From assembly GCF_003063315.1 (NCBI RefSeq), contig NZ_NERV01000002.1:930001-994000 (forward strand): a stretch of 64,000 bases of DNA. Direction: 5' to 3'. Positions 1 to 64,000 of the stretch are shown one piece after another. The translations under genes and the position numbers were made by a program. This stretch comes from Limnohabitans sp. T6-5 (GTDB lineage: Bacteria; Pseudomonadota; Gammaproteobacteria; Burkholderiales; Burkholderiaceae_C). Each line of letters begins with the position of its first letter. Positions within the stretch are counted from its first letter, which is position 1. The notes below the pieces were generated by a model. The model did no database searches and was not told the origin of the DNA. It saw only the letters and a program-made list of their open reading frames with translations.

Positions 1-1
1 C

Positions 2-760
2 ACCGATTGGCTGGCAGCCCTGAAACTCGCCGCCATTGGCAACGTGCTCTATTACCTGTTTCTGGCCAGTGCCATCCAGCGTGCAGGCGGTGCCTTGCCC
101 ACCATGATCATCGGCACCTTGCCTGTGGTGATTGCGGTATGTGCCAACCTGCTGAACCATCAGCGAGACGGACGTTTTCCCTGGCTCCAACTTCTGCCCT
201 CACTCGGACTGATTTTGCTGGGCATTGCTTGCGTCAACCATGTCGAATGGGCGGCTCTGCGCCAGAACCCAGACGCGGACACTGCACGTTACTTCACAGG
301 GGCCATGCTGGCGGTTGGTGCCCTGGCCTGCTGGACCTGGTATCCGCTGAAAAATGCCGACTGGCTGCGCGGACACACCGATCGAAACCCACGTGTTTGG
401 GCCACAGCACAAGGCTTGGCCACCTTGCCTTTGGCCCTGTTGGGCTATGCCGGATTCTGGGGGTGGGCCTGGATAACCCAAGACCCGTTGCCCATGCCAC
501 TGGGCCCCAGGCCCTGGAACTTTGTGGGCCTCATGATGGCCATAGGTCTGCTGGCTTCGTGGCTGGGTACGCTGTGCTGGAATGCCGCCAGCCAGCGCCT
601 GCCCACAGCGCTGGCCGGGCAATTGATCGTGTTTGAAACCTTGGCCGCCCTGGCTTACGCATTTTTACTGCGGGCGCAATGGCCAGAACCCCTCACCTTG
701 ACAGGCATTGCATTGCTGATTCTGGGTGTACTGAGGGGCGTGCGGATCAAACCCTTGTAA
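2..760 (+). CDS. DMT-family (EamA-like) transporter, 5' end missing
   Basis: The reading frame is open from base 2, so the start lies before the window and only about 250 C-terminal residues are seen. The protein is a run of hydrophobic segments separated by short loops, as expected for the second half of a 10-helix drug/metabolite transporter, with a typical short basic tail after the last helix (GVRIKPL). It is probably an inner-membrane exporter. The substrate cannot be read from the sequence. Confidence 0.7.
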   Translation, partial: TDWLAALKLAAIGNVLYYLFLASAIQRAGGALPTMIIGTLPVVIAVCANLLNHQRDGRFPWLQLLPSLGLILLGIACVNHVEWAALRQNPDADTARYFTGAMLAVGALACWTWYPLKNADWLRGHTDRNPRVWATAQGLATLPLALLGYAGFWGWAWITQDPLPMPLGPRPWNFVGLMMAIGLLASWLGTLCWNAASQRLPTALAGQLIVFETLAALAYAFLLRAQWPEPLTLTGIALLILGVLRGVRIKPL

Positions 761-1057
761 AAAAGCCGCCGCTGCGGGCGACTCATCCCATCCGTCTGAC
801 CCCAAGGTGTTCTTCAACGCCTTGAGGCGTCTACGCGTCTATGCACATGCATCCAAAGTGCCTCATGGCTGCGCTGTGCCATTCAGACATCCGGCCAAGG
901 CAATCCGGTGTCTCCACCGTTTGATCAGCCAGCATCACCATGTCCTGATCATCTATTTATTAGATTGATTAAAGAGAAATTATCCATTGGACTGATTTGT
1001 CTGCAAAACTCACAATTCATTCCATCGCAACACATCAAGCACCCGAAGGAGTTCACC
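761..1057. other. Intergenic region upstream of rubrerythrin
   Basis: About 300 bases without a convincing gene. A short AT-rich stretch near 950-985 is the best place for the rubrerythrin promoter, and AAGGAG at 1046-1051 is its ribosome binding site. An open frame runs in from 908, but the extra N-terminal residues do not resemble rubrerythrin. I see no clear operator. Confidence 0.4.
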
Positions 1058-1531
1058 ATGGCACGTCCAGACATCAAAACTTACCAAAACCTCGAAGCCG
1101 CATTTGCTGGCGAATCGATGGCCCATATCAAGTACCGCTACTTTGCCAAGTTGGCCCGTGCCGCTGGTGACGAAGCCACCGCACAGATCTTTGAAGAGAC
1201 TGCCGCGCAGGAAGTGATGCACGCATTTGGTCACCTCGATCTGCTCTATCCGGCTGGCGAGATGACGCCCGCCAAGGCCTTGCAAATCGCCATTGAAGGC
1301 GAAACCTATGAGTACAGCGAGATGTACCCCGGTTTCCGCAAGACCGCTGTGGAAGAAGGCAACGCCGCTGCAGTGGCAGAGATGGATGAGCAAATCAGCG
1401 AATCCAAAGAACACGCAGCACAGTTCAAGGCCGTGCTGGAAAAAGCTGCCAAGCGTTTTGCAGCACTGGCCAAAGTGGAAGAGCGTCACGCCAACCACTA
1501 CCAGAAGGCCCTTGACGCCATCCAGGCGTGA
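1058..1531 (+). CDS. Rubrerythrin, diiron domain only
   Basis: A 157-residue ferritin-like protein. Rubrerythrin is a non-haem diiron peroxidase that reduces hydrogen peroxide in the cytoplasm. Diiron ligand motifs are visible: GESMAHIKY near residue 18, EETAAQEVMHA near residue 45, and EERHANHYQKAL near the C-terminus. The start at 1058 was chosen because AAGGAG lies 6 bases upstream and the family begins here. The usual C-terminal rubredoxin domain (about 35 residues with two CxxC pairs) is absent; a separate rubredoxin gene follows 45 bases downstream, so the two functions are split over two genes of one operon. Confidence 0.9.
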   Translation: MARPDIKTYQNLEAAFAGESMAHIKYRYFAKLARAAGDEATAQIFEETAAQEVMHAFGHLDLLYPAGEMTPAKALQIAIEGETYEYSEMYPGFRKTAVEEGNAAAVAEMDEQISESKEHAAQFKAVLEKAAKRFAALAKVEERHANHYQKALDAIQA

Positions 1532-1576
1532 ACCCGGTCAACACCCATTCAACGATTTAATTATTTGGAGAACACC

Positions 1577-1741
1577 ATGAAAGTTTGGCAATGCATCGTT
1601 TGCGGTTTCATCTACGACGAAGCCCAAGGCATCCCTGAAGACGGCATCGCACCCGGCACACGTTTTGAAGACATTCCTGAAAACTGGGAATGCCCCGACT
1701 GTGGCGTGGCCAAGGCTGATTTCGAAATGACCGTCATTTAA
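1577..1741 (+). CDS. Rubredoxin
   Basis: A 54-residue protein with the two iron-binding knuckles [10 protein letters not shown] and [12 protein letters not shown], which place one iron on four cysteines, plus the conserved aromatic Trp before the second knuckle (ENWECPDCG). A GGAG ribosome site at 1567-1570 precedes the ATG. It sits between rubrerythrin and a flavin reductase with short gaps, so it most probably carries electrons from the reductase to rubrerythrin. Length and motifs are full for the family. Confidence 0.93.
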
Positions 1742-1753
1742 ACAGGAGCGTCT

Positions 1754-2911
1754 ATGACCCACAACACCGCCCCCGTGGTGATCGTGGGCTCCGGTCTGGC
1801 CGCCTGGACCGTGGCCCGCGAGCTTCGCAAGCTCGACAAGAGAGCCCCCATCACTTTGATTTCGCGTGACAGCGGAGACTTCTACAGCAAACCCATGCTG
1901 TCCAACGCACTGGCCAGCGGCAAAACTGCAGCCCAGTTGGTGAACAGCACTGCCGACAAAATCGCGCAGCAACTGGGCGTCACAGTACAAGCTCACACCG
2001 ACGTGACGGGTGTGGACCGCGCCAGCAAAACGGTTCAGACCAGCCAAGGTACTGTTTCCTATGCAAAGCTGGTTCTGGCCACAGGAGCGGCCCCGATTCG
2101 TGTGGCTCTGGCAGGTAACGCCGCCAATCAAGTGTTGTCCGTCAATGACCTGGCAGACTACGACCGCTTTCGACAAAAAATTGCCGGTCGACAGCGCATC
2201 ACCATCATGGGCGCTGGCCTGATTGGCTGTGAATTTGCCAACGACCTGGCGCTGGGAGGCTACGAGATAGATGTGGTCGACCCGGGTCTGCAAGCGATGG
2301 GCCGATTGTTACCCGACACTGTGGCGCAACACCTGCAATCGGCATTGCAACAAGCAGGAATTCGCTTTCATTGGGGCACCAGCGTGCAGGCGGTTGATGC
2401 GCGACATGGCAGCTTGCAAGTGCAATTGGCCAACGGCCAGACGCTTGCCACTGATGCGGTACTTTCAGCCATCGGTCTGCGTCCACGCATCGCACTGGCA
2501 AGTGCTTGTGGTTTGACCACCAACCGAGGCATCGTTGTCAACAGCCAGTTAGAAACCAGCGACCCCGACATCTTCGCGCTGGGTGACGGGGCCGAGATCG
2601 ACGGCCAAGTGCGGTCCTTTGTCATGCCCATCATGCAAGCCGCCCGGGTGATCGCCACCCAGCTGGCAGGCACCCCGGCCGCACTGACTTGGCCCGTGAT
2701 GCCCGTTGTGGTCAAAACGCCAGCCATGCCCGTGGTGGTGGTCCCGCCGCCCGCCCAGGCCAAGGGCGAATGGTCCAGTACACACAGCGAAGACGGCGTC
2801 AGCGCACGCTTCGCCTCTGCAGAGGGGAAATTGCTTGGCTTTGCACTGGCCGGATCATCCACCGCTCTGAAAAACCAGCTCGTGTCAGCCCTGTCTGCCG
2901 ACCTGGTTTGA
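1754..2911 (+). CDS. FAD-dependent rubredoxin-NAD(P) reductase
   Basis: A 385-residue pyridine-nucleotide-disulfide type oxidoreductase. The N-terminal FAD-binding fold has VVIVGSGLAAWTVARELR near residue 10, the NAD(P)-binding fold has ITIMGAGLIGCEFANDLAL near residue 153, and the second FAD motif is SDPDIFALGDG near residue 277. Starting 12 bases after the rubredoxin stop, it is the expected electron donor: NAD(P)H to FAD to rubredoxin to rubrerythrin. The C-terminal 80 residues match the rubredoxin-binding end of RubB-type enzymes in size. A ferredoxin reductase role is the alternative. Confidence 0.85.
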   Translation: MTHNTAPVVIVGSGLAAWTVARELRKLDKRAPITLISRDSGDFYSKPMLSNALASGKTAAQLVNSTADKIAQQLGVTVQAHTDVTGVDRASKTVQTSQGTVSYAKLVLATGAAPIRVALAGNAANQVLSVNDLADYDRFRQKIAGRQRITIMGAGLIGCEFANDLALGGYEIDVVDPGLQAMGRLLPDTVAQHLQSALQQAGIRFHWGTSVQAVDARHGSLQVQLANGQTLATDAVLSAIGLRPRIALASACGLTTNRGIVVNSQLETSDPDIFALGDGAEIDGQVRSFVMPIMQAARVIATQLAGTPAALTWPVMPVVVKTPAMPVVVVPPPAQAKGEWSSTHSEDGVSARFASAEGKLLGFALAGSSTALKNQLVSALSADLV

Positions 2912-2920
2912 TACCCCCTC

Positions 2921-2952
2921 CTCCAGCGCAATTCCCAAGCCCTGCGCTGGAG
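2921..2952 (+). terminator. Perfect 10-bp hairpin after the rubrerythrin operon
   Basis: CTCCAGCGCA and TGCGCTGGAG form a perfect stem around a 12-base loop, ten bases after the reductase stop codon. There is no T-tract behind it, so it may act as an RNA 3'-end stabiliser or a weak terminator rather than a classical intrinsic terminator. Confidence 0.45.
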
Positions 2953-2981
2953 GCTGGCACCAGTTTGAGACAATCGGTGCC

Positions 2982-3386
2982 ATGAAATCCCCCACCTCTA
3001 TTGTTGATGTTGACCGCCCCGACAGCTGGAGCCGCTACCGCGCTGGCATGTGCGACACCTGCGCGGCCAACTGCTGCACCATGCCTGTCGAAGTCAAGCT
3101 GCCCGACCTGGTGCGGCTTGAACTGGTGGATGCGTTTGAAGCAGAACACGAAGACCCCAAAAAAATCGCCAAGCGCCTGAGCAAAGCAGGCCTGATTGAG
3201 CACTTCAATTTCAAAAACAGCATCTTCACCCTCTCGCGCCGAGCCAGCGGTGATTGCCAGTTTCTCGATGCCATCACCCGGCGTTGTACCGTTTACGAAA
3301 AACGACCCAACACCTGCCGACTGCACCCACAAGTGGGTCCACGCCCGGGGCACTGCCCTTATGGACTGTTGATCAAAAAACGCTGA
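2982..3386 (+). CDS. YkgJ-family cysteine-cluster protein
   Basis: A 134-residue protein rich in paired cysteines: MCDTCAANCC near residue 24, then CQFLD, RRCTVYEKRPNTC and a final Cys in GHCPYG. This spacing is that of the YkgJ / putative zinc- or iron-binding family (flagellin N-methylase-like fold), whose biochemical role is mostly unknown. Gene start by the first ATG at 2982, only 30 bases after the upstream hairpin. Probably cytoplasmic; no signal peptide or membrane segment is seen. Confidence 0.8.
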   Translation: MKSPTSIVDVDRPDSWSRYRAGMCDTCAANCCTMPVEVKLPDLVRLELVDAFEAEHEDPKKIAKRLSKAGLIEHFNFKNSIFTLSRRASGDCQFLDAITRRCTVYEKRPNTCRLHPQVGPRPGHCPYGLLIKKR

Positions 3387-3531
3387 GCGCTGCCACAAAG
3401 CATGCGAGATCTACAGGTCGGCACTCGCATGGCACAACATCTCGGATTGACCGATGCTCCCCTGTTCAAGCGCACACGCTTGCAACTGATCACCGTTTGA
3501 AACAGCCTGTTCAGTCAAAGACGTCAAAAGC

Positions 3532-3559
3532 AAAAAAAGCAGCCTCACGGGGCTGCTTT
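3532..3559 (-). terminator. Intrinsic terminator behind the fadJ relic
   Basis: AAAGCAGCC pairs perfectly with GGCTGCTTT around a 6-base loop, and on the minus strand the stem runs into seven T. It lies just downstream of the stop codon of the decayed fadJ end, so it is most easily read as the original terminator of that gene. It could also stop plus-strand transcripts from the YkgJ gene. Confidence 0.75.
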
Positions 3560-3590
3560 ATTTCTGAAGGCCGTCCACGGCCCAGCTCCC

Positions 3591-3880
3591 TCAATACACC
3601 GGCTGGTGCTGTTTGAGGCTGGAAATGACTTCTGGTGTCAATGAAAACCCCACCCCCATACAACGCCGCCAATTCAGCAAACGCATTGGCAAATGCATCG
3701 ACGCCCTGGCCAGAGATGAACGGGAGCGCACCGCCCGTCCAAGCCGGAAAACCAATGCCGAAGATTGAGCGGATGTTGCTGTCGTGTACCGATGTCAACA
3801 CGCCTTGTTGCAGGTAGCGGGCGGACTCCACCGCTTGGCGTTACAGCAAGCGGTCCTTGATGTCTTGCAAGCCGAGCCGA
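3591..3880 (-). pseudogene. Decayed copy of the 3' end of fadJ
   Basis: About 290 bases align with the end of the intact fadJ-type gene at 16301-16590, in the same orientation and with roughly three quarters of bases matching by eye. The conserved block GVLTSVHD, SIFGIGFPAWTGGAL is readable in both. The relic carries one extra C near 3651-3656 that breaks the frame, and a TAA where the intact gene has TAC (LLY to LL-stop). No other part of fadJ is present. It marks the left edge of the defence island and is probably the displaced end of the ancestral gene or a donor fragment. Confidence 0.85.
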
Positions 3881-3897
3881 TCGATCCAAAGCAAACC

Positions 3898-4311
3898 TTA
3901 CTTCTTGGCGGGTGCATCTTCCACCCCATTCGCCTTGGCAAAAGTAAAGATCACTTCCCGAATGATCTTGCGCTGCGGCGCAGGAAGCTGCAAAAAGGCG
4001 TCAAAAGTTTCGCGCTCCAAATAACCCACACCCTCGTCCCAGCGTTTTTGACGCTGTTCAATGGACTTGCGCACGGCACTACCAAAGCGCAGGACTTCTG
4101 GCTCCACGTTGAGCGAGGAAGCCAACACCAGCAACTTGTCCTGCGCCGGGATGGATTCCCCCTTCAGCCACCGGGACACCGCCTGGAACGTCACAGACCG
4201 GCCCCAGTAGTTGGTATTGAACAAATTCAACAAAACCGCTGGACGCGGCTCCAGTCCTGCGGACCGCATGGCGGCCTGCAAGCGCTCTGAGAATTCCAGC
4301 TTTTGATCCAT
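3898..4311 (-). CDS. XRE-like helix-turn-helix regulator of the island
   Basis: A 137-residue protein with an N-terminal helix-turn-helix region (residues about 15-65; TFQAVSRWLKGESIPAQDKL is the recognition-helix part) and a basic, helical C-terminal half. It is divergent from the methyltransferase gene at 4431, and the 119-base gap between them holds an inverted-repeat operator. Such small regulators beside restriction-modification genes commonly act as controller proteins that delay or limit nuclease expression; that role here is inferred from position. No strong ribosome site precedes the ATG at 4311. Confidence 0.75.
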   Translation of the reverse strand: MDQKLEFSERLQAAMRSAGLEPRPAVLLNLFNTNYWGRSVTFQAVSRWLKGESIPAQDKLLVLASSLNVEPEVLRFGSAVRKSIEQRQKRWDEGVGYLERETFDAFLQLPAPQRKIIREVIFTFAKANGVEDAPAKK

Positions 4312-4365
4312 GCAGGAACAGTAAATTTCTGTTCTATATCCATTTAACTTTGTGTTGTACTATTG

Positions 4366-4396
4366 GTTGAATTTTCTATTCAACTTTCGATTGAAC
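4366..4396. promoter_or_regulatory. Probable operator of the XRE-like regulator
   Basis: GTTGAAT (4366-4372) and ATTCAAC (4378-4384) form a perfect 7-bp inverted repeat with a 5-bp spacer, followed by a third half-site ATTGAAC (4390-4396). The array lies between the divergent regulator and mod genes, where a controller protein would bind. Confidence 0.6.
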
Positions 4397-4430
4397 AGGC
4401 ATTCAAAGATGCAGTGCCTGTGCTGACAAC

Positions 4431-6608
4431 ATGCCGAAGTCCCTCCTCGAACAACTCCCTGAAATCGTGGCCAACGGCCGTAAACAAGCCGAAAAAATCC
4501 TGGAGGGCATCGAAAGTCGTCACCGCGTGGGCCTGCAAACCCGTGAGGTCGTGCTGCCTGCACGCGACACCAAGGCACAGGACTGGATCGCCCAACAAAA
4601 CCGGGCCAGCCAGCGCGAAGTGTTTGCACCGGGGCAAGCCAGCTTGCTAGACAACCCGCAAGCCACGCTGGGCGCTGTGCCCGAAGTGCCTTGGGCCAAC
4701 CGACTGATTTATGGCGACAACCTGTTGGCCATGGCAGCCTTGCTGGCGGGGGACGACAACACGCCGAGCCTGCGCGGCAAAGTCGATTTGATTTACATCG
4801 ACCCGCCGTTCGACTCCAAGGCCGACTACCGCACGAAGGTCACTTTGCCGGGGGTGGAAATCGAACAAAAGCCCACCGTCATCGAGCAGTTCGCCTATTC
4901 AGACACTTGGAGCGACGGCACTGCGTCTTACCTGGCCATGATCACGCCGCGCTTGATCTTGATGCGTGAACTGTTGGCCGATACTGGCTCCATATACGTG
5001 CATCTGGATTGGCATGTGGGGCATTACGTGAAGCTGGTTTTGGATGAGGTGTTTGGGAAAGACCAATTAATTAATCAGTTGATCTGGAAGCGCGGCCATG
5101 CGCACAGTGATTCAAAGCAAGGTTCAGCGCACTTTGGTCGCTTGCACGACATGATATTTTTCTATTCAAAGTCGGAACAATATTTTTTTACACAGCAGTT
5201 CACTCCCTATACCCAAGAATACAAAGACACGTATTACAAAAGCATCGAACCAGAATCAGGTCGGAGATACTGGCTTGACAATTTACAAGGCCCTGGTGGC
5301 GCGACAAAAGGCAACCCCTATTACGAAGTAATGGGGGTCTATCGCTATTGGCGGTACAGCAAAGAAAAAATGGATCAGCTGATCAAGGATGGCCGAGTGA
5401 TCCAGACAAAGCCTGGAACTGTTCCAAAGTACAAGCGCTATTTAGACGAGATGCCCGGTAAACCAACACAAGACATATGGGATGACCTTAAAAGCTTAGG
5501 CGGCTTGGGCGCTAACGTTGCGGAGAGGATCGATTACGACACACAAAAACCCGAAAGTCTTTTGGAGCGTATTGTTCGTTCTTCTTGCCCTGAAAATGGC
5601 ATCGTCGCTGACTTCAACGGTGGCTCCGGCACCACAGCCGCAGTCGCAGAGAAACTTGGCCGCCGTTGGATCATCACAGACATTGGCAAACCCGCCTGCA
5701 TGATCATGCGCAAACGCCTGATCGACCAAGAGGCCAAGCCCTTCCTCTACCAAGCCATCGGCGACTACCAAGTCGAAGCTGCCAAAGCACATTTGGGCCG
5801 CGATTTCCGCATTGGCGATTTGTCGCAGATCGTGTTGTCGCTCTACGGAGCCCTGCCATTGCCTCCGGATGTGAACCCACAGCGCAACCTTGGACAAATC
5901 GCAGGAATGGCACTCGGAGCAGGCCGTGGCAGCAAAACCCTTGTGTTGGCCGATTCGCCCAACAAACTCACCGGTATGGCCACGCTCAAGAAGGCAGTCG
6001 CCCAGCGCGACAACCTGATGGGCGGCTGGGACCGTGTGGTGGTGCTGGGCTGGAACTTTGAGCCGTCGATTGGCGAAACCATCACGGCGCTCAACGACAG
6101 CCGACTGGAAGTGCTGGTTATTCCACCCGACCTGATGGACCGACTCAAGAAAAAAGGTGGCATCGACAAGCTGCGCGGGCAAGTGCGGTTCTCGTCACTT
6201 CAATACCTGACCATCGAGCCAATCACGCGCCAGGTGTCAGCCAGTGCAGGCGATGCACCCCCGACCGAAACACTCACGGTGAAGCTCAAAAACTATGTGC
6301 TGCTCTCGCCCGAAGCGATCAACCTGGACGACGCCAACCGCCAAGCCTTGCAGCAAGTAGCCAACAAAGAGCCGCTGGCCCTGATCGAGTATTGGGCGGT
6401 GGACCCGGACTATGACGGCAAGGTGTTCCGCTCAGTCTGGCAAGACTACCGGGGTAACACCGCCAACGATGCCGATGTGCTGCGTGTGGTCACGCAGGGG
6501 CAAGTGACCGTGCCGGTAAAGAGAGGGCCACGCAAGGTGTGCGTGCGCGTGGTCGATGTGTTTGGCTTTGAAGCCGAAGTAGTGGCCACTGTGGAGGCCG
6601 CGTCGTAA
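4431..6608 (+). CDS. Type III-like DNA methyltransferase (Mod)
   Basis: A 725-residue amino-methyltransferase, predicted to methylate adenine at a specific site using S-adenosylmethionine. The catalytic motif IDPPF is at residues 123-127 and comes before the cofactor motif FNGGSGTT (near residue 388), the order of beta-class enzymes such as type III Mod subunits. YGDNLLAM near residue 94 is also typical. Residues about 205-385, between the two motifs, should hold the target recognition domain; this segment is visibly more AT-rich than its flanks. The C-terminal 300 residues would contact the Res subunit. First gene of the mod-GTPase-res group; 112 bases separate it from the GTPase gene. Confidence 0.85.
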   Translation: MPKSLLEQLPEIVANGRKQAEKILEGIESRHRVGLQTREVVLPARDTKAQDWIAQQNRASQREVFAPGQASLLDNPQATLGAVPEVPWANRLIYGDNLLAMAALLAGDDNTPSLRGKVDLIYIDPPFDSKADYRTKVTLPGVEIEQKPTVIEQFAYSDTWSDGTASYLAMITPRLILMRELLADTGSIYVHLDWHVGHYVKLVLDEVFGKDQLINQLIWKRGHAHSDSKQGSAHFGRLHDMIFFYSKSEQYFFTQQFTPYTQEYKDTYYKSIEPESGRRYWLDNLQGPGGATKGNPYYEVMGVYRYWRYSKEKMDQLIKDGRVIQTKPGTVPKYKRYLDEMPGKPTQDIWDDLKSLGGLGANVAERIDYDTQKPESLLERIVRSSCPENGIVADFNGGSGTTAAVAEKLGRRWIITDIGKPACMIMRKRLIDQEAKPFLYQAIGDYQVEAAKAHLGRDFRIGDLSQIVLSLYGALPLPPDVNPQRNLGQIAGMALGAGRGSKTLVLADSPNKLTGMATLKKAVAQRDNLMGGWDRVVVLGWNFEPSIGETITALNDSRLEVLVIPPDLMDRLKKKGGIDKLRGQVRFSSLQYLTIEPITRQVSASAGDAPPTETLTVKLKNYVLLSPEAINLDDANRQALQQVANKEPLALIEYWAVDPDYDGKVFRSVWQDYRGNTANDADVLRVVTQGQVTVPVKRGPRKVCVRVVDVFGFEAEVVATVEAAS

Positions 6609-6720
6609 CCCCTTATGTCGACTTTCAGCCAGATTTGACGGTATCCGATTGAAAACCATCCACCAACATGGTTTGAACACCCCCCAAAAAACTCTCTTTT
6701 GAACATCAGGGAATAACAAT

Positions 6721-9564
6721 ATGAAAGCACCTAAACAGCTTCGACGTGACATTCAAGACCTGTCTTCGCATTTGCAACAAGTACAGGGTGGATTGCAAAG
6801 TCGAGCAACGATCAAAGTGGCCAACATTGGCAAGGAATGTCTGCGCAGTGCCAATGCACTGAAGCAATTGTTGGAAAGCCAACAAGTACCCGGCGAGTTC
6901 AAGGTCGCTGTGGTGGGCCGATTCAAGGCGGGCAAGTCGTCTTTCGTCAACGAGTTGCTGAACAACCGACTGGCCAGCGAGGGTACATTGCCAGAGACTG
7001 CGGCAGTGACCACGTTCAAGCACGGTTCAAACGTGAGGGCCAACATCAGGTTTGTGGACCAGACAAGGTGGCATGAACTCAAAAAACTACACACCGATGA
7101 CCCTAAACATCTTGATGTTCATCGGGTACGCAGCTGGGTGAGTTTTTCTATTCCCAAGAAAAACAAGGAAGGTGAGCCAGATACGGTTTTTGATCTACAA
7201 GGGCTAGAGAGGGAACACGTACGAGAGGGTGGCCACACTGTGACGCTGGAGCTGCCAGCGCAATCGACCAAAAAAGCCACTACTGATTTTCGGCGCAAGC
7301 TCAAGGAGTACACCACTGCAAGCAGCCCGCTGCATTGCCTTGTGGACAGCATCGACATCACTGCCCCAGCAGAGATACTGGATCAAGGCGTACTGTTGAT
7401 TGACACGCCCGGCCTGGACGATACGGAGCGATTCCGAGTGACCCTGACTGAAAGGGTTGTCGCGGATGTGGATGCGGTGCTGTTTTTGACCAAATCTGGC
7501 GCTTCCTATGGTCAGTCCGAAAAAGACTTCCTGCTCTCTTTGTTGCGCAAAGGCACTGTCAAGCAATTGATTGTGGTGGTGACGCAAATTGACGAAACCT
7601 ACAACAAAGTACTTGCGGAAGCCGAGGACAACGACGAAGACCCTGAATCGATTGCCGACTGCATCGCACGTGAACGAATCAAGATTTCACGGGAAATTTC
7701 CGAAACGCTGAAAGACTTGGAACAAGACGGCAGCCTACACCGCTACCAGGAGCAATTGGGCGAAGTGCCAATTGCTTTCACATCCGCACGCCTGCACCGG
7801 GATTGGAAAGAAAAAAAGAATTTGCCGTTTGTAATTACCCCATCAGACCCGGGTGGCGTAGATCAATTGAAAGCAGATCTTCTGAAACTGTTGTCCACAG
7901 AATCACGCTTGGCACAGACTGCCGAAAATATCATCAAAGGTGCCAGTCATCAGCTGTTGGAATTGCAGTCCGTACTTCAAAACAAACTGCAATCGCTTCA
8001 GATCACCCAGAACAAGGAGGTGGCTGAACAAAAGCTAAAGACCTTTCACGGTGAATTTGGGGAGGCTCGCAAAGGGTTTGCCCGGACTGTTGAGCAACAA
8101 ATCCAGCTCATGACAGAGCGTTTGAGCGAGCAACCCCAGCGCGATGAAGTCTTACTGAGCCTGATTACAGCCTTGGCCGAGCAGCCTCTTTCGGCCATTG
8201 AATCTGACGACATGGGACGTCATTGGAAAACTCGACGATACGGTGGTTGGGGGCATTTGTCTGGCTTGCAGGGTGCCACCGCAAGTCTCATTTTCCCTAG
8301 AGTGCAACAGTTGCTGGATACCCGGACAGCTCTTTTCTCGAACTATGCTCAGCGATTTGAAGAAGCACTTTTGCGTCTGTCCAAAAACAGCGAAGAAATA
8401 TCTGAGCGTCTGGAGCTGGGAACCAATGTGCCTTTGGACGTTTCAGGCAAGTTGAAAGGGGTGCTGGAGCGCTCCATGCAAAACGCCCAGGAAATGATCG
8501 CGATTGAAGAGCGCAAAGTGCAGCAACTGCTGGATGATTTCGTGACTGACAGCGTAGCCGACCGAATTTCTGAGAAGCGTAGGTTAGTGGCGGACATCTG
8601 GGAAACCGGCACGACCGTTCGCCAAAACGAGCAAATCAAATCTTTCTACCGCGAAGTCAAGTCGCTATTGACCGACGCGCTGCAAAGCTATTTGAAAGAA
8701 AGCAGTCACCGCTTCGGTGAATTTTTGCTGGCCGAAGCAAAGGCAGCACCACGCGATGCCCTGGACAGTGTCGATGTATTGCTGGAACAAGCGGCAGACA
8801 ACATTTTGGCAGCAGCCACCTTGCATCTGACCGGTCAAACGGAAGAAGCCACCGCTGCAATTACAGGCATCAACAATGAGCTGCTTGGGACCTTAGAAAG
8901 ATTCCGAACCGTCATGCCAAAGAGTCCAACACTTGTCGTGGAATCCACAAAGTCAGCACAGCACAGCGCGAATACACCTATTGCCACGACAAACAAGGCT
9001 GCATCTGATTTATTCGTTATGTACGAAAGCGCAGATTGGGCCAATGAGGTACAGACGACCGCAACGGTGTGCATCAGTCGTTTGCAGTTGCAAGAAGGTT
9101 CGATCGGTTGGTCGTACGAAAAACTCTTTGAATCTCGGTTCTTGCAGGGTGCATTACAGCTGTCTTTGATTGACCCTCATCTGTCAAAGGCAAACCAACT
9201 GCGCAACGTGCAAGAGTTCCTCATGCATGTGGCAGAAGCCGCCAAACCCAAAGCCATTGAGATCGTCACGTCCCATCTTGACGGCGAAATGATCGCCCAG
9301 CAAAACCGTGTTTTGGACGAAGTGGCCAAGGACTTGTTTCAGCAGTTTGGTGTGGCGCTGACACTGCGACGAGAAAACGGTCTGCATGACCGGTACTTGC
9401 GACTGAACCATGGCGTGCTGTTCAAACTGGGGCGTGGTCTGGATGTCTACAAACCAGCAACAGGTTTGGCCGCTCACCGCCCAGCAAGCCGACATGTACG
9501 GGCGACAGAAATCGATGTATTCGTGGTACCCGGCCACACACTGACTGCCTCTGACGCATCATGA
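6721..9564 (+). CDS. Large dynamin-like GTPase
   Basis: A 947-residue protein. G1 is GRFKAGKS (residues 66-73), G3 is DTPGLDD (near 227), and a G4-like VVTQID follows near 285. After the GTPase domain comes a long, mostly helical region rich in Gln, Glu and Leu, as in bacterial dynamin-like proteins that bind or remodel membranes. No clear transmembrane helix was found by eye. The gene overlaps res by 4 bases (ATGA), so the two are probably translationally coupled. A GTPase between Mod and Res is not part of the classical type III layout; an effector or membrane-sensing role in defence is inference. Confidence 0.8.
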   Translation: MKAPKQLRRDIQDLSSHLQQVQGGLQSRATIKVANIGKECLRSANALKQLLESQQVPGEFKVAVVGRFKAGKSSFVNELLNNRLASEGTLPETAAVTTFKHGSNVRANIRFVDQTRWHELKKLHTDDPKHLDVHRVRSWVSFSIPKKNKEGEPDTVFDLQGLEREHVREGGHTVTLELPAQSTKKATTDFRRKLKEYTTASSPLHCLVDSIDITAPAEILDQGVLLIDTPGLDDTERFRVTLTERVVADVDAVLFLTKSGASYGQSEKDFLLSLLRKGTVKQLIVVVTQIDETYNKVLAEAEDNDEDPESIADCIARERIKISREISETLKDLEQDGSLHRYQEQLGEVPIAFTSARLHRDWKEKKNLPFVITPSDPGGVDQLKADLLKLLSTESRLAQTAENIIKGASHQLLELQSVLQNKLQSLQITQNKEVAEQKLKTFHGEFGEARKGFARTVEQQIQLMTERLSEQPQRDEVLLSLITALAEQPLSAIESDDMGRHWKTRRYGGWGHLSGLQGATASLIFPRVQQLLDTRTALFSNYAQRFEEALLRLSKNSEEISERLELGTNVPLDVSGKLKGVLERSMQNAQEMIAIEERKVQQLLDDFVTDSVADRISEKRRLVADIWETGTTVRQNEQIKSFYREVKSLLTDALQSYLKESSHRFGEFLLAEAKAAPRDALDSVDVLLEQAADNILAAATLHLTGQTEEATAAITGINNELLGTLERFRTVMPKSPTLVVESTKSAQHSANTPIATTNKAASDLFVMYESADWANEVQTTATVCISRLQLQEGSIGWSYEKLFESRFLQGALQLSLIDPHLSKANQLRNVQEFLMHVAEAAKPKAIEIVTSHLDGEMIAQQNRVLDEVAKDLFQQFGVALTLRRENGLHDRYLRLNHGVLFKLGRGLDVYKPATGLAAHRPASRHVRATEIDVFVVPGHTLTASDAS

Positions 9565-12518
9565 AATCAGATTCAGATCAACTGGCCTTGGCCGCAGGCC
9601 TGACCGCCAAAACGAATCAGCTCTGCCTAGGCCTAGAATCGGGTGCAGCGGACATTCTAGAACTGGTCACCCCCACCACGGCCGACCTGCTGGCTTGGTG
9701 GTTTGGCGAAGACATGGTGATGGCCCGGGGTGGTTTGAACTTCCATGCCGGACAACAGCAGGCCATATTGAACGCCATCGTGGCGCACGAGGTGCTGGGC
9801 GCTGACCTTGAGCGCTGGACGCTGCTGGACCTGTACCGCGCCGCCGCACCCGATGCGCTGCTGACAGGCACGCGCTTGAACGAAGTGTCGGCCGACAAAC
9901 ACGGCCACCCCAAGTACTGCCTGAAGATGGCCACGGGCACGGGCAAGACCTGGGTGCTGCAAGCGCTGATGATCTGGCAATTGCTCAACAAAACCGCCGC
10001 ACTGGCTGATGGCATGGACGACCCGCGATTTACCCGTCAGTTCATGGTGGTGGCACCAGGCCTGATTGTTTATGAGCGTTTGCTCGATGCGTTTTGCGGC
10101 AAGTTGGTCGCTGGTGGCAACGGCTCGCGTGACTTTGCCAGTTCCGACATGGCCAAGTTTGCCGACCTGTTCATCCCCGAGGCGCACCGCGAATCGGTGT
10201 TTGCCTTTGTGAGGGGCAACGTCTGCAGCAAGAACGAGATCGGATTGAAAGCCACTGGCAACGGCATGATCGCCATCACCAACTGGCACCTGCTGGCCGA
10301 AGGCGATGTGACGGAAGACATTGAAGAAGTCGAAACACTGGGCGCACCGCTGGACCCGCAAGACGTGGTGGCCCAGGTGCTGCCGCTGACACCCGGACGC
10401 GCCACGGGCAACAGCCTGGACGTGCTGGACCGCCGCTATGCACGCGGCAATGTGCTGGAGTTTTTGGCGCAACTACCCGAGCTGATGGTGTTCAACGACG
10501 AGGCACACCACATCCACGAGTTCAAGCGTGAAGGCGAGACCACTGAGGTGGAATGGCAAAAAAGCCTGAGCCGCATCGCCCAGACCAAGGGCCGCCGCTT
10601 TGTGCAGGTGGACTTTTCGGCCACGCCCTACAACGATGTGGGCTCGGGCAAGATCAAGCGCAAGGTGTTCTTTCCGCACATCGTGACCGACTTTGACCTG
10701 AAGAGCGCCATGCGCGCCGGGCTGGTCAAGTCGCTGGTGCTGGACCGCCGCAAGGAAATCGGCGCATTGCCGCTGGAGTTCAAGGCCGAGCGCGATGAAT
10801 CGGGCAACCCGGCTCTAAGCGAAGGCCAGCGCGTGATGCTGAGGGCAGGCTTGGCCAAGCTACGCAAACTCGAAAAAGACTTTGCCGCCATTGATCCGCA
10901 CCGCCACCCTAAGATGCTGGTGGTCTGTGAAGACACCACCGTGTCACCGCTGGTGGCCGAGTTCTTGCGCGACCAGGAAGGTCTGAGCGAAGACGAGGTG
11001 ATGACCATCGACTCGGGCAAAAAGGCCGAGCTGGGCGAAAAAGACTGGGCCCCTGTGCGCGAACGCCTGTTTAGCGTGGACCACCACGCCACACCGCGTG
11101 TGATCGTGAGCGTGTTGATGCTGCGCGAAGGCTTTGACGTGAACAACATCTGCGTCATCGTGCCCCTGCGCTCCAGCCAGGCGCAAATTCTGCTGGAGCA
11201 AACCATTGGGCGTGGCCTGCGCCTGATGTGGCGCGACGCCGAATACAACGATATCAAACGCGAAAACCGCGAACTGATCGAGGCCAGCAAAGAACCCGGC
11301 AGCTTGCTCGATGTGCTGTCAATCGTGGAACACCCGGCGTTTCAGTCTTTCTATGATGAACTGATCAACGAAGGCTTGGCGGGCACCACAGGCGATGACG
11401 ACGGGGACGGCAGCTCGGCCACGGGTGACGTGATCGCCGCTGAATTGCGCGAAGACTTTGAAGCCTTTGACTTCGGTATCCCGTTCATCCTGCAAGAAGC
11501 CGACGAACTGCGCGACCACAACCAGATCGACGTAACTGCCCTGCCAGCCTTCACGGCCATGGCGGCGGACCAGCTCAAGGGCATGCTGGGCAAGGGCGAC
11601 ACCTTTGTCTCGCAAGACCTGCAAAGCGCCACGCTGTTTGGCGACTACCGGGTGGACGGTGCGGTGATGAACGTGAGCGGCTACAACGATTACCTATCGC
11701 GCCTGACGCGGCGCATCAGCCAGGCGTTGAGCGAGCCACTGCCCAAAGGCAACAAGATCGCCACGCACCTGGCCAAGCCCTATCTGCAAGTGAACACCGC
11801 CGAGCTGACCGGCTGGATTGACGACTACGTCTGGACGCAACTGTTTGCTGGCACCTTCAACCCGCTGGAAGATGAAAACTGGCGCTTGCTGCTGTTGCAG
11901 CCCGTGGTGGACCACATCACCAAAGTGTTTGCCGTCGGCCTGCTCGAATCGGAAGAAAAGCACACAACAGGCCAAACCGAGGTGCATCTGCGGCATTTGA
12001 GCGAAGTACCCAAGCTCATGGTGCGCGAGAGTGCGTCGCTGGAAGTGTCCAAATGCATCTACACCCGGCTGGGCTGGCCCAGCCGCAACGGCGGGCTGGA
12101 GCGCGCCTTCATCCACTGGGCGCAAGCCGACACGCAAGTGCTGGCGTTTTGCAAGATCAGCGAAAACCGCCACACCTTTGCCCGCCTGCGCTACGTGAAA
12201 GACGACGGCCTGCCCGCCTTCTACTCACCCGACTTTCTGGTGCGCACCGCGGGTGCGGTGTACCTGGTCGAAACCAAAGGCCAGGAACAAACCATTCACC
12301 CCAACGTGCAGCGCAAACTCAAAGCCGCGCTGGCGTGGTGTGAACGCATCAACAACCTGAGCGAAGAACAACGCGGCGGTCCGCCCTGGCACTACGTGCT
12401 GCTGGGCGAGGGTGTTGTGTATGAGTGGCAGGGCAAAGGTGCAAGGCTGGCGGAGCTGCTGGACTATGCAAGGCTGCGGCCGCTGGGTGAGGCTTCGCTG
12501 CAGCAGCGGTTGATTTGA
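9561..12518 (+). CDS. Type III-like restriction subunit (Res): helicase plus nuclease
   Basis: A 985-residue superfamily 2 translocase/nuclease. Visible motifs: Walker A ATGTGKT (124-130), DEAH box (313-316, in FNDEAHH), motif III FSATPY, and motif VI QTIGRGLR near residue 550. Near the C-terminus SPDFLVRTAGAVYLVETKG supplies the D...ExK residues of a PD-(D/E)XK nuclease (about 889-906). Length and domain order agree with type III Res subunits, which need Mod to recognise DNA and use ATP to cleave between unmethylated sites. Coupled to the upstream GTPase gene by a 4-base overlap; its stop lies 116 bases from the convergent PRTase gene. Confidence 0.85.
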   Translation: MKSDSDQLALAAGLTAKTNQLCLGLESGAADILELVTPTTADLLAWWFGEDMVMARGGLNFHAGQQQAILNAIVAHEVLGADLERWTLLDLYRAAAPDALLTGTRLNEVSADKHGHPKYCLKMATGTGKTWVLQALMIWQLLNKTAALADGMDDPRFTRQFMVVAPGLIVYERLLDAFCGKLVAGGNGSRDFASSDMAKFADLFIPEAHRESVFAFVRGNVCSKNEIGLKATGNGMIAITNWHLLAEGDVTEDIEEVETLGAPLDPQDVVAQVLPLTPGRATGNSLDVLDRRYARGNVLEFLAQLPELMVFNDEAHHIHEFKREGETTEVEWQKSLSRIAQTKGRRFVQVDFSATPYNDVGSGKIKRKVFFPHIVTDFDLKSAMRAGLVKSLVLDRRKEIGALPLEFKAERDESGNPALSEGQRVMLRAGLAKLRKLEKDFAAIDPHRHPKMLVVCEDTTVSPLVAEFLRDQEGLSEDEVMTIDSGKKAELGEKDWAPVRERLFSVDHHATPRVIVSVLMLREGFDVNNICVIVPLRSSQAQILLEQTIGRGLRLMWRDAEYNDIKRENRELIEASKEPGSLLDVLSIVEHPAFQSFYDELINEGLAGTTGDDDGDGSSATGDVIAAELREDFEAFDFGIPFILQEADELRDHNQIDVTALPAFTAMAADQLKGMLGKGDTFVSQDLQSATLFGDYRVDGAVMNVSGYNDYLSRLTRRISQALSEPLPKGNKIATHLAKPYLQVNTAELTGWIDDYVWTQLFAGTFNPLEDENWRLLLLQPVVDHITKVFAVGLLESEEKHTTGQTEVHLRHLSEVPKLMVRESASLEVSKCIYTRLGWPSRNGGLERAFIHWAQADTQVLAFCKISENRHTFARLRYVKDDGLPAFYSPDFLVRTAGAVYLVETKGQEQTIHPNVQRKLKAALAWCERINNLSEEQRGGPPWHYVLLGEGVVYEWQGKGARLAELLDYARLRPLGEASLQQRLI

Positions 12519-12634
12519 GGGGTGACTCGATTTTGAAGTCGACAATCCTCACCGAGGAATGACTCGTCAAACCTAACAAAGCCGACCCTAGTGTCAGAAC
12601 GGCTGATAACAGAGAGTGAACTTAAATGGCCCAA

Positions 12635-14854
12635 CTAGCCAGTCGCCAATTTTGGCTCGATTGCTGCTTTGACGAACCCCAAGCCCTTTAGGCTTTCCTC
12701 GCTTACCCCGTAGGCCCTCAAGACCTCCCAGGCTGAACCAATGTCGTGTAAAGTTCCCAGCTTTCCAGCAAGCAGTGCGATGGCGAGCTCAATTTGGTAA
12801 GCCCCTGCACCAGCGTGAGTATTGGGGTCGCGGAGCACGCGTGCTAGAAAAGCAATCATGCTGGTCGAAACCTCATCAGGCTTGAGCGCGCGCAGTATCG
12901 AGCAAGCGATGAGTGGCTCCGTATAAGCGTTTTCAAAAACGAAACCATCCATGCGAGTGGGGTTCGTTAACGAATGGGGATCCAGAGGGTCCACGACAGC
13001 TGTTCTACGTTGCTGTACAGCACTTGCCGTGGCAATCAAAACCTGAAGTTGGGTGGAGCCCTCATCCCCAGCTACGGAGCCAGCCGCCAAAGGCGGACAT
13101 TGATGCCCTGCGGGAGCTGGCGCGATGCAGTGCATCGCGCCAAGATCCTCCTTGGTGCTCAGCACCCCTTTTCTGAGGGTAAGCTGACTGTCAAAGCTAT
13201 CACTCTTTTCCGCTAGCGTAGTCAACCACTGCTGCTCTTTGCACCATGGGCATTCATCATTCTTGTGCCAAGTTGGCAACGGAATCCAGTAAAGTTGATG
13301 CCAAGTCGCTGTCCACGCGTGTCGAGTGGTCAGTCCCTTGCGAATTGAGCTTAATTCAACCTCCGATGGGGTGGTCACGATCGGCGCGAAGAAGTGCACA
13401 TGGGCGAGCTTCTTCCAGAGTGTCTCCCGCGTTCTTCGTAGCTCAGAATTTAGGTCTCTCATAGTCTGCCCAGAGATCACCTTGTCGTCGAAGACCAGGA
13501 CCACCGGGTTCTTAGACACCTCTAACTTCGCGCTATCTAACTCACCTACCTCCATGACTGGGATGTCTCGCCACGCTGCTATGGTCGCACGCAGCAGCCT
13601 ACTGGCCTTGTGACTGGGGATGAGGACCCAATCGGGCTTGGGATTCAGCGAGTCCAGTTTACTGTGGACTTCAGCGGAGAACCCACCATGTGTGAGCAGT
13701 TTAGTTACGTCGATACCGTACGCATGGTGGCGTGGGAACGCCTCATTGGCTTCGTCAAAATGAACTCTAAGTGCTCCCTCGACAACGCCATATGTATCGA
13801 GAAATGGGCGCTGAAGGACAAAGTAGTTCTCTGGCAGTTTGATATCTTTGTCATCCGCAAGGCTGACAAAAAAAGAGTTGCTTTGGATCTTGATGGGTTT
13901 TCGTCGGTCCGGGCCACACATGCTACAGCTCGCAGCGTCAGCTGAGTGCACATACCCATCCAAAGGCAAATGAGCAAGCGGCTTCAGCCCGTCAGGAATG
14001 TCGACAGCCGAGAACGCCAGACAAAAATCTAACTCGACCTCTTTGTCGCCAGCAAGCTCCTTAAGAATTTTCGCCAACTTACCTGTTGAGGCAATGCCAA
14101 TCACCGCGGTAACCGGACCAACAACTCCTTCTAAGAGTCGAGAAGCAGCTGCACGTAAAGCGGACTCATTTGGGTAGCCATTCAGCGCGAGAACGTTACG
14201 ATTTCCGCCGTAGACGAGATTGACGTGCGTTCCTAGCAAAAGCATGCTTGGGTGATCAACTAGGATCGTGCGGTCTGGCGGACTCTCGTCGTCCTCCAAA
14301 TTTGCCATCAACGAGACCGCTATCCAATAGGCAGTGCGCTGGACTGAATCAATGCAATCGAACGACTCTGAGAGTCTGATGAAGTGAGAGGCGTGCGCTT
14401 GTGAAGGGAGTTCAAAATGCGCACCGGCTGGGGCTCGAACAATGCTGCGTGCCAAGCCATCCCTGACAGCTGCGCACATGGCCTGCTCTATCAAGTCGTC
14501 TAATTCGACCTTCGCCAGCGGCTCAAAAACATGCGCTTGATCATTCTCGTAGCTAATGCGGACTGGCTTTAAGCGACCAACCGTCAAGGGGTGTGCATCT
14601 CGGCCAGATAGCCAAGAGGGATTAGGTGCAAAGTAAAGCACCTTGTTGGGAACACGCTCACGCGCTTGCTTACGTGCGACGACTACTTCGTCGGCCAAAG
14701 GAAGATCCTCAGTGGACACGTGAACCCATTGAGGGCCGTCGACATAAATCAGAATGCTGTCGCACTCATGTAGTTCGCGCTCATTCAATGCAGTCAGTAA
14801 GGTCTCAAGGTCATTGAGATCCGACAGGACATCCGTATATACAAAGGTCTTCAT
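12635..14854 (-). CDS. Double phosphoribosyltransferase-like protein
   Basis: A 739-residue protein I do not recognise as a named family. Residues about 140-300 resemble an orotate-PRTase-type domain (FELPSQAHASHFIRL, then AVIGIASTGKLAKILKELA). Residues about 405-500 look like a second PRTase fold, with WVLIPSHKASRLL and the PRPP-loop-like VLVFDDKVISGQTM (452-465). Two CxxC pairs, CSMC (310-313) and CPWC (535-538), suggest zinc binding. The start at 14854 overlaps the ATPase stop as ATGA, which shows coupling; the longer open frame upstream is the overlap with that gene. The reaction, if any, is unknown; a nucleotide-derived signal or effector role in defence is inference. Confidence 0.6.
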   Translation of the reverse strand: MKTFVYTDVLSDLNDLETLLTALNERELHECDSILIYVDGPQWVHVSTEDLPLADEVVVARKQARERVPNKVLYFAPNPSWLSGRDAHPLTVGRLKPVRISYENDQAHVFEPLAKVELDDLIEQAMCAAVRDGLARSIVRAPAGAHFELPSQAHASHFIRLSESFDCIDSVQRTAYWIAVSLMANLEDDESPPDRTILVDHPSMLLLGTHVNLVYGGNRNVLALNGYPNESALRAAASRLLEGVVGPVTAVIGIASTGKLAKILKELAGDKEVELDFCLAFSAVDIPDGLKPLAHLPLDGYVHSADAASCSMCGPDRRKPIKIQSNSFFVSLADDKDIKLPENYFVLQRPFLDTYGVVEGALRVHFDEANEAFPRHHAYGIDVTKLLTHGGFSAEVHSKLDSLNPKPDWVLIPSHKASRLLRATIAAWRDIPVMEVGELDSAKLEVSKNPVVLVFDDKVISGQTMRDLNSELRRTRETLWKKLAHVHFFAPIVTTPSEVELSSIRKGLTTRHAWTATWHQLYWIPLPTWHKNDECPWCKEQQWLTTLAEKSDSFDSQLTLRKGVLSTKEDLGAMHCIAPAPAGHQCPPLAAGSVAGDEGSTQLQVLIATASAVQQRRTAVVDPLDPHSLTNPTRMDGFVFENAYTEPLIACSILRALKPDEVSTSMIAFLARVLRDPNTHAGAGAYQIELAIALLAGKLGTLHDIGSAWEVLRAYGVSEESLKGLGFVKAAIEPKLATG

Positions 14855-16002
14855 GCGACTGGCAGAAGGTTCTTTCGGTCGAAGAGCTCGCGCTGATCCA
14901 GCCCAGACTCGAACTCTGGCACCCAGATCGAAACCACAGTTCCACACCCTTTTGTTGAAGGGTCCTCAACGATGGCAGCTACATCTAGTTGTGGATACTC
15001 GCTATCTTCCAACGAGAAATCTTGAACGAAGTGCACACCGGAGGAATGAATTTCGATACGAGCACGCATCCGGTGAGCTGCCGACAATGCATTTGATAGC
15101 CCACGACCCCGTTTGATATCACCCTTAGGCTTTCGTGTGACGTCCGCAGTGAATGCTCTTGCGAAGCGTTGAATCGGAGTCTCATTGGGCGTGTCAGGCG
15201 GCAGGGTGTGCTGGATGCCGTCACCTTGGTCGGCCACAGTCATGCACACGAGACCCAAGCCCAATTTCCCGCCAGCAGCTTCTGAGCTGCGCGCAATGTA
15301 CTTCTGCATTTCCTCAGACAGCGAATTGTGCTTGGTAGTGCTCTTGATGACCACCTTGTCCATCATCAGTGCACGCACTCCCTGCCGCGCAACGCTGTTT
15401 GTGCTAAGGGTCGACTGGCCATGTTCTTGGGAGTTGACGAAGCACTCAAAGACGAATGACGTAAGGTCAGAGACCGTTGACGAATTCAAAAAATAGTGAA
15501 ACCCAAGAAGCTGAGCCATGGACGAGAGCAATTGGTGAAAGCCGCTTCGGTCCAACGGAAAGTCTCTGTCCTCATGGCGAGCATAGGCTCTGAGTTTTGG
15601 AGGCAGACTGTGTCCAGGATCTACGCAGACTAGGGAACAGTTTTGCCCCATTCCCAAAAGCCCACCCCGCTCGCGATAGAAACGAGCGAGGTTCCCTCCC
15701 AGCTTATCTGACGCGGGGTTATGGCTAGGTCCAAAGGTAATCTGCTTTGCATGTCTGATGAGCGATATGCCAAATGCCCCACTTAGCAAGGTCGTCTCGA
15801 ATTCATTTGAAGTCTCGGGTTCAGCAAAGGAGCATTGCACCTCAAGCTCGCCTTTAACGTGGCTCGCAAGCTTGGCCAACGCAAGTCCATGCGCGCCTGG
15901 TTCAAAACTTGAACCTCGGGTTAATCGAACCCCCCGGATAGCAGACATGTCCCATGCACGTACCTCGTCAACCGTACATTTTTCAGATATGAATATGTTC
16001 AT
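14851..16002 (-). CDS. GHKL/HATPase-type ATPase, partner of the PRTase-like protein
   Basis: A 383-residue protein with a C-terminal ATPase of the Hsp90/histidine-kinase/MutL fold. From the ATG at 16002 the N-box is FECFVNSQEHG (about 185-195), the G1 box VADQGDGI (256-263), the G2 box RGRGLSNAL (298-306) and the last strand GTVVSIWVP. The N-terminal 170 residues match nothing I know and could be a sensor. There is no phospho-acceptor His motif or membrane segment, so it is not an ordinary sensor kinase. A GTG at 16050 is an alternative start. First gene of a two-gene operon. Confidence 0.7.
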   Translation of the reverse strand: MNIFISEKCTVDEVRAWDMSAIRGVRLTRGSSFEPGAHGLALAKLASHVKGELEVQCSFAEPETSNEFETTLLSGAFGISLIRHAKQITFGPSHNPASDKLGGNLARFYRERGGLLGMGQNCSLVCVDPGHSLPPKLRAYARHEDRDFPLDRSGFHQLLSSMAQLLGFHYFLNSSTVSDLTSFVFECFVNSQEHGQSTLSTNSVARQGVRALMMDKVVIKSTTKHNSLSEEMQKYIARSSEAAGGKLGLGLVCMTVADQGDGIQHTLPPDTPNETPIQRFARAFTADVTRKPKGDIKRGRGLSNALSAAHRMRARIEIHSSGVHFVQDFSLEDSEYPQLDVAAIVEDPSTKGCGTVVSIWVPEFESGLDQRELFDRKNLLPVA

Positions 16003-16233
16003 TTTTTTGTTCTGGCCGTCGGCTCTGATAGAGCGAAAATGAACTACCACGGTAGCTCGGTCAAGGCAACCAGTTTATACACGACCTTTCAGGTCGCTAC
16101 CGAGATTTATGCCCGTCGTTATTGTCTGAACGACCGGTGCAAGTGGTTAATTAGTCGCCCGATTTCCAACAAAGCATTTAACTCTTTAAAAGATCGATCC
16201 GATTAGCCCGCAACAGCCTTCACAGTCCTCATC

Positions 16234-16274
16234 AAAAAACGCAGCCACCTGGTCCCCCAAGCGCTGCGTTTTTT
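16234..16274 (-). terminator. Intrinsic terminator of fadJ
   Basis: AAAAAACGCAGC and GCTGCGTTTTTT are perfect 12-base arms around a 17-base loop, with T-runs on both strands, 27 bases after the fadJ stop. It separates fadJ from the ATPase operon that is read in the same direction. Confidence 0.85.
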
Positions 16275-16300
16275 CGTGCACGCCTTCTCAGGCTTGAGGC

Positions 16301-18460
16301 TCAATACACCGGCTGGTGCTGCTTCAAGCTGTCAATCACTTCTGCCGTCAGCACAAACCCCGCGCCATACTTCGCGGCCAGTTCAGCACACCGTTTGGCA
16401 AACGCATCCACACCCTGGCCGTAGATGAATTGCAGCGCCCCACCCGTCCAAGCCGGAAAGCCGATGCCGAAGATCGAGCCGATGTTGCCATCGTGCACCG
16501 AGGTCAGCACGCCTTCTTGCAGGCAGCGGGCGGTTTCCACGGCTTGGCGGTACAGCAGGCGGTCTTTGATGTCTTGCTGGTTGTAGGCCACGTCGGCTTT
16601 TTCAAAGCGGGTTTTGAGTTCAGGCCACAGCACTTTTTTCTGGCCAGCGGGGTAGTCGTAAAAACCACCGCCTGCGGCGCGACCGGGGCGCTTGAGTTCT
16701 TTGACCATGCGCTCAACCAGCAGTTCGCCGGGTGTGGCGGTGTGGGTTTTGCCTTCTTTGGCAAAGTCTTCACGGGTTTGGTCCAGCACATGCACCGACA
16801 GCGACAGCGCCGTTTCGTCCAGCACGGCCAGCGGCCCCACGGGCATGCCCACTTGCATGGCCAGGTTTTCGATCACGGGGGCGGGGATGCCCTCGCCCAA
16901 CATGGCCGCGCCTTCCATCACAAAGGTGCCGAAGGTGCGGCTGGTGTAAAAGCCGCGCGAGTCGTTCACCACGATGGGCAGCTTGCCCAGCGCCTGCACG
17001 TAGTCATATGCACGGGCGATGGTTTCGTCATCGGTCTGCGCACCACGAATGATCTCCACCAACTGCATCTTGTCCACGGGGCTGAAGAAGTGGATGCCCA
17101 CGAATTTCTCGGGCTTGGCGCTGGCAGTGGCCAAGCCGCTGATGGGCAAGGTCGAGGTGTTGCTGGCAAAGAAACCGCCTTCGGCCAACATGGGCTCGGC
17201 CTCTTGCGTGACGCGGGCTTTGAGTTCGCGGTTTTCAAACACGGCTTCGATGATCAGGTCGCAACCTTTGAGGTCTGCGGCGCTGGCGGTGGGCTGGATG
17301 AGTGACAACAGGGCCGCTTGTTTGTCAGCCGCCATGCGGCCTTTGTCCACGCGCTTTTGCGTGAGCTTGTGGCTGTAGGCCTTGCCTTTTTCAGCGGCTT
17401 CAACGCTCACGTCTTTGAGCACCGTGGCGATGCCCCGGCTCGCTTGTGAATACGCGATGCCCGAGCCCATCATGCCCGCACCCAAGATGCCCACTTTTTG
17501 GGGCTTGTAGCGCGGTGCAGCCTTGGGGCGGCTTTGGCCGCCCTTGATGCTGTTCATGTTGAAGAAGAAGGTGTTGATCATGTTGCGCGCCACCTGGCTG
17601 GTCATGAGGCCAGCGAGGTAACGGCTTTCGATGCGCATGGCGGTGTCAAAGTCCACCATCGCGCCTTCCACCATGGCGGCCAGCGCCGCTTCGGGGGCGG
17701 GGTAGAGGCCACGCGTTTTTTGTTTGAGCACTGCAGGGGCCACGCTCAGCATGCCCGCGATCTTGGGGTTGCTCGGCGTACCGCCAGGCATTTTGTAGTC
17801 CTTGCGGTCCCACAGGTGTTGGGCGGCTTCGGGCTGACCTTGGGCTGCCGCAATGTGCGCCAAAGCGCGGGGGCGCAGCTCGTCATCACTGGCCACGATC
17901 TCGTGCACCAAGCCCAACTTTTGCGCCTCTTCGGGGCCAAAGAGTTTGCTTTCCAGCACATAGGGCTGCGCGGCCAGCAGGCCCAGTTGCCGCGTCATCT
18001 TGGTGATACCACCACCGCCAGGAATCAAACCCAGCGTGACTTCGGGCAAGCCAAATTGTGTTTTGGGGTTGGCGGTGGCGATGCGGTGGTGGCCGATCAA
18101 AGCCACTTCCCAGCCGCCGCCCAGCGCCGTACCGTTGAGGCAGCTGACCACCGGCACGCCCAGCGTCTCGATGGTGCGGAAAGCTTTCTTGATGCCTTCG
18201 ATCTCGGCAAAGACACGCGGGCCGTCCGAGGCTTGCGAGCGCATCACACCTTTCAGGTCGGCCCCTGCAAAGAAGGTGGACTTGGCCGAGGCCAAGATGA
18301 CCCCTTTTAAAGATGCCTTGTCTTTGGCCACCTGCTCGGCCGCCTGTGTCAGGTCGGCCTGCCATTGCAGGCACATGGTGTTGACCGGCGAGCCTTGCTC
18401 GTCAAAGGTGATGGTGGCGATGCCGTCCGCCAGTTCGTAGCGCAGTGTTTTCAAAATCAT
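16301..18460 (-). CDS. fadJ: 3-hydroxyacyl-CoA dehydrogenase / enoyl-CoA hydratase, FadJ/FadB type
   Basis: A 719-residue two-domain beta-oxidation enzyme. The N-terminal crotonase fold has FFAGADLKG near residue 66 and GGWEVALIGHHRIA near residue 115. The central NAD-binding domain begins with VGILGAGMMGSGIA near residue 320, with the HFFSPVDKMQLVEII dehydrogenase motif after it. It hydrates enoyl-CoA and oxidises 3-hydroxyacyl-CoA in the cytosol. The start at 18460 follows GGGGAGA; an upstream in-frame start adds an unrelated stretch. The thiolase gene ends 16 bases upstream, giving a thiolase-fadJ operon. The last 290 bases are duplicated at 3591-3880. Confidence 0.9.
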   Translation of the reverse strand: MILKTLRYELADGIATITFDEQGSPVNTMCLQWQADLTQAAEQVAKDKASLKGVILASAKSTFFAGADLKGVMRSQASDGPRVFAEIEGIKKAFRTIETLGVPVVSCLNGTALGGGWEVALIGHHRIATANPKTQFGLPEVTLGLIPGGGGITKMTRQLGLLAAQPYVLESKLFGPEEAQKLGLVHEIVASDDELRPRALAHIAAAQGQPEAAQHLWDRKDYKMPGGTPSNPKIAGMLSVAPAVLKQKTRGLYPAPEAALAAMVEGAMVDFDTAMRIESRYLAGLMTSQVARNMINTFFFNMNSIKGGQSRPKAAPRYKPQKVGILGAGMMGSGIAYSQASRGIATVLKDVSVEAAEKGKAYSHKLTQKRVDKGRMAADKQAALLSLIQPTASAADLKGCDLIIEAVFENRELKARVTQEAEPMLAEGGFFASNTSTLPISGLATASAKPEKFVGIHFFSPVDKMQLVEIIRGAQTDDETIARAYDYVQALGKLPIVVNDSRGFYTSRTFGTFVMEGAAMLGEGIPAPVIENLAMQVGMPVGPLAVLDETALSLSVHVLDQTREDFAKEGKTHTATPGELLVERMVKELKRPGRAAGGGFYDYPAGQKKVLWPELKTRFEKADVAYNQQDIKDRLLYRQAVETARCLQEGVLTSVHDGNIGSIFGIGFPAWTGGALQFIYGQGVDAFAKRCAELAAKYGAGFVLTAEVIDSLKQHQPVY

Positions 18461-18476
18461 TTTGGTGTCTCCCCGA

Positions 18477-19682
18477 TCAAACGCGTTCAACGATGGTGGC
18501 AATGCCCATGCCGCCGCCCACACACAAAGTGGCCATGCCGTAACGCAACTTGCGGCGGTGGAGCTCGTCGATCAGGATGCCGATGATCATCGCGCCCGTG
18601 GCCCCCAGCGGGTGGCCCATGGCGATCGCGCCGCCGTTGACGTTGACCTTGTCGTGCGGCACGCCCATCTCTTGCATGAACTTCATGGGCACGGCAGCAA
18701 ACGCCTCGTTCACCTCAAACAAATCGATCTGGTCAATCGTCAGGCCCGCCTTAGCCAGCGCCTTGCGGGCGGCGGGCATGGGGCCTGTGAGCATGATGGT
18801 CGGGTCAGCACCCGACAAGGCCACCGACACGATGCGCGCACGCGGCGTGAGGCCATGGGTTTTGCCAGCGGCCTCTGACCCGATCAACACCGCCGCTGCG
18901 CCGTCCACGATGCCGGACGAGTTGCCTGCGTGGTGCACATGGTGGATGCGCTCGACCTGCGGGTAGCGCTGCAAGGCCACGGCGTCAAAGCCCATCGCGC
19001 CAAGTTGTTCAAACGAGGCTTTGAGGCCGCCCAGTGTTTCCACCGTGGTGCTGGGCTTGATGAATTCGTCTTGCGCCAGGATGACCTGGCCCAGCTTGTC
19101 TTTGACCGGCACGACCGAGCCATCGAAGTAACCCGCTGCTCGCGCGGCCGTGGCGCGCTTTTGCGACTCGACCGCAAAGGCGTCCACATCGTGGCGCGTG
19201 AAGCCGCTCATGGTGGCGATCAGGTCAGCGCCAATGCCTTGCGGCACAAACAGCGTGGCGCTGTTGGTCTCGGGGTCTTGCGCCCAGGCGCCGCCGTCCG
19301 AGCCAATCGGCACGCGGCTCATGCTTTCGAGGCCACCGGCCACGACCAGGTCTTCCCAGCCGCTGCGCACTTTCATGGCGGCGGTGTTGACGGCCTCTAA
19401 ACCCGAGGCGCAAAAGCGGTTGAGCTGCACGCCTGAGCAGCGCCAGTCCCAACCCGCAGCCAGCGCCGCCACTTTGGAGATCACCGAGCCCTGTTCGCCA
19501 ATGGGCGAGACCACGCCCATGACCACGTCGTCCACTGCCGCAGTGTCGAACTGGTTGCGGCTTTGCAGCTCGCGCAGGACGCCCGACAGCAAGCTGATGG
19601 GCTTGACTTCGTGCAGGCTGCCGTCTTTTTTGCCTTTGCCACGCGGTGTGCGTATGGCGTCATAAACAAATGCTTCGCTCAT
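18477..19682 (-). CDS. Acetyl-CoA C-acyltransferase (FadI/FadA-type thiolase)
   Basis: A 401-residue thiolase that releases acetyl-CoA from 3-ketoacyl-CoA. The nucleophile Cys is in [12 protein letters not shown] near residue 90, the His in [14 protein letters not shown] near residue 350, and the second Cys in TLCVGGGMG near the end. The start at 19682 follows GAGGAGA. It is the first gene of the operon with the FadJ-type enzyme and is divergent from an acyl-CoA dehydrogenase, so all beta-oxidation steps after acyl-CoA activation are grouped. Confidence 0.9.
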
Positions 19683-19754
19683 GGGGTCTGTCTCCTCGGT
19701 GTCATCAGGGGGATTGCCCTGTGTTGTGGGTTTCAGCATTCAGTATAGACTTTT

Positions 19755-19772
19755 ACCAAGCAAACGCTTTGT
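19755..19772. promoter_or_regulatory. Candidate operator between thiolase and acyl-CoA dehydrogenase
   Basis: ACCAAGCA and CGCTTTGT form an imperfect 18-bp palindrome centred in the divergent promoter region. The size and symmetry fit a TetR-family site; the TetR gene at 21096 is the obvious candidate regulator. Confidence 0.4.
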
Positions 19773-19807
19773 GAAAATACCAACCCCCAAGTCTTGAAGG
19801 TGACACC

Positions 19808-20971
19808 ATCATTGAACGCACACTCTTTTCCGCCGACCACGAAGCCTTTCGCGACAGCTTTCGCCGCTTCATGGACAAGGAAATCGCCCCCCACCACGAA
19901 GCCTGGGAAGAGCAAGGCTATGTAGACCGCGCCGTCTGGAGCAAGGCCGGTGAAAACGGCTTTTTGTGCATGACCCTGCCCGAAGCCTATGGCGGCTCGG
20001 ATGCCGACAAGCTGTATTCGGTGGTGCAGATGGAAGAATTGTCTCGCGCTGGCTTTACCGGCATCGGCTACGGCCTGCACAGCGAGATCGTCGCCCCTTA
20101 CATCCTGCATTACGGCACCGAAGCACAAAAGCAAAAGTACCTGCCCAAGCTGGCCAGCGGCGAAATGGTGGGCGCGATTGCCATGAGCGAGCCCGCTGCG
20201 GGCTCGGACCTGCAAGGCGTCAAAACCACCGCGCTCTTGCAGCCCGATGGCACTTACCTCATCAACGGCAGCAAAACCTTCATCACCAACGGCTGGCACG
20301 CCGATCTGGTGATTCTGGTGGCCAAGACCGACCCGGCTGCAGGTGCCAAAGGCACCAGCTTGTTCTTGATCGAGCGCGGCATGCCCGGCTTTGAAAAAGG
20401 CAAACGTTTGAAGAAACTGGGCCTGAAAGCCCAAGACACCTCCGAGTTGTTCTTTGACAACGTCAAGGTCAGCGCCGACCAGCTGCTGGGCGGCACGGCC
20501 ATGCAGGGCAAGGGCTTTATTTGCCTGATGGAGCAGCTGCCTTGGGAGCGCTTGCAAATCGCGATTGGCGGCATTGCGGCCGCGCAGGCAGCCATTGACT
20601 GGACGGTGCAATACGTGAAAGACCGCAAAGTGTTTGGCCAGGCCGTAGGCAACTACCAAAACACCCGCTACACCTTGGCCGAGCTGCAAACCGAGGTACA
20701 AGTTGCCCGTGTGTTCGTGGACAAGTGCTCTGAACTTTTGCTGCAGGACAAACTGGATACCGCCACAGCTAGCATGGCCAAGTACTGGTGCTCAGACTTG
20801 CAATGCAAGGTGATGGACGAGTGCGTGCAGCTGCACGGCGGCTACGGCTACATGTGGGAATACCCCATCACCCGCGCCTATGCCGACGCCCGCGTGCAAC
20901 GCATCTACGGCGGCACCAACGAGATCATGAAAGAAGTGATCTCGCGCAGCATGGGTTTGGCGGGGCGCTGA
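19808..20971 (+). CDS. Acyl-CoA dehydrogenase, long-chain/isovaleryl type, with non-AUG start
   Basis: A 387-residue flavoprotein that oxidises acyl-CoA to 2-enoyl-CoA. IAMSEPAAGSDLQGVKT is the FAD-binding strand region, and the C-terminal RIYGGTNEIM is of the YGGT type. The catalytic Glu is therefore expected in LPWERL, as in long-chain and isovaleryl enzymes. The first ATG is at 19871, but family similarity begins earlier with ERTLFSADHEAFRDSFRRFM. The only start near the AAGG at 19797-19800 is ATC (19808) or ATT (19811). I place it at ATC to give the usual M-I-E-R start; this is an inference. Confidence 0.8.
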   Translation: MIERTLFSADHEAFRDSFRRFMDKEIAPHHEAWEEQGYVDRAVWSKAGENGFLCMTLPEAYGGSDADKLYSVVQMEELSRAGFTGIGYGLHSEIVAPYILHYGTEAQKQKYLPKLASGEMVGAIAMSEPAAGSDLQGVKTTALLQPDGTYLINGSKTFITNGWHADLVILVAKTDPAAGAKGTSLFLIERGMPGFEKGKRLKKLGLKAQDTSELFFDNVKVSADQLLGGTAMQGKGFICLMEQLPWERLQIAIGGIAAAQAAIDWTVQYVKDRKVFGQAVGNYQNTRYTLAELQTEVQVARVFVDKCSELLLQDKLDTATASMAKYWCSDLQCKVMDECVQLHGGYGYMWEYPITRAYADARVQRIYGGTNEIMKEVISRSMGLAGR

Positions 20972-21007
20972 AGGTGCCGTCGCCAGCGAACATGATGTTG
21001 GATTTTT

Positions 21008-21076
21008 GTAGGAGCTTGCCTGCAAGCGATCACCCCTGGATCACGCTCGCTCATCGCCAGCAGTGCTGGCTCCTAC
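21008..21076. repeat. Pair of inverted REP elements, GTAGGAG family
   Basis: The left element (21008-21030) has GTAGGAG, stem CTTGC/GCAAG, then CGAT. The right element (21053-21076, opposite strand) has GTAGGAG, stem CCAGC/GCTGG, then CGAT. The stem bases differ but pair in both, and the GTAGGAG head and CGAT tail are the same. This is the layout of the REP doublets described in Pseudomonas and other bacteria. It lies 37 bases after the acyl-CoA dehydrogenase stop and ends 20 bases before the TetR start. Confidence 0.75.
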
Positions 21077-21095
21077 AAATGAGTAATAAGCAAGC

Positions 21096-21779
21096 ATGAC
21101 TGAGCTGGCTGAACCCAAACGCGCGCGGGGTCGCCCCCGCAAGACCGAGAACGAGCGCGACGACGGCAACCGCCGCCAGGCTCTCATTGCGGCCGCAGCG
21201 CGCCTGTTTCACCTCAAGGGTTATGACGCTACCAGCACCCGCGAAATTGCGGCGCAGGTGGGCATGCAAGCGGGTTCGCCCTTTTATCACTTTGGCAACA
21301 AACATGACCTGCTGCTGGCCGTGATGGTGGAAGGCATGAAGCAGGCCAGCGAGCGGCAAAGGGCTGCCTGCGCAGGGCAAGGCCAAGACCGATCACCCCG
21401 CGAACAACTGCGCGCCCTGATCCGCAATCAATTCGATGTGTTGCTGGGTCCTGACAGTGATTTCATTCCGGTGATGCTCTACGAATGGCGTTCATTGAAC
21501 GACGAACAGCACCAGACCATCACCGGCATCAAAGACGACTACGAAGCCGCCTGGATTCCGGTGCTGCAAGCGCTGCATGACAGCGGCCAACTGCAAGCTC
21601 CCGTGAGCTTGGCCAGGCTGATGATTTTTGGTGCGCTCAACTGGTCGGTGCAATGGTATGAAGCCCCCAACGCATCGGCCAAGCCGCGCGGATCAGCGCC
21701 TCGCGCCACATTGGACGAACTGACTGACTCGGCTTTGAAACTTTTTTTAAGAGACGGCGCAGCCAACTCTGCACTGTAA
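21096..21779 (+). CDS. TetR-family transcriptional regulator
   Basis: A 227-residue repressor with a basic N-terminal tail (ARGRPRKTENER) and a TetR helix-turn-helix at about residues 28-75; TSTREIAAQVGMQAGSPFYH is the recognition part. The C-terminal ligand domain is not specific enough to name a ligand. It lies between two acyl-CoA dehydrogenase genes, so it probably responds to an acyl-CoA and controls this catabolic group. Read in the same direction as the downstream dehydrogenase, 30 bases away. Confidence 0.85.
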   Translation: MTELAEPKRARGRPRKTENERDDGNRRQALIAAAARLFHLKGYDATSTREIAAQVGMQAGSPFYHFGNKHDLLLAVMVEGMKQASERQRAACAGQGQDRSPREQLRALIRNQFDVLLGPDSDFIPVMLYEWRSLNDEQHQTITGIKDDYEAAWIPVLQALHDSGQLQAPVSLARLMIFGALNWSVQWYEAPNASAKPRGSAPRATLDELTDSALKLFLRDGAANSAL

Positions 21780-21809
21780 AAAATTCGATACCCCCCCTGG
21801 AGACACGCC

Positions 21810-22982
21810 ATGCAATTCACCCACGAACACCGCGAAATTCAGAACACGCTCAAGCGATTCATCGAGTCCGAGATCAACCCCCATGTGGACGAGTGGGAGG
21901 CGGCCGAGATCTTCCCGGCGCATGAGGTCTTCAAGAAGATGGGCAATCTGGGCCTCTTGGGACTGACCAAGCCTGAAGCCTTTGGGGGTGGGGGACTCGA
22001 CTACTCCTACAGCATGGCCATGGCCGAGGCGCTGGGCCACATCGACTGCGGCGGCATTCCCATGGCCATTGGCGTGCAGACCGACATGGCCACGCCTGCG
22101 CTGGCACGCTTTGGCAGTGACGAATTGCGGGCGCAATTTCTGGCCCCGGCCATTGCAGGCGACATGGTGGGCTGCATTGGCGTGAGCGAGCCCGGTGCGG
22201 GCAGCGATGTGGCGGGCATCAAGACTGTGGCGCACAAGGACGGCGACGACTACGTGATCAGCGGCCAGAAAATGTGGATTACCAACAGCCTGCAGGCCGA
22301 CTGGATGTGCATGCTGGTCAACACGGGTGAAGGGCCCATCCATAAGAACAAAAGCCTGGTCATGGTGCCCATGCGCGAAAACGGCAAACTGTTGCCGGGC
22401 ATTGAAGTGGGCAAGAAGATCAAAAAAATAGGCATGAACAGCAGTGACACCGGCCTGATTTATTTTGACGAAGTGCGGGTGCCTCAGCGATACCGCATCG
22501 GCGCCGAAGGCCAGGGTTTTATCTACCAGATGCAGCAGTTTCAGGAAGAGCGCCTGTGGTGCGCGGCCAGCACACTCCAGTCGCTGACCAACTGCATTCA
22601 GTGGACAGTGGAATGGGCGCAAGACCGAAAACTCTTTGGCTCAACCTTGGCAGACCAACAATGGGTGCAGTTCAAGCTGGCCGAACTCAAGGCCGATGTA
22701 GAGAGCCTGCGCGCCCTGACCTACCAAGCCTGCGAGCACTACATCGCGGGCGAAGACGTGACCGAATGGGCCACCATGGCCAAACTCAAGGCCGGTCGCC
22801 TGAACCGAACCGTTCCAGACACCTGCCTGCAGTTCTGGGGCGGGATGGGCTTCACCTGGGAAAACAAGGTCTCGCGCATGTACCGCGATGGCCGCCTCGC
22901 ATCCATTGGCGGTGGTGCCGACGAGGTCATGCTGGGCATCCTGGCCAAGATGATGGGAATTGCCAAACGGCCCATGGCCTGA
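21810..22982 (+). CDS. Acyl-CoA dehydrogenase
   Basis: A 390-residue acyl-CoA dehydrogenase with the FAD-contact block IGVSEPGAGSDVAGIKT near residue 130, the catalytic-Glu candidate in FQEERLWCA near residue 247, and a C-terminal IGGGADEVM instead of YEGT. These features place it near the isovaleryl/citronellyl branch rather than the short-chain branch. GGAG precedes the ATG. It follows the TetR gene by 30 bases and is probably cotranscribed. Exact substrate not determinable. Confidence 0.87.
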   Translation: MQFTHEHREIQNTLKRFIESEINPHVDEWEAAEIFPAHEVFKKMGNLGLLGLTKPEAFGGGGLDYSYSMAMAEALGHIDCGGIPMAIGVQTDMATPALARFGSDELRAQFLAPAIAGDMVGCIGVSEPGAGSDVAGIKTVAHKDGDDYVISGQKMWITNSLQADWMCMLVNTGEGPIHKNKSLVMVPMRENGKLLPGIEVGKKIKKIGMNSSDTGLIYFDEVRVPQRYRIGAEGQGFIYQMQQFQEERLWCAASTLQSLTNCIQWTVEWAQDRKLFGSTLADQQWVQFKLAELKADVESLRALTYQACEHYIAGEDVTEWATMAKLKAGRLNRTVPDTCLQFWGGMGFTWENKVSRMYRDGRLASIGGGADEVMLGILAKMMGIAKRPMA

Positions 22983-23131
22983 AGCAGCAGCAGATAAAGC
23001 CATCACAGTGCGTCACCAGCATGGTTTACTCTGCCACCTCTCTTGCTACCGCTGCGTTAAGGATTGAATTTTCATGGGTGTTGCAGCGCTTACCTTCTGA
23101 TCCGGCATGGGCGGGCTTGGCTCAGGCTCTT
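22983..23131. other. Non-coding stretch after the acyl-CoA dehydrogenase
   Basis: The 301-base gap 22983-23283 holds no supported gene. This first half shows nothing recognisable. The second half carries a REP-like hairpin (23132-23156) and a strong bidirectional terminator (23216-23256). Confidence 0.5.
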
Positions 23132-23156
23132 GTCGGGGCTGAAGCCACCGACCTAC
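23132..23156 (-). repeat. REP element, GTAG-GTCGG family, single copy
   Basis: Arms GTCGG (23132-23136) and CCGAC (23148-23152) enclose an inner stem GGC/GCC, loop TGAA and a single bulged A. CTAC follows, which on the minus strand is the GTAG head. The architecture is that of the elements at 30181-30368; the inner stem has changed on both sides (GGTC/GACC there, GGC/GCC here) yet still pairs. Confidence 0.7.
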
Positions 23157-23215
23157 AAATAGCGTCTCGTCGGTCGGTCAACCCAAACTGACCCCACCGG
23201 ATCAAGCAGTCATAC

Positions 23216-23256
23216 AAAAAACCGCCAGGCCCTCGCAGGCTCTGGCGGTTTTTTTT
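23216..23256. terminator. Bidirectional intrinsic terminator
   Basis: AACCGCCAG pairs with CTGGCGGTT, with A-runs before and T-runs after the stem, between the convergent acyl-CoA dehydrogenase and substrate-binding protein genes. It can serve both strands. Confidence 0.88.
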
Positions 23257-23283
23257 GCTGCATGCAGCATCAAGCTGCCTGGA

Positions 23284-24450
23284 TCACTTGGCTTTCGGGT
23301 AGTCGGACACGACTTTCCAGCGACCTTCCTGGATCTGTGACATGCGCGAGATGTTGCTGCCCAGACGCTTGGTGGCACTGAACGTCATTTCAGGGCTACC
23401 GAACATGTCGGGGGGCAGCTTCATCGTATCCATGGCCTTGATGAAGCTTTCGGTGGTCAGGTTGGCACCGGCTTTTTCAACCGCACGCAGGTAGGAATCC
23501 AACGCGTTGTAACCATAGACCGAGAACACGGTCGGATCTTCATTGAACTTGGTTTTGTACTTGTTGGCCCAAAAACGAATGGGTTGAGCCGCCTCGTCCA
23601 GGTAAGGATGCTGAACGGTCATGGTGGCATAAAAGCCGTTCATGGCGGGGCCACCGAGTTTGTGGATCAGGTCGGTGTAGGCCGCGCTCGATCCCACGAA
23701 GGTCGGGTTAAAGCCCAGACGACGTGCTGTGGCGATGCCACCAATCGTTTCACGGATGATGGTGCCCATCACCACAAAATCGCACTTGGCAGAAGCGAGT
23801 TTTTGCATCTGCGAAGCGAAGTCTGTTGCGCCGCGTTTGTAAGTGGTGACCTCGGCGAACTGCACACCGGCGTCCTTAAGGCCTGCTTCGGCACCGCGGA
23901 ACACTTCGAGGCCGAATTCATCGTCCTGGTACATGGCACAAATTTGCTTGGCGCCTTTTTCCTTGACCAGCGCAGGCACAGCCTGGCGCATCTGGTCAAA
24001 GTAGGTCGCGGCAAACGAGTACTTGAGCTTGTGGAAGGGCTCGTACATTTCACGCGCAGCGGTCACGGGGAAAAAGTTGACCACGTTCTTTTGGAACTGC
24101 ACTGGCATGGCGGCCATGTTCTGGGCCGTACCGATGTGGGCGATCATGGCGAAGATCTTGTCCTGGTTGACCAGCTTCTGAGCCGCCAGAACGGCGCGGC
24201 GTGGGTCGTAGCCAGAGTCTTCCACCAACAGTTTGATTTTGCGGCCACCGACACCGCCTTGTTCGTTGGCTTCATCGGCACGCAGCATCATGCCCAAGCG
24301 CACCTGCTTGCCAAAACCAGCCAGCGGGCCCGACAAATCCTGAATAGAGCCGAGCACAAGTTCGTTTTTGCTCACACCTTGCGTTTCGGCCATGGCCGCT
24401 CCCGCGGTCAAGGCCATCGCCGCGGCGATCAGACTGAGTTTGATTTTCAT
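23284..24450 (-). CDS. Branched-chain amino-acid-type ABC transporter substrate-binding protein
   Basis: A 388-residue periplasmic binding protein with a Sec signal peptide (MKIKLSLIAAAMALTAGAAMA, cut before ETQG) and a LivJ/LivK-type type I fold; LVLGSIQDLSGPLAGFGKQV is the ligand-site start. It is the last gene of a run livH-livM-livG-livF-acyl-CoA synthetase-binding protein, all on the minus strand. As an acyl-CoA synthetase is embedded, the ligand may be a carboxylic or branched-chain acid rather than an amino acid; that is inference. Confidence 0.85.
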   Translation of the reverse strand: MKIKLSLIAAAMALTAGAAMAETQGVSKNELVLGSIQDLSGPLAGFGKQVRLGMMLRADEANEQGGVGGRKIKLLVEDSGYDPRRAVLAAQKLVNQDKIFAMIAHIGTAQNMAAMPVQFQKNVVNFFPVTAAREMYEPFHKLKYSFAATYFDQMRQAVPALVKEKGAKQICAMYQDDEFGLEVFRGAEAGLKDAGVQFAEVTTYKRGATDFASQMQKLASAKCDFVVMGTIIRETIGGIATARRLGFNPTFVGSSAAYTDLIHKLGGPAMNGFYATMTVQHPYLDEAAQPIRFWANKYKTKFNEDPTVFSVYGYNALDSYLRAVEKAGANLTTESFIKAMDTMKLPPDMFGSPEMTFSATKRLGSNISRMSQIQEGRWKVVSDYPKAK

Positions 24451-24487
24451 GGGGCTTGTCTCCTGTTGAAAGTGAAAAGTGAATCGG

Positions 24488-26344
24488 TCAGCGGTACATT
24501 GCCTCGATTTGCGGCGCGTACTTTTGTTGAACCAGTTTGCGTTTGAGCTTCATGGTGGGGGTCAGCTCTTCGTCTTCGGCCGTGAGTTGCGTCTCCAGCA
24601 GCCAGAACTTCTTGATCTGTTCGACGCGGGCAAATTTCTTGTTCACGCGCTCGAGCTCGTTTTGGATCAGGTCTTGCACCTCGGCAGCGCGGGTCAGGCT
24701 GGCGTAGTTGGAGAAAGGCACATCGTTGTCCTGTGCGTATTTCTCCACGTTTTCCTGATCGATCATGATGATCACTGTGAGGTAAGCCCGTTTGTCGCCA
24801 ATGACCACCGCGTCGGTGATGTAGGGCGAGAATTTCAGTTCGTTTTCCAGCTCGCTCGGGGTGATGTTCTTGCCCCCTGCCGTGATGATGATGTCTTTCA
24901 TCCGATCGGTGATGCGGAAAAACCCTTCCTCGTCGACCACACCCACGTCGCCGGTGTGCAGCCAGCCGTCCGCGTCGATGGTCTCGGCTGTTTTCTCGGG
25001 CAGGTTCAGGTAACCCATGAAGACGTTGATGCCGCGCACAAGGATCTCACCGGTCACCGGGTCCAGACGCACTTCGTTGAAGTCGGCGGCAGGGCCAATG
25101 GAGCCAGGCTTGATGTGGTCAGCGGGCACGCCGGTGGCAGCACCACAGGTTTCGGTCATGCCCCAGACTTCCAGCATGGGCAAGCCCAAAGCCAGATACC
25201 AGCGCACCAAATCAGGCGAAATGGGCGCTGCACCGGTGACCAGAAAGCGGGCGCGGTGGATGCCGATCATCTTGCGCACATTGTTCAGTGCCAGCCAGCG
25301 GGCCAAATGAAAGCGCAGCTTCAAATGCGCTGGCACGGGCTTGCGCGCCAGCACCAAGTCGGCCACCTGCTGGCCCACACCGATGGCCCAGGCATAAATT
25401 GCCTGCTGGAAGCCCCCGGCCTCTTTCAGCGCGATCATCACGCCGGAATAAAACTTCTCCCACACACGCGGCACACCGGTGAACACCGTGGGCGCGATCT
25501 CGCGCACGTTCTCGGGCACGGTTTCGGGGTTCTCGACAAAATTGAGTTTGGCACCGGTGTAGAGTGAGAAATACTCGCCCCCCATGCGCTCGGCGATGTG
25601 GCACAGGGGCAAGAAGCACATGCACTCGTCGGTCTCATCACGCGCGATCAGCGTGTTGTAGCCGCGCACGCTGTGCACCAGCCCCCGGTGGTTGTGCATG
25701 GCGCCCTTGGGCTTGCCGGTCGTGCCCGAGGTGTAGACCAAAATGGCCAGGTCCTCGGGGCGGCAAGCCTGGGTGCGCTGCACCAGCATGTCGGGATGGG
25801 CTTTCAGGTGCTCACGGCCCAAGGCGCGCAAGTCGTCCAGGCTGATCACTTGCGGGTCGTGGAACTCGCGCAGACCGTCCATGTCGAACACGACGATTTT
25901 TTTGAGCAGCGGCAATTTGTCGCGCACGGCCAGCGCTTTGTCGAGTTGCTCGTCGTCTTCGACAAACAAAACCGATGTGCCCGAGTCATCACTGAGGTAA
26001 TGCACCTGCTCAGCGGCGTCGGTGGGGTAAATGCCGTTGGCAACGCCACCGGCACTCAGCACGGCCAGGTCGCAGAGCACCCACTCGATGTTGGTGTTCG
26101 ACAGGATGGAGGCGGTGTGGTGGGCCTCAAAGCCCAGCGACATCAGGCCGTGGCCGATCTCGCGCACGGCTTGTGCGGTTTCGTTCCAGGTCCAGCTGCG
26201 CCAGATGCCCAAATCTTTTTGGCGCATCCAGACATGGGGGCCGCGAGCGGCCACCGCGTTCCAGAAAATCGCGGGAATGGTTTCACCCGCCATGACGATG
26301 TTTTTGTTGGGCGCAATGCCCGAGGCGTCCCAGAGGTTGCTCAT
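24488..26344 (-). CDS. AMP-forming long-chain acyl-CoA synthetase
   Basis: A 618-residue adenylate-forming ligase. The P-loop YTSGTTGKPKGAMHNH is near residue 214, a WGMTETCG A5 motif near residue 395, and GWLHTGDVGVVDEEGFF (A7) near residue 480. It activates a carboxylic acid to acyl-CoA using ATP. GGAG precedes the ATG at 26344. It lies 3 bases after livF, inside the transporter operon, which suggests uptake and activation of the same substrate. Its length fits the FadD-like bacterial and plant long-chain group. Confidence 0.87.
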   Translation of the reverse strand: MSNLWDASGIAPNKNIVMAGETIPAIFWNAVAARGPHVWMRQKDLGIWRSWTWNETAQAVREIGHGLMSLGFEAHHTASILSNTNIEWVLCDLAVLSAGGVANGIYPTDAAEQVHYLSDDSGTSVLFVEDDEQLDKALAVRDKLPLLKKIVVFDMDGLREFHDPQVISLDDLRALGREHLKAHPDMLVQRTQACRPEDLAILVYTSGTTGKPKGAMHNHRGLVHSVRGYNTLIARDETDECMCFLPLCHIAERMGGEYFSLYTGAKLNFVENPETVPENVREIAPTVFTGVPRVWEKFYSGVMIALKEAGGFQQAIYAWAIGVGQQVADLVLARKPVPAHLKLRFHLARWLALNNVRKMIGIHRARFLVTGAAPISPDLVRWYLALGLPMLEVWGMTETCGAATGVPADHIKPGSIGPAADFNEVRLDPVTGEILVRGINVFMGYLNLPEKTAETIDADGWLHTGDVGVVDEEGFFRITDRMKDIIITAGGKNITPSELENELKFSPYITDAVVIGDKRAYLTVIIMIDQENVEKYAQDNDVPFSNYASLTRAAEVQDLIQNELERVNKKFARVEQIKKFWLLETQLTAEDEELTPTMKLKRKLVQQKYAPQIEAMYR

Positions 26345-26347
26345 CTC

Positions 26348-27139
26348 TTATCTCCAGGTTTTCTTCTTTTTCCAGCGGCGGTCGGCACGCACGCCTTCTT
26401 CCTTCATGCCCAGATAGAACTCTTTGATGTCGTCCTTTTCACGCAAGCGGGCACAGCTGTCTTCCATCACGATGCGGCCGTTTTCGAGCACATAACCATA
26501 GTCCGAGGCATTGAGCGCCATGTTGGCGTTTTGCTCGACCAATAAGATGGTGGTGCCACGCTCACGGTTGATGCGCACGACGATCTCGAAAATTTCTTTG
26601 GTCAGCTTTGGGCTGAGGCCCAGGCTGGGTTCATCCAACAAGATCAAATCGGGGTTGGCCATGAGGGCACGGCTGATCGCCAGCATCTGCTGCTGGCCGC
26701 CCGAGAGCAAGCCCGCATCTTGTGCAGCACGCTCGCGCAAGATCGGGAAGTAGTTGAACACCGCTTCCATGTCGCGGGCCACGCCATCGCGGTCGTTGCG
26801 GGTAAAAGCGCCCATCAGCAAGTTGTCGCGGATCGACAGAAGCGGGAAGACCTCGCGGCCTTCGGGCACATGCATCAGTCCGCGTTGCACGATGTGCGCG
26901 GGGTCCATCGCCGTGATGTTCTGGCCTTTGAATTCGACCGAGCCTTTGCGCGGATCGATGATGCCGCTGATGGTTTTCAAGATGGTGGTTTTGCCCGCGC
27001 CATTGGAGCCGAGCACGGTGGCGATTTCGCCTTCTTTCACCTGCAGGCTCACGCCCCGAATGGCCTTGATTGGGCCATAGGCGCTTTCCACGTTGAGCAG
27101 TTTGAGGACGATGTTGTCTTCGTTCACGGCGGTGTTCAT
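26348..27139 (-). CDS. livF: LivF-type ABC transporter ATP-binding protein
   Basis: A 263-residue nucleotide-binding subunit with Walker A LGSNGAGKTTI near residue 43, the signature LLSGGQQQMLAISRAL and Walker B DLILLDEPSLGLS. The start overlaps the livG end by 4 bases (ATGA), showing coupling. It energises import through LivH/LivM. The C-terminal tail (WKKKKTWR) is unusually basic but the protein is otherwise of family length. Confidence 0.92.
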   Translation of the reverse strand: MNTAVNEDNIVLKLLNVESAYGPIKAIRGVSLQVKEGEIATVLGSNGAGKTTILKTISGIIDPRKGSVEFKGQNITAMDPAHIVQRGLMHVPEGREVFPLLSIRDNLLMGAFTRNDRDGVARDMEAVFNYFPILRERAAQDAGLLSGGQQQMLAISRALMANPDLILLDEPSLGLSPKLTKEIFEIVVRINRERGTTILLVEQNANMALNASDYGYVLENGRIVMEDSCARLREKDDIKEFYLGMKEEGVRADRRWKKKKTWR

Positions 27140-27966
27140 GCGGCCTCCGCTGAGTGGTTTTCGCGGCGCAGGCTGGACACATCGTCCACCGAGCCCAAAT
27201 ACGCCTCGATGACACCCGGATCGCTTTGCACCTGGCTGGGCGTGCCGGTGGCCAGCTCCTGGCCCTGGCTCATGGCCAGCACGCGGTCAGAGACTTTGGA
27301 CACCAAGCCCATGTCGTGCTCGACCATGAGCACCGAAATGCCCAACTCGTGTTGGATGTCGGAAATCCAGAAGGCCATGTCTTCGGTCTCTTCGACGTTC
27401 AGGCCCGACGAGGGTTCGTCCAGCAACAAGAGCTTGGGCTCTGTGCACAGGGCGCGGGCCAGCTCCACCACTTTGCGCACGCCGTAGGGCAAGCCTGCGA
27501 CCATGGAATCGCGGTGGTGTTGCAGGTCCAGGAAGTCGATGACTTCTTCGACTTTTTCACGCGCTTCGATTTCGGCAGCACGGGTTTTGCTGCTGAAAAA
27601 CATCTCACTCCACAAACCGGTTTTGCGGTGCGTGTGGCGACCAATCAACAGGTTTTGCAACACGGTGGCGTGTTCGAACAGTTCGATGTTCTGGAAAGTG
27701 CGGGCAATGCCCAAGCCGGCAATGTTGTGCGCAGGCTGCTCGGTCAGGCGCAGCGTGCCCTTGGGGCCTGCGTAGTCGATCGTGCCCGTGGTGGGCGTGT
27801 AGATGCGGCTGATCAGGTTGAACACGGTGGTCTTGCCCGCGCCGTTGGGGCCGATCAGGGTGAAGACTTCGCCGCGTTTGACGTCGAAGCTGACGTTGTT
27901 AACGGCCAACACACCGCCAAAGCGGACGCTCAGATTTTGAGCAGAAAGGAGGATGTCGTCGTTCAT
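27136..27966 (-). CDS. livG: LivG-type ABC transporter ATP-binding protein
   Basis: A 276-residue ATP-binding subunit with Walker A IGPNGAGKTTVFNLIS near residue 37 and Walker B LLLLDEPSSGLN. The ABC signature is degenerate: GLPYGVRKVVELARAL stands where LSGGQ is usual, as is common in LivG proteins. It overlaps livM by 4 bases at the start and livF by 4 at the end. It would work as a heterodimer with LivF. Confidence 0.92.
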   Translation of the reverse strand: MNDDILLSAQNLSVRFGGVLAVNNVSFDVKRGEVFTLIGPNGAGKTTVFNLISRIYTPTTGTIDYAGPKGTLRLTEQPAHNIAGLGIARTFQNIELFEHATVLQNLLIGRHTHRKTGLWSEMFFSSKTRAAEIEAREKVEEVIDFLDLQHHRDSMVAGLPYGVRKVVELARALCTEPKLLLLDEPSSGLNVEETEDMAFWISDIQHELGISVLMVEHDMGLVSKVSDRVLAMSQGQELATGTPSQVQSDPGVIEAYLGSVDDVSSLRRENHSAEAA

Positions 27967-29039
27967 TTGAGGCGGTCCGACTTCTGGAAGGATTTTTGAC
28001 GCTTGAACATGCCACGGCGGTAAAACGGGAACAGCTGGAACCAGGTGCGCACCTTGAGCCAGCGGCCGTACAGGCCCATGGGCTCAAAGAGCACAAAGGC
28101 AATCAGCACAATGCCGTAGACCGTGCCCTGCAGGCCGGTCGCACCGCCAATGGCGGCAGGCAAAAAGTCTTTGCCCATGGAAATCAGCTGGGGCATGACG
28201 ATCAAAAATATCGCGCCCAAAAACGCACCATGCACCGAACCCAAGCCGCCGATCACCACCATCAACAGCAAGTCAATCGACTGGATGATGTTGAACTGGT
28301 CGGGCGAGAGGAACTGGATTTTGTGCGCATACAAAGCGCCGCCAATGCCCGCCAGCGCGGCCGACAAGGCGAACGACAAGGTCTTGTAGCGGGCCAGATG
28401 AATGCCCATGCTTTGTGCCGAAATTTCAGAATCACGGATGGCCACAAAAGCACGGCCGGTGGATGAGCGCAGCAAGTTGAGGATGGCCAGCGTGGCCCCC
28501 ACCGCCACCACCAGGCAGAGAAAATAAAACTCTTCGGTGCTGTCCAGGGTCCATCCCAACATGGCGGGCGGGTTGACACTCAAACCGGCATTGCCACCGG
28601 TCATGTGCTCCCAGCGCGCAATGCCCTCTTCGACGATGAAACCGAAGGACAAAGTGGCCATGCCCAGGTAAATACCTTTGACGCGCAGCGCGGGCAAGCC
28701 CACGATGACACCTGCAATGGCCGAGAACAGCCCGGCGCACACCAGCGCCAGCGGAAACGGGACCCCGGCATTGACCATCACCGCTTCGGTGTAGGCGCCC
28801 ACGCCCAAAAAGGCCGCATGCCCCATGGAGAACAAGCCGGTAAAGCCCGCAAGCAGCATCAGGCCCAAGCCCACCACGGCGTAAATCAGCACAAAGGTCA
28901 ATTGCGCCAGCCAGTATTCAGCCACCACCCAAGGGGCGGCGATCAGGAACAACGCCAGCAAGCTGTACCAAAAGACATGACCGCCATGCTTGGCCAGCGT
29001 GATGTCCTGGTTGTATTGGGTTTTGAAAATGAATCGCAT
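27963..29039 (-). CDS. livM: LivM-type ABC transporter permease
   Basis: A 358-residue inner-membrane protein with about nine hydrophobic segments. The family motif region GLMLLAGFTGLFSMGHAAF is near residue 60, and the EAA-like block GIGGALYAHKIQFLSPDQFN near residue 235. It pairs with LivH to form the channel. The gene follows livH by 9 bases. Confidence 0.9.
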   Translation of the reverse strand: MRFIFKTQYNQDITLAKHGGHVFWYSLLALFLIAAPWVVAEYWLAQLTFVLIYAVVGLGLMLLAGFTGLFSMGHAAFLGVGAYTEAVMVNAGVPFPLALVCAGLFSAIAGVIVGLPALRVKGIYLGMATLSFGFIVEEGIARWEHMTGGNAGLSVNPPAMLGWTLDSTEEFYFLCLVVAVGATLAILNLLRSSTGRAFVAIRDSEISAQSMGIHLARYKTLSFALSAALAGIGGALYAHKIQFLSPDQFNIIQSIDLLLMVVIGGLGSVHGAFLGAIFLIVMPQLISMGKDFLPAAIGGATGLQGTVYGIVLIAFVLFEPMGLYGRWLKVRTWFQLFPFYRRGMFKRQKSFQKSDRLK

Positions 29040-29048
29040 GCGAGGGCC

Positions 29049-29924
29049 TCAGACTTTCTTGCGCAGTTTTTCGCCGAACAAGCCATTGGGCTTGAGCACC
29101 AGCATGAGCAAGACCACGATGTAAGGCGCGATGTCTTTCACGCCTTCAGGCAAATAAAAGCCCGCGAGCGACTCGACAATACCAATCACCAATCCGCCCA
29201 CGATGGCGCCCGGCAAACTGCCAAAGCCGCCAACCACCGCTGCGGGGAAAGCTTTCAGGCCGATGAAGCCCATGTTGGCGTGCACAAAGGTGATGGGCGC
29301 CAGCAGCAAACCCGCCACCGCGGCCACACCCGAAGCCAGACCCCAGACCAAGCCGTTGAGGCTTTGCACCGGAATGCCCATGTAGTAGGCCGCCAACTGG
29401 TTTTGCGACGACGCCTGCATGGCAATGCCCAGCTTGCTGTACTTGAACATGGCAAACAAGCCCAGGCACAACACCGTGGTGAACGCAATCACCACCAACT
29501 GCTCGGCAGCCACGACGAGTCCACCCATCTGCAAGACCTGTCCGGCATAAGGCACGGGCATGGTGTGGGTGTCGGTGCCCACGTCCGGGATCATGGTGAT
29601 CAGGCCGCGCAGCACATAGCCCACCCCGATGGTGAGCATCACGATCGAAAAAGCAGGTTGCCCCAGAATGGGACGAATGACCAGGCGCTCGAGCAAAACG
29701 CCAAAAACGCCCATGGCCAAAATGGCCGCAGGCACCGACACCCAGAAAGGGAAGCCCAGCCAGGTCATGGCGGCCAGACCCGCGAAGGCGCCGACCATCA
29801 TCAGGTCGCCCTGGGCAAAGCTCACCGTTTCGGTGGCCTTGTAAATCAGCACGAAACCCAGGGCGATGAGTCCGTAAATACAGCCCTGGGCCACACCGCT
29901 GATCAGCAGTTGCAGCAATTGCAC
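29049..29924 (-). CDS. livH: LivH-type ABC transporter permease
   Basis: A 291-residue inner-membrane permease, first gene of the operon. It begins with the family-typical LISGVAQGCIYGLIALGFVL and contains FAQGDLMMVGAF near residue 37. A GGAG ribosome site precedes the ATG at 29924. The promoter should lie in the repeat-bearing gap 29925-30496. Confidence 0.92.
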   Translation of the reverse strand: MQLLQLLISGVAQGCIYGLIALGFVLIYKATETVSFAQGDLMMVGAFAGLAAMTWLGFPFWVSVPAAILAMGVFGVLLERLVIRPILGQPAFSIVMLTIGVGYVLRGLITMIPDVGTDTHTMPVPYAGQVLQMGGLVVAAEQLVVIAFTTVLCLGLFAMFKYSKLGIAMQASSQNQLAAYYMGIPVQSLNGLVWGLASGVAAVAGLLLAPITFVHANMGFIGLKAFPAAVVGGFGSLPGAIVGGLVIGIVESLAGFYLPEGVKDIAPYIVVLLMLVLKPNGLFGEKLRKKV

Positions 29925-30180
29925 GCTTGTCTCCTTTTTTGTATTTCTGTCGCCGCCTGAACAGGTTCAGATCTTCCAATCCTTACCATTTTTGAATTTG
30001 CGAACGATCGTGCGATTGTGCATGCCTGACCCGCTGCTGCCCCTAGGGGTTGACCCCCATCCACTGACACGAAAGTGTCTTGTTTTCTCTGAGTATTTTT
30101 GGGTGATCGGCGACTTGAGCGGTGGCAGATGATCGAATGCCCACATCGCTTGCCACGACTGCAACGATATTCCAAGACAT

Positions 30181-30248
30181 GTCGGACTTTGCGAGTGCCG
30201 ACCTGCGAGGGCGCGGTGTTTTGTAGGTCGGTGGTCGAAGACCCCGAC
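30181..30248. repeat. REP doublet, GTAG-GTCGG family, copy 1
   Basis: First hairpin 30181-30202: GTCGG, ACTT, loop TGC, GAGT, bulged G, CCGAC. Second hairpin 30227-30248, preceded by GTAG (30223-30226): GTCGG, bulged T, GGTC, loop GAA, GACC, CCGAC. Read on the other strand the second has the same architecture as the first, so the two are an inverted pair. Confidence 0.75.
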
Positions 30249-30304
30249 ATTTTTGTGATTTGCCCGTTGCGTCTGGTTTTGGCGTTGCGGGTCAGCGGGC
30301 AGAT

Positions 30305-30368
30305 GTCGGACTCTGTGAGTGCCGACGAGGGCGCGGTGTTTTGTAGGTCGGTGGTCGAAGACCCCGAC
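30305..30368. repeat. REP doublet, GTAG-GTCGG family, copy 2
   Basis: Same arrangement as copy 1: first hairpin 30305-30326 (GTCGG, ACTC, loop TGT, GAGT, bulged G, CCGAC), GTAG at 30343-30346, second hairpin 30347-30368. Compared with copy 1, one base of the inner stem has changed from T-G wobble to C-G pair, which keeps the fold. Confidence 0.75.
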
Positions 30369-30496
30369 GTTTGATGGCACGACCACACCGCTTGCCTTGG
30401 CCGCAGAGGCGTACCAAGGCATGTCGGACTCTGTGCGTATTGATCTGCGCTGCGCTGTGCCTCGACGGCTTCAGATCCGACATTCAGGTGGCCAAC

Positions 30497-31699
30497 TCAG
30501 ACCCGCTCGAGGATCAGCGCAATGCCCTGACCCACGCCAATGCACATGGTGCACAGCGCATAGCGACCGCCGGTGCTGTGCAGGCGGTTGATGGCCGTGG
30601 TAGCCAGGCGTGCGCCCGATGCCCCCAGCGGGTGGCCCAAGGCGATCGCGCCGCCCCAGGCGTTCACGCGGGCATCGTCGTCTTTCAAGCCCAACATGCG
30701 CAGCACGGCCAGGCCTTGCGCGGCAAACGCTTCGTTCAGCTCGATCACGTCCATGTGGTCGATGGTCAAACCCGTCTGAGCCAGTACCTTGAGCGTGGCA
30801 GGCGCGGGACCAATGCCCATGATGCGCGGCGCGACACCGGCGGTGGCCATGCCGACCACGCGGGCCTTAGGCGTCAAACCGTTTTTGGCAGCTGTGGTTT
30901 CATTGGCCAGCAGCAGCGCACAAGCGCCGTCGTTCACGCCCGAGGCGTTGCCTGCGGTCACGGTGCCGTCCGGGCGCACCACGCCTTTGAGCTTGGCCAG
31001 CGCTTCGAGGCTGGTTTCGCGGGGGTGTTCGTCCGTATCCACAATGATGGCATCGCCCTTTTTCTGGGGGATGCTCACGCCCACGATCTCGCGGGCCAGG
31101 TGACCGGCTTTGATGGCGGCCACTGCGCGCAACTGGCTGTTGTAGGCCATCAAATCCTGCGCTTCGCGCTCGATCTTGAAATCGGTGGCCACGTTCTCGG
31201 CCGTTTCAGGCATCGAATCGACGCCGTACTGCGCCTTCATCAGCTTGTTCACAAAGCGCCAGCCAATGGTGGTGTCGTACACGGCGTTGTTGCGGCTGAA
31301 GGCGCTCTCGGCCTTGGGCATGACGAAGGGGGCGCGGCTCATGCTTTCCACGCCGCCCGCGATCATCAGACCGGCTTCGCCCGCCTTGATGGCGCGGGCT
31401 GCGGTGCCGATGGCGTCCAGGCCCGAGCCGCACAGGCGGTTGAGGGTGGCGCCAGGCACGTCGATGGGCAGACCGGCCAACAGGCTGCTCATGTGGGCCA
31501 CGTTGCGGTTGTCTTCACCGGCCTGGTTGGCACAGCCGTAGAGCACATCGGTCACTGCCGCCCAGTCCACATTCGGGTTCCGGGCCATCAGGGCGCGCAG
31601 GGGCACGGCGCCCAAGTCGTCGGTGCGCACGCTGCTCAAAGCACCGCCGTAGCGGCCAAAGGGGGTGCGAACGGCGTCGCAAATGTAAGCTTGGTTCAT
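30497..31699 (-). CDS. Beta-ketoadipyl-CoA / acetyl-CoA C-acyltransferase (PcaF/PaaJ-like thiolase)
   Basis: A 400-residue thiolase. Nucleophile Cys in [15 protein letters not shown] near residue 90, [17 protein letters not shown] near residue 352, and second Cys in TMCIGVGQG. The blocks [32 protein letters not shown] and [14 protein letters not shown] are those of 3-oxoadipyl-CoA thiolases, which end aromatic degradation with succinyl-CoA and acetyl-CoA. No other pca or paa genes are nearby, so a general acyltransferase role is possible. Single gene with its own promoter region upstream. Confidence 0.83.
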
Positions 31700-31724
31700 G
31701 TTTTCAGTCTCCAGAATAGGGCTG

Positions 31725-31742
31725 CATGCATTTTATTGCATG
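31725..31742. promoter_or_regulatory. Inverted repeat upstream of the PcaF-like thiolase
   Basis: CATGCA (31725-31730) and TGCATG (31737-31742) are perfect 6-bp arms around TTTTAT, 26 bases before the thiolase start on its coding strand. Position and symmetry suit an operator; the binding protein is unknown. Confidence 0.4.
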
Positions 31743-31856
31743 TTTTGGGGGTTTGCTGGCTTGATTCTAGGTCTTTAATTGTCCGAAGTAGGGCTGGATG
31801 TGCCCAGCCATGCCTGTGCCCAGGCTACCCCGCCAAGACATAGGACAATTGACCCC

Positions 31857-32294
31857 ATGCTGATTCAACCTTCCCAAGCCGACGTCCGGCGATTTTTTTG
31901 TGGTGTCTACGCCAAAGCGAGAACGACCGCCCCTCTGGAGCCAATGGAAATGCTGGTCAGCCAGTGGATTGACGAGCACCCCGAATACCACGTTGAGTTG
32001 GCCGATGTCGATGTCGCCCTGGCCAGCATGCAGACGGCCAGCCCGAGCCAGCAAAACCCTTTTTTGCACCTGTCCATGCACTTGTCGATCAGCGAACAGT
32101 GCAGCATCGACCAGCCTCGGGGCATACGCCAGGCCGTCGAATTGCTGACGCACAGACTCAATTCATTGCACGACGCCCACCACCAGGCCATGGAATGCCT
32201 GGGCCGCATGGTGCATGAAAGCCAGCTCTCAGGCCGCATGCCCGACGGAGAAGCGTACATTGCCTGCGTGCAACGCCACGCCACCAAAGACTGA
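31857..32294 (+). CDS. DUF1841-family protein
   Basis: A 145-residue soluble protein starting MLIQPSQADVRRFF. Conserved features are YHVELADVD, FLHLSMHLSISEQ and the C-terminal HHQAMECLGRMVHESQ, which match a betaproteobacterial family of unknown function. An in-frame ATG further up (31779) would add residues unlike the family; the start at 31857 fits better. A terminator follows directly. Confidence 0.75.
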   Translation: MLIQPSQADVRRFFCGVYAKARTTAPLEPMEMLVSQWIDEHPEYHVELADVDVALASMQTASPSQQNPFLHLSMHLSISEQCSIDQPRGIRQAVELLTHRLNSLHDAHHQAMECLGRMVHESQLSGRMPDGEAYIACVQRHATKD

Positions 32295-32313
32295 GCCCCT
32301 TGTCGCAGACAAC

Positions 32314-32338
32314 AAAAAACCCGCCGAAGCGGGTTTTA
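32314..32338. terminator. Bidirectional intrinsic terminator
   Basis: AAAACCCGC and GCGGGTTTT pair perfectly around CGAA, between the convergent DUF1841 and cytochrome c genes, with A and T runs on either side. Confidence 0.88.
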
Positions 32339-32360
32339 TGTTGTGCGTGAATCTGAAAGC

Positions 32361-33020
32361 TCAGCGGAACTTGGACTGGGGAACAGTCTTCAAATCGCCA
32401 TCCAAAGAGCCCACATAACCTGCCAAAGCCTTGAGTTCAGCATTGGAAAATTGTTTGGCAATACCGCCCATCACGCCGTTGCTGCGGCCCCAGGTGGACT
32501 GGTTCTCGGTCTTGTAGGACTTGAGGGCCACAAACAGAAAGTCTTTGTGCTGACCTGCAATCTTGGGGTAGCTGGGATCCACCGGCTTGGCAAAGTTGTC
32601 TCCGTGGCAAGACACGCAAGCGCCTTTTTGCAACAGGGCCGCCACTTTGGCGTCCGGGGTGGCTGGAGCAGTGGCCACAGGCTCGGTCTTGCCGTGCTGC
32701 TCGTAATAAGCAGCCACGTCAGCGATGTCCTGATCGCTCAGGCTGTCGGCAATGCCGCGCATCGTGGGGTGCTTGCGGTCGCCTTTTTTGTAGGCATTGA
32801 GGGCAGAAGCGATGTATTTGGCGTTCTGGCCAGAGATCATCGGCACGCGATAAACCTCAGGAAAGCTGGCCTGGTAGCCTTTGATGCCGTGGCAACCGAT
32901 GCACATGGCAATCTTTTGCTCAGCGGCTTTGGCATCGCCCTTCACTTCTTGAGCTTGGGCGGAGATGGCGGTCACGGAGGCGACAGCCAGGGCAAACATC
33001 GAGGTCAGCAGCTTGTTCAT
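32361..33020 (-). CDS. Dihaem cytochrome c, c4-like
   Basis: A 219-residue periplasmic cytochrome with a Sec signal peptide (NKLLTSMFALAVASVTAISA) and two haem motifs, CIGCH near residue 40 and CVSCH near residue 135. The domains look like tandem copies, each with a distal Met region. Such c4 proteins carry electrons to terminal oxidases. The start at 33020 is the ATG beginning the signal peptide; a TTG six codons upstream is less likely. Single gene, divergent from the MoxR gene. Confidence 0.87.
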   Translation of the reverse strand: MNKLLTSMFALAVASVTAISAQAQEVKGDAKAAEQKIAMCIGCHGIKGYQASFPEVYRVPMISGQNAKYIASALNAYKKGDRKHPTMRGIADSLSDQDIADVAAYYEQHGKTEPVATAPATPDAKVAALLQKGACVSCHGDNFAKPVDPSYPKIAGQHKDFLFVALKSYKTENQSTWGRSNGVMGGIAKQFSNAELKALAGYVGSLDGDLKTVPQSKFR

Positions 33021-33128
33021 TTTGCTTACACAATCCAAATTGATTGATAAAAATCAACTGAGGATTATATCGGCCTGGCCCGCATAATCCTGACAAGCTT
33101 TTTTTCCCGCAGTTCACGAGACATCAAC

Positions 33129-33971
33129 ATGAAATTTCAAGGTACCGAAAATTACGTCGCCACGCAGGACCTGATGCTGGCGGTCAATGCCGCCATCACC
33201 CTCAAACGCCCCCTGCTGGTCAAGGGCGAGCCCGGAACCGGCAAGACCATGCTGGCCGAAGAAGTCTCTCAAGCCTTGGGCTTGCCCTTGCTGCAGTGGC
33301 ACATCAAATCGACCACCAAAGCCCAGCAAGGCCTCTACGAATACGATGCGGTAAGCCGCCTGCGAGACAGCCAGCTGGGCGATGAAAAAGTCAAAGACAT
33401 CGAAAACTACATCATCAAGGGCGTCCTTTGGCAGGCTTTCACGTCTGAAACCCCGGTGGCCATCCTGATCGATGAGATCGACAAGGCCGACATCGAGTTC
33501 CCGAACGACCTGCTGCGCGAGATCGATCGCATGGAGTTCTATTGCTACGAGACGCGCCAGCTGATCAAGGCCAAGACCCGCCCGCTGGTGTTCATCACCT
33601 CCAACAACGAAAAAGAACTGCCTGACGCCTTCTTGCGCCGCTGTTTCTTCCACTACATCAAGTTCCCCGAAGCGGAAACCATGAAGCAGATCGTGGACGT
33701 GCACTTTCCCACGCTCAAGAAAGACTTGCTGGCACTGGCGCTCAAGACCTTTTATGACGTGCGCGGGTTGCCTGGTTTGAAAAAGAAACCCTCCACCAGC
33801 GAGCTGCTCGACTGGCTGAAATTGTTGGTGGCCGAAGACATCCCGCTCGAAGCCCTGCAAAGCGCCGACCAGAAAGTCTCGGTGCCGCCGCTGGTGGGCG
33901 CCCTGCTCAAGAACGAGCAAGACGTGACCTTGTTTGAAAAGCTGGTGTTCATGAACCAGCGCAATCGCTGA
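33129..33971 (+). CDS. MoxR-family AAA+ ATPase
   Basis: A 280-residue ATPase with Walker A GEPGTGKTML near residue 37, Walker B VAILIDEIDKAD near residue 112 and the sensor region PLVFITSNNEKELPDAFLRR. MoxR proteins act as chaperones that activate metalloenzymes and usually pair with a von Willebrand A protein; here that partner is at 35345, separated by three small genes in the same direction. Confidence 0.9.
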   Translation: MKFQGTENYVATQDLMLAVNAAITLKRPLLVKGEPGTGKTMLAEEVSQALGLPLLQWHIKSTTKAQQGLYEYDAVSRLRDSQLGDEKVKDIENYIIKGVLWQAFTSETPVAILIDEIDKADIEFPNDLLREIDRMEFYCYETRQLIKAKTRPLVFITSNNEKELPDAFLRRCFFHYIKFPEAETMKQIVDVHFPTLKKDLLALALKTFYDVRGLPGLKKKPSTSELLDWLKLLVAEDIPLEALQSADQKVSVPPLVGALLKNEQDVTLFEKLVFMNQRNR

Positions 33972-33978
33972 TACGCCC

Positions 33979-34224
33979 ATGTCAGCCAACAAGCTCCTTC
34001 TAGAAGGCCTGTCTGACGCCGTGGGCTTTGTCGGCGGCGCTGTGGCCGGGTACTGGCTTGGCCGTCTGTTGGGCTGGAACATCTTCAGCGAAGGCTACGG
34101 CAGCGCCAGCATCGGTGCGATCTTGCTGGTCGGACTGGGCGGTGGCGGCGGTCTGCAGCTGGCCCGTCACTGGCGTGCCAAACAAAATGATCGCGCCAAC
34201 CCCAACGATTCGGAGTCCCCATGA
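33979..34224 (+). CDS. Small membrane protein of unknown function
   Basis: An 81-residue protein with two hydrophobic glycine-rich segments (VGFVGGAVAGYWLGRLLG and ASIGAILLVGLGGGGGL) that could form a helical hairpin, and a polar C-terminus. The start is 7 bases after the MoxR stop and the end overlaps the acetyltransferase start by 4 bases (ATGA), so it belongs to the same operon. It resembles AtpZ/AtpI-type small proteins in size only; no function is assigned. Confidence 0.65.
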   Translation: MSANKLLLEGLSDAVGFVGGAVAGYWLGRLLGWNIFSEGYGSASIGAILLVGLGGGGGLQLARHWRAKQNDRANPNDSESP

Positions 34225-34832
34225 GCCTGTTTGCCGCGCCGGTCACCCTCAGTGGTGAGCATGTGAAGCTGGTGCCGCTGGCGCCCGCGCACCACGACGA
34301 CCTGGTCCAGGCGGTGCAAGACGGCGAGCTGTGGAACCACTGGTACACCGCCATTCCCCGGCCCGAAGCCATGGCCACTGAAATCCAGCGTCGCCTCGAT
34401 CTTCAGGCCAAAGGCAGCATGTGCGCGTTTGCCGTGATCGACCCGACCACCCAGCAGGCAGTGGGCATGACCACTTACATGAACATCGACGCGGCCAATC
34501 GCCGCGTCGAAATCGGCTCGACTTGGTACCGCCAAAGCGTACAGCGCAGCCCGTTGAACACCGAAGCCAAACGGCTCCTGCTGGCCCACGCTTTTGAGCA
34601 ACTGGACTGCATCGCGGTGGAGTTCCGCACGCATTTCTTCAACCAGCAAAGCCGCCGCGCCATCGAGCGCCTGGGCGCCAAGCTTGACGGCGTGCTGCGC
34701 AGCCACCAAATCAACCCGCACCCTCTGGCTGTTGGCGCACTGCGAGACACTTGCGTTTACAGCATCATTGCCAGCGAATGGCCCAATGTAAAAACACATC
34801 TGGATTACCAATTACGCCGTCATCGTGCGTAA
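34221..34832 (+). CDS. GNAT-family N-acetyltransferase
   Basis: A 203-residue protein of the RimJ/RimL-type GNAT fold: VTLSGEHVKLVPLAPAHHDD at the start, VGMTTYMNIDAANRRVEIGS in the central sheet, and NQQSRRAIERLGAKLDGVLR at the acetyl-CoA-binding end. It would transfer an acetyl group to an amine; the substrate is unknown. Coupled to the preceding small gene by ATGA. Confidence 0.85.
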   Translation: MSLFAAPVTLSGEHVKLVPLAPAHHDDLVQAVQDGELWNHWYTAIPRPEAMATEIQRRLDLQAKGSMCAFAVIDPTTQQAVGMTTYMNIDAANRRVEIGSTWYRQSVQRSPLNTEAKRLLLAHAFEQLDCIAVEFRTHFFNQQSRRAIERLGAKLDGVLRSHQINPHPLAVGALRDTCVYSIIASEWPNVKTHLDYQLRRHRA

Positions 34833-34838
34833 ACCAAC

Positions 34839-35351
34839 ATGAACAACCTCATCTTGCTTGAATTGCTGCAATACAAAGCTTGGGCTGATCAGGAACTGAT
34901 GCAATGTCTGTGCGACAACCAAGATCGGTTGGCACCGGAATTGTTGAAAAAATCCGTCCGCCTGATGAAACACATTCATGTGGTGGACTGTATTTTTGCA
35001 GCACACTTGTCCGGGCAAAAACACGCCTTCGCCAGCACCAACACCGATGCAACGCCAGAACCCGAAGCCCTGACTTGGGCGATGCAAGAAACCAATCAGG
35101 CCTTGCTGGATAACCTTCGAACATGGCATGAAACCGAAGTGCACTCACGCATGCATTTTCAATTCACAGATGGCGACCCGGGAAGCATGAGCCCCACAGA
35201 AATGCTTTTGCATGTGGGTGTTCATAGCACTTATCACCGCGGACAAGTCAGCCAAATGCTCAAGGATGCAGGCATTGCACCTCCACGGGAACTTCTGACG
35301 CGCAAGCTTCATGCGCAAGAACCAGATCGCAGAAAGGTTTACGCATGCTGA
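34839..35351 (+). CDS. DinB-family protein
   Basis: A 170-residue four-helix protein. The metal-binding His residues of the family are visible: MKHIHVVD near residue 46 and HVGVHSTYHRGQ near residue 127. DinB-like proteins are often thiol-dependent transferases or of unknown role. The end overlaps the next gene's start by 7 bases, so translation is probably coupled. Confidence 0.8.
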   Translation: MNNLILLELLQYKAWADQELMQCLCDNQDRLAPELLKKSVRLMKHIHVVDCIFAAHLSGQKHAFASTNTDATPEPEALTWAMQETNQALLDNLRTWHETEVHSRMHFQFTDGDPGSMSPTEMLLHVGVHSTYHRGQVSQMLKDAGIAPPRELLTRKLHAQEPDRRKVYAC

Positions 35352-36529
35352 TCGACTTTTTCTACACCCTGCGTGCCGCCAAAGTGCCTGTGTCGGTGCG
35401 TGAATTTCTCACGCTGCTCGAAGCTTTGCAGGCCAATGTGGTCGGCCCGGCATCGGATGCTTGCAGCATCGATGACTTCTACCACCTGTCGCGCACCGTG
35501 CTGGTCAAGGACGAGAAGCACTTCGACAAGTTCGACAAGGCTTTTGGCGCCTACTTCAAGGGCGTGGAGATGCTGACCGACTTCACCAAAGAAGTGCCTC
35601 TGGACTGGCTGGAGCAGATCCTCAAAAAAGAACTCACGCCCGAACAAAAAGCCGCCATCGAGAAGATGGGTTGGGACGAGTTGATGGAGACCTTGAAGAA
35701 GCGTCTGGAGGAGCAAAAAGAGCGCCACGAAGGCGGCAACAAGTGGATCGGCACAGGCGGCACCTCCCCTTTTGGCAACGGCGGCTACAACCCACAGGGC
35801 ATCCGCATTGGCGGCAAGGGCGGTAACAAGAGCGCCGTCAAGGTCTGGGAACAACGCGCCTACAAGGACTACGACGACCAACAAGAACTGGGCACACGCA
35901 ACATCAAAGTGGCGCTGCGCCGCCTGCGCCGCTTTGCCCGCGAAGGCTCGCACGACGAACTGGACCTGGACGGCACCATCCGCAAGACGGCGGCCAACGC
36001 CGGATACCTGGACATCCTGATGCGCCCAGAGCGGCACAACAATGTGAAGGTGCTGCTGCTCATGGACGTGGGCGGCACCATGGACGAGCACGTTGCCCGC
36101 GTCGAAGAAATGTTCTCGGCCGTCAAAGCCGAGTTCAAGCACCTGGACTTTTATTACTTCCACAACTGCGTCTATGACTTCATGTGGAAGAACAACAAGC
36201 GCCGCTACGCCGAAAAATTTCCGACCTGGGACATCCTGCGCAAGTACAACAAGGACTACAAGCTGATCTTCATTGGGGACGCCACAATGAGCCCCTATGA
36301 GATTTTGCAAAAAGGCGGCAGCGTCGAGTACAACAATGAGGAAGCCGGTGCCGAATGGCTACAGCGCCTGACGCACACCTTCCCCAAATTCGCCTGGATC
36401 AACCCCGAACCGCAAGGCGTATGGCAATACCGCCAGAGCATTTCCATCATCCAGCAACTCATGAGCCAACGCATGTTCCCGCTGACCTTGAAAGGCCTGG
36501 AGGACGCGATGCGTTTGCTCAGCAAGTGA
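35345..36529 (+). CDS. CoxE-like von Willebrand factor A protein
   Basis: A 394-residue protein with a C-terminal VWA domain; the metal-ion site is LLLMDVGGTMDEH near residue 238, a variant of the usual DxSxS. The N-terminal 200 residues are polar and helical, with a glycine-rich linker (GGTSPFGNGGYNPQG). It is the expected partner of the MoxR ATPase at 33129. The last bases overlap the TamA start (GTGA). Confidence 0.87.
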   Translation: MLIDFFYTLRAAKVPVSVREFLTLLEALQANVVGPASDACSIDDFYHLSRTVLVKDEKHFDKFDKAFGAYFKGVEMLTDFTKEVPLDWLEQILKKELTPEQKAAIEKMGWDELMETLKKRLEEQKERHEGGNKWIGTGGTSPFGNGGYNPQGIRIGGKGGNKSAVKVWEQRAYKDYDDQQELGTRNIKVALRRLRRFAREGSHDELDLDGTIRKTAANAGYLDILMRPERHNNVKVLLLMDVGGTMDEHVARVEEMFSAVKAEFKHLDFYYFHNCVYDFMWKNNKRRYAEKFPTWDILRKYNKDYKLIFIGDATMSPYEILQKGGSVEYNNEEAGAEWLQRLTHTFPKFAWINPEPQGVWQYRQSISIIQQLMSQRMFPLTLKGLEDAMRLLSK

Positions 36530-38370
36530 ATGCCCTTCCCTTGCTGAGTCGAATCCCATCCCTGCTCACACCCTTCTGGGGTATCCGCTGGATGCGGTCT
36601 GCATGCCTGCTCGGCTGCCTGCTCGTTTCACCCTCCATGGCCCAGACCCGCGACAAGACGGTGCCCACTCTGCAAGCGTTTGACCTGGTAGTGCACGCCG
36701 ACTCACCCCCCTTGGCCGCTTGGCTGAGCCAGCACCTGGAGTTGCAGCGCTATCGCCAACTGAGCGATCTGGACGACACCGAAATGGCCCGCCTGCTGCG
36801 CGAAGCGGATCTGCAAGCGCGCGATTTACTGGCCACGCAGGGATTTTTCAACCCGACGCTGAACTGGACACGCGATACAACGCCCAACCAGCCGCGCCTG
36901 CGCAAGGTGCAACTGGATGTCAAAACCGGCCCTCAAGCGCGCATTGCCCAAGTAGAGATCCATTGGCAAGGCGACATTGAACAGCGCCCTGAGGCAGCCC
37001 AGCAGCGTGCCGATGTGGTGCAAACATGGGCCTTGCCTGTTGGTGAGGCTTTCACGCAAGAAAGCTGGAGCGATGCCAAAACCCAGGCGCTTCGGCAGCT
37101 GCTGTCCGAGCGCTACCCCCAAGGCCGCATTGCCCGCAGCCAGGCCCAAGTCGAACCCACCAAGAACCAGGTGCAACTGGACATCACACTGGACTCGGGT
37201 CCTGCCGTGTCTTTGGGGCCATTGGTCATCACTGGCGCTGAACGCTACAGCAGCGAACAAATCGAACGCCTGGCGCGCCTGACACCCGGCAACGTTTACC
37301 GCCAAAGCGATCTGCTCGAAGCACAACAACGCCTGGTGCTCAGTGGTTATTACGATTCGGTATTTGTGAGCCTGGACCCCGACAGCAGCGACAACCATCG
37401 TCCCGTCAAAATTGAACTCAAAGAAGCCCTGCGCCAAAAATGGGTGCTGGGCTTGGGTGTGCGCAACGAAAGCGGTGTTCGCTTCACGGCCGAACACACA
37501 CAACACAAGGTGCCTGGACTGGAATGGCGGGCCGTGAGCAAACTGGCGGTTGACCGCAATTTGCAGCGGGTGGGCGTCGATTTACTGGCCCCCCCCGACC
37601 CCAGCCTTTGGCGCTGGAATGTCTCGGGCCAATACGAGGAAGAAAAATTCACCAGCTACACCGTGAACAGCCAGCGTTGGCGGGCTGGACGTAACCAGTT
37701 GAGTGAACGCATCGACCGCGCTTATTACGCCCAATATGACGCCGCCAACACCACCGGTGATCAGGCCGGTCAACGCGAATCGGTCAGTGCCAACTACGCC
37801 TGGACTTGGCGACGGTTTGACCGCCTGCCTTTTCCGACCCAAGGCACAGGCTGGGGCCTGGAGCTGGGCTATGGCGTCACGCTGGGCGCGAACCGCGAGT
37901 CTTTTGTGCGCTGGCTGGCCCGTGGCCTGTGGCTTGTGCCCCTGGGCCAGCAGTCCGGACGCTTGGCTTTGCGCGGCGAAGCAGGCAGTGTGGTCAGCAA
38001 AGACGCCACGGCTTTGCCCGCCACGCAATTGTTCATCGCAGGGGGCGACAACAGCGTGCGCGGTTATGGGCCGGGCACTTTGGGCGTCACGCAAAGCGAT
38101 GGCACGGTCAGACCGGGGCAATACCTCTCGGTCGGCAGCCTGGAATGGCAACGCCCCATTTCCTGGAACCAGCAACGCACCGATTGGGAAAGCGCTGTGT
38201 TTGTAGACGCCGGTGCCGTGGCCAATCAACCCGCAAACCTGCACGCTAAATTGGGCTATGGCGTGGGCGCCCGCTGGCGCAGCCCGGTCGGCCCCTTGAG
38301 GATTGACCTGGCCTATGGACAAGCTACACATAAACTGCGTTTGCACCTGAGCGTGGGGTTCACTTTTTGA
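36526..38370 (+). CDS. tamA: TamA, Omp85-family outer-membrane assembly factor
   Basis: A 614-residue protein if read from the GTG at 36526, which overlaps the preceding stop. An ATG at 36592 gives a 592-residue form whose signal peptide begins at once (MRSACLLGCLLVSPSMAQ). POTRA-like domains occupy about residues 60-300 and an Omp85 beta-barrel the rest, with FIAGGDNSVRGYGPGTLG as the conserved loop 6 VRGY motif and a C-terminal Phe (LHLSVGFTF). It inserts proteins or lipids with TamB, whose gene overlaps by 4 bases. Confidence 0.9.
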   Translation: MNALPLLSRIPSLLTPFWGIRWMRSACLLGCLLVSPSMAQTRDKTVPTLQAFDLVVHADSPPLAAWLSQHLELQRYRQLSDLDDTEMARLLREADLQARDLLATQGFFNPTLNWTRDTTPNQPRLRKVQLDVKTGPQARIAQVEIHWQGDIEQRPEAAQQRADVVQTWALPVGEAFTQESWSDAKTQALRQLLSERYPQGRIARSQAQVEPTKNQVQLDITLDSGPAVSLGPLVITGAERYSSEQIERLARLTPGNVYRQSDLLEAQQRLVLSGYYDSVFVSLDPDSSDNHRPVKIELKEALRQKWVLGLGVRNESGVRFTAEHTQHKVPGLEWRAVSKLAVDRNLQRVGVDLLAPPDPSLWRWNVSGQYEEEKFTSYTVNSQRWRAGRNQLSERIDRAYYAQYDAANTTGDQAGQRESVSANYAWTWRRFDRLPFPTQGTGWGLELGYGVTLGANRESFVRWLARGLWLVPLGQQSGRLALRGEAGSVVSKDATALPATQLFIAGGDNSVRGYGPGTLGVTQSDGTVRPGQYLSVGSLEWQRPISWNQQRTDWESAVFVDAGAVANQPANLHAKLGYGVGARWRSPVGPLRIDLAYGQATHKLRLHLSVGFTF

Positions 38371-41300
38371 TGACCCCACCTGAGCCCCACACATCAGATA
38401 CCGCGCAGGCTGCCACGGCCCTGCCGCCCACGGCGCGCGTCAGCCTACGCTGGTGGCGGCTGCCTGTTGGCCTGAGCCTGGCCTTGCTTGCCACTGCGGG
38501 CGCATTGTGGGCCTGGTCTGGCAGCGAAGGCTCACTGGCCACCACCCTGAACATCGCCAGCCGCTTGATGCCACAGGGACAGACCCTGAGCAGTGCACAG
38601 GTTCAAGGCAGCATGCAACACGGCGGGCGATTGGGGCAACTGCACTGGCAACACGACGGCCTTCAGGTGCAGCTGCACAACGCCGATGTGACGCTGGACT
38701 GGTCGCAGCTGTGGAACGGGCGATTGCCATTGCGCAGCTTGCAAATAGAACAACTGAACATCGACGACAAACGCCCGCCCAGCCCACACGCAGCACTGAA
38801 CTCATTTTCCTGGCCTGTGAAGGTCAAACTGCCCTGGCGCATCGGGCAACTGCGCTGGGCAGGCCCTCCGGCGTTGGACTTGCAGGCTCTGCAAGGACAT
38901 TACGACTTTGACGGTCAGCATCACCTGCTGAAACTCCAGCCATTGACCGTGGCACAGGGGCAATACAGCCTTCAGGCCAGACTGCAAGCAGCAGCGCCCA
39001 TGGCGCTGGATGTCACGGTGCAAGGTCAGGTGCAAATCCCCAGCACGGCACGCACCCGGGGCCTGACCCTGCAGGCCAGTGCCACGGTGCAGGGCAACTT
39101 GTCGGGGCCTCAGGCCAAGCTGCTTGTGGACGCGCAACTGTCTCCCCCCAACCCAATCCGCTCCGGCATGCAGCTGAATCTGCAGGCCCATGTGCTGCCC
39201 TGGCAAAGCCAGCCCGTACACAACGCGCAAGCAAAATGGCAGCAACTGGATCTGGCCCTGCTGTGGCCTGGCGCACCACAAACCCGTTTGACCGGTCAAG
39301 CGGCCATTGCGCCCGATGCGGCAGGCTGGCATGGCCAGGCCGAGTTGACCAATGCCATCCCCGGCCCCTGGGATCAAAACCGCTTGCCTCTGAGCCAACT
39401 GGACGCCCAGGTGCGCTATCAGCAAGGGCTGTGGCACATCCAGCAACTGAGCTCACGCATGGCGGGCGGTCAAGTGCAGGCCCAAGTCCAGCAAACCTCA
39501 GCGGGTTGGACAGGGCAAGTGCAGCTCACAGGCTTGGTGCCCTCACAGATGCACACCGCACTGGCGTCAGGGGCTGTGCAAGGACAACTGCAAGCCCGGG
39601 ACAACGGCCAAGGCAAGGTGCAGATCTCCGCTGACCTGAGCAGCCCGCCGGGCACCGCCCACGTCAGCCCATCCCTGGGTGCACTTGCAAGACACCCGCA
39701 GTTGCGCTTGGAAAGGCTGCACCTTCAAGGGCTCTGGCAAGCGGCCGAATGGGACATCCAAACCCTGGATCTGCGCGCGGCAGACGGGCACTTGCAGGGT
39801 CAATTCAAATTCCAACCACCGCGAGGCTCCACTCCATGGGCCGCACAAGGGCAACTTCAGTTGACTGTGCCCGGTCTCACAGCCCGGGCCCAAGGCCATC
39901 TGGCCGCCCAAAAGGGCTTGGGCAGCATCGACGCGGCCATGCAAGACGCTGCGCTCAGCCAAGCGTGGCTGAGCCGCTGGCCAGGCTGGGCTGAGCGTCT
40001 TCGCGGGCTGCAGGCCTCCGGACCCGCACAACTCAAAGCCCAATGGCAAGGTGGTTATGAGCAGGCAGATGCCCCGGTACAGCTCACCCTGCAATTGCCC
40101 CGGTTGACAGGCCAGAAAGCCAAAGTCGAACCCTGGCAAATCGACCCTGCACGCCTTCAAATCCAAGGCACGCTGCAAAAGCTGGAGGCACAAGTACAAA
40201 CCAGCATCCAACAGGGGCGCTCGTCGGTGCAAGTGCAAACACGACTGAACGCAGTCAGAAGCACGCCTACGGCTGGATCGACCGTTTGGAGTGCCTGGCA
40301 AGGCCAAGTACTCAACGCCACGATTGACGCCAAAACCGCCATCACCCCCAACACCGTGCTGCCCTGGCGCGCGCAACTGGCGGAGCCGGTCTCTTGGCAA
40401 TGGCGCCGCGACACATTGGGCGCTTCAGGGCGCTGGGGCGCAGGAGTTTTGGCCTTGCAAGGCCCCTCTCCCGGCCAAGCCCAAGTGAGCTGGAACGCAG
40501 GCCAATGGTCCGCCCCCATTCCCGGTCACGGGACAAAGACCGAACTGAGCGCACGCCTGGATGACCTGCCCATGACCTGGTTGTCAGGCATCATCAGTCC
40601 GGATCTGCAAAGCGATGTTCTGCTGCAAGGCACGCTCAACTGGTCACAACAGGACAGCCTGCATGTCAAAGCTGTACTCGAACGCAGTCGAGGTGATTTG
40701 CGCCTCGCCACCGATGGTGGAACGGGACAAAAACTGAGTGCGGGGTTGCGCACAGCCCGCCTGCAATTGCAGATTGATGGCGTAGACATGCAGGCCCAAC
40801 TGGCATGGGACAGTGAACAAATGGGCCAGGCACAAGCCCAGGCCCAGACCCGCCTGAGCGCCACCGCCCAAGGCTGGACATGGCCTGAGCAAGCCCCGCT
40901 GAGCGGGCAACTCCAGGCCAACTTGCCCCGCGTGGACGCCTGGTCCTTGCTGGCCCCTCCAGGCTGGCGCGTGCAAGGCACACTGGACGCCCATGTCACG
41001 CTTTCAGGCACGCTGGCACAGCCGCAATGGCAAGGCTTCTTGCAAGCAGACAAACTCGCAGTGCGATCTGCGGTAGAGGGCATTGAATTCAACCAAGGAC
41101 AGTTACGTGCCCAATTGCAGGGCCAGCAAGTTGAATTGACGCAACTGAGCTTGCGCGGAGCAGGTGCACAAGGCGGCGAGCTGAAAGCAGGGGGCCTTGT
41201 GAAATGGCTGCCGCCTTCAAGCACAGCCGACAAGGATCCGGCGCACCCCTGGGGCGAAGTGGACATGGCCTTGCATACGCACATCCAGAACCTGCGCGTG

Positions 41301-42239
41301 AGCAACCGGGCCGACCGCCGCCTGACCCTCTCGGGCGATGTCAAGGCCGTGATGCAGCAAGGACGTCTGCAATTGCGGGGACAAGTCCAAGCCGACCAGG
41401 CCTTGTTCATCTTGCCCGAAGACAACACTCCCACTCTGGGCTCAGATGTCGTCATCCTGGGCGTCCACACAGTGCCCGCAGCCAGCACGCCCCCCACACC
41501 GCGCCCGAACTGGCTGGGCATACCCGATGTCCAAGTCGGCCTGGACCTGGGTCCGGACTTCCAAGTCCGTGGACTGGGACTGAACACACGCCTGGCAGGC
41601 CAGGTGACCCTTGTGAGCAACGCTGCCAGCCAAGGGCAACCGCGCCTGACAGGTCAGGTGCGCACTGAAGGCGGGCGCTACAAAGCCTATGGCCAGCAAT
41701 TGGAGATTGAGAACGGCTTGCTGCGCTTCAATGGCCCTTACGACAACCCAAGCCTGGACATACTGGCCCTCCGACCCAATTTGTCACAGCGTGTGGGGGT
41801 ACAAATCACCGGCACCGCTTTGCAACCCCGCATCCGCCTGTACTCTGACCCGGAAATGCCCGACGCCGACAAGTTGGCCTGGCTGGTGCTGGGGCGCTCA
41901 GCAGCCGGTGGCGGAGCAGAGTCAGCCGTACTGCAACAAGCGGCGCTGGCCCTTCTGGGCGGCAATGGCAAAACCCTCAGCGGTGAACTGGCCAGCGCCT
42001 TGGGCCTTGACGAAATCTCCCTGGCCCAAGGCAGCCGCAGCAATGCCACCGCCACGGGGGCTGCCGTCACTCTGGGCAAGCGTTTGTCCAAGGACTTTTA
42101 CATCGTTTATGAAACCAGTCTGCGCGGCACCTTTGGCAGCTTTTATGTCTTCTACGACCTCTCGCGCCGCTTGACGTTGCGCGCACAAACCGGTCAGGAC
42201 AATGCGCTGGATCTGATCTACACCATCCGCAAGGACTGA
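38367..42239 (+). CDS. tamB: TamB, translocation and assembly module
   Basis: A 1290-residue envelope protein. A single N-terminal membrane anchor (LPVGLSLALLATAGALWAW) is followed by a very long periplasmic beta-rich repeat region rich in Gln, Leu and Thr, ending in the family domain with RTEGGRYKAYGQQLEIENG and GLDEISL. The final residues resemble the TamA-contacting end. With TamA it spans the periplasm and is now also linked to phospholipid transport. Full length, no frameshift seen. Confidence 0.9.
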   Translation: MMTPPEPHTSDTAQAATALPPTARVSLRWWRLPVGLSLALLATAGALWAWSGSEGSLATTLNIASRLMPQGQTLSSAQVQGSMQHGGRLGQLHWQHDGLQVQLHNADVTLDWSQLWNGRLPLRSLQIEQLNIDDKRPPSPHAALNSFSWPVKVKLPWRIGQLRWAGPPALDLQALQGHYDFDGQHHLLKLQPLTVAQGQYSLQARLQAAAPMALDVTVQGQVQIPSTARTRGLTLQASATVQGNLSGPQAKLLVDAQLSPPNPIRSGMQLNLQAHVLPWQSQPVHNAQAKWQQLDLALLWPGAPQTRLTGQAAIAPDAAGWHGQAELTNAIPGPWDQNRLPLSQLDAQVRYQQGLWHIQQLSSRMAGGQVQAQVQQTSAGWTGQVQLTGLVPSQMHTALASGAVQGQLQARDNGQGKVQISADLSSPPGTAHVSPSLGALARHPQLRLERLHLQGLWQAAEWDIQTLDLRAADGHLQGQFKFQPPRGSTPWAAQGQLQLTVPGLTARAQGHLAAQKGLGSIDAAMQDAALSQAWLSRWPGWAERLRGLQASGPAQLKAQWQGGYEQADAPVQLTLQLPRLTGQKAKVEPWQIDPARLQIQGTLQKLEAQVQTSIQQGRSSVQVQTRLNAVRSTPTAGSTVWSAWQGQVLNATIDAKTAITPNTVLPWRAQLAEPVSWQWRRDTLGASGRWGAGVLALQGPSPGQAQVSWNAGQWSAPIPGHGTKTELSARLDDLPMTWLSGIISPDLQSDVLLQGTLNWSQQDSLHVKAVLERSRGDLRLATDGGTGQKLSAGLRTARLQLQIDGVDMQAQLAWDSEQMGQAQAQAQTRLSATAQGWTWPEQAPLSGQLQANLPRVDAWSLLAPPGWRVQGTLDAHVTLSGTLAQPQWQGFLQADKLAVRSAVEGIEFNQGQLRAQLQGQQVELTQLSLRGAGAQGGELKAGGLVKWLPPSSTADKDPAHPWGEVDMALHTHIQNLRVSNRADRRLTLSGDVKAVMQQGRLQLRGQVQADQALFILPEDNTPTLGSDVVILGVHTVPAASTPPTPRPNWLGIPDVQVGLDLGPDFQVRGLGLNTRLAGQVTLVSNAASQGQPRLTGQVRTEGGRYKAYGQQLEIENGLLRFNGPYDNPSLDILALRPNLSQRVGVQITGTALQPRIRLYSDPEMPDADKLAWLVLGRSAAGGGAESAVLQQAALALLGGNGKTLSGELASALGLDEISLAQGSRSNATATGAAVTLGKRLSKDFYIVYETSLRGTFGSFYVFYDLSRRLTLRAQTGQDNALDLIYTIRKD

Positions 42240-42290
42240 CGCACCGGCATACCCCGAGGTAACCGATCAGCAGGCGCCTGTTGAGCCGAC

Positions 42291-44297
42291 TCAAGACAGC
42301 AATTCAGTCGAACGACGGGCGGCAGGGTTCAAGTTCCGCGCAAAAACCGCCAACAGCTTCTTGTATTCAAACGGCTTGCTCAAATAATCGTTCATGCCAG
42401 CGGCCATGCAACGCTCACGATCTTCATCAAATCCACCGGCGGTCAGCGCCACAATCGGCAAATCCCGGTACTGCGGATCTTGCCGAATCTGCCGGGTGGC
42501 CTCGAGTCCATCCATCAAGGGCATCTGCATGTCCATCAACACCAGCGCATAGGGTGATGACTGGATTTTGGCCATCGCCTCCCGACCATTTGCGGCCGTG
42601 TCCGCATCGACACCAGCCAGCGTCAGCAACTGCGTCAAGATATCCCGGATCGAGGCATTGTCATCCACCAACAACACTCGAATGCCCTGAAAATCCACCG
42701 GCACCGCAGGGTCATCCACGGCATGAGATACCGGCCCGCCTGCCATCTCACCTCGCGCCAGGCGCACCGTCATCCAAAACGTCGACCCATGCCCTGGCAT
42801 CGACTCGACCCCCACATCGCCGCCCATCAACTGGGCAATCCGTTTACAAATCGACAAGCCCAGCCCTGCGCCACCGTGCAGCCGGGTTTGTGCGTTGTCG
42901 CCTTGCACAAAACCTTCGAACACGCGCGACTGAAACTCCCGCTCCAATCCAATGCCTGTGTCCTGAACGACAAAACGCAGGCACTCAGTGGATCCTTCCT
43001 GGCCCAAGTCTTCCACCCGAACCGAGATGCTGCCTTGCTCCGTGAATTTGACTGCGTTGCTCACCAGGTTCAAAAGCGCCTGCGCCAAGCGCTGTGAATC
43101 ACCCAATAAGGCGTGGGGCACCTTCGGGTCCACCCACACCTCATACCCAAGGCCTTTGAACGCACAGGCATCCGTCACCAAATCGGTCACCTGCTGAAGT
43201 ACATCCTGCACATTCAAAGGCAGGCTGGGCAAGACCAAAGCACCGGACTCCATCTTCGACAAATCCAGAATGTCATTGATGATGCCCAGCAACAAGCTGC
43301 CTGCACTTTTGGATTTTTTCAACCATTCATGTTGTTTTTCATTCAAAGGTGTGCTCAGCAGCAATTCCGTCAAAGACAGGATGGCACTCATCGGCGTGCG
43401 AATTTCATGGCTGATGTGGGCCAAAAATTCACTCTTGGCCTTGTTGGCTTTTTCGGCCACTTCCCGAGCGCGCAGCAGGCCGTCTTCATAAAGCCGACGC
43501 TCATTGATGTCCCGCGTCACACCCACGATTTCCACCAGCTCACCTTGCGCCCCCATCAGTGGAAAAGACAAGACTTCCGTCCAGAAACGCGAGCCATCCT
43601 TGCGCCAATACTCCAGTTCGCCACGGAAACTTTGGGGTACGTGACCCTCCTGAATCGCCAAAGCCACCTCCTGAAAATACCTCAGCGACACATCGCGGGA
43701 CTCGGGCGTCAAAGTCTCGTCAATCGATTGCTGCATCGCCTCTTCAGGTGTGATGCCCCTGAGTTGTTCGACCGCTGGACTCACATAGGTGATCTGCCCC
43801 AAGGGACTCATGGTCCACACCACATCCCGCGCGCTGTCCGCCAACAAGCGATGACGCTGCTCACTGACACGCAACTGATCCTGCGCCTGAAAACTTTCAG
43901 CCATGTCGCGCACCATCAAGATGAAAACCGCCTCTCCTCCAGACCCCATGTGCTTTGTCAGCAGCGACAGCTCGGCTCGCACCTCCAGACCATCTGGCTT
44001 GATGAAACTCTGCGCCATCACCACTGGCGTTTCTGTACTCGATGCACGAAAACTGTCCCCATCAAATGCCGGACCTTCCTGATCAGGCTTTGCTGTCAAT
44101 TGCGACCAACAAGATTGCACCAAAGCTGGTCGGGTGCGCCCCACAAAGCGGGCAAAGCGCTCGTTGACCTGAAGCACCCGGCCAGACTCAGATGCGACCA
44201 CCACCACGCCGAAAGGCATTTGCTCCAGGTCCAGCCATGAGAGAGAACTGCGCGTCGGAAAAAATCGCTGCAATATATTTTTGAGAATCAAAATCAT
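42291..44297 (-). CDS. Hybrid sensor histidine kinase with PAS domains and receiver
   Basis: A 668-residue regulator. Two PAS-type sensor regions (about 25-135 and 145-270, the second ended by VGVTRDINERRLYEDGLL) lead to a HisKA domain with FLAHISHEIRTPM (His 297), a HATPase with LLNLVSNAVKFTE, and a C-terminal receiver with VLLVDDNASIRD and acceptor Asp in LVLMDMQMPLMDG. No transmembrane helices are seen, so it is probably cytosolic. There is no adjacent response regulator; the phosphate may go to a distant partner. Confidence 0.9.
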   Translation of the reverse strand: MILILKNILQRFFPTRSSLSWLDLEQMPFGVVVVASESGRVLQVNERFARFVGRTRPALVQSCWSQLTAKPDQEGPAFDGDSFRASSTETPVVMAQSFIKPDGLEVRAELSLLTKHMGSGGEAVFILMVRDMAESFQAQDQLRVSEQRHRLLADSARDVVWTMSPLGQITYVSPAVEQLRGITPEEAMQQSIDETLTPESRDVSLRYFQEVALAIQEGHVPQSFRGELEYWRKDGSRFWTEVLSFPLMGAQGELVEIVGVTRDINERRLYEDGLLRAREVAEKANKAKSEFLAHISHEIRTPMSAILSLTELLLSTPLNEKQHEWLKKSKSAGSLLLGIINDILDLSKMESGALVLPSLPLNVQDVLQQVTDLVTDACAFKGLGYEVWVDPKVPHALLGDSQRLAQALLNLVSNAVKFTEQGSISVRVEDLGQEGSTECLRFVVQDTGIGLEREFQSRVFEGFVQGDNAQTRLHGGAGLGLSICKRIAQLMGGDVGVESMPGHGSTFWMTVRLARGEMAGGPVSHAVDDPAVPVDFQGIRVLLVDDNASIRDILTQLLTLAGVDADTAANGREAMAKIQSSPYALVLMDMQMPLMDGLEATRQIRQDPQYRDLPIVALTAGGFDEDRERCMAAGMNDYLSKPFEYKKLLAVFARNLNPAARRSTELLS

Positions 44298-44391
44298 CGG
44301 CGGATTGTTTCATAAAGCCCGACCAACCCCGTCCAAATGGAGACTCCCGATGAGTCTGGCAACTGCCCCCGATTACAATCAAGCCCGGTCA

Positions 44392-44466
44392 GCCACCGTA
44401 GTTCAATGGATAGAACGACTCCCTCCTAAGGTGTAAATACAGGTTCGATTCCTGTCGGGGGCACCA
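44392..44466 (+). tRNA. tRNA-Arg (anticodon CCT)
   Basis: A 75-base cloverleaf with encoded CCA. The T arm is ACAGG / TTCGATT / CCTGT, the anticodon loop CTCCTAA places CCT at 44425-44427, and the acceptor arms are GCCACCG and CGGGGGC. Two pairs are imperfect: A-G at the fourth acceptor pair and T-T in the middle of the anticodon stem ACTCC/GGTGT. It reads AGG codons. I keep it as a gene, but these mismatches are unusual. Confidence 0.85.
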
Positions 44467-44539
44467 TTTACCTGTCGGGACCTGAATCCGCACACGTCCA
44501 GCACGGTGCGAATTTTGTTTTTTCAGCAACCGCTCTGCG

Positions 44540-46342
44540 TCAGACTGTTGGCCATCCATCCTCAACGGCCGCATGAAACTGCAAGGCCGCCAGACTGGCG
44601 TACAGACCGTCTTGTGCTTGCAACTGGGCGTGCGTGCCCTGCTCGACCAAGTGTCCTTGATCCATCACCCAGATCAAATCTGCTTGCTGCACCGTGGCCA
44701 AACGGTGGGCAATCACCAGCGTTGTTCTGCCGGACATGGCTTTCTCAAGCGCCGCTTGAACCATTTTTTCGCTCTGGGCGTCAAGCGCACTGGTGGCTTC
44801 GTCCAGCAACAGCAGAGGCGGATTTTTTAAAATTGCCCGGGCAATCGCAATGCGTTGGCGCTGCCCGCCGGACAGACGAACACCCCGATCCCCCAGGTAG
44901 GTGTCCATGCCTTGTGGCAGCTGCGTGATGAACTCCTGAGCGTACGCGGCTTCAGCAGCAGCCAGCACCTCCTGGGCGCTGGCCTCGGGCCGTCCATAAC
45001 GGATGTTCTCAAGCACCGTGCCTGAAAAAATCACGGGCTCTTGCGGCACGATGGCCATGCGGCCACGCAGGTCATGCAAGCTCATCTGGTCAATCGGCAC
45101 GCCATCCAGAATGATGCGGCCAGACTGCGGGTCATGAAAGCGCATGAGCAAATCAAACAATGTCGTTTTGCCTGCACCGCTGGGGCCGACCACCGCCACA
45201 GTCTGCCCCGCTGCGATCTGGCCACTCAACTGCTTCAACGCCCAAGTCTCTGGCCGCGAGGGGTAATGAAAACTCACGCTATCGAGCGAGAGCACCGACC
45301 CGTCGACAGGCCAAGGGGCCTGGACGGGTTGCTCGACCTGTTTCAAGGTCGATTGGCTGTGCAACAACTCCATCAAGCGTTCGGTCGCCCCTGCAGCGCG
45401 CAGCATGTCGCCATACACCTCGCCGAGCACGGCAAAAGCACTGGCCAGCAAGATCACATACACAATGGTCTGGCTCAGCGCTCCTGCCGTGGTGGTGCCA
45501 GCTCGCACCGCCAAGGTGCCCATGTAAAGCCCCCACAGCAACACCGCACTGGATGCTAGGATGATGAATCCGACCAACACCGCCCGGGCGCGAATACGGC
45601 GCAAAGCCGTCCCCAAGGCCTTGGTGGTGGACGCAACAAAGCGGTGCGTCTCACGCTGCTCTGCCGTATAGCTTTGCACCACCGAAATCGCATTGAGCAC
45701 TTCGGAGGCCAATGCGCTGGCATCGGCCACCCGGTCTTGGCTGGCCCGCGAGAGTTTGCGCACCCGGCGCCCCAAAATCACCGAAGGCAAAACTACCAAC
45801 AAAAGCACCACCATGACCTGCAACATCAACACTGGATTGGTCCACACCAGCATGGCCATGGCCCCCACACCCATGACCAGATTGCGCAAGCCCATGGAAA
45901 ACGACGAGCCGACCACGGTTTGCACCAAGGTGGTGTCGTTGGTCAGCCGTGACAAGACTTCACCCGACTGCGTGGTTTCAAAAAAAGCCGGACTTTGTGC
46001 CAGCACATGGCCATAGACGGCATTGCGCACATCGGTGGTGATGCGCTCGCCCAACCAACTCACGGTGTAGTAACGCGCTGACGAAAACACTGCCAATGCA
46101 GAAGCCACCGCAAACAGCAGCATGAAATCCTGGGCCAGATGGTCCGAAGACACACCCGCAGCCAAGCCCTGGTCAATCAGCTGACGCAAAGCCCACGGAA
46201 AAGCCAGCGTAGTGCCTGCCGCCAGGAGCAAGAACACACCGGCCGCAGCCAACGCCCAGCGGTAGGGCTTTAAAAAGGGCAGCAGACCGGATAGCGATGC
46301 AGGGTGCGCTTGAGGGCTGGCAAGCAGTGGTGGCTGAGTCAA
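44540..46342 (-). CDS. ABC exporter with fused membrane and ATPase domains (MsbA-like)
   Basis: A 600-residue half-transporter: six membrane helices in residues about 25-320, then an ATPase domain with Walker A VGPSGAGKTTLFDLL (near 386), signature RLSGGQRQRIAIARAI and Walker B LLLLDEATSALD. It would work as a homodimer that exports a hydrophobic compound from the inner membrane, such as a lipid or drug. Standing alone beside a tRNA gene, it gives no clue to the substrate. Full length for the family. Confidence 0.88.
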   Translation of the reverse strand: MTQPPLLASPQAHPASLSGLLPFLKPYRWALAAAGVFLLLAAGTTLAFPWALRQLIDQGLAAGVSSDHLAQDFMLLFAVASALAVFSSARYYTVSWLGERITTDVRNAVYGHVLAQSPAFFETTQSGEVLSRLTNDTTLVQTVVGSSFSMGLRNLVMGVGAMAMLVWTNPVLMLQVMVVLLLVVLPSVILGRRVRKLSRASQDRVADASALASEVLNAISVVQSYTAEQRETHRFVASTTKALGTALRRIRARAVLVGFIILASSAVLLWGLYMGTLAVRAGTTTAGALSQTIVYVILLASAFAVLGEVYGDMLRAAGATERLMELLHSQSTLKQVEQPVQAPWPVDGSVLSLDSVSFHYPSRPETWALKQLSGQIAAGQTVAVVGPSGAGKTTLFDLLMRFHDPQSGRIILDGVPIDQMSLHDLRGRMAIVPQEPVIFSGTVLENIRYGRPEASAQEVLAAAEAAYAQEFITQLPQGMDTYLGDRGVRLSGGQRQRIAIARAILKNPPLLLLDEATSALDAQSEKMVQAALEKAMSGRTTLVIAHRLATVQQADLIWVMDQGHLVEQGTHAQLQAQDGLYASLAALQFHAAVEDGWPTV

Positions 46343-46488
46343 AACAGGCTCTTTGAGTGGATATCAACCTGTGAGCATATCGCCAGAGCACATGAAGAGG
46401 TAATGGTCATATCAAGTCACCTGAAAAGTCTGCGCTTTTACCCTTTTATCGACAGTTTCAGTTCTGTTGGATACATTAACGTCAACAT

Positions 46489-46510
46489 AATATTCGCGAA
46501 CACTTATATT
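46489..46510 (+). promoter_or_regulatory. Candidate ArsR-type (Sox regulon) operator before the rhodanese gene
   Basis: ATATTCGC, then GAACACTT, then ATAT (46490-46509) matches the sites at 55879-55900 and 57955-57976 at 14 of 22 positions in all three. It ends 21 bases before the rhodanese ATG. Confidence 0.55.
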
Positions 46511-46530
46511 CATACAAAGCACATCAATCC

Positions 46531-46920
46531 ATGATCCGAAAAATTCTTCTTTCCATTGCAATCCTGACGATCAATGCGTGCACTTCTGCCGACGATATTG
46601 ACAAAATTTCACTTGAGCAAGCCCACACAGAACACGAAGCTGGCCGCGTCATTCTCATCGACATACGAGAAACAATGGAGCATCGCACGGGTGTGGCGCC
46701 AGGTGCCGTATTGCTGCCCATGAGCGAATTGCCTCAGAAGCAAATGCTGATCCCGAAAAATCCGGACAAACCTGTCCTGCTGATTTGCAACACTCAAAAC
46801 CGGTCAAAAGCCACTTTGGCAAAACTCAAGCAACAAGGCTATCAAAACATACGTTATGTAGAAGGTGGTGTGAGCCAATGGGTAAACAAAGGTTGGTCTT
46901 TGACTCGCCCTCAACCTTAA
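46531..46920 (+). CDS. Exported rhodanese-domain protein, probable lipoprotein
   Basis: A 129-residue protein with a short hydrophobic N-terminus ending at a possible lipobox (TINAC, Cys 15), then a single rhodanese domain. The active Cys is in LLICNTQNRSKATL near residue 88, and VILIDIRETMEHRTG holds the conserved Asp-Arg. It would carry sulfane sulfur at the periplasmic side of the membrane. An operator shared with the sox promoter lies just upstream, which ties it to sulfur oxidation although it is 2 kb from that cluster. Confidence 0.78.
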   Translation: MIRKILLSIAILTINACTSADDIDKISLEQAHTEHEAGRVILIDIRETMEHRTGVAPGAVLLPMSELPQKQMLIPKNPDKPVLLICNTQNRSKATLAKLKQQGYQNIRYVEGGVSQWVNKGWSLTRPQP

Positions 46921-46933
46921 ACCAAGACACCCC

Positions 46934-47419
46934 ATGGATGCATTTCAAGACCATTACCCCGAAAACGTTGCACACTGCTACGGTTGCGGGCACCTGAACA
47001 CGCACGGCCACCAGATCAAAACCGTCTGGGATGGCGACGAGACCGTCACGCACTTTCAGCCTGAGCCTTACCACACCTCCGTTCCAGGCTTTGCCTATGG
47101 CGGCCTGATCGTTTCGCTGATTGATTGCCACAGCACCGGCACGGCCGCTGCCGCCATGTACCGCCAAGAAGGTCGTGACATGGACTCCCTGCCCGCCTTT
47201 CGTTTTGTGACGGGCTCTTTGCATGTGGACTTCCTCAAGCCCACACCGCTGGACAGCGAAATGGTCATTCGTGGCCGAATCAAGCAAATCAAAGGCCGCA
47301 AGGTGGTGGTCGAGACTACCGTGTATGCCGCAGGCGTGGCCACTGCTCGCGGTGAAGTGGTGGCGGTGCAAATGCCCGACAGTTTTGGCCAAAATCCAAC
47401 GCAAAAAGAAGCCTCATGA
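46934..47419 (+). CDS. Hotdog-fold thioesterase, PaaI type
   Basis: A 161-residue protein with the hotdog pattern: CYGCGHLNTHGHQIKT near residue 17, FAYGGLIVSLIDCHSTG near residue 53 (helix with catalytic Asp) and VDFLKPTPLDSEM. It should hydrolyse an acyl-CoA or similar thioester. It lies 14 bases after one rhodanese gene and overlaps the next by 4 bases, so all three are probably one operon. The cysteine motif CxxC near the N-terminus is common in this subfamily. Confidence 0.8.
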   Translation: MDAFQDHYPENVAHCYGCGHLNTHGHQIKTVWDGDETVTHFQPEPYHTSVPGFAYGGLIVSLIDCHSTGTAAAAMYRQEGRDMDSLPAFRFVTGSLHVDFLKPTPLDSEMVIRGRIKQIKGRKVVVETTVYAAGVATARGEVVAVQMPDSFGQNPTQKEAS

Positions 47420-47763
47420 AATTCATTCAAGACTATTGGCCCATGATGGCCTTGGCCCTGTGGTTTGGCTACAAGTGGTGGAATGCCCGACGCGTCATGG
47501 CTTTGTTGCCGCAACTCAAAAATGAGGGAGCCATTCTTTTGGATGTCCGCTCTGCAGCCGAATTCGCCTCTGGCAATGCTCCCGGCACACGCAACATCCC
47601 CCTCAACGAACTGGGCCAGCATTTGGCCAGCCTGCCCAAATCTGCGCCCGTGGTGGTCGGTTGCGCCAGTGGCACACGCAGTGGCATGGCCAAGTTGATG
47701 TTGAAGAAAAACGGTTACCACCGGGTTTACAACATCGGTACTTGGCGCAACTTCATGTCTTGA
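47416..47763 (+). CDS. Membrane-anchored rhodanese-domain protein
   Basis: A 115-residue protein with a hydrophobic N-terminal segment (DYWPMMALALWFGYKWW) and a rhodanese domain: LLDVRSAAEFASGNAPGTRN and the active-site loop VVVGCASGTRSGMAK (Cys about 79). Because the anchor has no cleavage site, the domain probably stays on one face of the inner membrane. Coupled to the thioesterase gene by a 4-base overlap (ATGA). Confidence 0.82.
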   Translation: MKFIQDYWPMMALALWFGYKWWNARRVMALLPQLKNEGAILLDVRSAAEFASGNAPGTRNIPLNELGQHLASLPKSAPVVVGCASGTRSGMAKLMLKKNGYHRVYNIGTWRNFMS

Positions 47764-47786
47764 AGAGATCTCAAGAGATTCAAATC

Positions 47787-48020
47787 ATGATGAACAGCCA
47801 GCAGCAAAAAGAGTTTTTGCAAGCCACCGCTTGGTTGCGTCCCCTGACCCGATGGGCCGCCGCTTTGTCAATCCGCTCGGTGGGTATTCTTCCTGCTTGG
47901 TTCAGAAACTTACCTTTGAAGATCGTCAAGCGCATCCTGGCCCATGACCAGGCACGCATGACTTCAAATTGCAAGTCGCGTAAGCGAAAAAACGGGCAGC
48001 CGTTCAGCGCGGCTGACTGA
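47787..48020 (+). CDS. Small hypothetical protein
   Basis: A 77-residue protein, basic at its C-terminus (CKSRKRKNGQPFSAAD), with one moderately hydrophobic stretch (WAAALSIRSVGILPAWF). Start at 47787, 24 bases after the rhodanese stop and in the same direction. Its end overlaps the end of the convergent DUF4395 gene by 17 bases. No family is recognised; it may be the last gene of the rhodanese operon. Confidence 0.45.
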   Translation: MMNSQQQKEFLQATAWLRPLTRWAAALSIRSVGILPAWFRNLPLKIVKRILAHDQARMTSNCKSRKRKNGQPFSAAD

Positions 48021-48726
48021 AGTCGAGGTTATTGCAAGCCTCGCAATCTTCTTTGAAAACACCCAGCTTCACCAGCAAGGCGTGAACCTCACAGCCCAGG
48101 CAATAGCCCAGCACAGCCTCGAGCCACATGAAGCCCAGGCACACCCAGACCATCACCAGGGGCAACCAGCGGGGCAGATACTGCTCAGTAGTAGGCAGAA
48201 CCGCGCTGCGGAAGATGAAATTAATGGCCGCGGCGAATTTTTCAGGATGGAAAAAAACCAGACAAACACTGATCATCGACGCGCCAATGGTCCAGGCGAA
48301 TCTCTTGGGTGTCAACGGCTTCCACACGGGGCGAGCGCGCCTGGCCAGCAAAGTTGACAGCCAAATGGTGGGCGACAGATACGCCGTTTTGACACTCATG
48401 CCCGCGAGCATTTCAAGCAAGGCATAAAACAGCAGCCAGGTTTGCACGGTGTAGTCGTAGGTTCGGCGCACGGCCTGGACCATGTAAAGAATGCGGTTGT
48501 CAAAGTCAAGTTCAAAAGTGTCCTTGATCACTTCGCCAGTGACGATCCAGCGACTACCGAACACGATATCCCACAGAGTGAAGGCCATGAAGATCGGAAT
48601 GGCCAGCATGATGCCCGCTCGGATACGAACTGCGGTGTCATTGATGAACGGCGTGACATCGTCACGGCTTCTGAACCAAAGTAACGACCAGGAATTGCCT
48701 GTCGTCATGCCATTTGAATCTGCCAT
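48004..48726 (-). CDS. DUF4395-family membrane protein
   Basis: A 240-residue protein with about four membrane segments. FINDTAVRIRAGIMLAIPI near residue 27 and LSPTIWLSTLLARR, KRFAW and LEAVLGYCLGCEVHALLVKLG in the second half match the DUF4395 pattern, including the CxxC (CLGC) in the last helix. DUF4395 proteins are often found near sulfur-handling genes and may exchange thiols or sulfur across the membrane; that is inference. It lies downstream of soxB in the same direction, 142 bases away. Confidence 0.75.
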   Translation of the reverse strand: MADSNGMTTGNSWSLLWFRSRDDVTPFINDTAVRIRAGIMLAIPIFMAFTLWDIVFGSRWIVTGEVIKDTFELDFDNRILYMVQAVRRTYDYTVQTWLLFYALLEMLAGMSVKTAYLSPTIWLSTLLARRARPVWKPLTPKRFAWTIGASMISVCLVFFHPEKFAAAINFIFRSAVLPTTEQYLPRWLPLVMVWVCLGFMWLEAVLGYCLGCEVHALLVKLGVFKEDCEACNNLDFSQPR

Positions 48727-48867
48727 TTGTCTCCCCTTTTTTCATGAAAATCAGTATGCTTATTGCGCTTCGAGACAAGCCAGACTGAAGTGTTTACCGA
48801 GTTGCCGTCAAAGCCAACCTGAGATGCAACTCTGTTGCATCTCAGAGCCCTGTGGGTTAATTCAAGC

Positions 48868-50604
48868 TCAGCCCACGTAGCCCTGATTGGGCAAACCACC
48901 AGTGATCTTGGGGGCATTGAGCTTGCGGGGTTTGACACGACCGCCGGGCTGCGTCTTGAGCCAGGTCTCCACGACTTCCCACACTTGCTTGTTGCCTTGC
49001 GTGCGCGCCTCTTCGGCCACGGGTGCCCAACCTGCCACCTTGTACTTTTTGCCCGCCTCAATCAGCTGGCCATTCAGGCGCATGTCGCCAATCCGTGTGC
49101 CCATCTTGCCCAGAGGGTTGCAGCTGTAGCTCAACCCCCCCACACGCACCATGTCACCACCTTGCTGGTAGTAAGGATCAGGGTTGAACAGGTTGTCGCA
49201 CACGTCTTCGAGGACCGTCTTGATGGTCTCGCCGGTCATCTCGGTCACCGTGGCATAAGAGTATGTCGTGGCCGTCATGTCGAGCAGCCACTCACGTGTA
49301 ATGGCCTGGCCCGGCAAGAGCGATGTACCCCAGCGAAAGCCTGGCGAGAACGCGATCTCAGCGCCCTGTACATCGAGCAAGGCATCGACCAGCAATTGGT
49401 CGCCCGTGCCGTTGAAGTTACCACGGCGATACAGCAAACCTTCCGAGATGCCCAGCTTTTCGGACAGCTTGGCTTCGTAGGGCGCGCGGATCTTGGTGAT
49501 CAGTGCGTCCATCTCTTTATCGGCTGGCAGCATGTTCGAGAACACGGGCAGCAGTTTGTAGCGGAAATCGCTGACCTTTTTGTCTTTGACATCAAAGTCG
49601 AGCACCCCCAGGAACTTGCCATTGGAGCCTGCGTTGGTGACGATGGTTTTGCCGCCTTTGTTGGACACCAGTGTGGCCACGGGCATGCCATCGTGTGTGT
49701 GGCCGCCCATGATGGCGTCAATGCCACTGACGCGACTGGCCATTTTCAGGTCCACATCCATGCCGTTGTGGCTGATGACGACGACGACCTGCGCGCCTTT
49801 GCCACGGGCTTCGTCCACCATCTTTTGCATGTTGTCGTCCTGGATGCCAAAGGCCCAGTCGGCCACCATGTAGCGGGGGTTGGCAATCGGGGTGTAGGGG
49901 AAAGCCTGGCCGATGATGGCGCAAGGCACGCCATTGATCTCGCGGATCACATAGGGCTTGAAAACCGGGTCGCCAAAGTCGTTGGTCTTGATGTTTTGCG
50001 CGACAAAGTCCACCTTACCCGCGAAGTCTTTCTCGACGATTTCTTTCACACGTTCCATGCCCAGAGTGAATTCCCAGTGACCGGTCATGACGTCCACGCC
50101 CAGCAATTTGCAGGCGTCGACCATGTCCTGACCATTGGTCCACAAACAAGTGCCAGAGCCTTGCCAGGTGTCGCCACCGTCCAGCAACAAGGCGCCAGGA
50201 CGGCTGGCCTTCATGCGCTTGACCAGCGTAGCCAGGTGCGCAAAACCGCCCACCTTGCCGTAACGGTTGGCGGCTTTTTCGTAGTCCAGATACGTCAGCG
50301 CGTGCGCCTCTGCAGAACCCGGGCGGATCTTGGCCACTTTGAGCAAGTGTTCGCCCACCAAATGCGGCAAATTGCCCTGCATGGAGCCAATGCCCATATT
50401 GATGCTGGGCTCGCGGAAGTAAATCGGCTTGAGCTGAGCATGGCAGTCGGTCATGTGCAAGAAAGACACATTGCCGAACTTGGGGATGTCGTACAGGCCA
50501 TTGGCTGCGGTGGCTGCGCTGGCTTCAGAAAACTTACCCATGCTCATGCCGGCCATGGTGCCGGCGCCCATCACTTGGATGAATTCACGTTTGGTCAGGT
50601 TCAT
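48868..50604 (-). CDS. soxB: SoxB, thiosulfohydrolase
   Basis: A 578-residue periplasmic enzyme that hydrolyses the terminal sulfonate from SoxY-bound thiosulfate to release sulfate, using two manganese ions. LHMTDCHAQLKP near residue 50 supplies the first metal ligands, LLLDGGDTWQGSGTC the next, and GGHTHDGMPV near residue 305 the His pair. The N-terminus MNLTKREFIQVMGAGTMAG is Tat-like, with KR for RR. The start at 50604 (ATG) was chosen over an upstream GTG. An intrinsic terminator lies between it and soxX. Confidence 0.95.
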   Translation of the reverse strand: MNLTKREFIQVMGAGTMAGMSMGKFSEASAATAANGLYDIPKFGNVSFLHMTDCHAQLKPIYFREPSINMGIGSMQGNLPHLVGEHLLKVAKIRPGSAEAHALTYLDYEKAANRYGKVGGFAHLATLVKRMKASRPGALLLDGGDTWQGSGTCLWTNGQDMVDACKLLGVDVMTGHWEFTLGMERVKEIVEKDFAGKVDFVAQNIKTNDFGDPVFKPYVIREINGVPCAIIGQAFPYTPIANPRYMVADWAFGIQDDNMQKMVDEARGKGAQVVVVISHNGMDVDLKMASRVSGIDAIMGGHTHDGMPVATLVSNKGGKTIVTNAGSNGKFLGVLDFDVKDKKVSDFRYKLLPVFSNMLPADKEMDALITKIRAPYEAKLSEKLGISEGLLYRRGNFNGTGDQLLVDALLDVQGAEIAFSPGFRWGTSLLPGQAITREWLLDMTATTYSYATVTEMTGETIKTVLEDVCDNLFNPDPYYQQGGDMVRVGGLSYSCNPLGKMGTRIGDMRLNGQLIEAGKKYKVAGWAPVAEEARTQGNKQVWEVVETWLKTQPGGRVKPRKLNAPKITGGLPNQGYVG

Positions 50605-50631
50605 ATTTGCACTCACTGATGTATTGACGGC

Positions 50632-50656
50632 AAAAAAACCCGGACATGCCGGGTTT
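50632..50656 (-). terminator. Intrinsic terminator between soxX and soxB
   Basis: AAACCCGG and CCGGGTTT pair perfectly around a 5-base loop, and on the minus strand seven T follow. It stands 9 bases after the soxX stop and 28 bases before the soxB start. Confidence 0.8.
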
Positions 50657-50664
50657 CAGATGGA

Positions 50665-51321
50665 TTACTGGTTGACGGGCGATTTGGGGTCCAGCAACAG
50701 GCCAACCACGTGGCGAACTTGTTCTTCGGACAAGATGCCCATGTGACCTGCACGGGGCATGTTGGAGCAAGCGTTGTAGGCCTTTGAATTCCAGATCTTG
50801 CCCCAGGTGTATTCCACAATGGGTTTGCTTTCGGGACTGTTCGGATCGGTCACACCACGGATCTTGCCGTAGTTGTAGAGGCTCGGGCCAATGGTGCCGT
50901 AAGAAATTTCTTCTTTGCTGATCTGATGGCAGTTGTAGCAATTGCCACCGTTGACATCTGTGACTTTGTCAGTCCAGGTCAAGCCACGTCCACTCTGGGC
51001 AATGGCCTCGCCTTGCTTCCAATCGCCGATGAATTTCCCATCCGAGGGCCATTTGATGGCCTTCAAATTCATCTCTTCGATGGCTTTGGCAGTCTTCTCA
51101 TCCAAAGGCTTGCCCGCCACATCGGCTTCGCTGCATGCGCGGTTGGTTTCATCGGTGTTCAACACGCGATCGACTTTGACAAAACCTTCGTCGCGAAACG
51201 ATGCTTTGACGATCTTGTTGGTCAGTTCATTGAGTTCAGACACTGAAGGGGCCGATGCGCAACCGACCACCAGCAAAGCTGCAGCGATACCGGTCAAGGC
51301 AAATTGAATTTTCTTTTTCAT
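50665..51321 (-). CDS. soxX: SoxX, monohaem cytochrome of the SoxAX complex
   Basis: A 218-residue protein with a signal sequence ending in a possible lipobox (LLVVGC) and one haem site, NGGNCYNCHQ near residue 128, with the distal Met in NMPRAGH near residue 190. SoxAX couples thiosulfate oxidatively to the SoxY cysteine. The start at 51321 follows AAGGTG; an ATG five codons upstream is less well placed. It follows soxA by 18 bases. Confidence 0.93.
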   Translation of the reverse strand: MKKKIQFALTGIAAALLVVGCASAPSVSELNELTNKIVKASFRDEGFVKVDRVLNTDETNRACSEADVAGKPLDEKTAKAIEEMNLKAIKWPSDGKFIGDWKQGEAIAQSGRGLTWTDKVTDVNGGNCYNCHQISKEEISYGTIGPSLYNYGKIRGVTDPNSPESKPIVEYTWGKIWNSKAYNACSNMPRAGHMGILSEEQVRHVVGLLLDPKSPVNQ

Positions 51322-51339
51322 GGTGATCACCTTCATTCA

Positions 51340-52143
51340 TTAGCGCTTGATGGCTGGCGCCACCGATGCGGCCCCCTTGGCATTCACACCCAAATAGGTG
51401 GCCAAGGCCAATGTGGCATCACTGCCAAAACCCGGATACGGGAAACGTTGCTGGCGGTAGCAGTCGTTCAAACGCAATTGCATGCCCCACATTTGACCGT
51501 TGGATACACGGTAGGCGGGCCAGGCGGCAAAACCGACACCATCTCCGGGATTCTTGGTCAGCATGGGCAGGTCTTGCAGGCGGATGCGCTTGCCCTCTTC
51601 GCCGTGGCAAGAGGCACACGAAAAATCATGAGGACCACCACGCTGGAAAAACAAACGCTTGCCGACTTCATAAAAAGTCTTTTCCTGAGGATGCGCTTGC
51701 GACAGATTGAAACGCATGCCCTTGGACTCTGCGGCGATCCAGGTGGCCAGTGCCGTCACGTTGTTTTGCTCACCCTTGCCAAAGGGTGTCTTGTAAATCT
51801 CGGCAGCGTTGAAACCCTGAAGGGTTTCCATGCAAGTGACCAAGCGGGTTTCCAGATCCTGCACGCGCTGGGTATCTGCAAAGTAACGGGGCAACTCCAC
51901 AAATGCACCCTTGACCACGCCAGGACCTTTGCCCAGATCGCATTTCTCTAGGCTGGCGTTGTTGGGGCCGCGCTTTTGCGTCCACAAGCCCTCGCCTTTG
52001 GCTTCAAACAATTCGGCAGGGTTACCGTCTTGCAACATGGCGCGGTATTCATCAATGCCTTGGCTGGCGGTCTTTTGCGCCATGGCGGGGAAGACGGCCA
52101 TGGCCAAAACAGTGGCCAAGGTCATTGTGGTCGCGTATTTCAT
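51340..52143 (-). CDS. soxA: SoxA, catalytic cytochrome of the SoxAX complex
   Basis: A 267-residue periplasmic cytochrome with signal peptide (MKYATTMTLATVLAMAVFPA). Only one haem motif is present, CASCH near residue 178; the N-terminal haem of dihaem SoxA is replaced by two isolated cysteines (EKCDLG and VTCMET). The catalytic Cys persulfide ligand is in LRLNDCYRQQRFPYPG. It is thus of the monohaem-type SoxA. Confidence 0.93.
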   Translation of the reverse strand: MKYATTMTLATVLAMAVFPAMAQKTASQGIDEYRAMLQDGNPAELFEAKGEGLWTQKRGPNNASLEKCDLGKGPGVVKGAFVELPRYFADTQRVQDLETRLVTCMETLQGFNAAEIYKTPFGKGEQNNVTALATWIAAESKGMRFNLSQAHPQEKTFYEVGKRLFFQRGGPHDFSCASCHGEEGKRIRLQDLPMLTKNPGDGVGFAAWPAYRVSNGQMWGMQLRLNDCYRQQRFPYPGFGSDATLALATYLGVNAKGAASVAPAIKR

Positions 52144-52170
52144 GCGTCACCTCGTATTCATTCTCAAAAC

Positions 52171-52204
52171 AAAAAAAGGGTGAAGTCAAATTCTTCACCC
52201 TTTT
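52171..52204 (-). terminator. Intrinsic terminator between soxZ and soxA
   Basis: AAAAGGGTGAAG (52174-52185) and CTTCACCCTTTT (52193-52204) form a perfect 12-bp stem with a 7-base loop, followed on the minus strand by seven T. It lies 16 bases after the soxZ stop. Confidence 0.82.
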
Positions 52205-52219
52205 GGACATACCACGTTA

Positions 52220-52531
52220 TCAGGAAACGGTGGCTTCGTCCGTGCGGGTATCGCCCTTGTTGTCTTTCCAGGTCACAGCGACTTTGTCACCTGCCTTGGC
52301 ACCCTTGATGGCAAACTGCATAAAGGGGTTCTTGGACACAGCGGGGCCCCATTCAGCGGCCAGTACTTGCTTGCCGTTCAAAGAAGCGGTGACTTCCTGG
52401 ATATACCAAGCTGGAACCAGTTTGCCAGCGGCGTCTTTGCGCTGACCGGATTCCATTTCGTGGCTCATGAGAACACGGACGGTGGCTTTGTCGCCAGAGG
52501 CTTGGGCACGAATGCGCATTGGATCTGCCAT
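52220..52531 (-). CDS. soxZ: SoxZ, sulfur-carrier partner
   Basis: A 103-residue immunoglobulin-like protein without a signal peptide, as usual for SoxZ. It dimerises with SoxY and is exported with it. Recognisable blocks are MRIRAQASGDKATVRVLMSH, GPAVSKNPFMQFAIKGAKAG and VTWKDNKGDTRTDE. It follows soxY by 48 bases. Confidence 0.95.
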   Translation of the reverse strand: MADPMRIRAQASGDKATVRVLMSHEMESGQRKDAAGKLVPAWYIQEVTASLNGKQVLAAEWGPAVSKNPFMQFAIKGAKAGDKVAVTWKDNKGDTRTDEATVS

Positions 52532-52579
52532 TTTTTACTCCAATTCTTTCAATGATTTGTGGATCGGATCAGTGTGCGC

Positions 52580-53035
52580 TTAACCGCCGCAACCGCCCAA
52601 AGTGACTTTGACTTCCTTCTTGGCGAAGAAAGCTTTGCCATCGGCCATGATGGCGACAGCGTAAACATCCGAAGATTGACCCATCTTGGCACGTGTGGCG
52701 AAGTTGGCATCAATGCTGTCGCTCACATGGAACAAGGCGACCAATGCTGCAGGGTTCTTTTCAACGAGAACCAGCAATTGCTTAACGCCAGCCAAAGAGG
52801 TGCTGGCACCCAATGGAACCACAGCGCCGTTTTCAGCGATGTCCGGACCGGTGATGGTCACATCCTTGCTTTCGACCAAGCTGGCAGCGCCAGCGGCTTT
52901 GGCCGCATCTTGGACAGACTTGGCATCAAAGGCCACTTTGTTGAACGCGGCTTGTGCGAACTGGGGGAAGCCAGCCGTGGCCAACAGGCCTGCCACTACA
53001 GCGCTTTGCTTGAGTGTCTCGCGACGGGTTTGCAT
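52580..53035 (-). CDS. soxY: SoxY, sulfur-carrier protein
   Basis: A 151-residue protein with a Tat-type signal (MQTRRETLKQSAVVAGLLA) and the C-terminal carrier motif GGCGG, whose Cys holds the sulfur substrate through the cycle. The motif is at the extreme C-terminus, as required. It forms SoxYZ with the next gene. Confidence 0.96.
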   Translation of the reverse strand: MQTRRETLKQSAVVAGLLATAGFPQFAQAAFNKVAFDAKSVQDAAKAAGAASLVESKDVTITGPDIAENGAVVPLGASTSLAGVKQLLVLVEKNPAALVALFHVSDSIDANFATRAKMGQSSDVYAVAIMADGKAFFAKKEVKVTLGGCGG

Positions 53036-53103
53036 CTGATATCTCCTTGAGGTTGAGTGATGCTATTGAAACAGGTTCAGCAGTGCAACAGGTATATCCC
53101 GTA

Positions 53104-54180
53104 TTACTTGCTGGCCCCCTTTGAAATCCATTCGGCAATTTTCTTGGCGTCCGCTTCAGGCAGGGACTGTGCAGGCATGGGGATCGGACCCCAAACACCT
53201 GAACCACCGGCCTTGATTTTGCCAGCCAGATAGTCGACCTTGCCTGCATGCTTTTTGGCTACTTCATTGAAGCCTGGGCCCACCACTTTCTTGTCCACAC
53301 CGTGGCATGCTGTACAGCTGTATTTGTTCAGCAAGGCTATGGCGGCTTTGGCCTCGGCATTTTCTGGCTTGGCAGGTGCAACCGCAGCGGGCGCTGCAAC
53401 GGCAGGCATGCCTGCCTTGGCTTCTGGCTTGGTGGTGTCCACCCCGTGCTGCTGCCCCACCAAGCGGTTTTGCTCAGCCAGGTTGCCGTGGGCATTGCGG
53501 GCAAAGTCAGGCAAGAAAGACGCCACGTTGGGTTCAGTCGTGCAGTCTTTCATGCAGATCTTGTTATCGGTATCTGGATTTTTGACGCCACCAAATTCAT
53601 GACCGGGCCACATGGCGTGCTTGGTTGTCATGCCGTTGCGATTAGGCATGCGGTTTTGCACGTCAGCGATGTTTTTGTCCGACAACACGAAGTCATCAGG
53701 CACCACATTGCCCAAATTCAACAAGAACGCAGTCACCGCATAGACTTCTTCCGTCGTCAAGGACTTGGGGCTGGTCCAAGGCATGGCGCGGTTGATGTAG
53801 TCCCACAAGGTCGACACCGTCGCCACCTTCATGATGGTGGTGCGGCCTGGATAGTCCGAGCGATTCAAGTTGGCCACGCGGCCTGTCTTGACGTCTTCGG
53901 CGGTGGTGCCACCAATCAGAGGACTGAACACCTCACCAGACTCACCGAACACGCCGTGGCAATGCGCGCATTTGCCTTCCCAAACGTCTTGACCCTTGGC
54001 CACAGAGCCCGAGCCTGCAGGCAAACCTTTGAAGTCAGGACGCACATCAATGTCCCACTTGGCCACTTCTTTAGGCGTGGCGGCTCGACCGACACCAGGG
54101 TATTTGGGCGACTGCGCTGCAGCCATACCCGCCACGGCCAGCAAGGCGACCGTCAAAACGGCATTACGAAACCTGAACAT
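53104..54180 (-). CDS. soxD: SoxD, dihaem cytochrome of sulfane dehydrogenase
   Basis: A 358-residue cytochrome with signal peptide and two haem motifs: KCAHCHG near residue 74 and CTACHGVDKKVVGPG near residue 290. The C-terminal domain closely resembles the small cytochrome at 58449. It takes the six electrons that SoxC removes from the SoxY-bound sulfane. Its start overlaps the soxC end by 17 bases. Confidence 0.92.
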   Translation of the reverse strand: MFRFRNAVLTVALLAVAGMAAAQSPKYPGVGRAATPKEVAKWDIDVRPDFKGLPAGSGSVAKGQDVWEGKCAHCHGVFGESGEVFSPLIGGTTAEDVKTGRVANLNRSDYPGRTTIMKVATVSTLWDYINRAMPWTSPKSLTTEEVYAVTAFLLNLGNVVPDDFVLSDKNIADVQNRMPNRNGMTTKHAMWPGHEFGGVKNPDTDNKICMKDCTTEPNVASFLPDFARNAHGNLAEQNRLVGQQHGVDTTKPEAKAGMPAVAAPAAVAPAKPENAEAKAAIALLNKYSCTACHGVDKKVVGPGFNEVAKKHAGKVDYLAGKIKAGGSGVWGPIPMPAQSLPEADAKKIAEWISKGASK

Positions 54181-55528
54181 TTTTCACCTCACCGTTTTCC
54201 TGAACCAGCCACGATTGGATGGCGTTGTTGTGATAGATCGAACGCGTGCCACGAACACCACGCAATTGCTGATAAGTTGGCTGCACATGGCCTGTTTCGT
54301 CTTGTGCACGGCTTTGGATGATGGCAGGCTTGCCGTCCCAGACCCAGTCCAGATTGAAACGCGTCAAAGCTTTGGACAACACAGGCGTTTCCAGACGCGC
54401 TTGTCGCCAATTGCGGCCACCATCGGTGGAAACATCCACGCGCTGGATCTTGCCTTTGCCCGACCAGGCCAAACCCGTGATGTTGTAGAAGCCTTTGTCC
54501 AGCAAAACCTGACCGCCAGAGGGCGTGGTCACCACGCTCTTGACTTCCTGGATGTTGGTGTACTGACGGTGCAAGCCACCGGGCTGCAAATCGATGTAAT
54601 GAATGGCTTCGTCTTTGGCCGCATAAGGTTTGTCACCCACTTCGATGCGGCGCAGGTACTTGACCCAGCTGACGCCTTGAACGCCAGGCACCACCAAACG
54701 CAGTGGGTAGCCGTTTTCTGGGCGCAACATTTCACCGTTCTGGCCGTAGGCTACCAACACTTCACCCGAGGTGATCAGGCTCATCGGAATGGTACGGGTC
54801 ATGGACGAGCCATCGCCGCCTTCGGCCAAAATGAACTTGCCATTTTTGAGGTCGGCGCCAGCCAATTCAAGCAGTGTGATCAAGGGCACGCCGGTGAACT
54901 CGCTGCACGACAACATGCCGTGGGTGTATTGCACCGTGGGTACAGCCACGTTGCCCCAATCGACAGCGGTGTTGGCACCACACTCGATGAAGTGGAAGCG
55001 CGACACCGATGGCAAACGCATGATCTCGTCCATGGTGAACACCATGTTCTTTTTGACCATGCCATTGATCATGAAGCGGTGTTTGGACGGATCGATGTCC
55101 CACCAGCCTTGGTGGTGACGCTCGAAGTGCAGACCGCTGGGCGTAACGATGCCAAACAAGGATTGCAAAGGCGCAAACGACACCGAGGCTTGGGTGGTTT
55201 GCGTCAGACCGGGGCTCTGACGGCGCTGCAGGTTCGATTCGAATTTTGATGGCTTGCCATACCCTTCAACCGCCACACCCTGACCCAGATTGGTCGCATG
55301 CTCAGGCAAATTCAAGATGTTGGGATCGCCGCCTTCAGTCGGCACAGGATTGCCTTGTGCCAAAGCCATGGGTGCAGCCGCACCCGCAGCAGCCGCAGCA
55401 AATGCGCTGCGAATGAAATCACGGCGACCTTTTTTGCCTTCGGCAAAAACTTCCCGGATACCGCTTTTCGTCAGGAAATTCTCAGGCGCTTTTTGCACCC
55501 TTCCCGAGTTGATGTTGTCATCTTTCAC
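54164..55528 (-). CDS. soxC: SoxC, molybdenum sulfane dehydrogenase
   Basis: A 454-residue sulfite-oxidase-family protein with a twin-arginine signal (GKKGRRDFIRSAFAAAAAG). The molybdenum-ligating Cys is in RFHFIECGANTAVDWG near residue 182, and the substrate-site region ENGYPLRLVVPGVQGVSWVK follows. It oxidises the cysteine-bound sulfane sulfur to the sulfonate level. First structural gene after the arsR regulator, 22 bases downstream. Confidence 0.95.
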   Translation of the reverse strand: MKDDNINSGRVQKAPENFLTKSGIREVFAEGKKGRRDFIRSAFAAAAAGAAAPMALAQGNPVPTEGGDPNILNLPEHATNLGQGVAVEGYGKPSKFESNLQRRQSPGLTQTTQASVSFAPLQSLFGIVTPSGLHFERHHQGWWDIDPSKHRFMINGMVKKNMVFTMDEIMRLPSVSRFHFIECGANTAVDWGNVAVPTVQYTHGMLSCSEFTGVPLITLLELAGADLKNGKFILAEGGDGSSMTRTIPMSLITSGEVLVAYGQNGEMLRPENGYPLRLVVPGVQGVSWVKYLRRIEVGDKPYAAKDEAIHYIDLQPGGLHRQYTNIQEVKSVVTTPSGGQVLLDKGFYNITGLAWSGKGKIQRVDVSTDGGRNWRQARLETPVLSKALTRFNLDWVWDGKPAIIQSRAQDETGHVQPTYQQLRGVRGTRSIYHNNAIQSWLVQENGEVKNVQVS

Positions 55529-55550
55529 ACGAACTCCTCGTTTTGAGTTG

Positions 55551-55856
55551 TCAATTCACATCCAGATCGATAGCCACCTGCGTGCACACGGCCCGACAAG
55601 CCATCGCCGCTGTCTCTTCTGCTATCCGATAAAACATTTGCGCACCCTGACGTCGCTTGCCCAAGATCCCAGCCCTGTACATCATGTTCAGATGCTGAGA
55701 CATATTGGGTTGCGCTACATCAATGCTGCCAAGCAATTGCCCGACATTGCGCTCACCCTGACACAGCTCGCTGATGATGCGCAGGCGAATGGGCGTTGAC
55801 AACACAGCAAACAAAGCTGCTGCTTTCTCAAACACCACCGTCTTTTCATCATTCAT
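55551..55856 (-). CDS. ArsR-family repressor of the sox operon
   Basis: A 101-residue winged-helix protein: STPIRLRIISELC, VAQPNMSQHLNMMYRAGIL (recognition helix) and a C-terminal helix. Three cysteines (ELCQG, ACRAVC) could form the sulfide- or persulfide-sensing disulfide found in SqrR/BigR/SoxR-type regulators. It heads the sox operon, and a palindrome in its own promoter (55879-55900) indicates autoregulation. It is the likely regulator of the three matching operators in the window. Confidence 0.85.
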   Translation of the reverse strand: MNDEKTVVFEKAAALFAVLSTPIRLRIISELCQGERNVGQLLGSIDVAQPNMSQHLNMMYRAGILGKRRQGAQMFYRIAEETAAMACRAVCTQVAIDLDVN

Positions 55857-55878
55857 GCACCAATTGCCGTTATGTCAG

Positions 55879-55900
55879 TATATTCGGATGTGCGAATATA
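55879..55900 (-). promoter_or_regulatory. ArsR-type operator of the arsR-sox operon
   Basis: TATATTCG (55879-55886) and CGAATATA (55893-55900) form a perfect 8-bp palindrome with a 6-base spacer, 22 bases before the arsR start. On the minus strand it reads ATATTCGC, then ACATCCGA, then ATAT. Confidence 0.7.
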
Positions 55901-55942
55901 TACGATAAACGAAATATCTGAACCAGAAATTACAAAGCCGCA

Positions 55943-55976
55943 GCCACTTGATCAGGACAAACCCAGATCAAGTGGC
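55943..55976 (-). terminator. Hairpin after fadL
   Basis: GCCACTTGATC and GATCAAGTGGC form a perfect 11-bp stem around a 12-base loop, 14 bases after the FadL-type gene stop. The T-tract is poor, so termination efficiency is uncertain. Confidence 0.6.
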
Positions 55977-55989
55977 CAACTTGTCTAAA

Positions 55990-57273
55990 TCAGAACTTCC
56001 AGCCGTACTGAACACCCAGGGATTGCTGGGACATGCGGATGGTTTCAGTCAATGTTGGATTCAAACCCGACGTGCCTGTGACCGTGTTTTTCGGCGCATA
56101 CATGTATGCAAAAGTCAGATCGGTTTTGTCATCCAACTTGTACGTCGCACCCAAGGTGTAGTGGTCCGTGATGACCCCTGGCGCAATGATGTTGAAAGTG
56201 ACGTTGGCACCGCCGACGGGGTTGTTGGTGTGGTTGTAGCCTGCACGCAAGGTCAAGTTCTGGCTTTGTTTCCACTCGACACCCAATTTGAAGACATTCA
56301 GATCCGCCCAGCCGAAGCCAGGACCATTTTCTGCCCCCAAAGGACCGCCTTGCATCATCTGATTGCCAATCGACTTGACTTTGCTGTAATTGATGCGTTG
56401 GTAATCCAACGCCAACATCACCGCTGGAGAAGCCTGAATAGAGACACCGAACGCGAAGTTCTCTGGAATATCAAAATCACCGGCTTCAGCAAACAGCTGT
56501 GAGTATTTGTCGAAGCGGCTCATGTTGATTCGGGGCGAATAAGACACCCCGAACCGAGTGCTGTCATTCACTTGGGCCGTGTAGCCCAAACGCACACCGA
56601 GGCCTTTGCTGGAATCATTGCCATTGTCTGTGGTGTTTGCGGCAAAGGTGTTTTGACCTGTCCACTGGGGTTTACCTGCGAACGCCTGCAAACCCGAAGC
56701 CTTGAACTGCTGATACACCAACAGAGGAGACACGCCAATCGCACTGGTTTCGGTCAGTTTGTAAGCAAAGGTAGGGGCCACGATCAATTGCATCAAATTG
56801 ACGCCCAGATTCGTGCCACCACACAACATATTGGTTGCACCTGGACCACAATTAAAGCCCGTTGCTACGTAATCGGTGTTCATCCCGCCATTGCCGTACA
56901 CAGACAGACCCACGGCCATATCAGAACCGATCTGTCGGTTATAGCCAAACTCGGGAACGATGAATGTGCTTGAGCCACTCTCAACGCTCCCATTCATCCC
57001 TGCCATCATCCCAGCCCCTCCAGTACGAGTGGCACCTCGCTTTGGCATGAACACATTGGCACCGACCTCAAAACGGTTACCAGCAAATGCTGCCAATGCA
57101 GGGTTGTTGGCGCCCGCAAATGTGTTGCCCGTGACCGCCACAGACGCACCGCCCATGCCCACCGATTGCATGCCATAGCCATGAGGAAAGTAACCGTCGG
57201 TCGCCCAAGCTACTGAACCAGTCGCCAAAACAGCGGCCAACACGGTGGCACGCAAAGTGTTGATTGTTTTCAT
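55990..57273 (-). CDS. FadL/OmpP1/TodX-family outer-membrane channel
   Basis: A 427-residue outer-membrane protein with signal peptide (MKTINTLRATVLAAVLATGS), the N-terminal hatch region DGYFPHGYGMQSVGMGGASVA and a C-terminal Phe (LGVQYGWKF) as beta-barrel signal. The family imports hydrophobic compounds. It lies 26 bases after the DUF302 gene in the same direction, and the pair has a Sox-regulon-type operator upstream. A role in hydrophobic sulfur compounds is suggested by context only. Confidence 0.85.
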   Translation of the reverse strand: MKTINTLRATVLAAVLATGSVAWATDGYFPHGYGMQSVGMGGASVAVTGNTFAGANNPALAAFAGNRFEVGANVFMPKRGATRTGGAGMMAGMNGSVESGSSTFIVPEFGYNRQIGSDMAVGLSVYGNGGMNTDYVATGFNCGPGATNMLCGGTNLGVNLMQLIVAPTFAYKLTETSAIGVSPLLVYQQFKASGLQAFAGKPQWTGQNTFAANTTDNGNDSSKGLGVRLGYTAQVNDSTRFGVSYSPRINMSRFDKYSQLFAEAGDFDIPENFAFGVSIQASPAVMLALDYQRINYSKVKSIGNQMMQGGPLGAENGPGFGWADLNVFKLGVEWKQSQNLTLRAGYNHTNNPVGGANVTFNIIAPGVITDHYTLGATYKLDDKTDLTFAYMYAPKNTVTGTSGLNPTLTETIRMSQQSLGVQYGWKF

Positions 57274-57299
57274 GTTTTGTCTCTTTGTTGTTTTTTAAA

Positions 57300-57872
57300 T
57301 CAAAATTCACCCTTGGAGCCGCGCTCCATCATTTCCCAAAGCGTGTCGCGCACGGCTCGAGCCTCTTCCTTCAGAGGGGACGGCAGCTGGCGGCCCATCT
57401 TGACCATCATGTCCATGTTGAGGGTGTACATCCACAGTCCGTCTTCCTTCTCTACCAGAGAGATTCGGCAAGGCAAATAAGCGGCCATGTGCGGGCTGAA
57501 GTCCACCATGCGACGTGCAGTCGCTGGGGTGCAGAACGAGTACACCGTCAGCAGCTTTTGTTTTTGGCCGGTGCGGGCTTCCAGCTCCTTGGACAAAGGC
57601 AAGGTGCCCACGTCTTTCATGTTGCGCTCGGTGGCCACTTGCTTGAGCACTTGCTCAACCTCATTGGCGGTCACACCGGCCTTGACTTTGCGCTCCCAGG
57701 TGGTGGCCACTGCGATGTCGCCATTACCTTCGATCCAGCGGTCCCACATGCGACCAGCTTCAGCGGCGGCACCTGTCTCAAGCTTGCCCATCGTGCTGAT
57801 GGTGCCGCAACCGGTCAACCAGACAGAACTGGCCAAAACACCCCACTTCACCCAAGTCCAAGATTTGCGCAT
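57300..57872 (-). CDS. DUF302 lipoprotein
   Basis: A 190-residue protein with an LTGC lipobox near residue 21 and a C-terminal DUF302-type domain (KQKLLTVYSFCTPATARRMV, AAYLPCRISLVEKEDGLWMY). The family is often found in sulfur and thiol-stress gene sets; its chemistry is not established. It shares an operon with the FadL-type channel. The nearest upstream gene ends at 58002, and the candidate operator lies between. Confidence 0.8.
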   Translation of the reverse strand: MRKSWTWVKWGVLASSVWLTGCGTISTMGKLETGAAAEAGRMWDRWIEGNGDIAVATTWERKVKAGVTANEVEQVLKQVATERNMKDVGTLPLSKELEARTGQKQKLLTVYSFCTPATARRMVDFSPHMAAYLPCRISLVEKEDGLWMYTLNMDMMVKMGRQLPSPLKEEARAVRDTLWEMMERGSKGEF

Positions 57873-57954
57873 GTGTATCTCCTTCAGATTTGCGACATTT
57901 GAACAGCTGGACCCGCCTCTCGGAGAGGCCCCGCCTTTGATTCAAATCATCAGA

Positions 57955-57976
57955 GATATTCGCGAAAACTGATATA
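57955..57976 (-). promoter_or_regulatory. Candidate ArsR-type operator before DUF302-fadL
   Basis: ATATTCGC, then GAAAACTG, then ATAT (57956-57975). It is nearly identical to the site at 46489-46510, and both agree with the palindrome at 55879-55900. It lies 83 bases upstream of the DUF302 start. Confidence 0.55.
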
Positions 57977-58001
57977 GGAAATACCCTATATAAGTGATTG
58001 T

Positions 58002-58325
58002 TTATTTAAACTTGTAGTAGTCCTTGTTCAAGACTGCGGACACGGCATCGACCTCTTCTGGAAACATGCCCATGTTCAGCTCGGTGTTGCATTGCTCGAC
58101 CATGCCGCGCAACATGCCCGCCGTGTTGATTCGCCCTTTGGGCTTGTAGATCGCACTGCCATCTCCCGGAACCTTGGACGCGTGGCATTCGACGCACTTG
58201 TTCTCATCGATCAGTTTTTGACCCAACCTCAAGTCTGCCCCGTGAAAAATGGCAGGCTGTGCTTGTAGCCCTGTGGATGCGCCCGCGAACATGAAATAAA
58301 AAACCCATCGAGTTGGTGCAAGCAT
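58002..58325 (-). CDS. Small monohaem cytochrome c
   Basis: A 107-residue exported cytochrome with a signal peptide (WVFYFMFAGASTGLQA) and one haem motif, NKCVECHASKVPGDG near residue 44. Met residues near RGMVEQCNTELNMGM are candidates for the sixth ligand. Probably a periplasmic electron carrier for the Sox system. A terminator separates it from the next cytochrome gene upstream. Confidence 0.82.
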   Translation of the reverse strand: MLAPTRWVFYFMFAGASTGLQAQPAIFHGADLRLGQKLIDENKCVECHASKVPGDGSAIYKPKGRINTAGMLRGMVEQCNTELNMGMFPEEVDAVSAVLNKDYYKFK

Positions 58326-58340
58326 GGAATGTCTCCCCCA

Positions 58341-58374
58341 AAAAAAAACCGCTCTTCAGTTGCCCGAAGAGCGG
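58341..58374 (-). terminator. Intrinsic terminator behind the c551-like cytochrome gene
   Basis: CCGCTCTTC and GAAGAGCGG are perfect 9-bp arms around an 8-base loop, and the minus strand continues with eight T. It ends transcripts from the cytochrome at 58449. Confidence 0.88.
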
Positions 58375-58448
58375 AATATAAAAGCCACGAGTACCAGTCG
58401 AGCTTTCACAACTTCAACACCCAATTGACAAGCAATGGGCCATAACGA

Positions 58449-58757
58449 TTACTTGGCACCCGCCAAAATCCAGGCCGCCAGGGTATTGGCATCGGCTTCG
58501 CTCAAAGCCGCCTGTGCAGGCATGGGAACTGGCCCCCACTTACCGGAACCACCGGCCTTGATGTTTTTTGCCACCGTGGCTGCAGCGTCCTTTTGGCCAG
58601 CATATTTCTTGGCCACATCTTGGTAGGCTGGACCCACCACTTTTTTATCCACTGCATGACAAGCCATGCAGGCATTTTTCTTGGCAAGGTCCAAGTTGGC
58701 GAAGGCCGGCGCAGCAAACAATGCAGACACGGCTACAAATGCAGACAACAATTTCAT
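58449..58757 (-). CDS. Class I cytochrome c, c551/c552-like
   Basis: A 102-residue protein with signal peptide (KLLSAFVAVSALFAAPAFA), haem motif CMACHAVDKK and distal Met in PVPMPAQ, the classical c551/c552 layout. GGAG lies 5 bases before the ATG at 58757. Its mature sequence closely resembles the C-terminal domain of SoxD, so it may be the direct electron acceptor of the Sox enzymes. Confidence 0.9.
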   Translation of the reverse strand: MKLLSAFVAVSALFAAPAFANLDLAKKNACMACHAVDKKVVGPAYQDVAKKYAGQKDAAATVAKNIKAGGSGKWGPVPMPAQAALSEADANTLAAWILAGAK

Positions 58758-58938
58758 GAAAGCTCCACGTTCAAATATAAACAACCGCTAATTTAACGCA
58801 AAAAACTGATGCGTCCAACAGATCCCTCAATCCGTGCGATCAGGGATTTCACCAGTAAAAGCATTCACAAACAGCCATTGTGGCGCTTCCATTTTTCTTC
58901 ATGACCCATCCGCTTGGCAAACTCGGACCTGGTAGCGC

Positions 58939-59319
58939 TCATTCAAATGAAGGTTCTTCCGGCTTGACCACAGGCATTCCGGCGGCCTGCCAAGCGTCAA
59001 AGCCCCCGGCGAGGGAGCGGACACTCAGGTATCCCATCGTCTGCATGGTTTGCGCCGCCAATGCAGCGCGACCGCTCGTCTTGCAATACAGAACAATGTT
59101 CAGATCACGTGATGCCAGTGCAGGTGAGGCGCTGAGCTTGAACTCGAGCAAGCCGCGTGGCATCAACACCGCGCTTGCAATGTGGCCCGCTGCAAACTCA
59201 TCCGCTTCGCGAACGTCGAGCAACACATCAGCATCGAGAATCGCTTGGGCTGCATCTTGCAAGGCAATTTCCTGGGTGAGTGCTTTGGCTTGCGCCACCA
59301 AATCATGCGCTGTTTTCAT
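58939..59319 (-). CDS. Cytoplasmic rhodanese-domain protein
   Basis: A 126-residue protein with one rhodanese domain: LLDVREADEFAAGHIASAV and the active-site loop VLYCKTSGRAALAAQ (Cys about 85). No signal peptide. The start at 59319 is the ATG before KTAHDLVAQAK; the open frame continues upstream but runs into the neighbouring rhodanese gene in another frame. It lies 11 bases after the exported rhodanese, so both are probably cotranscribed. Confidence 0.85.
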   Translation of the reverse strand: MKTAHDLVAQAKALTQEIALQDAAQAILDADVLLDVREADEFAAGHIASAVLMPRGLLEFKLSASPALASRDLNIVLYCKTSGRAALAAQTMQTMGYLSVRSLAGGFDAWQAAGMPVVKPEEPSFE

Positions 59320-59330
59320 ATTTTTTTCTT

Positions 59331-59807
59331 TCAATGCTGTGGGGTAGACGTGGCCTTGAGGTTGGCGTCCATGCCGCCTTTGACTTTCCACTCGGCATAG
59401 CCACCTTGAAGAATGCGGACATTTTCCCAACCCGCTACCCGCAAGGCAAATCCTGCCTGCGCAGACAGACTGCCGGTATTGCAATAGACCAGCACCGGCT
59501 TGTTTTTGGGAATGAGCGCCGACTTGACCAGCACCTGACGCCACTCGATGTTGATGGCGCCCGGAATGTGTTCTTGGCCAAATTGACTGGCATCGCGTGT
59601 ATCGATGACGATCATCTTGGCGTACTCGGCCTTGGGAATTTGTTCTGGAAAGATCGTGCCCCCGCCGTAATCAACAAACTCGAGGTAGGCAGACATTTCA
59701 TCTACAACCACCGCCTTGGCGTCTGTGGCCCAAACCAAATGGCTGCTCAATGCGCCCAGACACAAGACGAAGCCGGGGAGCGTCCGAAGTGAGTGAATCA
59801 TGTTCAT
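59331..59807 (-). CDS. Periplasmic rhodanese-domain protein
   Basis: A 158-residue protein with signal peptide (HSLRTLPGFVLCLGALSS) and a rhodanese domain: VIDTRDASQFGQEHIPGAIN and the active-site loop VLVYCNTGSLSAQA. The start at 59807 has GGAG 6 bases upstream; another in-frame ATG at 59819 is less well placed. It would accept or pass on sulfane sulfur in the periplasm next to the Sox enzymes. Confidence 0.85.
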   Translation of the reverse strand: MNMIHSLRTLPGFVLCLGALSSHLVWATDAKAVVVDEMSAYLEFVDYGGGTIFPEQIPKAEYAKMIVIDTRDASQFGQEHIPGAINIEWRQVLVKSALIPKNKPVLVYCNTGSLSAQAGFALRVAGWENVRILQGGYAEWKVKGGMDANLKATSTPQH

Positions 59808-59885
59808 GCGGAACTCCATAAGTTTTCACCAATATACTCAATTATCCGCTCCCCTGTAACCGACAAAATATCAACCCGCAACACC

Positions 59886-60503
59886 ATGACAGCATTCAAC
59901 AGTCCACTGATTACATGGAACCAACGATTCGCCACGGATCAGTACATTTTTGGCGAAGCACCCAATGCGTATCTGCACAGCCAAGTGGCGCACCTGCAAG
60001 CTGGCTCTGCATTGGCCGTGGCAGATGGGGAAGGCCGCAATGGTGTCTGGCTGGCGGAGCAAGGCCTCGCCGTTGATGCCTTTGATTTTTCAGAAAACGC
60101 CATTCAAAAAGCACGGCTGTTGGCCGAACGCCGCATGCAATCGGTTCAGTGGCATTGCAGTGACTGGCAATCGTTTAACTGGAAGGACTCACACTACAAC
60201 AATGTGGTTGGCATCTTCTTCCAGTTTGCCGCCCCTTTGGAACGCAAGGCGCTGTTTGCCAAGATGGACGCGAGCCTGAAGTCCGGCGGAACATTGATCA
60301 TTCAGGGCTATACGGCTGCACAACTGCAGTTCAACACAGGTGGCCCGGGCAAGCTGGCGCATATGTACGATGAGCCCCTGATGCGTGATGCTTTTGCAGA
60401 TTACGACATCATCGACTTGCAAACCTACGAAGCGCAGATTGACGAAGGTACGGCCCACAATGGCATGTCAGGTCTGCTGGGCTTGACTGCTCGAAAGCGC
60501 TGA
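59886..60503 (+). CDS. SAM-dependent methyltransferase, TehB-like
   Basis: A 205-residue class I methyltransferase. Motif I is ALAVADGEGRNGVWLAEQG near residue 45, with VDAFDFSENAIQKA as the acidic motif II. Small proteins of this type methylate thiols or metalloids such as tellurite; the substrate here is unknown. The start at 59886 begins the family-typical N-terminus (FNSPLITWNQRFATDQYIFG). Divergent from the rhodanese gene. Confidence 0.8.
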   Translation: MTAFNSPLITWNQRFATDQYIFGEAPNAYLHSQVAHLQAGSALAVADGEGRNGVWLAEQGLAVDAFDFSENAIQKARLLAERRMQSVQWHCSDWQSFNWKDSHYNNVVGIFFQFAAPLERKALFAKMDASLKSGGTLIIQGYTAAQLQFNTGGPGKLAHMYDEPLMRDAFADYDIIDLQTYEAQIDEGTAHNGMSGLLGLTARKR

Positions 60504-60521
60504 AATTGAGCCGATGGCCGC

Positions 60522-61223
60522 TCAGGCCAACAGCATTTTTTCGTCCAAAATCTCGTAGCGCCTGCCCTGCTTGTCGCAAGATTTCAAGGCGCCATCACGA
60601 ATCAGTCCAGAAATTTCACGACTCACAGTTTCCAACTTGAGGTCGAGCATGGCGCCCATGTCGTCACGTGCAAAGAATGCCGTGAATTGTGACTGCTCAG
60701 GATCTCGCATTTTCAATGCCAAACTGGCCACGCGCTGACGCGCAGAGCCGAAATTCAGCTCGGCCAACCAATCATCTGCATCCTTCAATGCTTGCTGCCA
60801 TTTTTGCATCAACCTCAAGTGCAAACGCGGGGAGTTGGCAGACAGTTGATGGATCACCGACAAAGGAATCCTGCAAACGCTGACATCCACCATTGCGACG
60901 GCTTCACTGTCATAACGCCCAGTGACCAAGGCCTCCAAGCCAATCACATCCCCCGGACGCAACACTCTGACAATGCGTTCACGGCCGTCAACCGTTGCAC
61001 GCACCAACTTCACGGTGCCTTTTCGCAGCGTGAACAGGCCTTGCGCTGACTGCCCCTCCGTGTACAAGACCGCATCCGCTTGAAAGCCCATGTCGTCGAT
61101 GGGCGTGTGCATGTCGCTGAAGTCTTGCTCGTTGAGGTCGACAAACAAGACCATGTCACGTATGCCACAACTGCGGCAGTCGGAAGTGCCCTTCCATGCG
61201 GAATCATTGCGGATTGGAATCAT
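60522..61223 (-). CDS. CRP/FNR-family regulator
   Basis: A 233-residue regulator: cNMP-type beta-roll (TEGQSAQGLFTLRKGTVKLV near residue 55) and a C-terminal helix-turn-helix (DLKLETVSREISGLIRDGAL). The N-terminus has DCRSCGIRD, like FNR, but the third cluster Cys (expected near residue 25) is Val. It probably controls redox-related genes nearby, for example the sulfur genes. Convergent to the methyltransferase gene, 18 bases away. Confidence 0.85.
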   Translation of the reverse strand: MIPIRNDSAWKGTSDCRSCGIRDMVLFVDLNEQDFSDMHTPIDDMGFQADAVLYTEGQSAQGLFTLRKGTVKLVRATVDGRERIVRVLRPGDVIGLEALVTGRYDSEAVAMVDVSVCRIPLSVIHQLSANSPRLHLRLMQKWQQALKDADDWLAELNFGSARQRVASLALKMRDPEQSQFTAFFARDDMGAMLDLKLETVSREISGLIRDGALKSCDKQGRRYEILDEKMLLA

Positions 61224-61294
61224 GACTGCTTGTCAAAAATTGAAAATTGTCGCGAAGGAAGAATGCATGGATTTCTAAGCTCAACAGGGCGCAT

Positions 61295-61780
61295 TCAAAG
61301 CGCCTGTCGGCCCTTGATCAGGCGCTCATCCAGATAAGGGCCATAAAAATCCGGCAGATACCCCCCCTCCATGCGTTCTGCAACTTCTTTGCCACCTGGG
61401 CCGAAGAACAGCAAAGTAGGCGCAATGGAAATGCGCCATTGTTTAATCAGTTGATCATGCGTGGTCGAGCGTCCTTGGAAATCCAACACCGCTTGCGCAC
61501 TGCGCATGTCGAGCTGCACGATGGGCGCGCCCGCTTTTTGCATGGGCACCAGATGGCTGCTGCGTGCAACTCGGCAAAACGGACACCCCTCCAGGCTCAC
61601 CATCACGATCAAGGGTTGTTTTTGCTGCAAAGCCCGATTCAATTCAGCCTGCAAAGATTGGGGCGTGGGCAGCACTGCAGAGGCGCCCGACTGAGCCCAA
61701 ACACCTTGGGAAAGCCCCAGTGACGCCACACTCAAGAAATGACGACGTTTCAAAGCGAGGTTCAAAGTAAGCTCATTCAT
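61295..61780 (-). CDS. Exported thioredoxin-fold protein (SoxW/DsbD-like)
   Basis: A 161-residue protein with an N-terminal signal (KRRHFLSVASLGLSQGVWA) and a thioredoxin fold with active site SLEGCPFCRVARS near residue 70 and the cis-Pro in IAPTLLFF. It would keep periplasmic thiols, such as the SoxY carrier Cys, reduced. This role is inferred from the sulfur genes around it. It is divergent from the YeeE/YedE gene. Confidence 0.82.
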   Translation of the reverse strand: MNELTLNLALKRRHFLSVASLGLSQGVWAQSGASAVLPTPQSLQAELNRALQQKQPLIVMVSLEGCPFCRVARSSHLVPMQKAGAPIVQLDMRSAQAVLDFQGRSTTHDQLIKQWRISIAPTLLFFGPGGKEVAERMEGGYLPDFYGPYLDERLIKGRQAL

Positions 61781-61874
61781 GAATATGGATCAAAAAAACC
61801 CGGAAAATACGGGGGTTGTCATCATGTTTAGACAACGCGAAATATAAGCGAATCTTAAATTACTGGAGAGTCAT

Positions 61875-62939
61875 GTGAATCTTGCAAGCCTGCTGGAAAC
61901 CTGGGGTGATGCCAATGTGTTGGCCACTGGGGGGGCGCTCATCGGCTTGGTATTTGGTTTTGCGGCACAACGAACACGATTTTGTGCCCGTGCAGCAGTG
62001 CTTGAATGCTGTGAAGGCAAGGCCGGCGAACGCTTGAGTGTCTGGCTTTTGGCCTTTGGTACTTGTCTTTTCACCGTGCAGGGGCTGGTTGTCATGGGAT
62101 GGCTCAAACCTTCCGTGACCCGGTTCATGGCCCAACCGGGAAGCATCTCGGGGGCCATTGTGGGTGGCTTGTGTTTTGGCGCCGGGATGATCCTGACGCG
62201 CGGCTGTGCAAGCCGCTTGCTGGTGTTGTCGGCCAATGGCAATTTGCGCGCTTTGCTATCAGGGCTGATCTTTGCCGTGACTGTTCAGGCCACCATTGGC
62301 GGCTGGTTGGCCCCCCTGAAACTCAGTGTGACCCAACTGTGGCCTGTCGATGGCGGCCCATCGCGTGATTTGCTGTTGCTCGGCGGCATTGGCAACACCG
62401 GCGGGCTGATCATCTCAGCCGCTTTGCTGATCTTTGCTTGGGTATTTTTCATGCGCCACCATGCAGGTCGCTGGGCGCTGGGGCTGGGCGCCGCGTTGAC
62501 GGGCACAAGCATCGCCATGGGCTGGGGCCTTACCCAAGCCATCGCATCTGCGTCTTTTGAACCCGTGCCCGTGCAAAGCCTGAGCTTCAGCAGCCCATCG
62601 GCCGAGTGGCTGATGCGCGTGCTTTCCACAGCCAATGTCGGCAGCTGGGGCTTTGACTCAGGGGTATTGCCCGGCACATTCCTGGGCTCCTTGATCGGTG
62701 CCTTGCTGGGCCGCGAATTCAAATTCGAAGGTTTCAAAACTGAAAACAAATTGGGGCACTACCTGTCGGGCGCCATCTTGATGGGTTTTGGCGCGGTATT
62801 GGCCAGCGGTTGCACCGTGGGTGCCGGTATGACGGGCGGCGCCATCTTTGCGCTGACGGCTTGGCTCACACTCATCAGCATCTGGCTCGGAGCGGGCCTG
62901 GCCTGGCGCTTGAGCAAAAGTATGGATTGGGTCATCTGA
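61875..62939 (+). CDS. YeeE/YedE-family sulfur-compound transporter (copy 1)
   Basis: A 354-residue inner-membrane protein with about ten membrane segments and the conserved cysteines of the family: QRTRFCARAAV near residue 35, MILTRGCASRLLVLSANGNLR near residue 112, and VLASGCTVGAGMTGGAIF near the end. Members such as TsuA import thiosulfate. The start is GTG at 61875, with GGAG at 61865-61868 and no in-frame ATG nearby. A second copy follows. Confidence 0.88.
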   Translation: MNLASLLETWGDANVLATGGALIGLVFGFAAQRTRFCARAAVLECCEGKAGERLSVWLLAFGTCLFTVQGLVVMGWLKPSVTRFMAQPGSISGAIVGGLCFGAGMILTRGCASRLLVLSANGNLRALLSGLIFAVTVQATIGGWLAPLKLSVTQLWPVDGGPSRDLLLLGGIGNTGGLIISAALLIFAWVFFMRHHAGRWALGLGAALTGTSIAMGWGLTQAIASASFEPVPVQSLSFSSPSAEWLMRVLSTANVGSWGFDSGVLPGTFLGSLIGALLGREFKFEGFKTENKLGHYLSGAILMGFGAVLASGCTVGAGMTGGAIFALTAWLTLISIWLGAGLAWRLSKSMDWVI

Positions 62940-62990
62940 GACCGTGCATTGACCTCGATCAAGCCTCCATCCATCACACGCCTTAGGATA

Positions 62991-63012
62991 TACATCATTC
63001 AACAATGATGTA
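62991..63012. promoter_or_regulatory. Palindrome upstream of the second YeeE/YedE gene
   Basis: TACATCATT (62991-62999) and AATGATGTA (63004-63012) are perfect 9-bp arms around CAAC. It lies 14 bases before the start codon of the downstream gene and overlaps the expected promoter or leader, so it could be an operator. It differs from the ATATTCGC sites. Confidence 0.45.
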
Positions 63013-63026
63013 AATGGAGTGCGCCA

Positions 63027-64000
63027 TGTCCATGACTCAATGGCTGGAAGCCTACGGAAACCCGACAATTCTTGCCACAGGTGGCGCCCTGATTGGTGGC
63101 TTGTTTGGGTTCTTTGCACAGCGTTCTCGCTTTTGTTTGCGCGCGGCCGTGATCGAGTTCTGGCACCGCCGCTTTGGTGACAAGCTCTCCGTGTGGTTGT
63201 TGGCGTTTGCCTCTGCGGTGATCGCCGTGCAGCTCATGGTGCTGCTGGGTTGGCTGGACACCAACAACGCCCGTCAGATTGCCGCCACCGGCAGCCTCTC
63301 TGGCGCACTCATTGGAGGTCTGACTTTTGGCATCGGCATGGTCATGACGCGCGGCTGCGCCAGCCGTTTGCTGGTGTTGTCAGCCAACGGCAACTTGCGT
63401 GCCCTCTTGTCGGGCTTGATCTTCGCAGTCGCCGCTCAATCGGCTTTGTCAGGGGCCTTGTCGCCGTTGCGCCTGGCCGTCAGCAGCTGGTGGACGGTTG
63501 CAGGCGGCGCCTCGCGCGACTTGTTGGCCATGACCGGGCTGGGCCATGGCGCAGGTCTGGCCATGGGCGGCATCTGGCTGATCGCAGCGCTGTATTTTTC
63601 CTTGCGCAGCCCACAACGCGGTGTGTGGATGTGGGTCGGTGGGATTGGCACCGGCCTCATGGTGGCTGCCGCTTGGGGCTTTAGCCAGTGGGTCGCACGC
63701 GAGTCGTTCGATCCGGTGCAAATCCAGGGCCTGACCTTCAGTGGCCCGTCTGCCGAGTGGTTGATGCGGGTGGTGCAATGGCCCACGCCCCCCATCGGCT
63801 TCGAGTTTGGACTGATGCCCGGCGTGTTCATCGGCTCGCTGATCGGTGCCCTGATCGGCAAGGACTGGAAACTCGAAGGCTTCAGCGACGGCTACAGCAT
63901 GCGTCGCTACATTGGCGGTGCCATCTTGATGGGTTTTGGGGCCATGCTCGCAGGCGGCTGCGCGGTAGGTGCTGGCGTGACCGGCGGTGCCATCTTCGCG
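63027..64000 (+). CDS. YeeE/YedE-family sulfur-compound transporter (copy 2), 3' end beyond window
   Basis: At least 324 residues are in the window without a stop. It starts at ATG 63027 (GGAG at 63017-63020) and follows copy 1 along its whole visible length: QRSRFCLRAAV, MVMTRGCASRLLVLSANGNLR and MLAGGCAVGAGVTGGAIF. Most motif cysteines are kept. The two genes look like an ancient tandem duplication, possibly two halves of a transport route or transporters of different specificity. Confidence 0.88.

Follow-up and report, generated by a model that had tools for sequence, protein, structure and literature searches.

What is the biological function of the two overlapping genes that share a genomic island with a type III restriction system in Limnohabitans sp. 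T6-5? Both genes lie on the reverse strand of the window, the whole 64,000-nucleotide stretch analysed here (contig NZ_NERV01000002.1, positions 930,001 to 994,000). Gene A (14851..16002, ATG at 16002) encodes a GHKL (HATPase) protein of 383 residues, and gene B (12635..14854, ATG at 14854) encodes a predicted double phosphoribosyltransferase (PRTase) of 739 residues. The reading frames overlap by the four bases of an ATGA stop/start element (14851..14854), and re-reading the window returned the same coordinates and overlap that an earlier note on this DNA had given. The longest mechanical ORF of B opens further upstream, at a GTG; M1 of the 739-residue reading does not vary in alignments A1 and A6. 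A chance origin of the reading frames is untenable because both proteins are conserved over database relatives: a search of 5.8 billion proteins yielded 36 relatives of B (the 7997 best word-sharing candidates being scored) and 44 relatives of A among the matches listed. Given that the peak 19-residue hydropathy is 0.99 in A and 1.48 in B, neither protein has an obvious membrane helix, and the absence of a strongly hydrophobic 19-residue stretch from A agrees with its earlier description as an ATPase with no membrane part.

The 3' end of fadB occurs twice, as diverged direct repeats that lie 12.7 kb apart on the reverse strand and enclose the pair. The left flank carries a partial copy of this end (3590..3868) that is 79-83% identical to the intact copy, and the right flank is the 3' end of intact fadB itself (16300..16577). 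Between the repeats, mod, the gene for a type III modification methyltransferase (4431..6608), a gene for a dynamin-like GTPase (6721..9564) and res, the gene for a type III restriction protein (9561..12518), all on the forward strand, are followed by B and A. The res gene is convergent with B and ends 116 bases from it. This arrangement bears out the earlier placement of the pair in an island beside a restriction system. The gene at window positions 2-760 lies 15.5 kb from fadB in the window, compared with about 0.6 kb and 1.2 kb in two same-genus relatives (L054 and L053, respectively); in the remaining seven of the nine relatives compared, no window match was seen past fadB on this side.

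A consists of an N-terminal part (residues about 1-118) and a SpoIIAB/RsbW-like ATP-binding domain (residues about 119-366). The N, G1, G2 and last-strand motifs that had been read from the sequence are all present in the window protein, as the N box FVFECFVNSQEHG, G1 DQGDGI, G2 GRGL and the last strand GTVVSIWVPE. In the alignment of relatives, N190, D258, G260 and G262 are kept in all 66 A proteins, G299 and G301 in all 65 with a letter there (one gap), E186 in 65 of 66 and H194 in 63 of 66. A is identified as a GHKL protein by its N box, its G1 (DxGxG) and G2 (GxG) motifs and a predicted Bergerat-type ATP-binding fold. Pfam assigns HATPase_c to window A with an E value of 0.0018 and 19.2 bits, under the curated cut-off of 26.4 bits, and gives no other family at E up to 1. 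At that threshold, the phosphoacceptor histidine domain of sensor histidine kinases does not appear, in keeping with the earlier reading of A as an ATPase without the kinase histidine. SpoIIAB/RsbW proteins use ATP as a conformational timer. A differs from these anti-sigma ATPases in its extra N-terminal part of about 118 residues and in its neighbour, which is B and not a sigma factor gene. A STAS domain suspected by eye at the A N-terminus was dropped because comparison with 15 STAS domains gave no profile signal, leaving a STAS relationship of this part without sequence support.

B is predicted to carry two PRTase folds. In the structural model, an N-terminal alpha/beta part (residues 1-112) is followed by fold 1 (residues about 119-315), fold 2 (residues about 349-532), which contains DDKVISGQT, and a mostly helical C-terminal part (residues about 536-739) of low model confidence. 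The model is of moderate quality (pLDDT 74, pTM 0.53; C-terminal part poor), and its two folds match the two PRTase-like domains proposed earlier. Sequence-profile support for fold 2 is weak (53% with alignment A4, 3-8% with A1 alone), and none was obtained for fold 1. NCBIfam gave no family for either A or B, Pfam and NCBIfam gave none for B at E up to 1, and the PDB, searched by sequence with individual proteins and with alignments A1, A2 and A3, yielded nothing of value. An orotate-PRTase-like FxLxSG segment noticed by eye at residues 146-165 was not aligned by profile comparison and was therefore not used. According to the model, both B domains would share the fold of the orotate and adenine phosphoribosyltransferases. 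B differs from those enzymes in that it has two copies per chain, added N- and C-terminal parts and a first fold without the acidic PRPP pair in any of the 23 proteins displayed. Across 94 B proteins, F158 and D200 of fold 1 and G462 and R473 of fold 2 are nearly invariant, and so are R617, R655 and E661 of the C-terminal part.

The PRPP-loop-like VLVFDDKVISGQT and two CxxC pairs, all listed in the earlier note, were found in B at residues 452-464 of fold 2 (codons at 13463..13501, reverse strand), at C310/C313 and at C535/C538. In clade 1, the CxxC pairs are full (first pair in 37 of 37 proteins, second in 34 of 34 with letters). The wide set has the first pair in 8 of 15 proteins, and the six most frequent residues listed at 535 and 538 do not include cysteine. 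A single zinc site formed by both pairs was dropped as an idea because the two pairs are not retained in step across the wide set. The acidic pair of type I PRTases, D456/D457 in the window protein, reads DD in every one of the 35 clade-1 proteins that are not gapped at this place (two of the 37 are) and also in the relatives on plasmid pHG1 and at locus L092. It is found in none of 41 second-clade proteins and in one of 15 wide-set proteins, the one being L092. Thus, fold 2 has the pair in the window's branch, and 55 of 56 proteins of other groups are missing it.

Does B act by consuming PRPP? B may be an enzyme toxin whose fold 2 would transfer phosphoribosyl groups and drain PRPP or a nucleobase and which A restrains until infection; in its favour, the window's branch retains the full PRPP-loop-like motif with its acidic pair. 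PRTase-fold proteins also have precedents in defence. Excerpts of PMC9122126 describe a pair of DprA and a PRTase that gives protection against T7 and lambda and name PRTase proteins as probable retron effectors, and excerpts of PMC12548924 describe PRTase effectors of type III retrons. These DprA-PRTase (ShosTA-like) and type III retron PRTase/WH systems resemble the A-B pair in joining a PRTase-fold protein to a regulator; the partner is DprA or a retron in those systems, whereas B is paired with a GHKL ATPase. In the loci read here, the gene before B has GHKL motifs and is not a ShosTA-like DprA partner, and ShosT was matched by one of 19 B proteins, weakly (E 0.044). However, proteins of the second clade and the wide set lack the acidic pair, L092 excepted, despite the same A motifs and gene order. 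On this distribution, a PRPP-consuming toxin is at most the mechanism of the window's branch, for which we regard it as rather unlikely, and is not expected to be shared by the family.

The family extends well beyond the window. The distant B protein P0083 of an uncultured gammaproteobacterium, used as a query, listed 38 proteins, itself included, and tblastn against plasmids added ten further records with 22-26% identity. Profiles of the window clade and of the distant relatives align over nearly their whole length for both B (632 columns, probability 99.8, E 1e-27) and A (357 columns, probability 99.2, E 1.3e-19). Relatives came from scans with alignment A3, which gave four genome loci and one viral contig, and from plasmids and genome searches. 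Scans of genome contigs with A1 (81 pattern stretches) and of viral contigs with A2 (41 stretches) and A1 (89 stretches) gave no confirmed match, and phage records searched with three B proteins gave none. Twenty-two loci with an intact pair were read: the window, pHG1 (L002), L006-L010, L071-L080 and L088-L092. A second pHG1 record, L004, L005 and L011 (same place as L006), a partial match in G1146, a decayed remnant in G249 and four partial plasmid matches were excluded. In all 22 loci, A immediately precedes B on the same strand, with an additional small ORF in between in L075. A midpoint-rooted FastTree of 86 B proteins, from which eight fragments had been dropped, unites the DD-bearing window, pHG1 and L092 proteins in one group with a support of 1.0. 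The pair is rare. The window profile found it in one of 399 genomes of the family, namely the source genome itself (five same-genus genomes are listed without it), and in two of 369 genomes of the class. The second-clade profile found two of 369 genomes, one of them with a remnant, and one of 40 in the order of the matched genome; the wide profile found seven of 378 genomes of the phylum, its own and one partial match included.

Is this an undescribed system, as had been suggested? Here the earlier note does not hold: the distant relatives correspond to a candidate in PADLOC-DB 2.0, PDC-M65, with the models PDLC04764 (M65A) and PDLC04765 (M65B). At E up to 0.1, M65A is matched by 16 of 19 chosen A proteins (best 4.3e-126) and M65B by 18 of 19 chosen B proteins, including that of the window (best 5.5e-261). 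Window B itself reaches M65B with an E value of 0.027 and 10.7 bits over 51 residues, and window A does not match M65A at E up to 1, although the near full-length profile homology described above connects both proteins with matching relatives. The description field of PDC-M65 is empty. Literature searches, which did not cover preprints, found no paper under the name PDC-M65 and, among the matches listed, none recognised as dealing with a GHKL/PRTase pair. The family is thus an already named defence candidate, of which the window pair represents a divergent sister branch, treated here as a sister lineage and not as a member that the models can call. The window pair and PDC-M65 have the same two-gene make-up, and the window's branch, with pHG1 and L092, is set apart by keeping the PRPP acidic pair together with both CxxC pairs.

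The neighbourhoods of the relatives offer a further view of function. In three of the 22 loci, the pair lies inside or directly behind a type I restriction operon. L006 has the order hsdM-hsdS-A-B, then an HsdR N-terminus that begins 24 bases after B and whose 48 residues, 65% identical to the N-terminus of the L009 HsdR, are cut off close to the end of the contig; upstream is an AbiE pair. In L009 (Aliikangiella), A-B come after hsdM, hsdS, an SMC-like gene (weak match), fic and hsdR, the last of these 36 bases off, and are followed by HEPN/nucleotidyltransferase and FRG genes. In L091, hsdR ends 54 bases before A-B, and a gene for a NERD/UvrD protein stands one gene further after the pair. 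These three loci do not cluster together in the B tree. That the pair stands between hsdS and hsdR at one locus (L006), immediately after hsdR at two others (L009 and L091) and beside the type III res in the window could mean that it modulates restriction, for example by controlling the endonuclease or shielding it from anti-restriction proteins, and provides no independent defence. This reading seems improbable, given that the other 19 loci showed no restriction operon with the pair inside it and that the window pair is convergent with res.

Other loci place the pair near different defence genes and on mobile elements. The avs1abc genes lie upstream of the pair in pHG1, and the next genes downstream in pBJ86 are qatCD with the two genes that precede them. 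Two TIR genes lie about 7.7 kb from the pair in L007, and four TIR genes and dgt lie near it in Rhizobium NZLR1 p3. L010, a contig from IMG/VR, has baseplate and tail genes ahead of the pair and HicA behind it. L088 has a TraG/TraD gene nearby, L089 an integrase about 6 kb away and L092 a PIN protein near the pair. Among the neighbours scanned, named defence-system genes (restriction, AVAST, Qat or TIR) were present in eight of the 22 stretches (the window, L002, L006, L007, L009, L072, L077 and L091), and none was seen in the other 14, e.g. both Pantoea plasmids, L076 and L079. As a weak control, one 18-kb stretch roughly opposite the pair carried such defence labels in none of seven plasmids and the stretch around the pair (about 18 kb per plasmid, but 25.9 kb in pHG1) in three of the same seven; this comparison used small numbers, seven of the 11 plasmids (CP074351, CP038639, CP081849 and CP066764 were left out) and incomplete gene tables, and no significance is claimed for it. 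Half of the loci (11 of 22) are plasmid-borne, comprising pHG1 and the ten tblastn plasmid records. With this plasmid linkage, and with toxin-antitoxin-type genes near some pairs (AbiE in L006, HicA in L010 and the PIN protein in L092), the pair might be a toxin-antitoxin-like module for plasmid or island maintenance whose anti-phage effects are incidental. We give this little credence, since A and B are both large and occur together in all 22 loci, and chromosomal copies within type I restriction operons fit it poorly.

A different neighbour, thyX, lies directly upstream of A-B in three rhizobial plasmids, those of Agrobacterium (pQ15_94_1), Rhizobium NZLR1 (p3) and R. brockwellii. This linkage is limited to one clade of three close relatives in the B tree. 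The thyX-A-B order adds support to the link to nucleotide chemistry put forward earlier. It would also suit an operon for nucleotide salvage or regulation that takes no part in conflict, all the more as dgt adjoins one of the three. Such an operon is nevertheless very improbable: the pair is absent from nearly all genomes sampled, its carriers are a phage contig, plasmids and islands, and no shared metabolic neighbour was seen outside the thyX clade in the stretches read. Overall, the homologues read are found on plasmids, a phage contig, in a conjugation region and in restriction operons, and not mainly beside metabolic genes, and PRTase folds are predicted for B; both outcomes that the earlier note had named as refuting its reading therefore failed to appear. 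Given the relatives in or behind type I restriction operons, near AVAST, Qat and TIR genes, on plasmids, on a phage contig and, in three rhizobial plasmids, after thyX, we consider the A-B pair to be probably an anti-phage defence module.

How would such a module act? Of the earlier proposal of a sensor ATPase coupled to nucleotide chemistry in defence, the defence association and the thyX link speak for the general idea; the acidic pair as key to the mechanism found no support in the comparison with other groups. Since the A motifs are nearly invariant and DD is restricted to one branch, the ATP switch is the constant of the family, and PRPP chemistry, if present at all, is limited to the window's branch; with the acidic pair missing from all 41 second-clade proteins and 14 of 15 in the wide set, it is unlikely as a shared mechanism. 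The constant switch and phosphate-binding-type turns, set against the variable acidic pair and combined with the presence of thyX and dgt beside A-B in one clade, favour nucleotide reading over phosphoribose transfer as the rule. Our favoured mechanism, held with somewhat less than even confidence, is nucleotide sensing gated by A with an abortive output. The pair would register a phage-driven change in nucleotide pools and respond by shutting down the infected cell. The pockets of B may bind 5'-phosphorylated nucleotides or PRPP, as suggested by the nearly family-wide retention of G462 and R473 in fold 2 and F158 and D200 in fold 1. By analogy with SpoIIAB/RsbW, A may use ATP as a timer to hold or release B. 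The output could proceed through the conserved C-terminal part of B or, in the window's branch, through PRPP-dependent chemistry. Its abortive nature is a guess by analogy, as no effector activity was identified in A or B. Excerpts of PMC7824862 also propose that PRTases produce a signal in Ter systems, and a PRTase is named in a figure legend on validated systems in the excerpted DefensePredictor paper (PMC13092281).

The sites of the pair suggest when it might act. Repeated entry into type I restriction operons argues for a guard role, in which the pair would serve as a second line once restriction fails or while restriction works. The PrrC anticodon nuclease of EcoprrI offers a parallel: its NTP-using guard gene resides inside a type I restriction operon, and it responds to a thymidine nucleotide. 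The A-B pair likewise sits inside a type I restriction operon in L006, between hsdS and hsdR; unlike PrrC, A and B matched no nuclease family. A more far-reaching reading, which we regard as less likely than not, is that the PRTase pockets read the (deoxy)nucleotide or PRPP state, that A times the response and that the cassette repeatedly provides a back-up suicide line in type I restriction operons, islands and phages, with the window's branch as a PRPP-reading or PRPP-spending version missed by current defence models.

This analysis supplies an anatomy and a testable mechanism for a defence candidate of which the searches otherwise found just two library models, and the PADLOC models nearly miss the branch to which the Limnohabitans pair belongs. 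If the pair senses nucleotide pools, PRTase folds would count among the domains through which immune systems read metabolite state, and the placement between hsdS and hsdR would parallel PrrC as a guard built into a restriction operon.

Within the type III restriction system, a gene for a dynamin-like GTPase (6721-9564 of the window) separates mod from res. It is a further candidate lodged among restriction genes, in addition to the pair of the GHKL ATPase gene A and the predicted double phosphoribosyltransferase gene B. The protein matches the Dynamin_N family (E 5.1e-21), and its C-terminal part resembles MIT_C, with an E of 1.1e-23, as well as the C-terminus of BrxL, with an E of 6.7e-21.

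The island that contains these genes is flanked by two diverged copies of the fadB 3' end, which form direct repeats at 3590-3868 and 16300-16577 and are identical over the 22 bases at the repeat start. No integrase was noted among the ORFs that the repeats enclose. The island's left edge carries a gene (3898-4311) for a small protein of 137 aa, whose similarity to phage repressors is weak (DicA, E 0.02; RstR, E 0.057).

Among the relatives of the pair, those in L073 (6838-10196), L077 (Rhizobium NZLR1 p3, 6487-9896) and L078 (6433-9887), on three rhizobial plasmids, have thyX immediately 5' of A-B. The vicinity of the pair in L077 additionally contains dgt, TIR genes and a ThiF/multiubiquitin group. 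In the related locus L006, the start of an HsdR reading frame lies 3' of B, from 12206, and stops after about 50 residues, close to the contig end. Genome G249 retains a decayed C-terminal remnant of a B gene that adjoins housekeeping genes (L050, about 9640-9990), a sign of gene loss.
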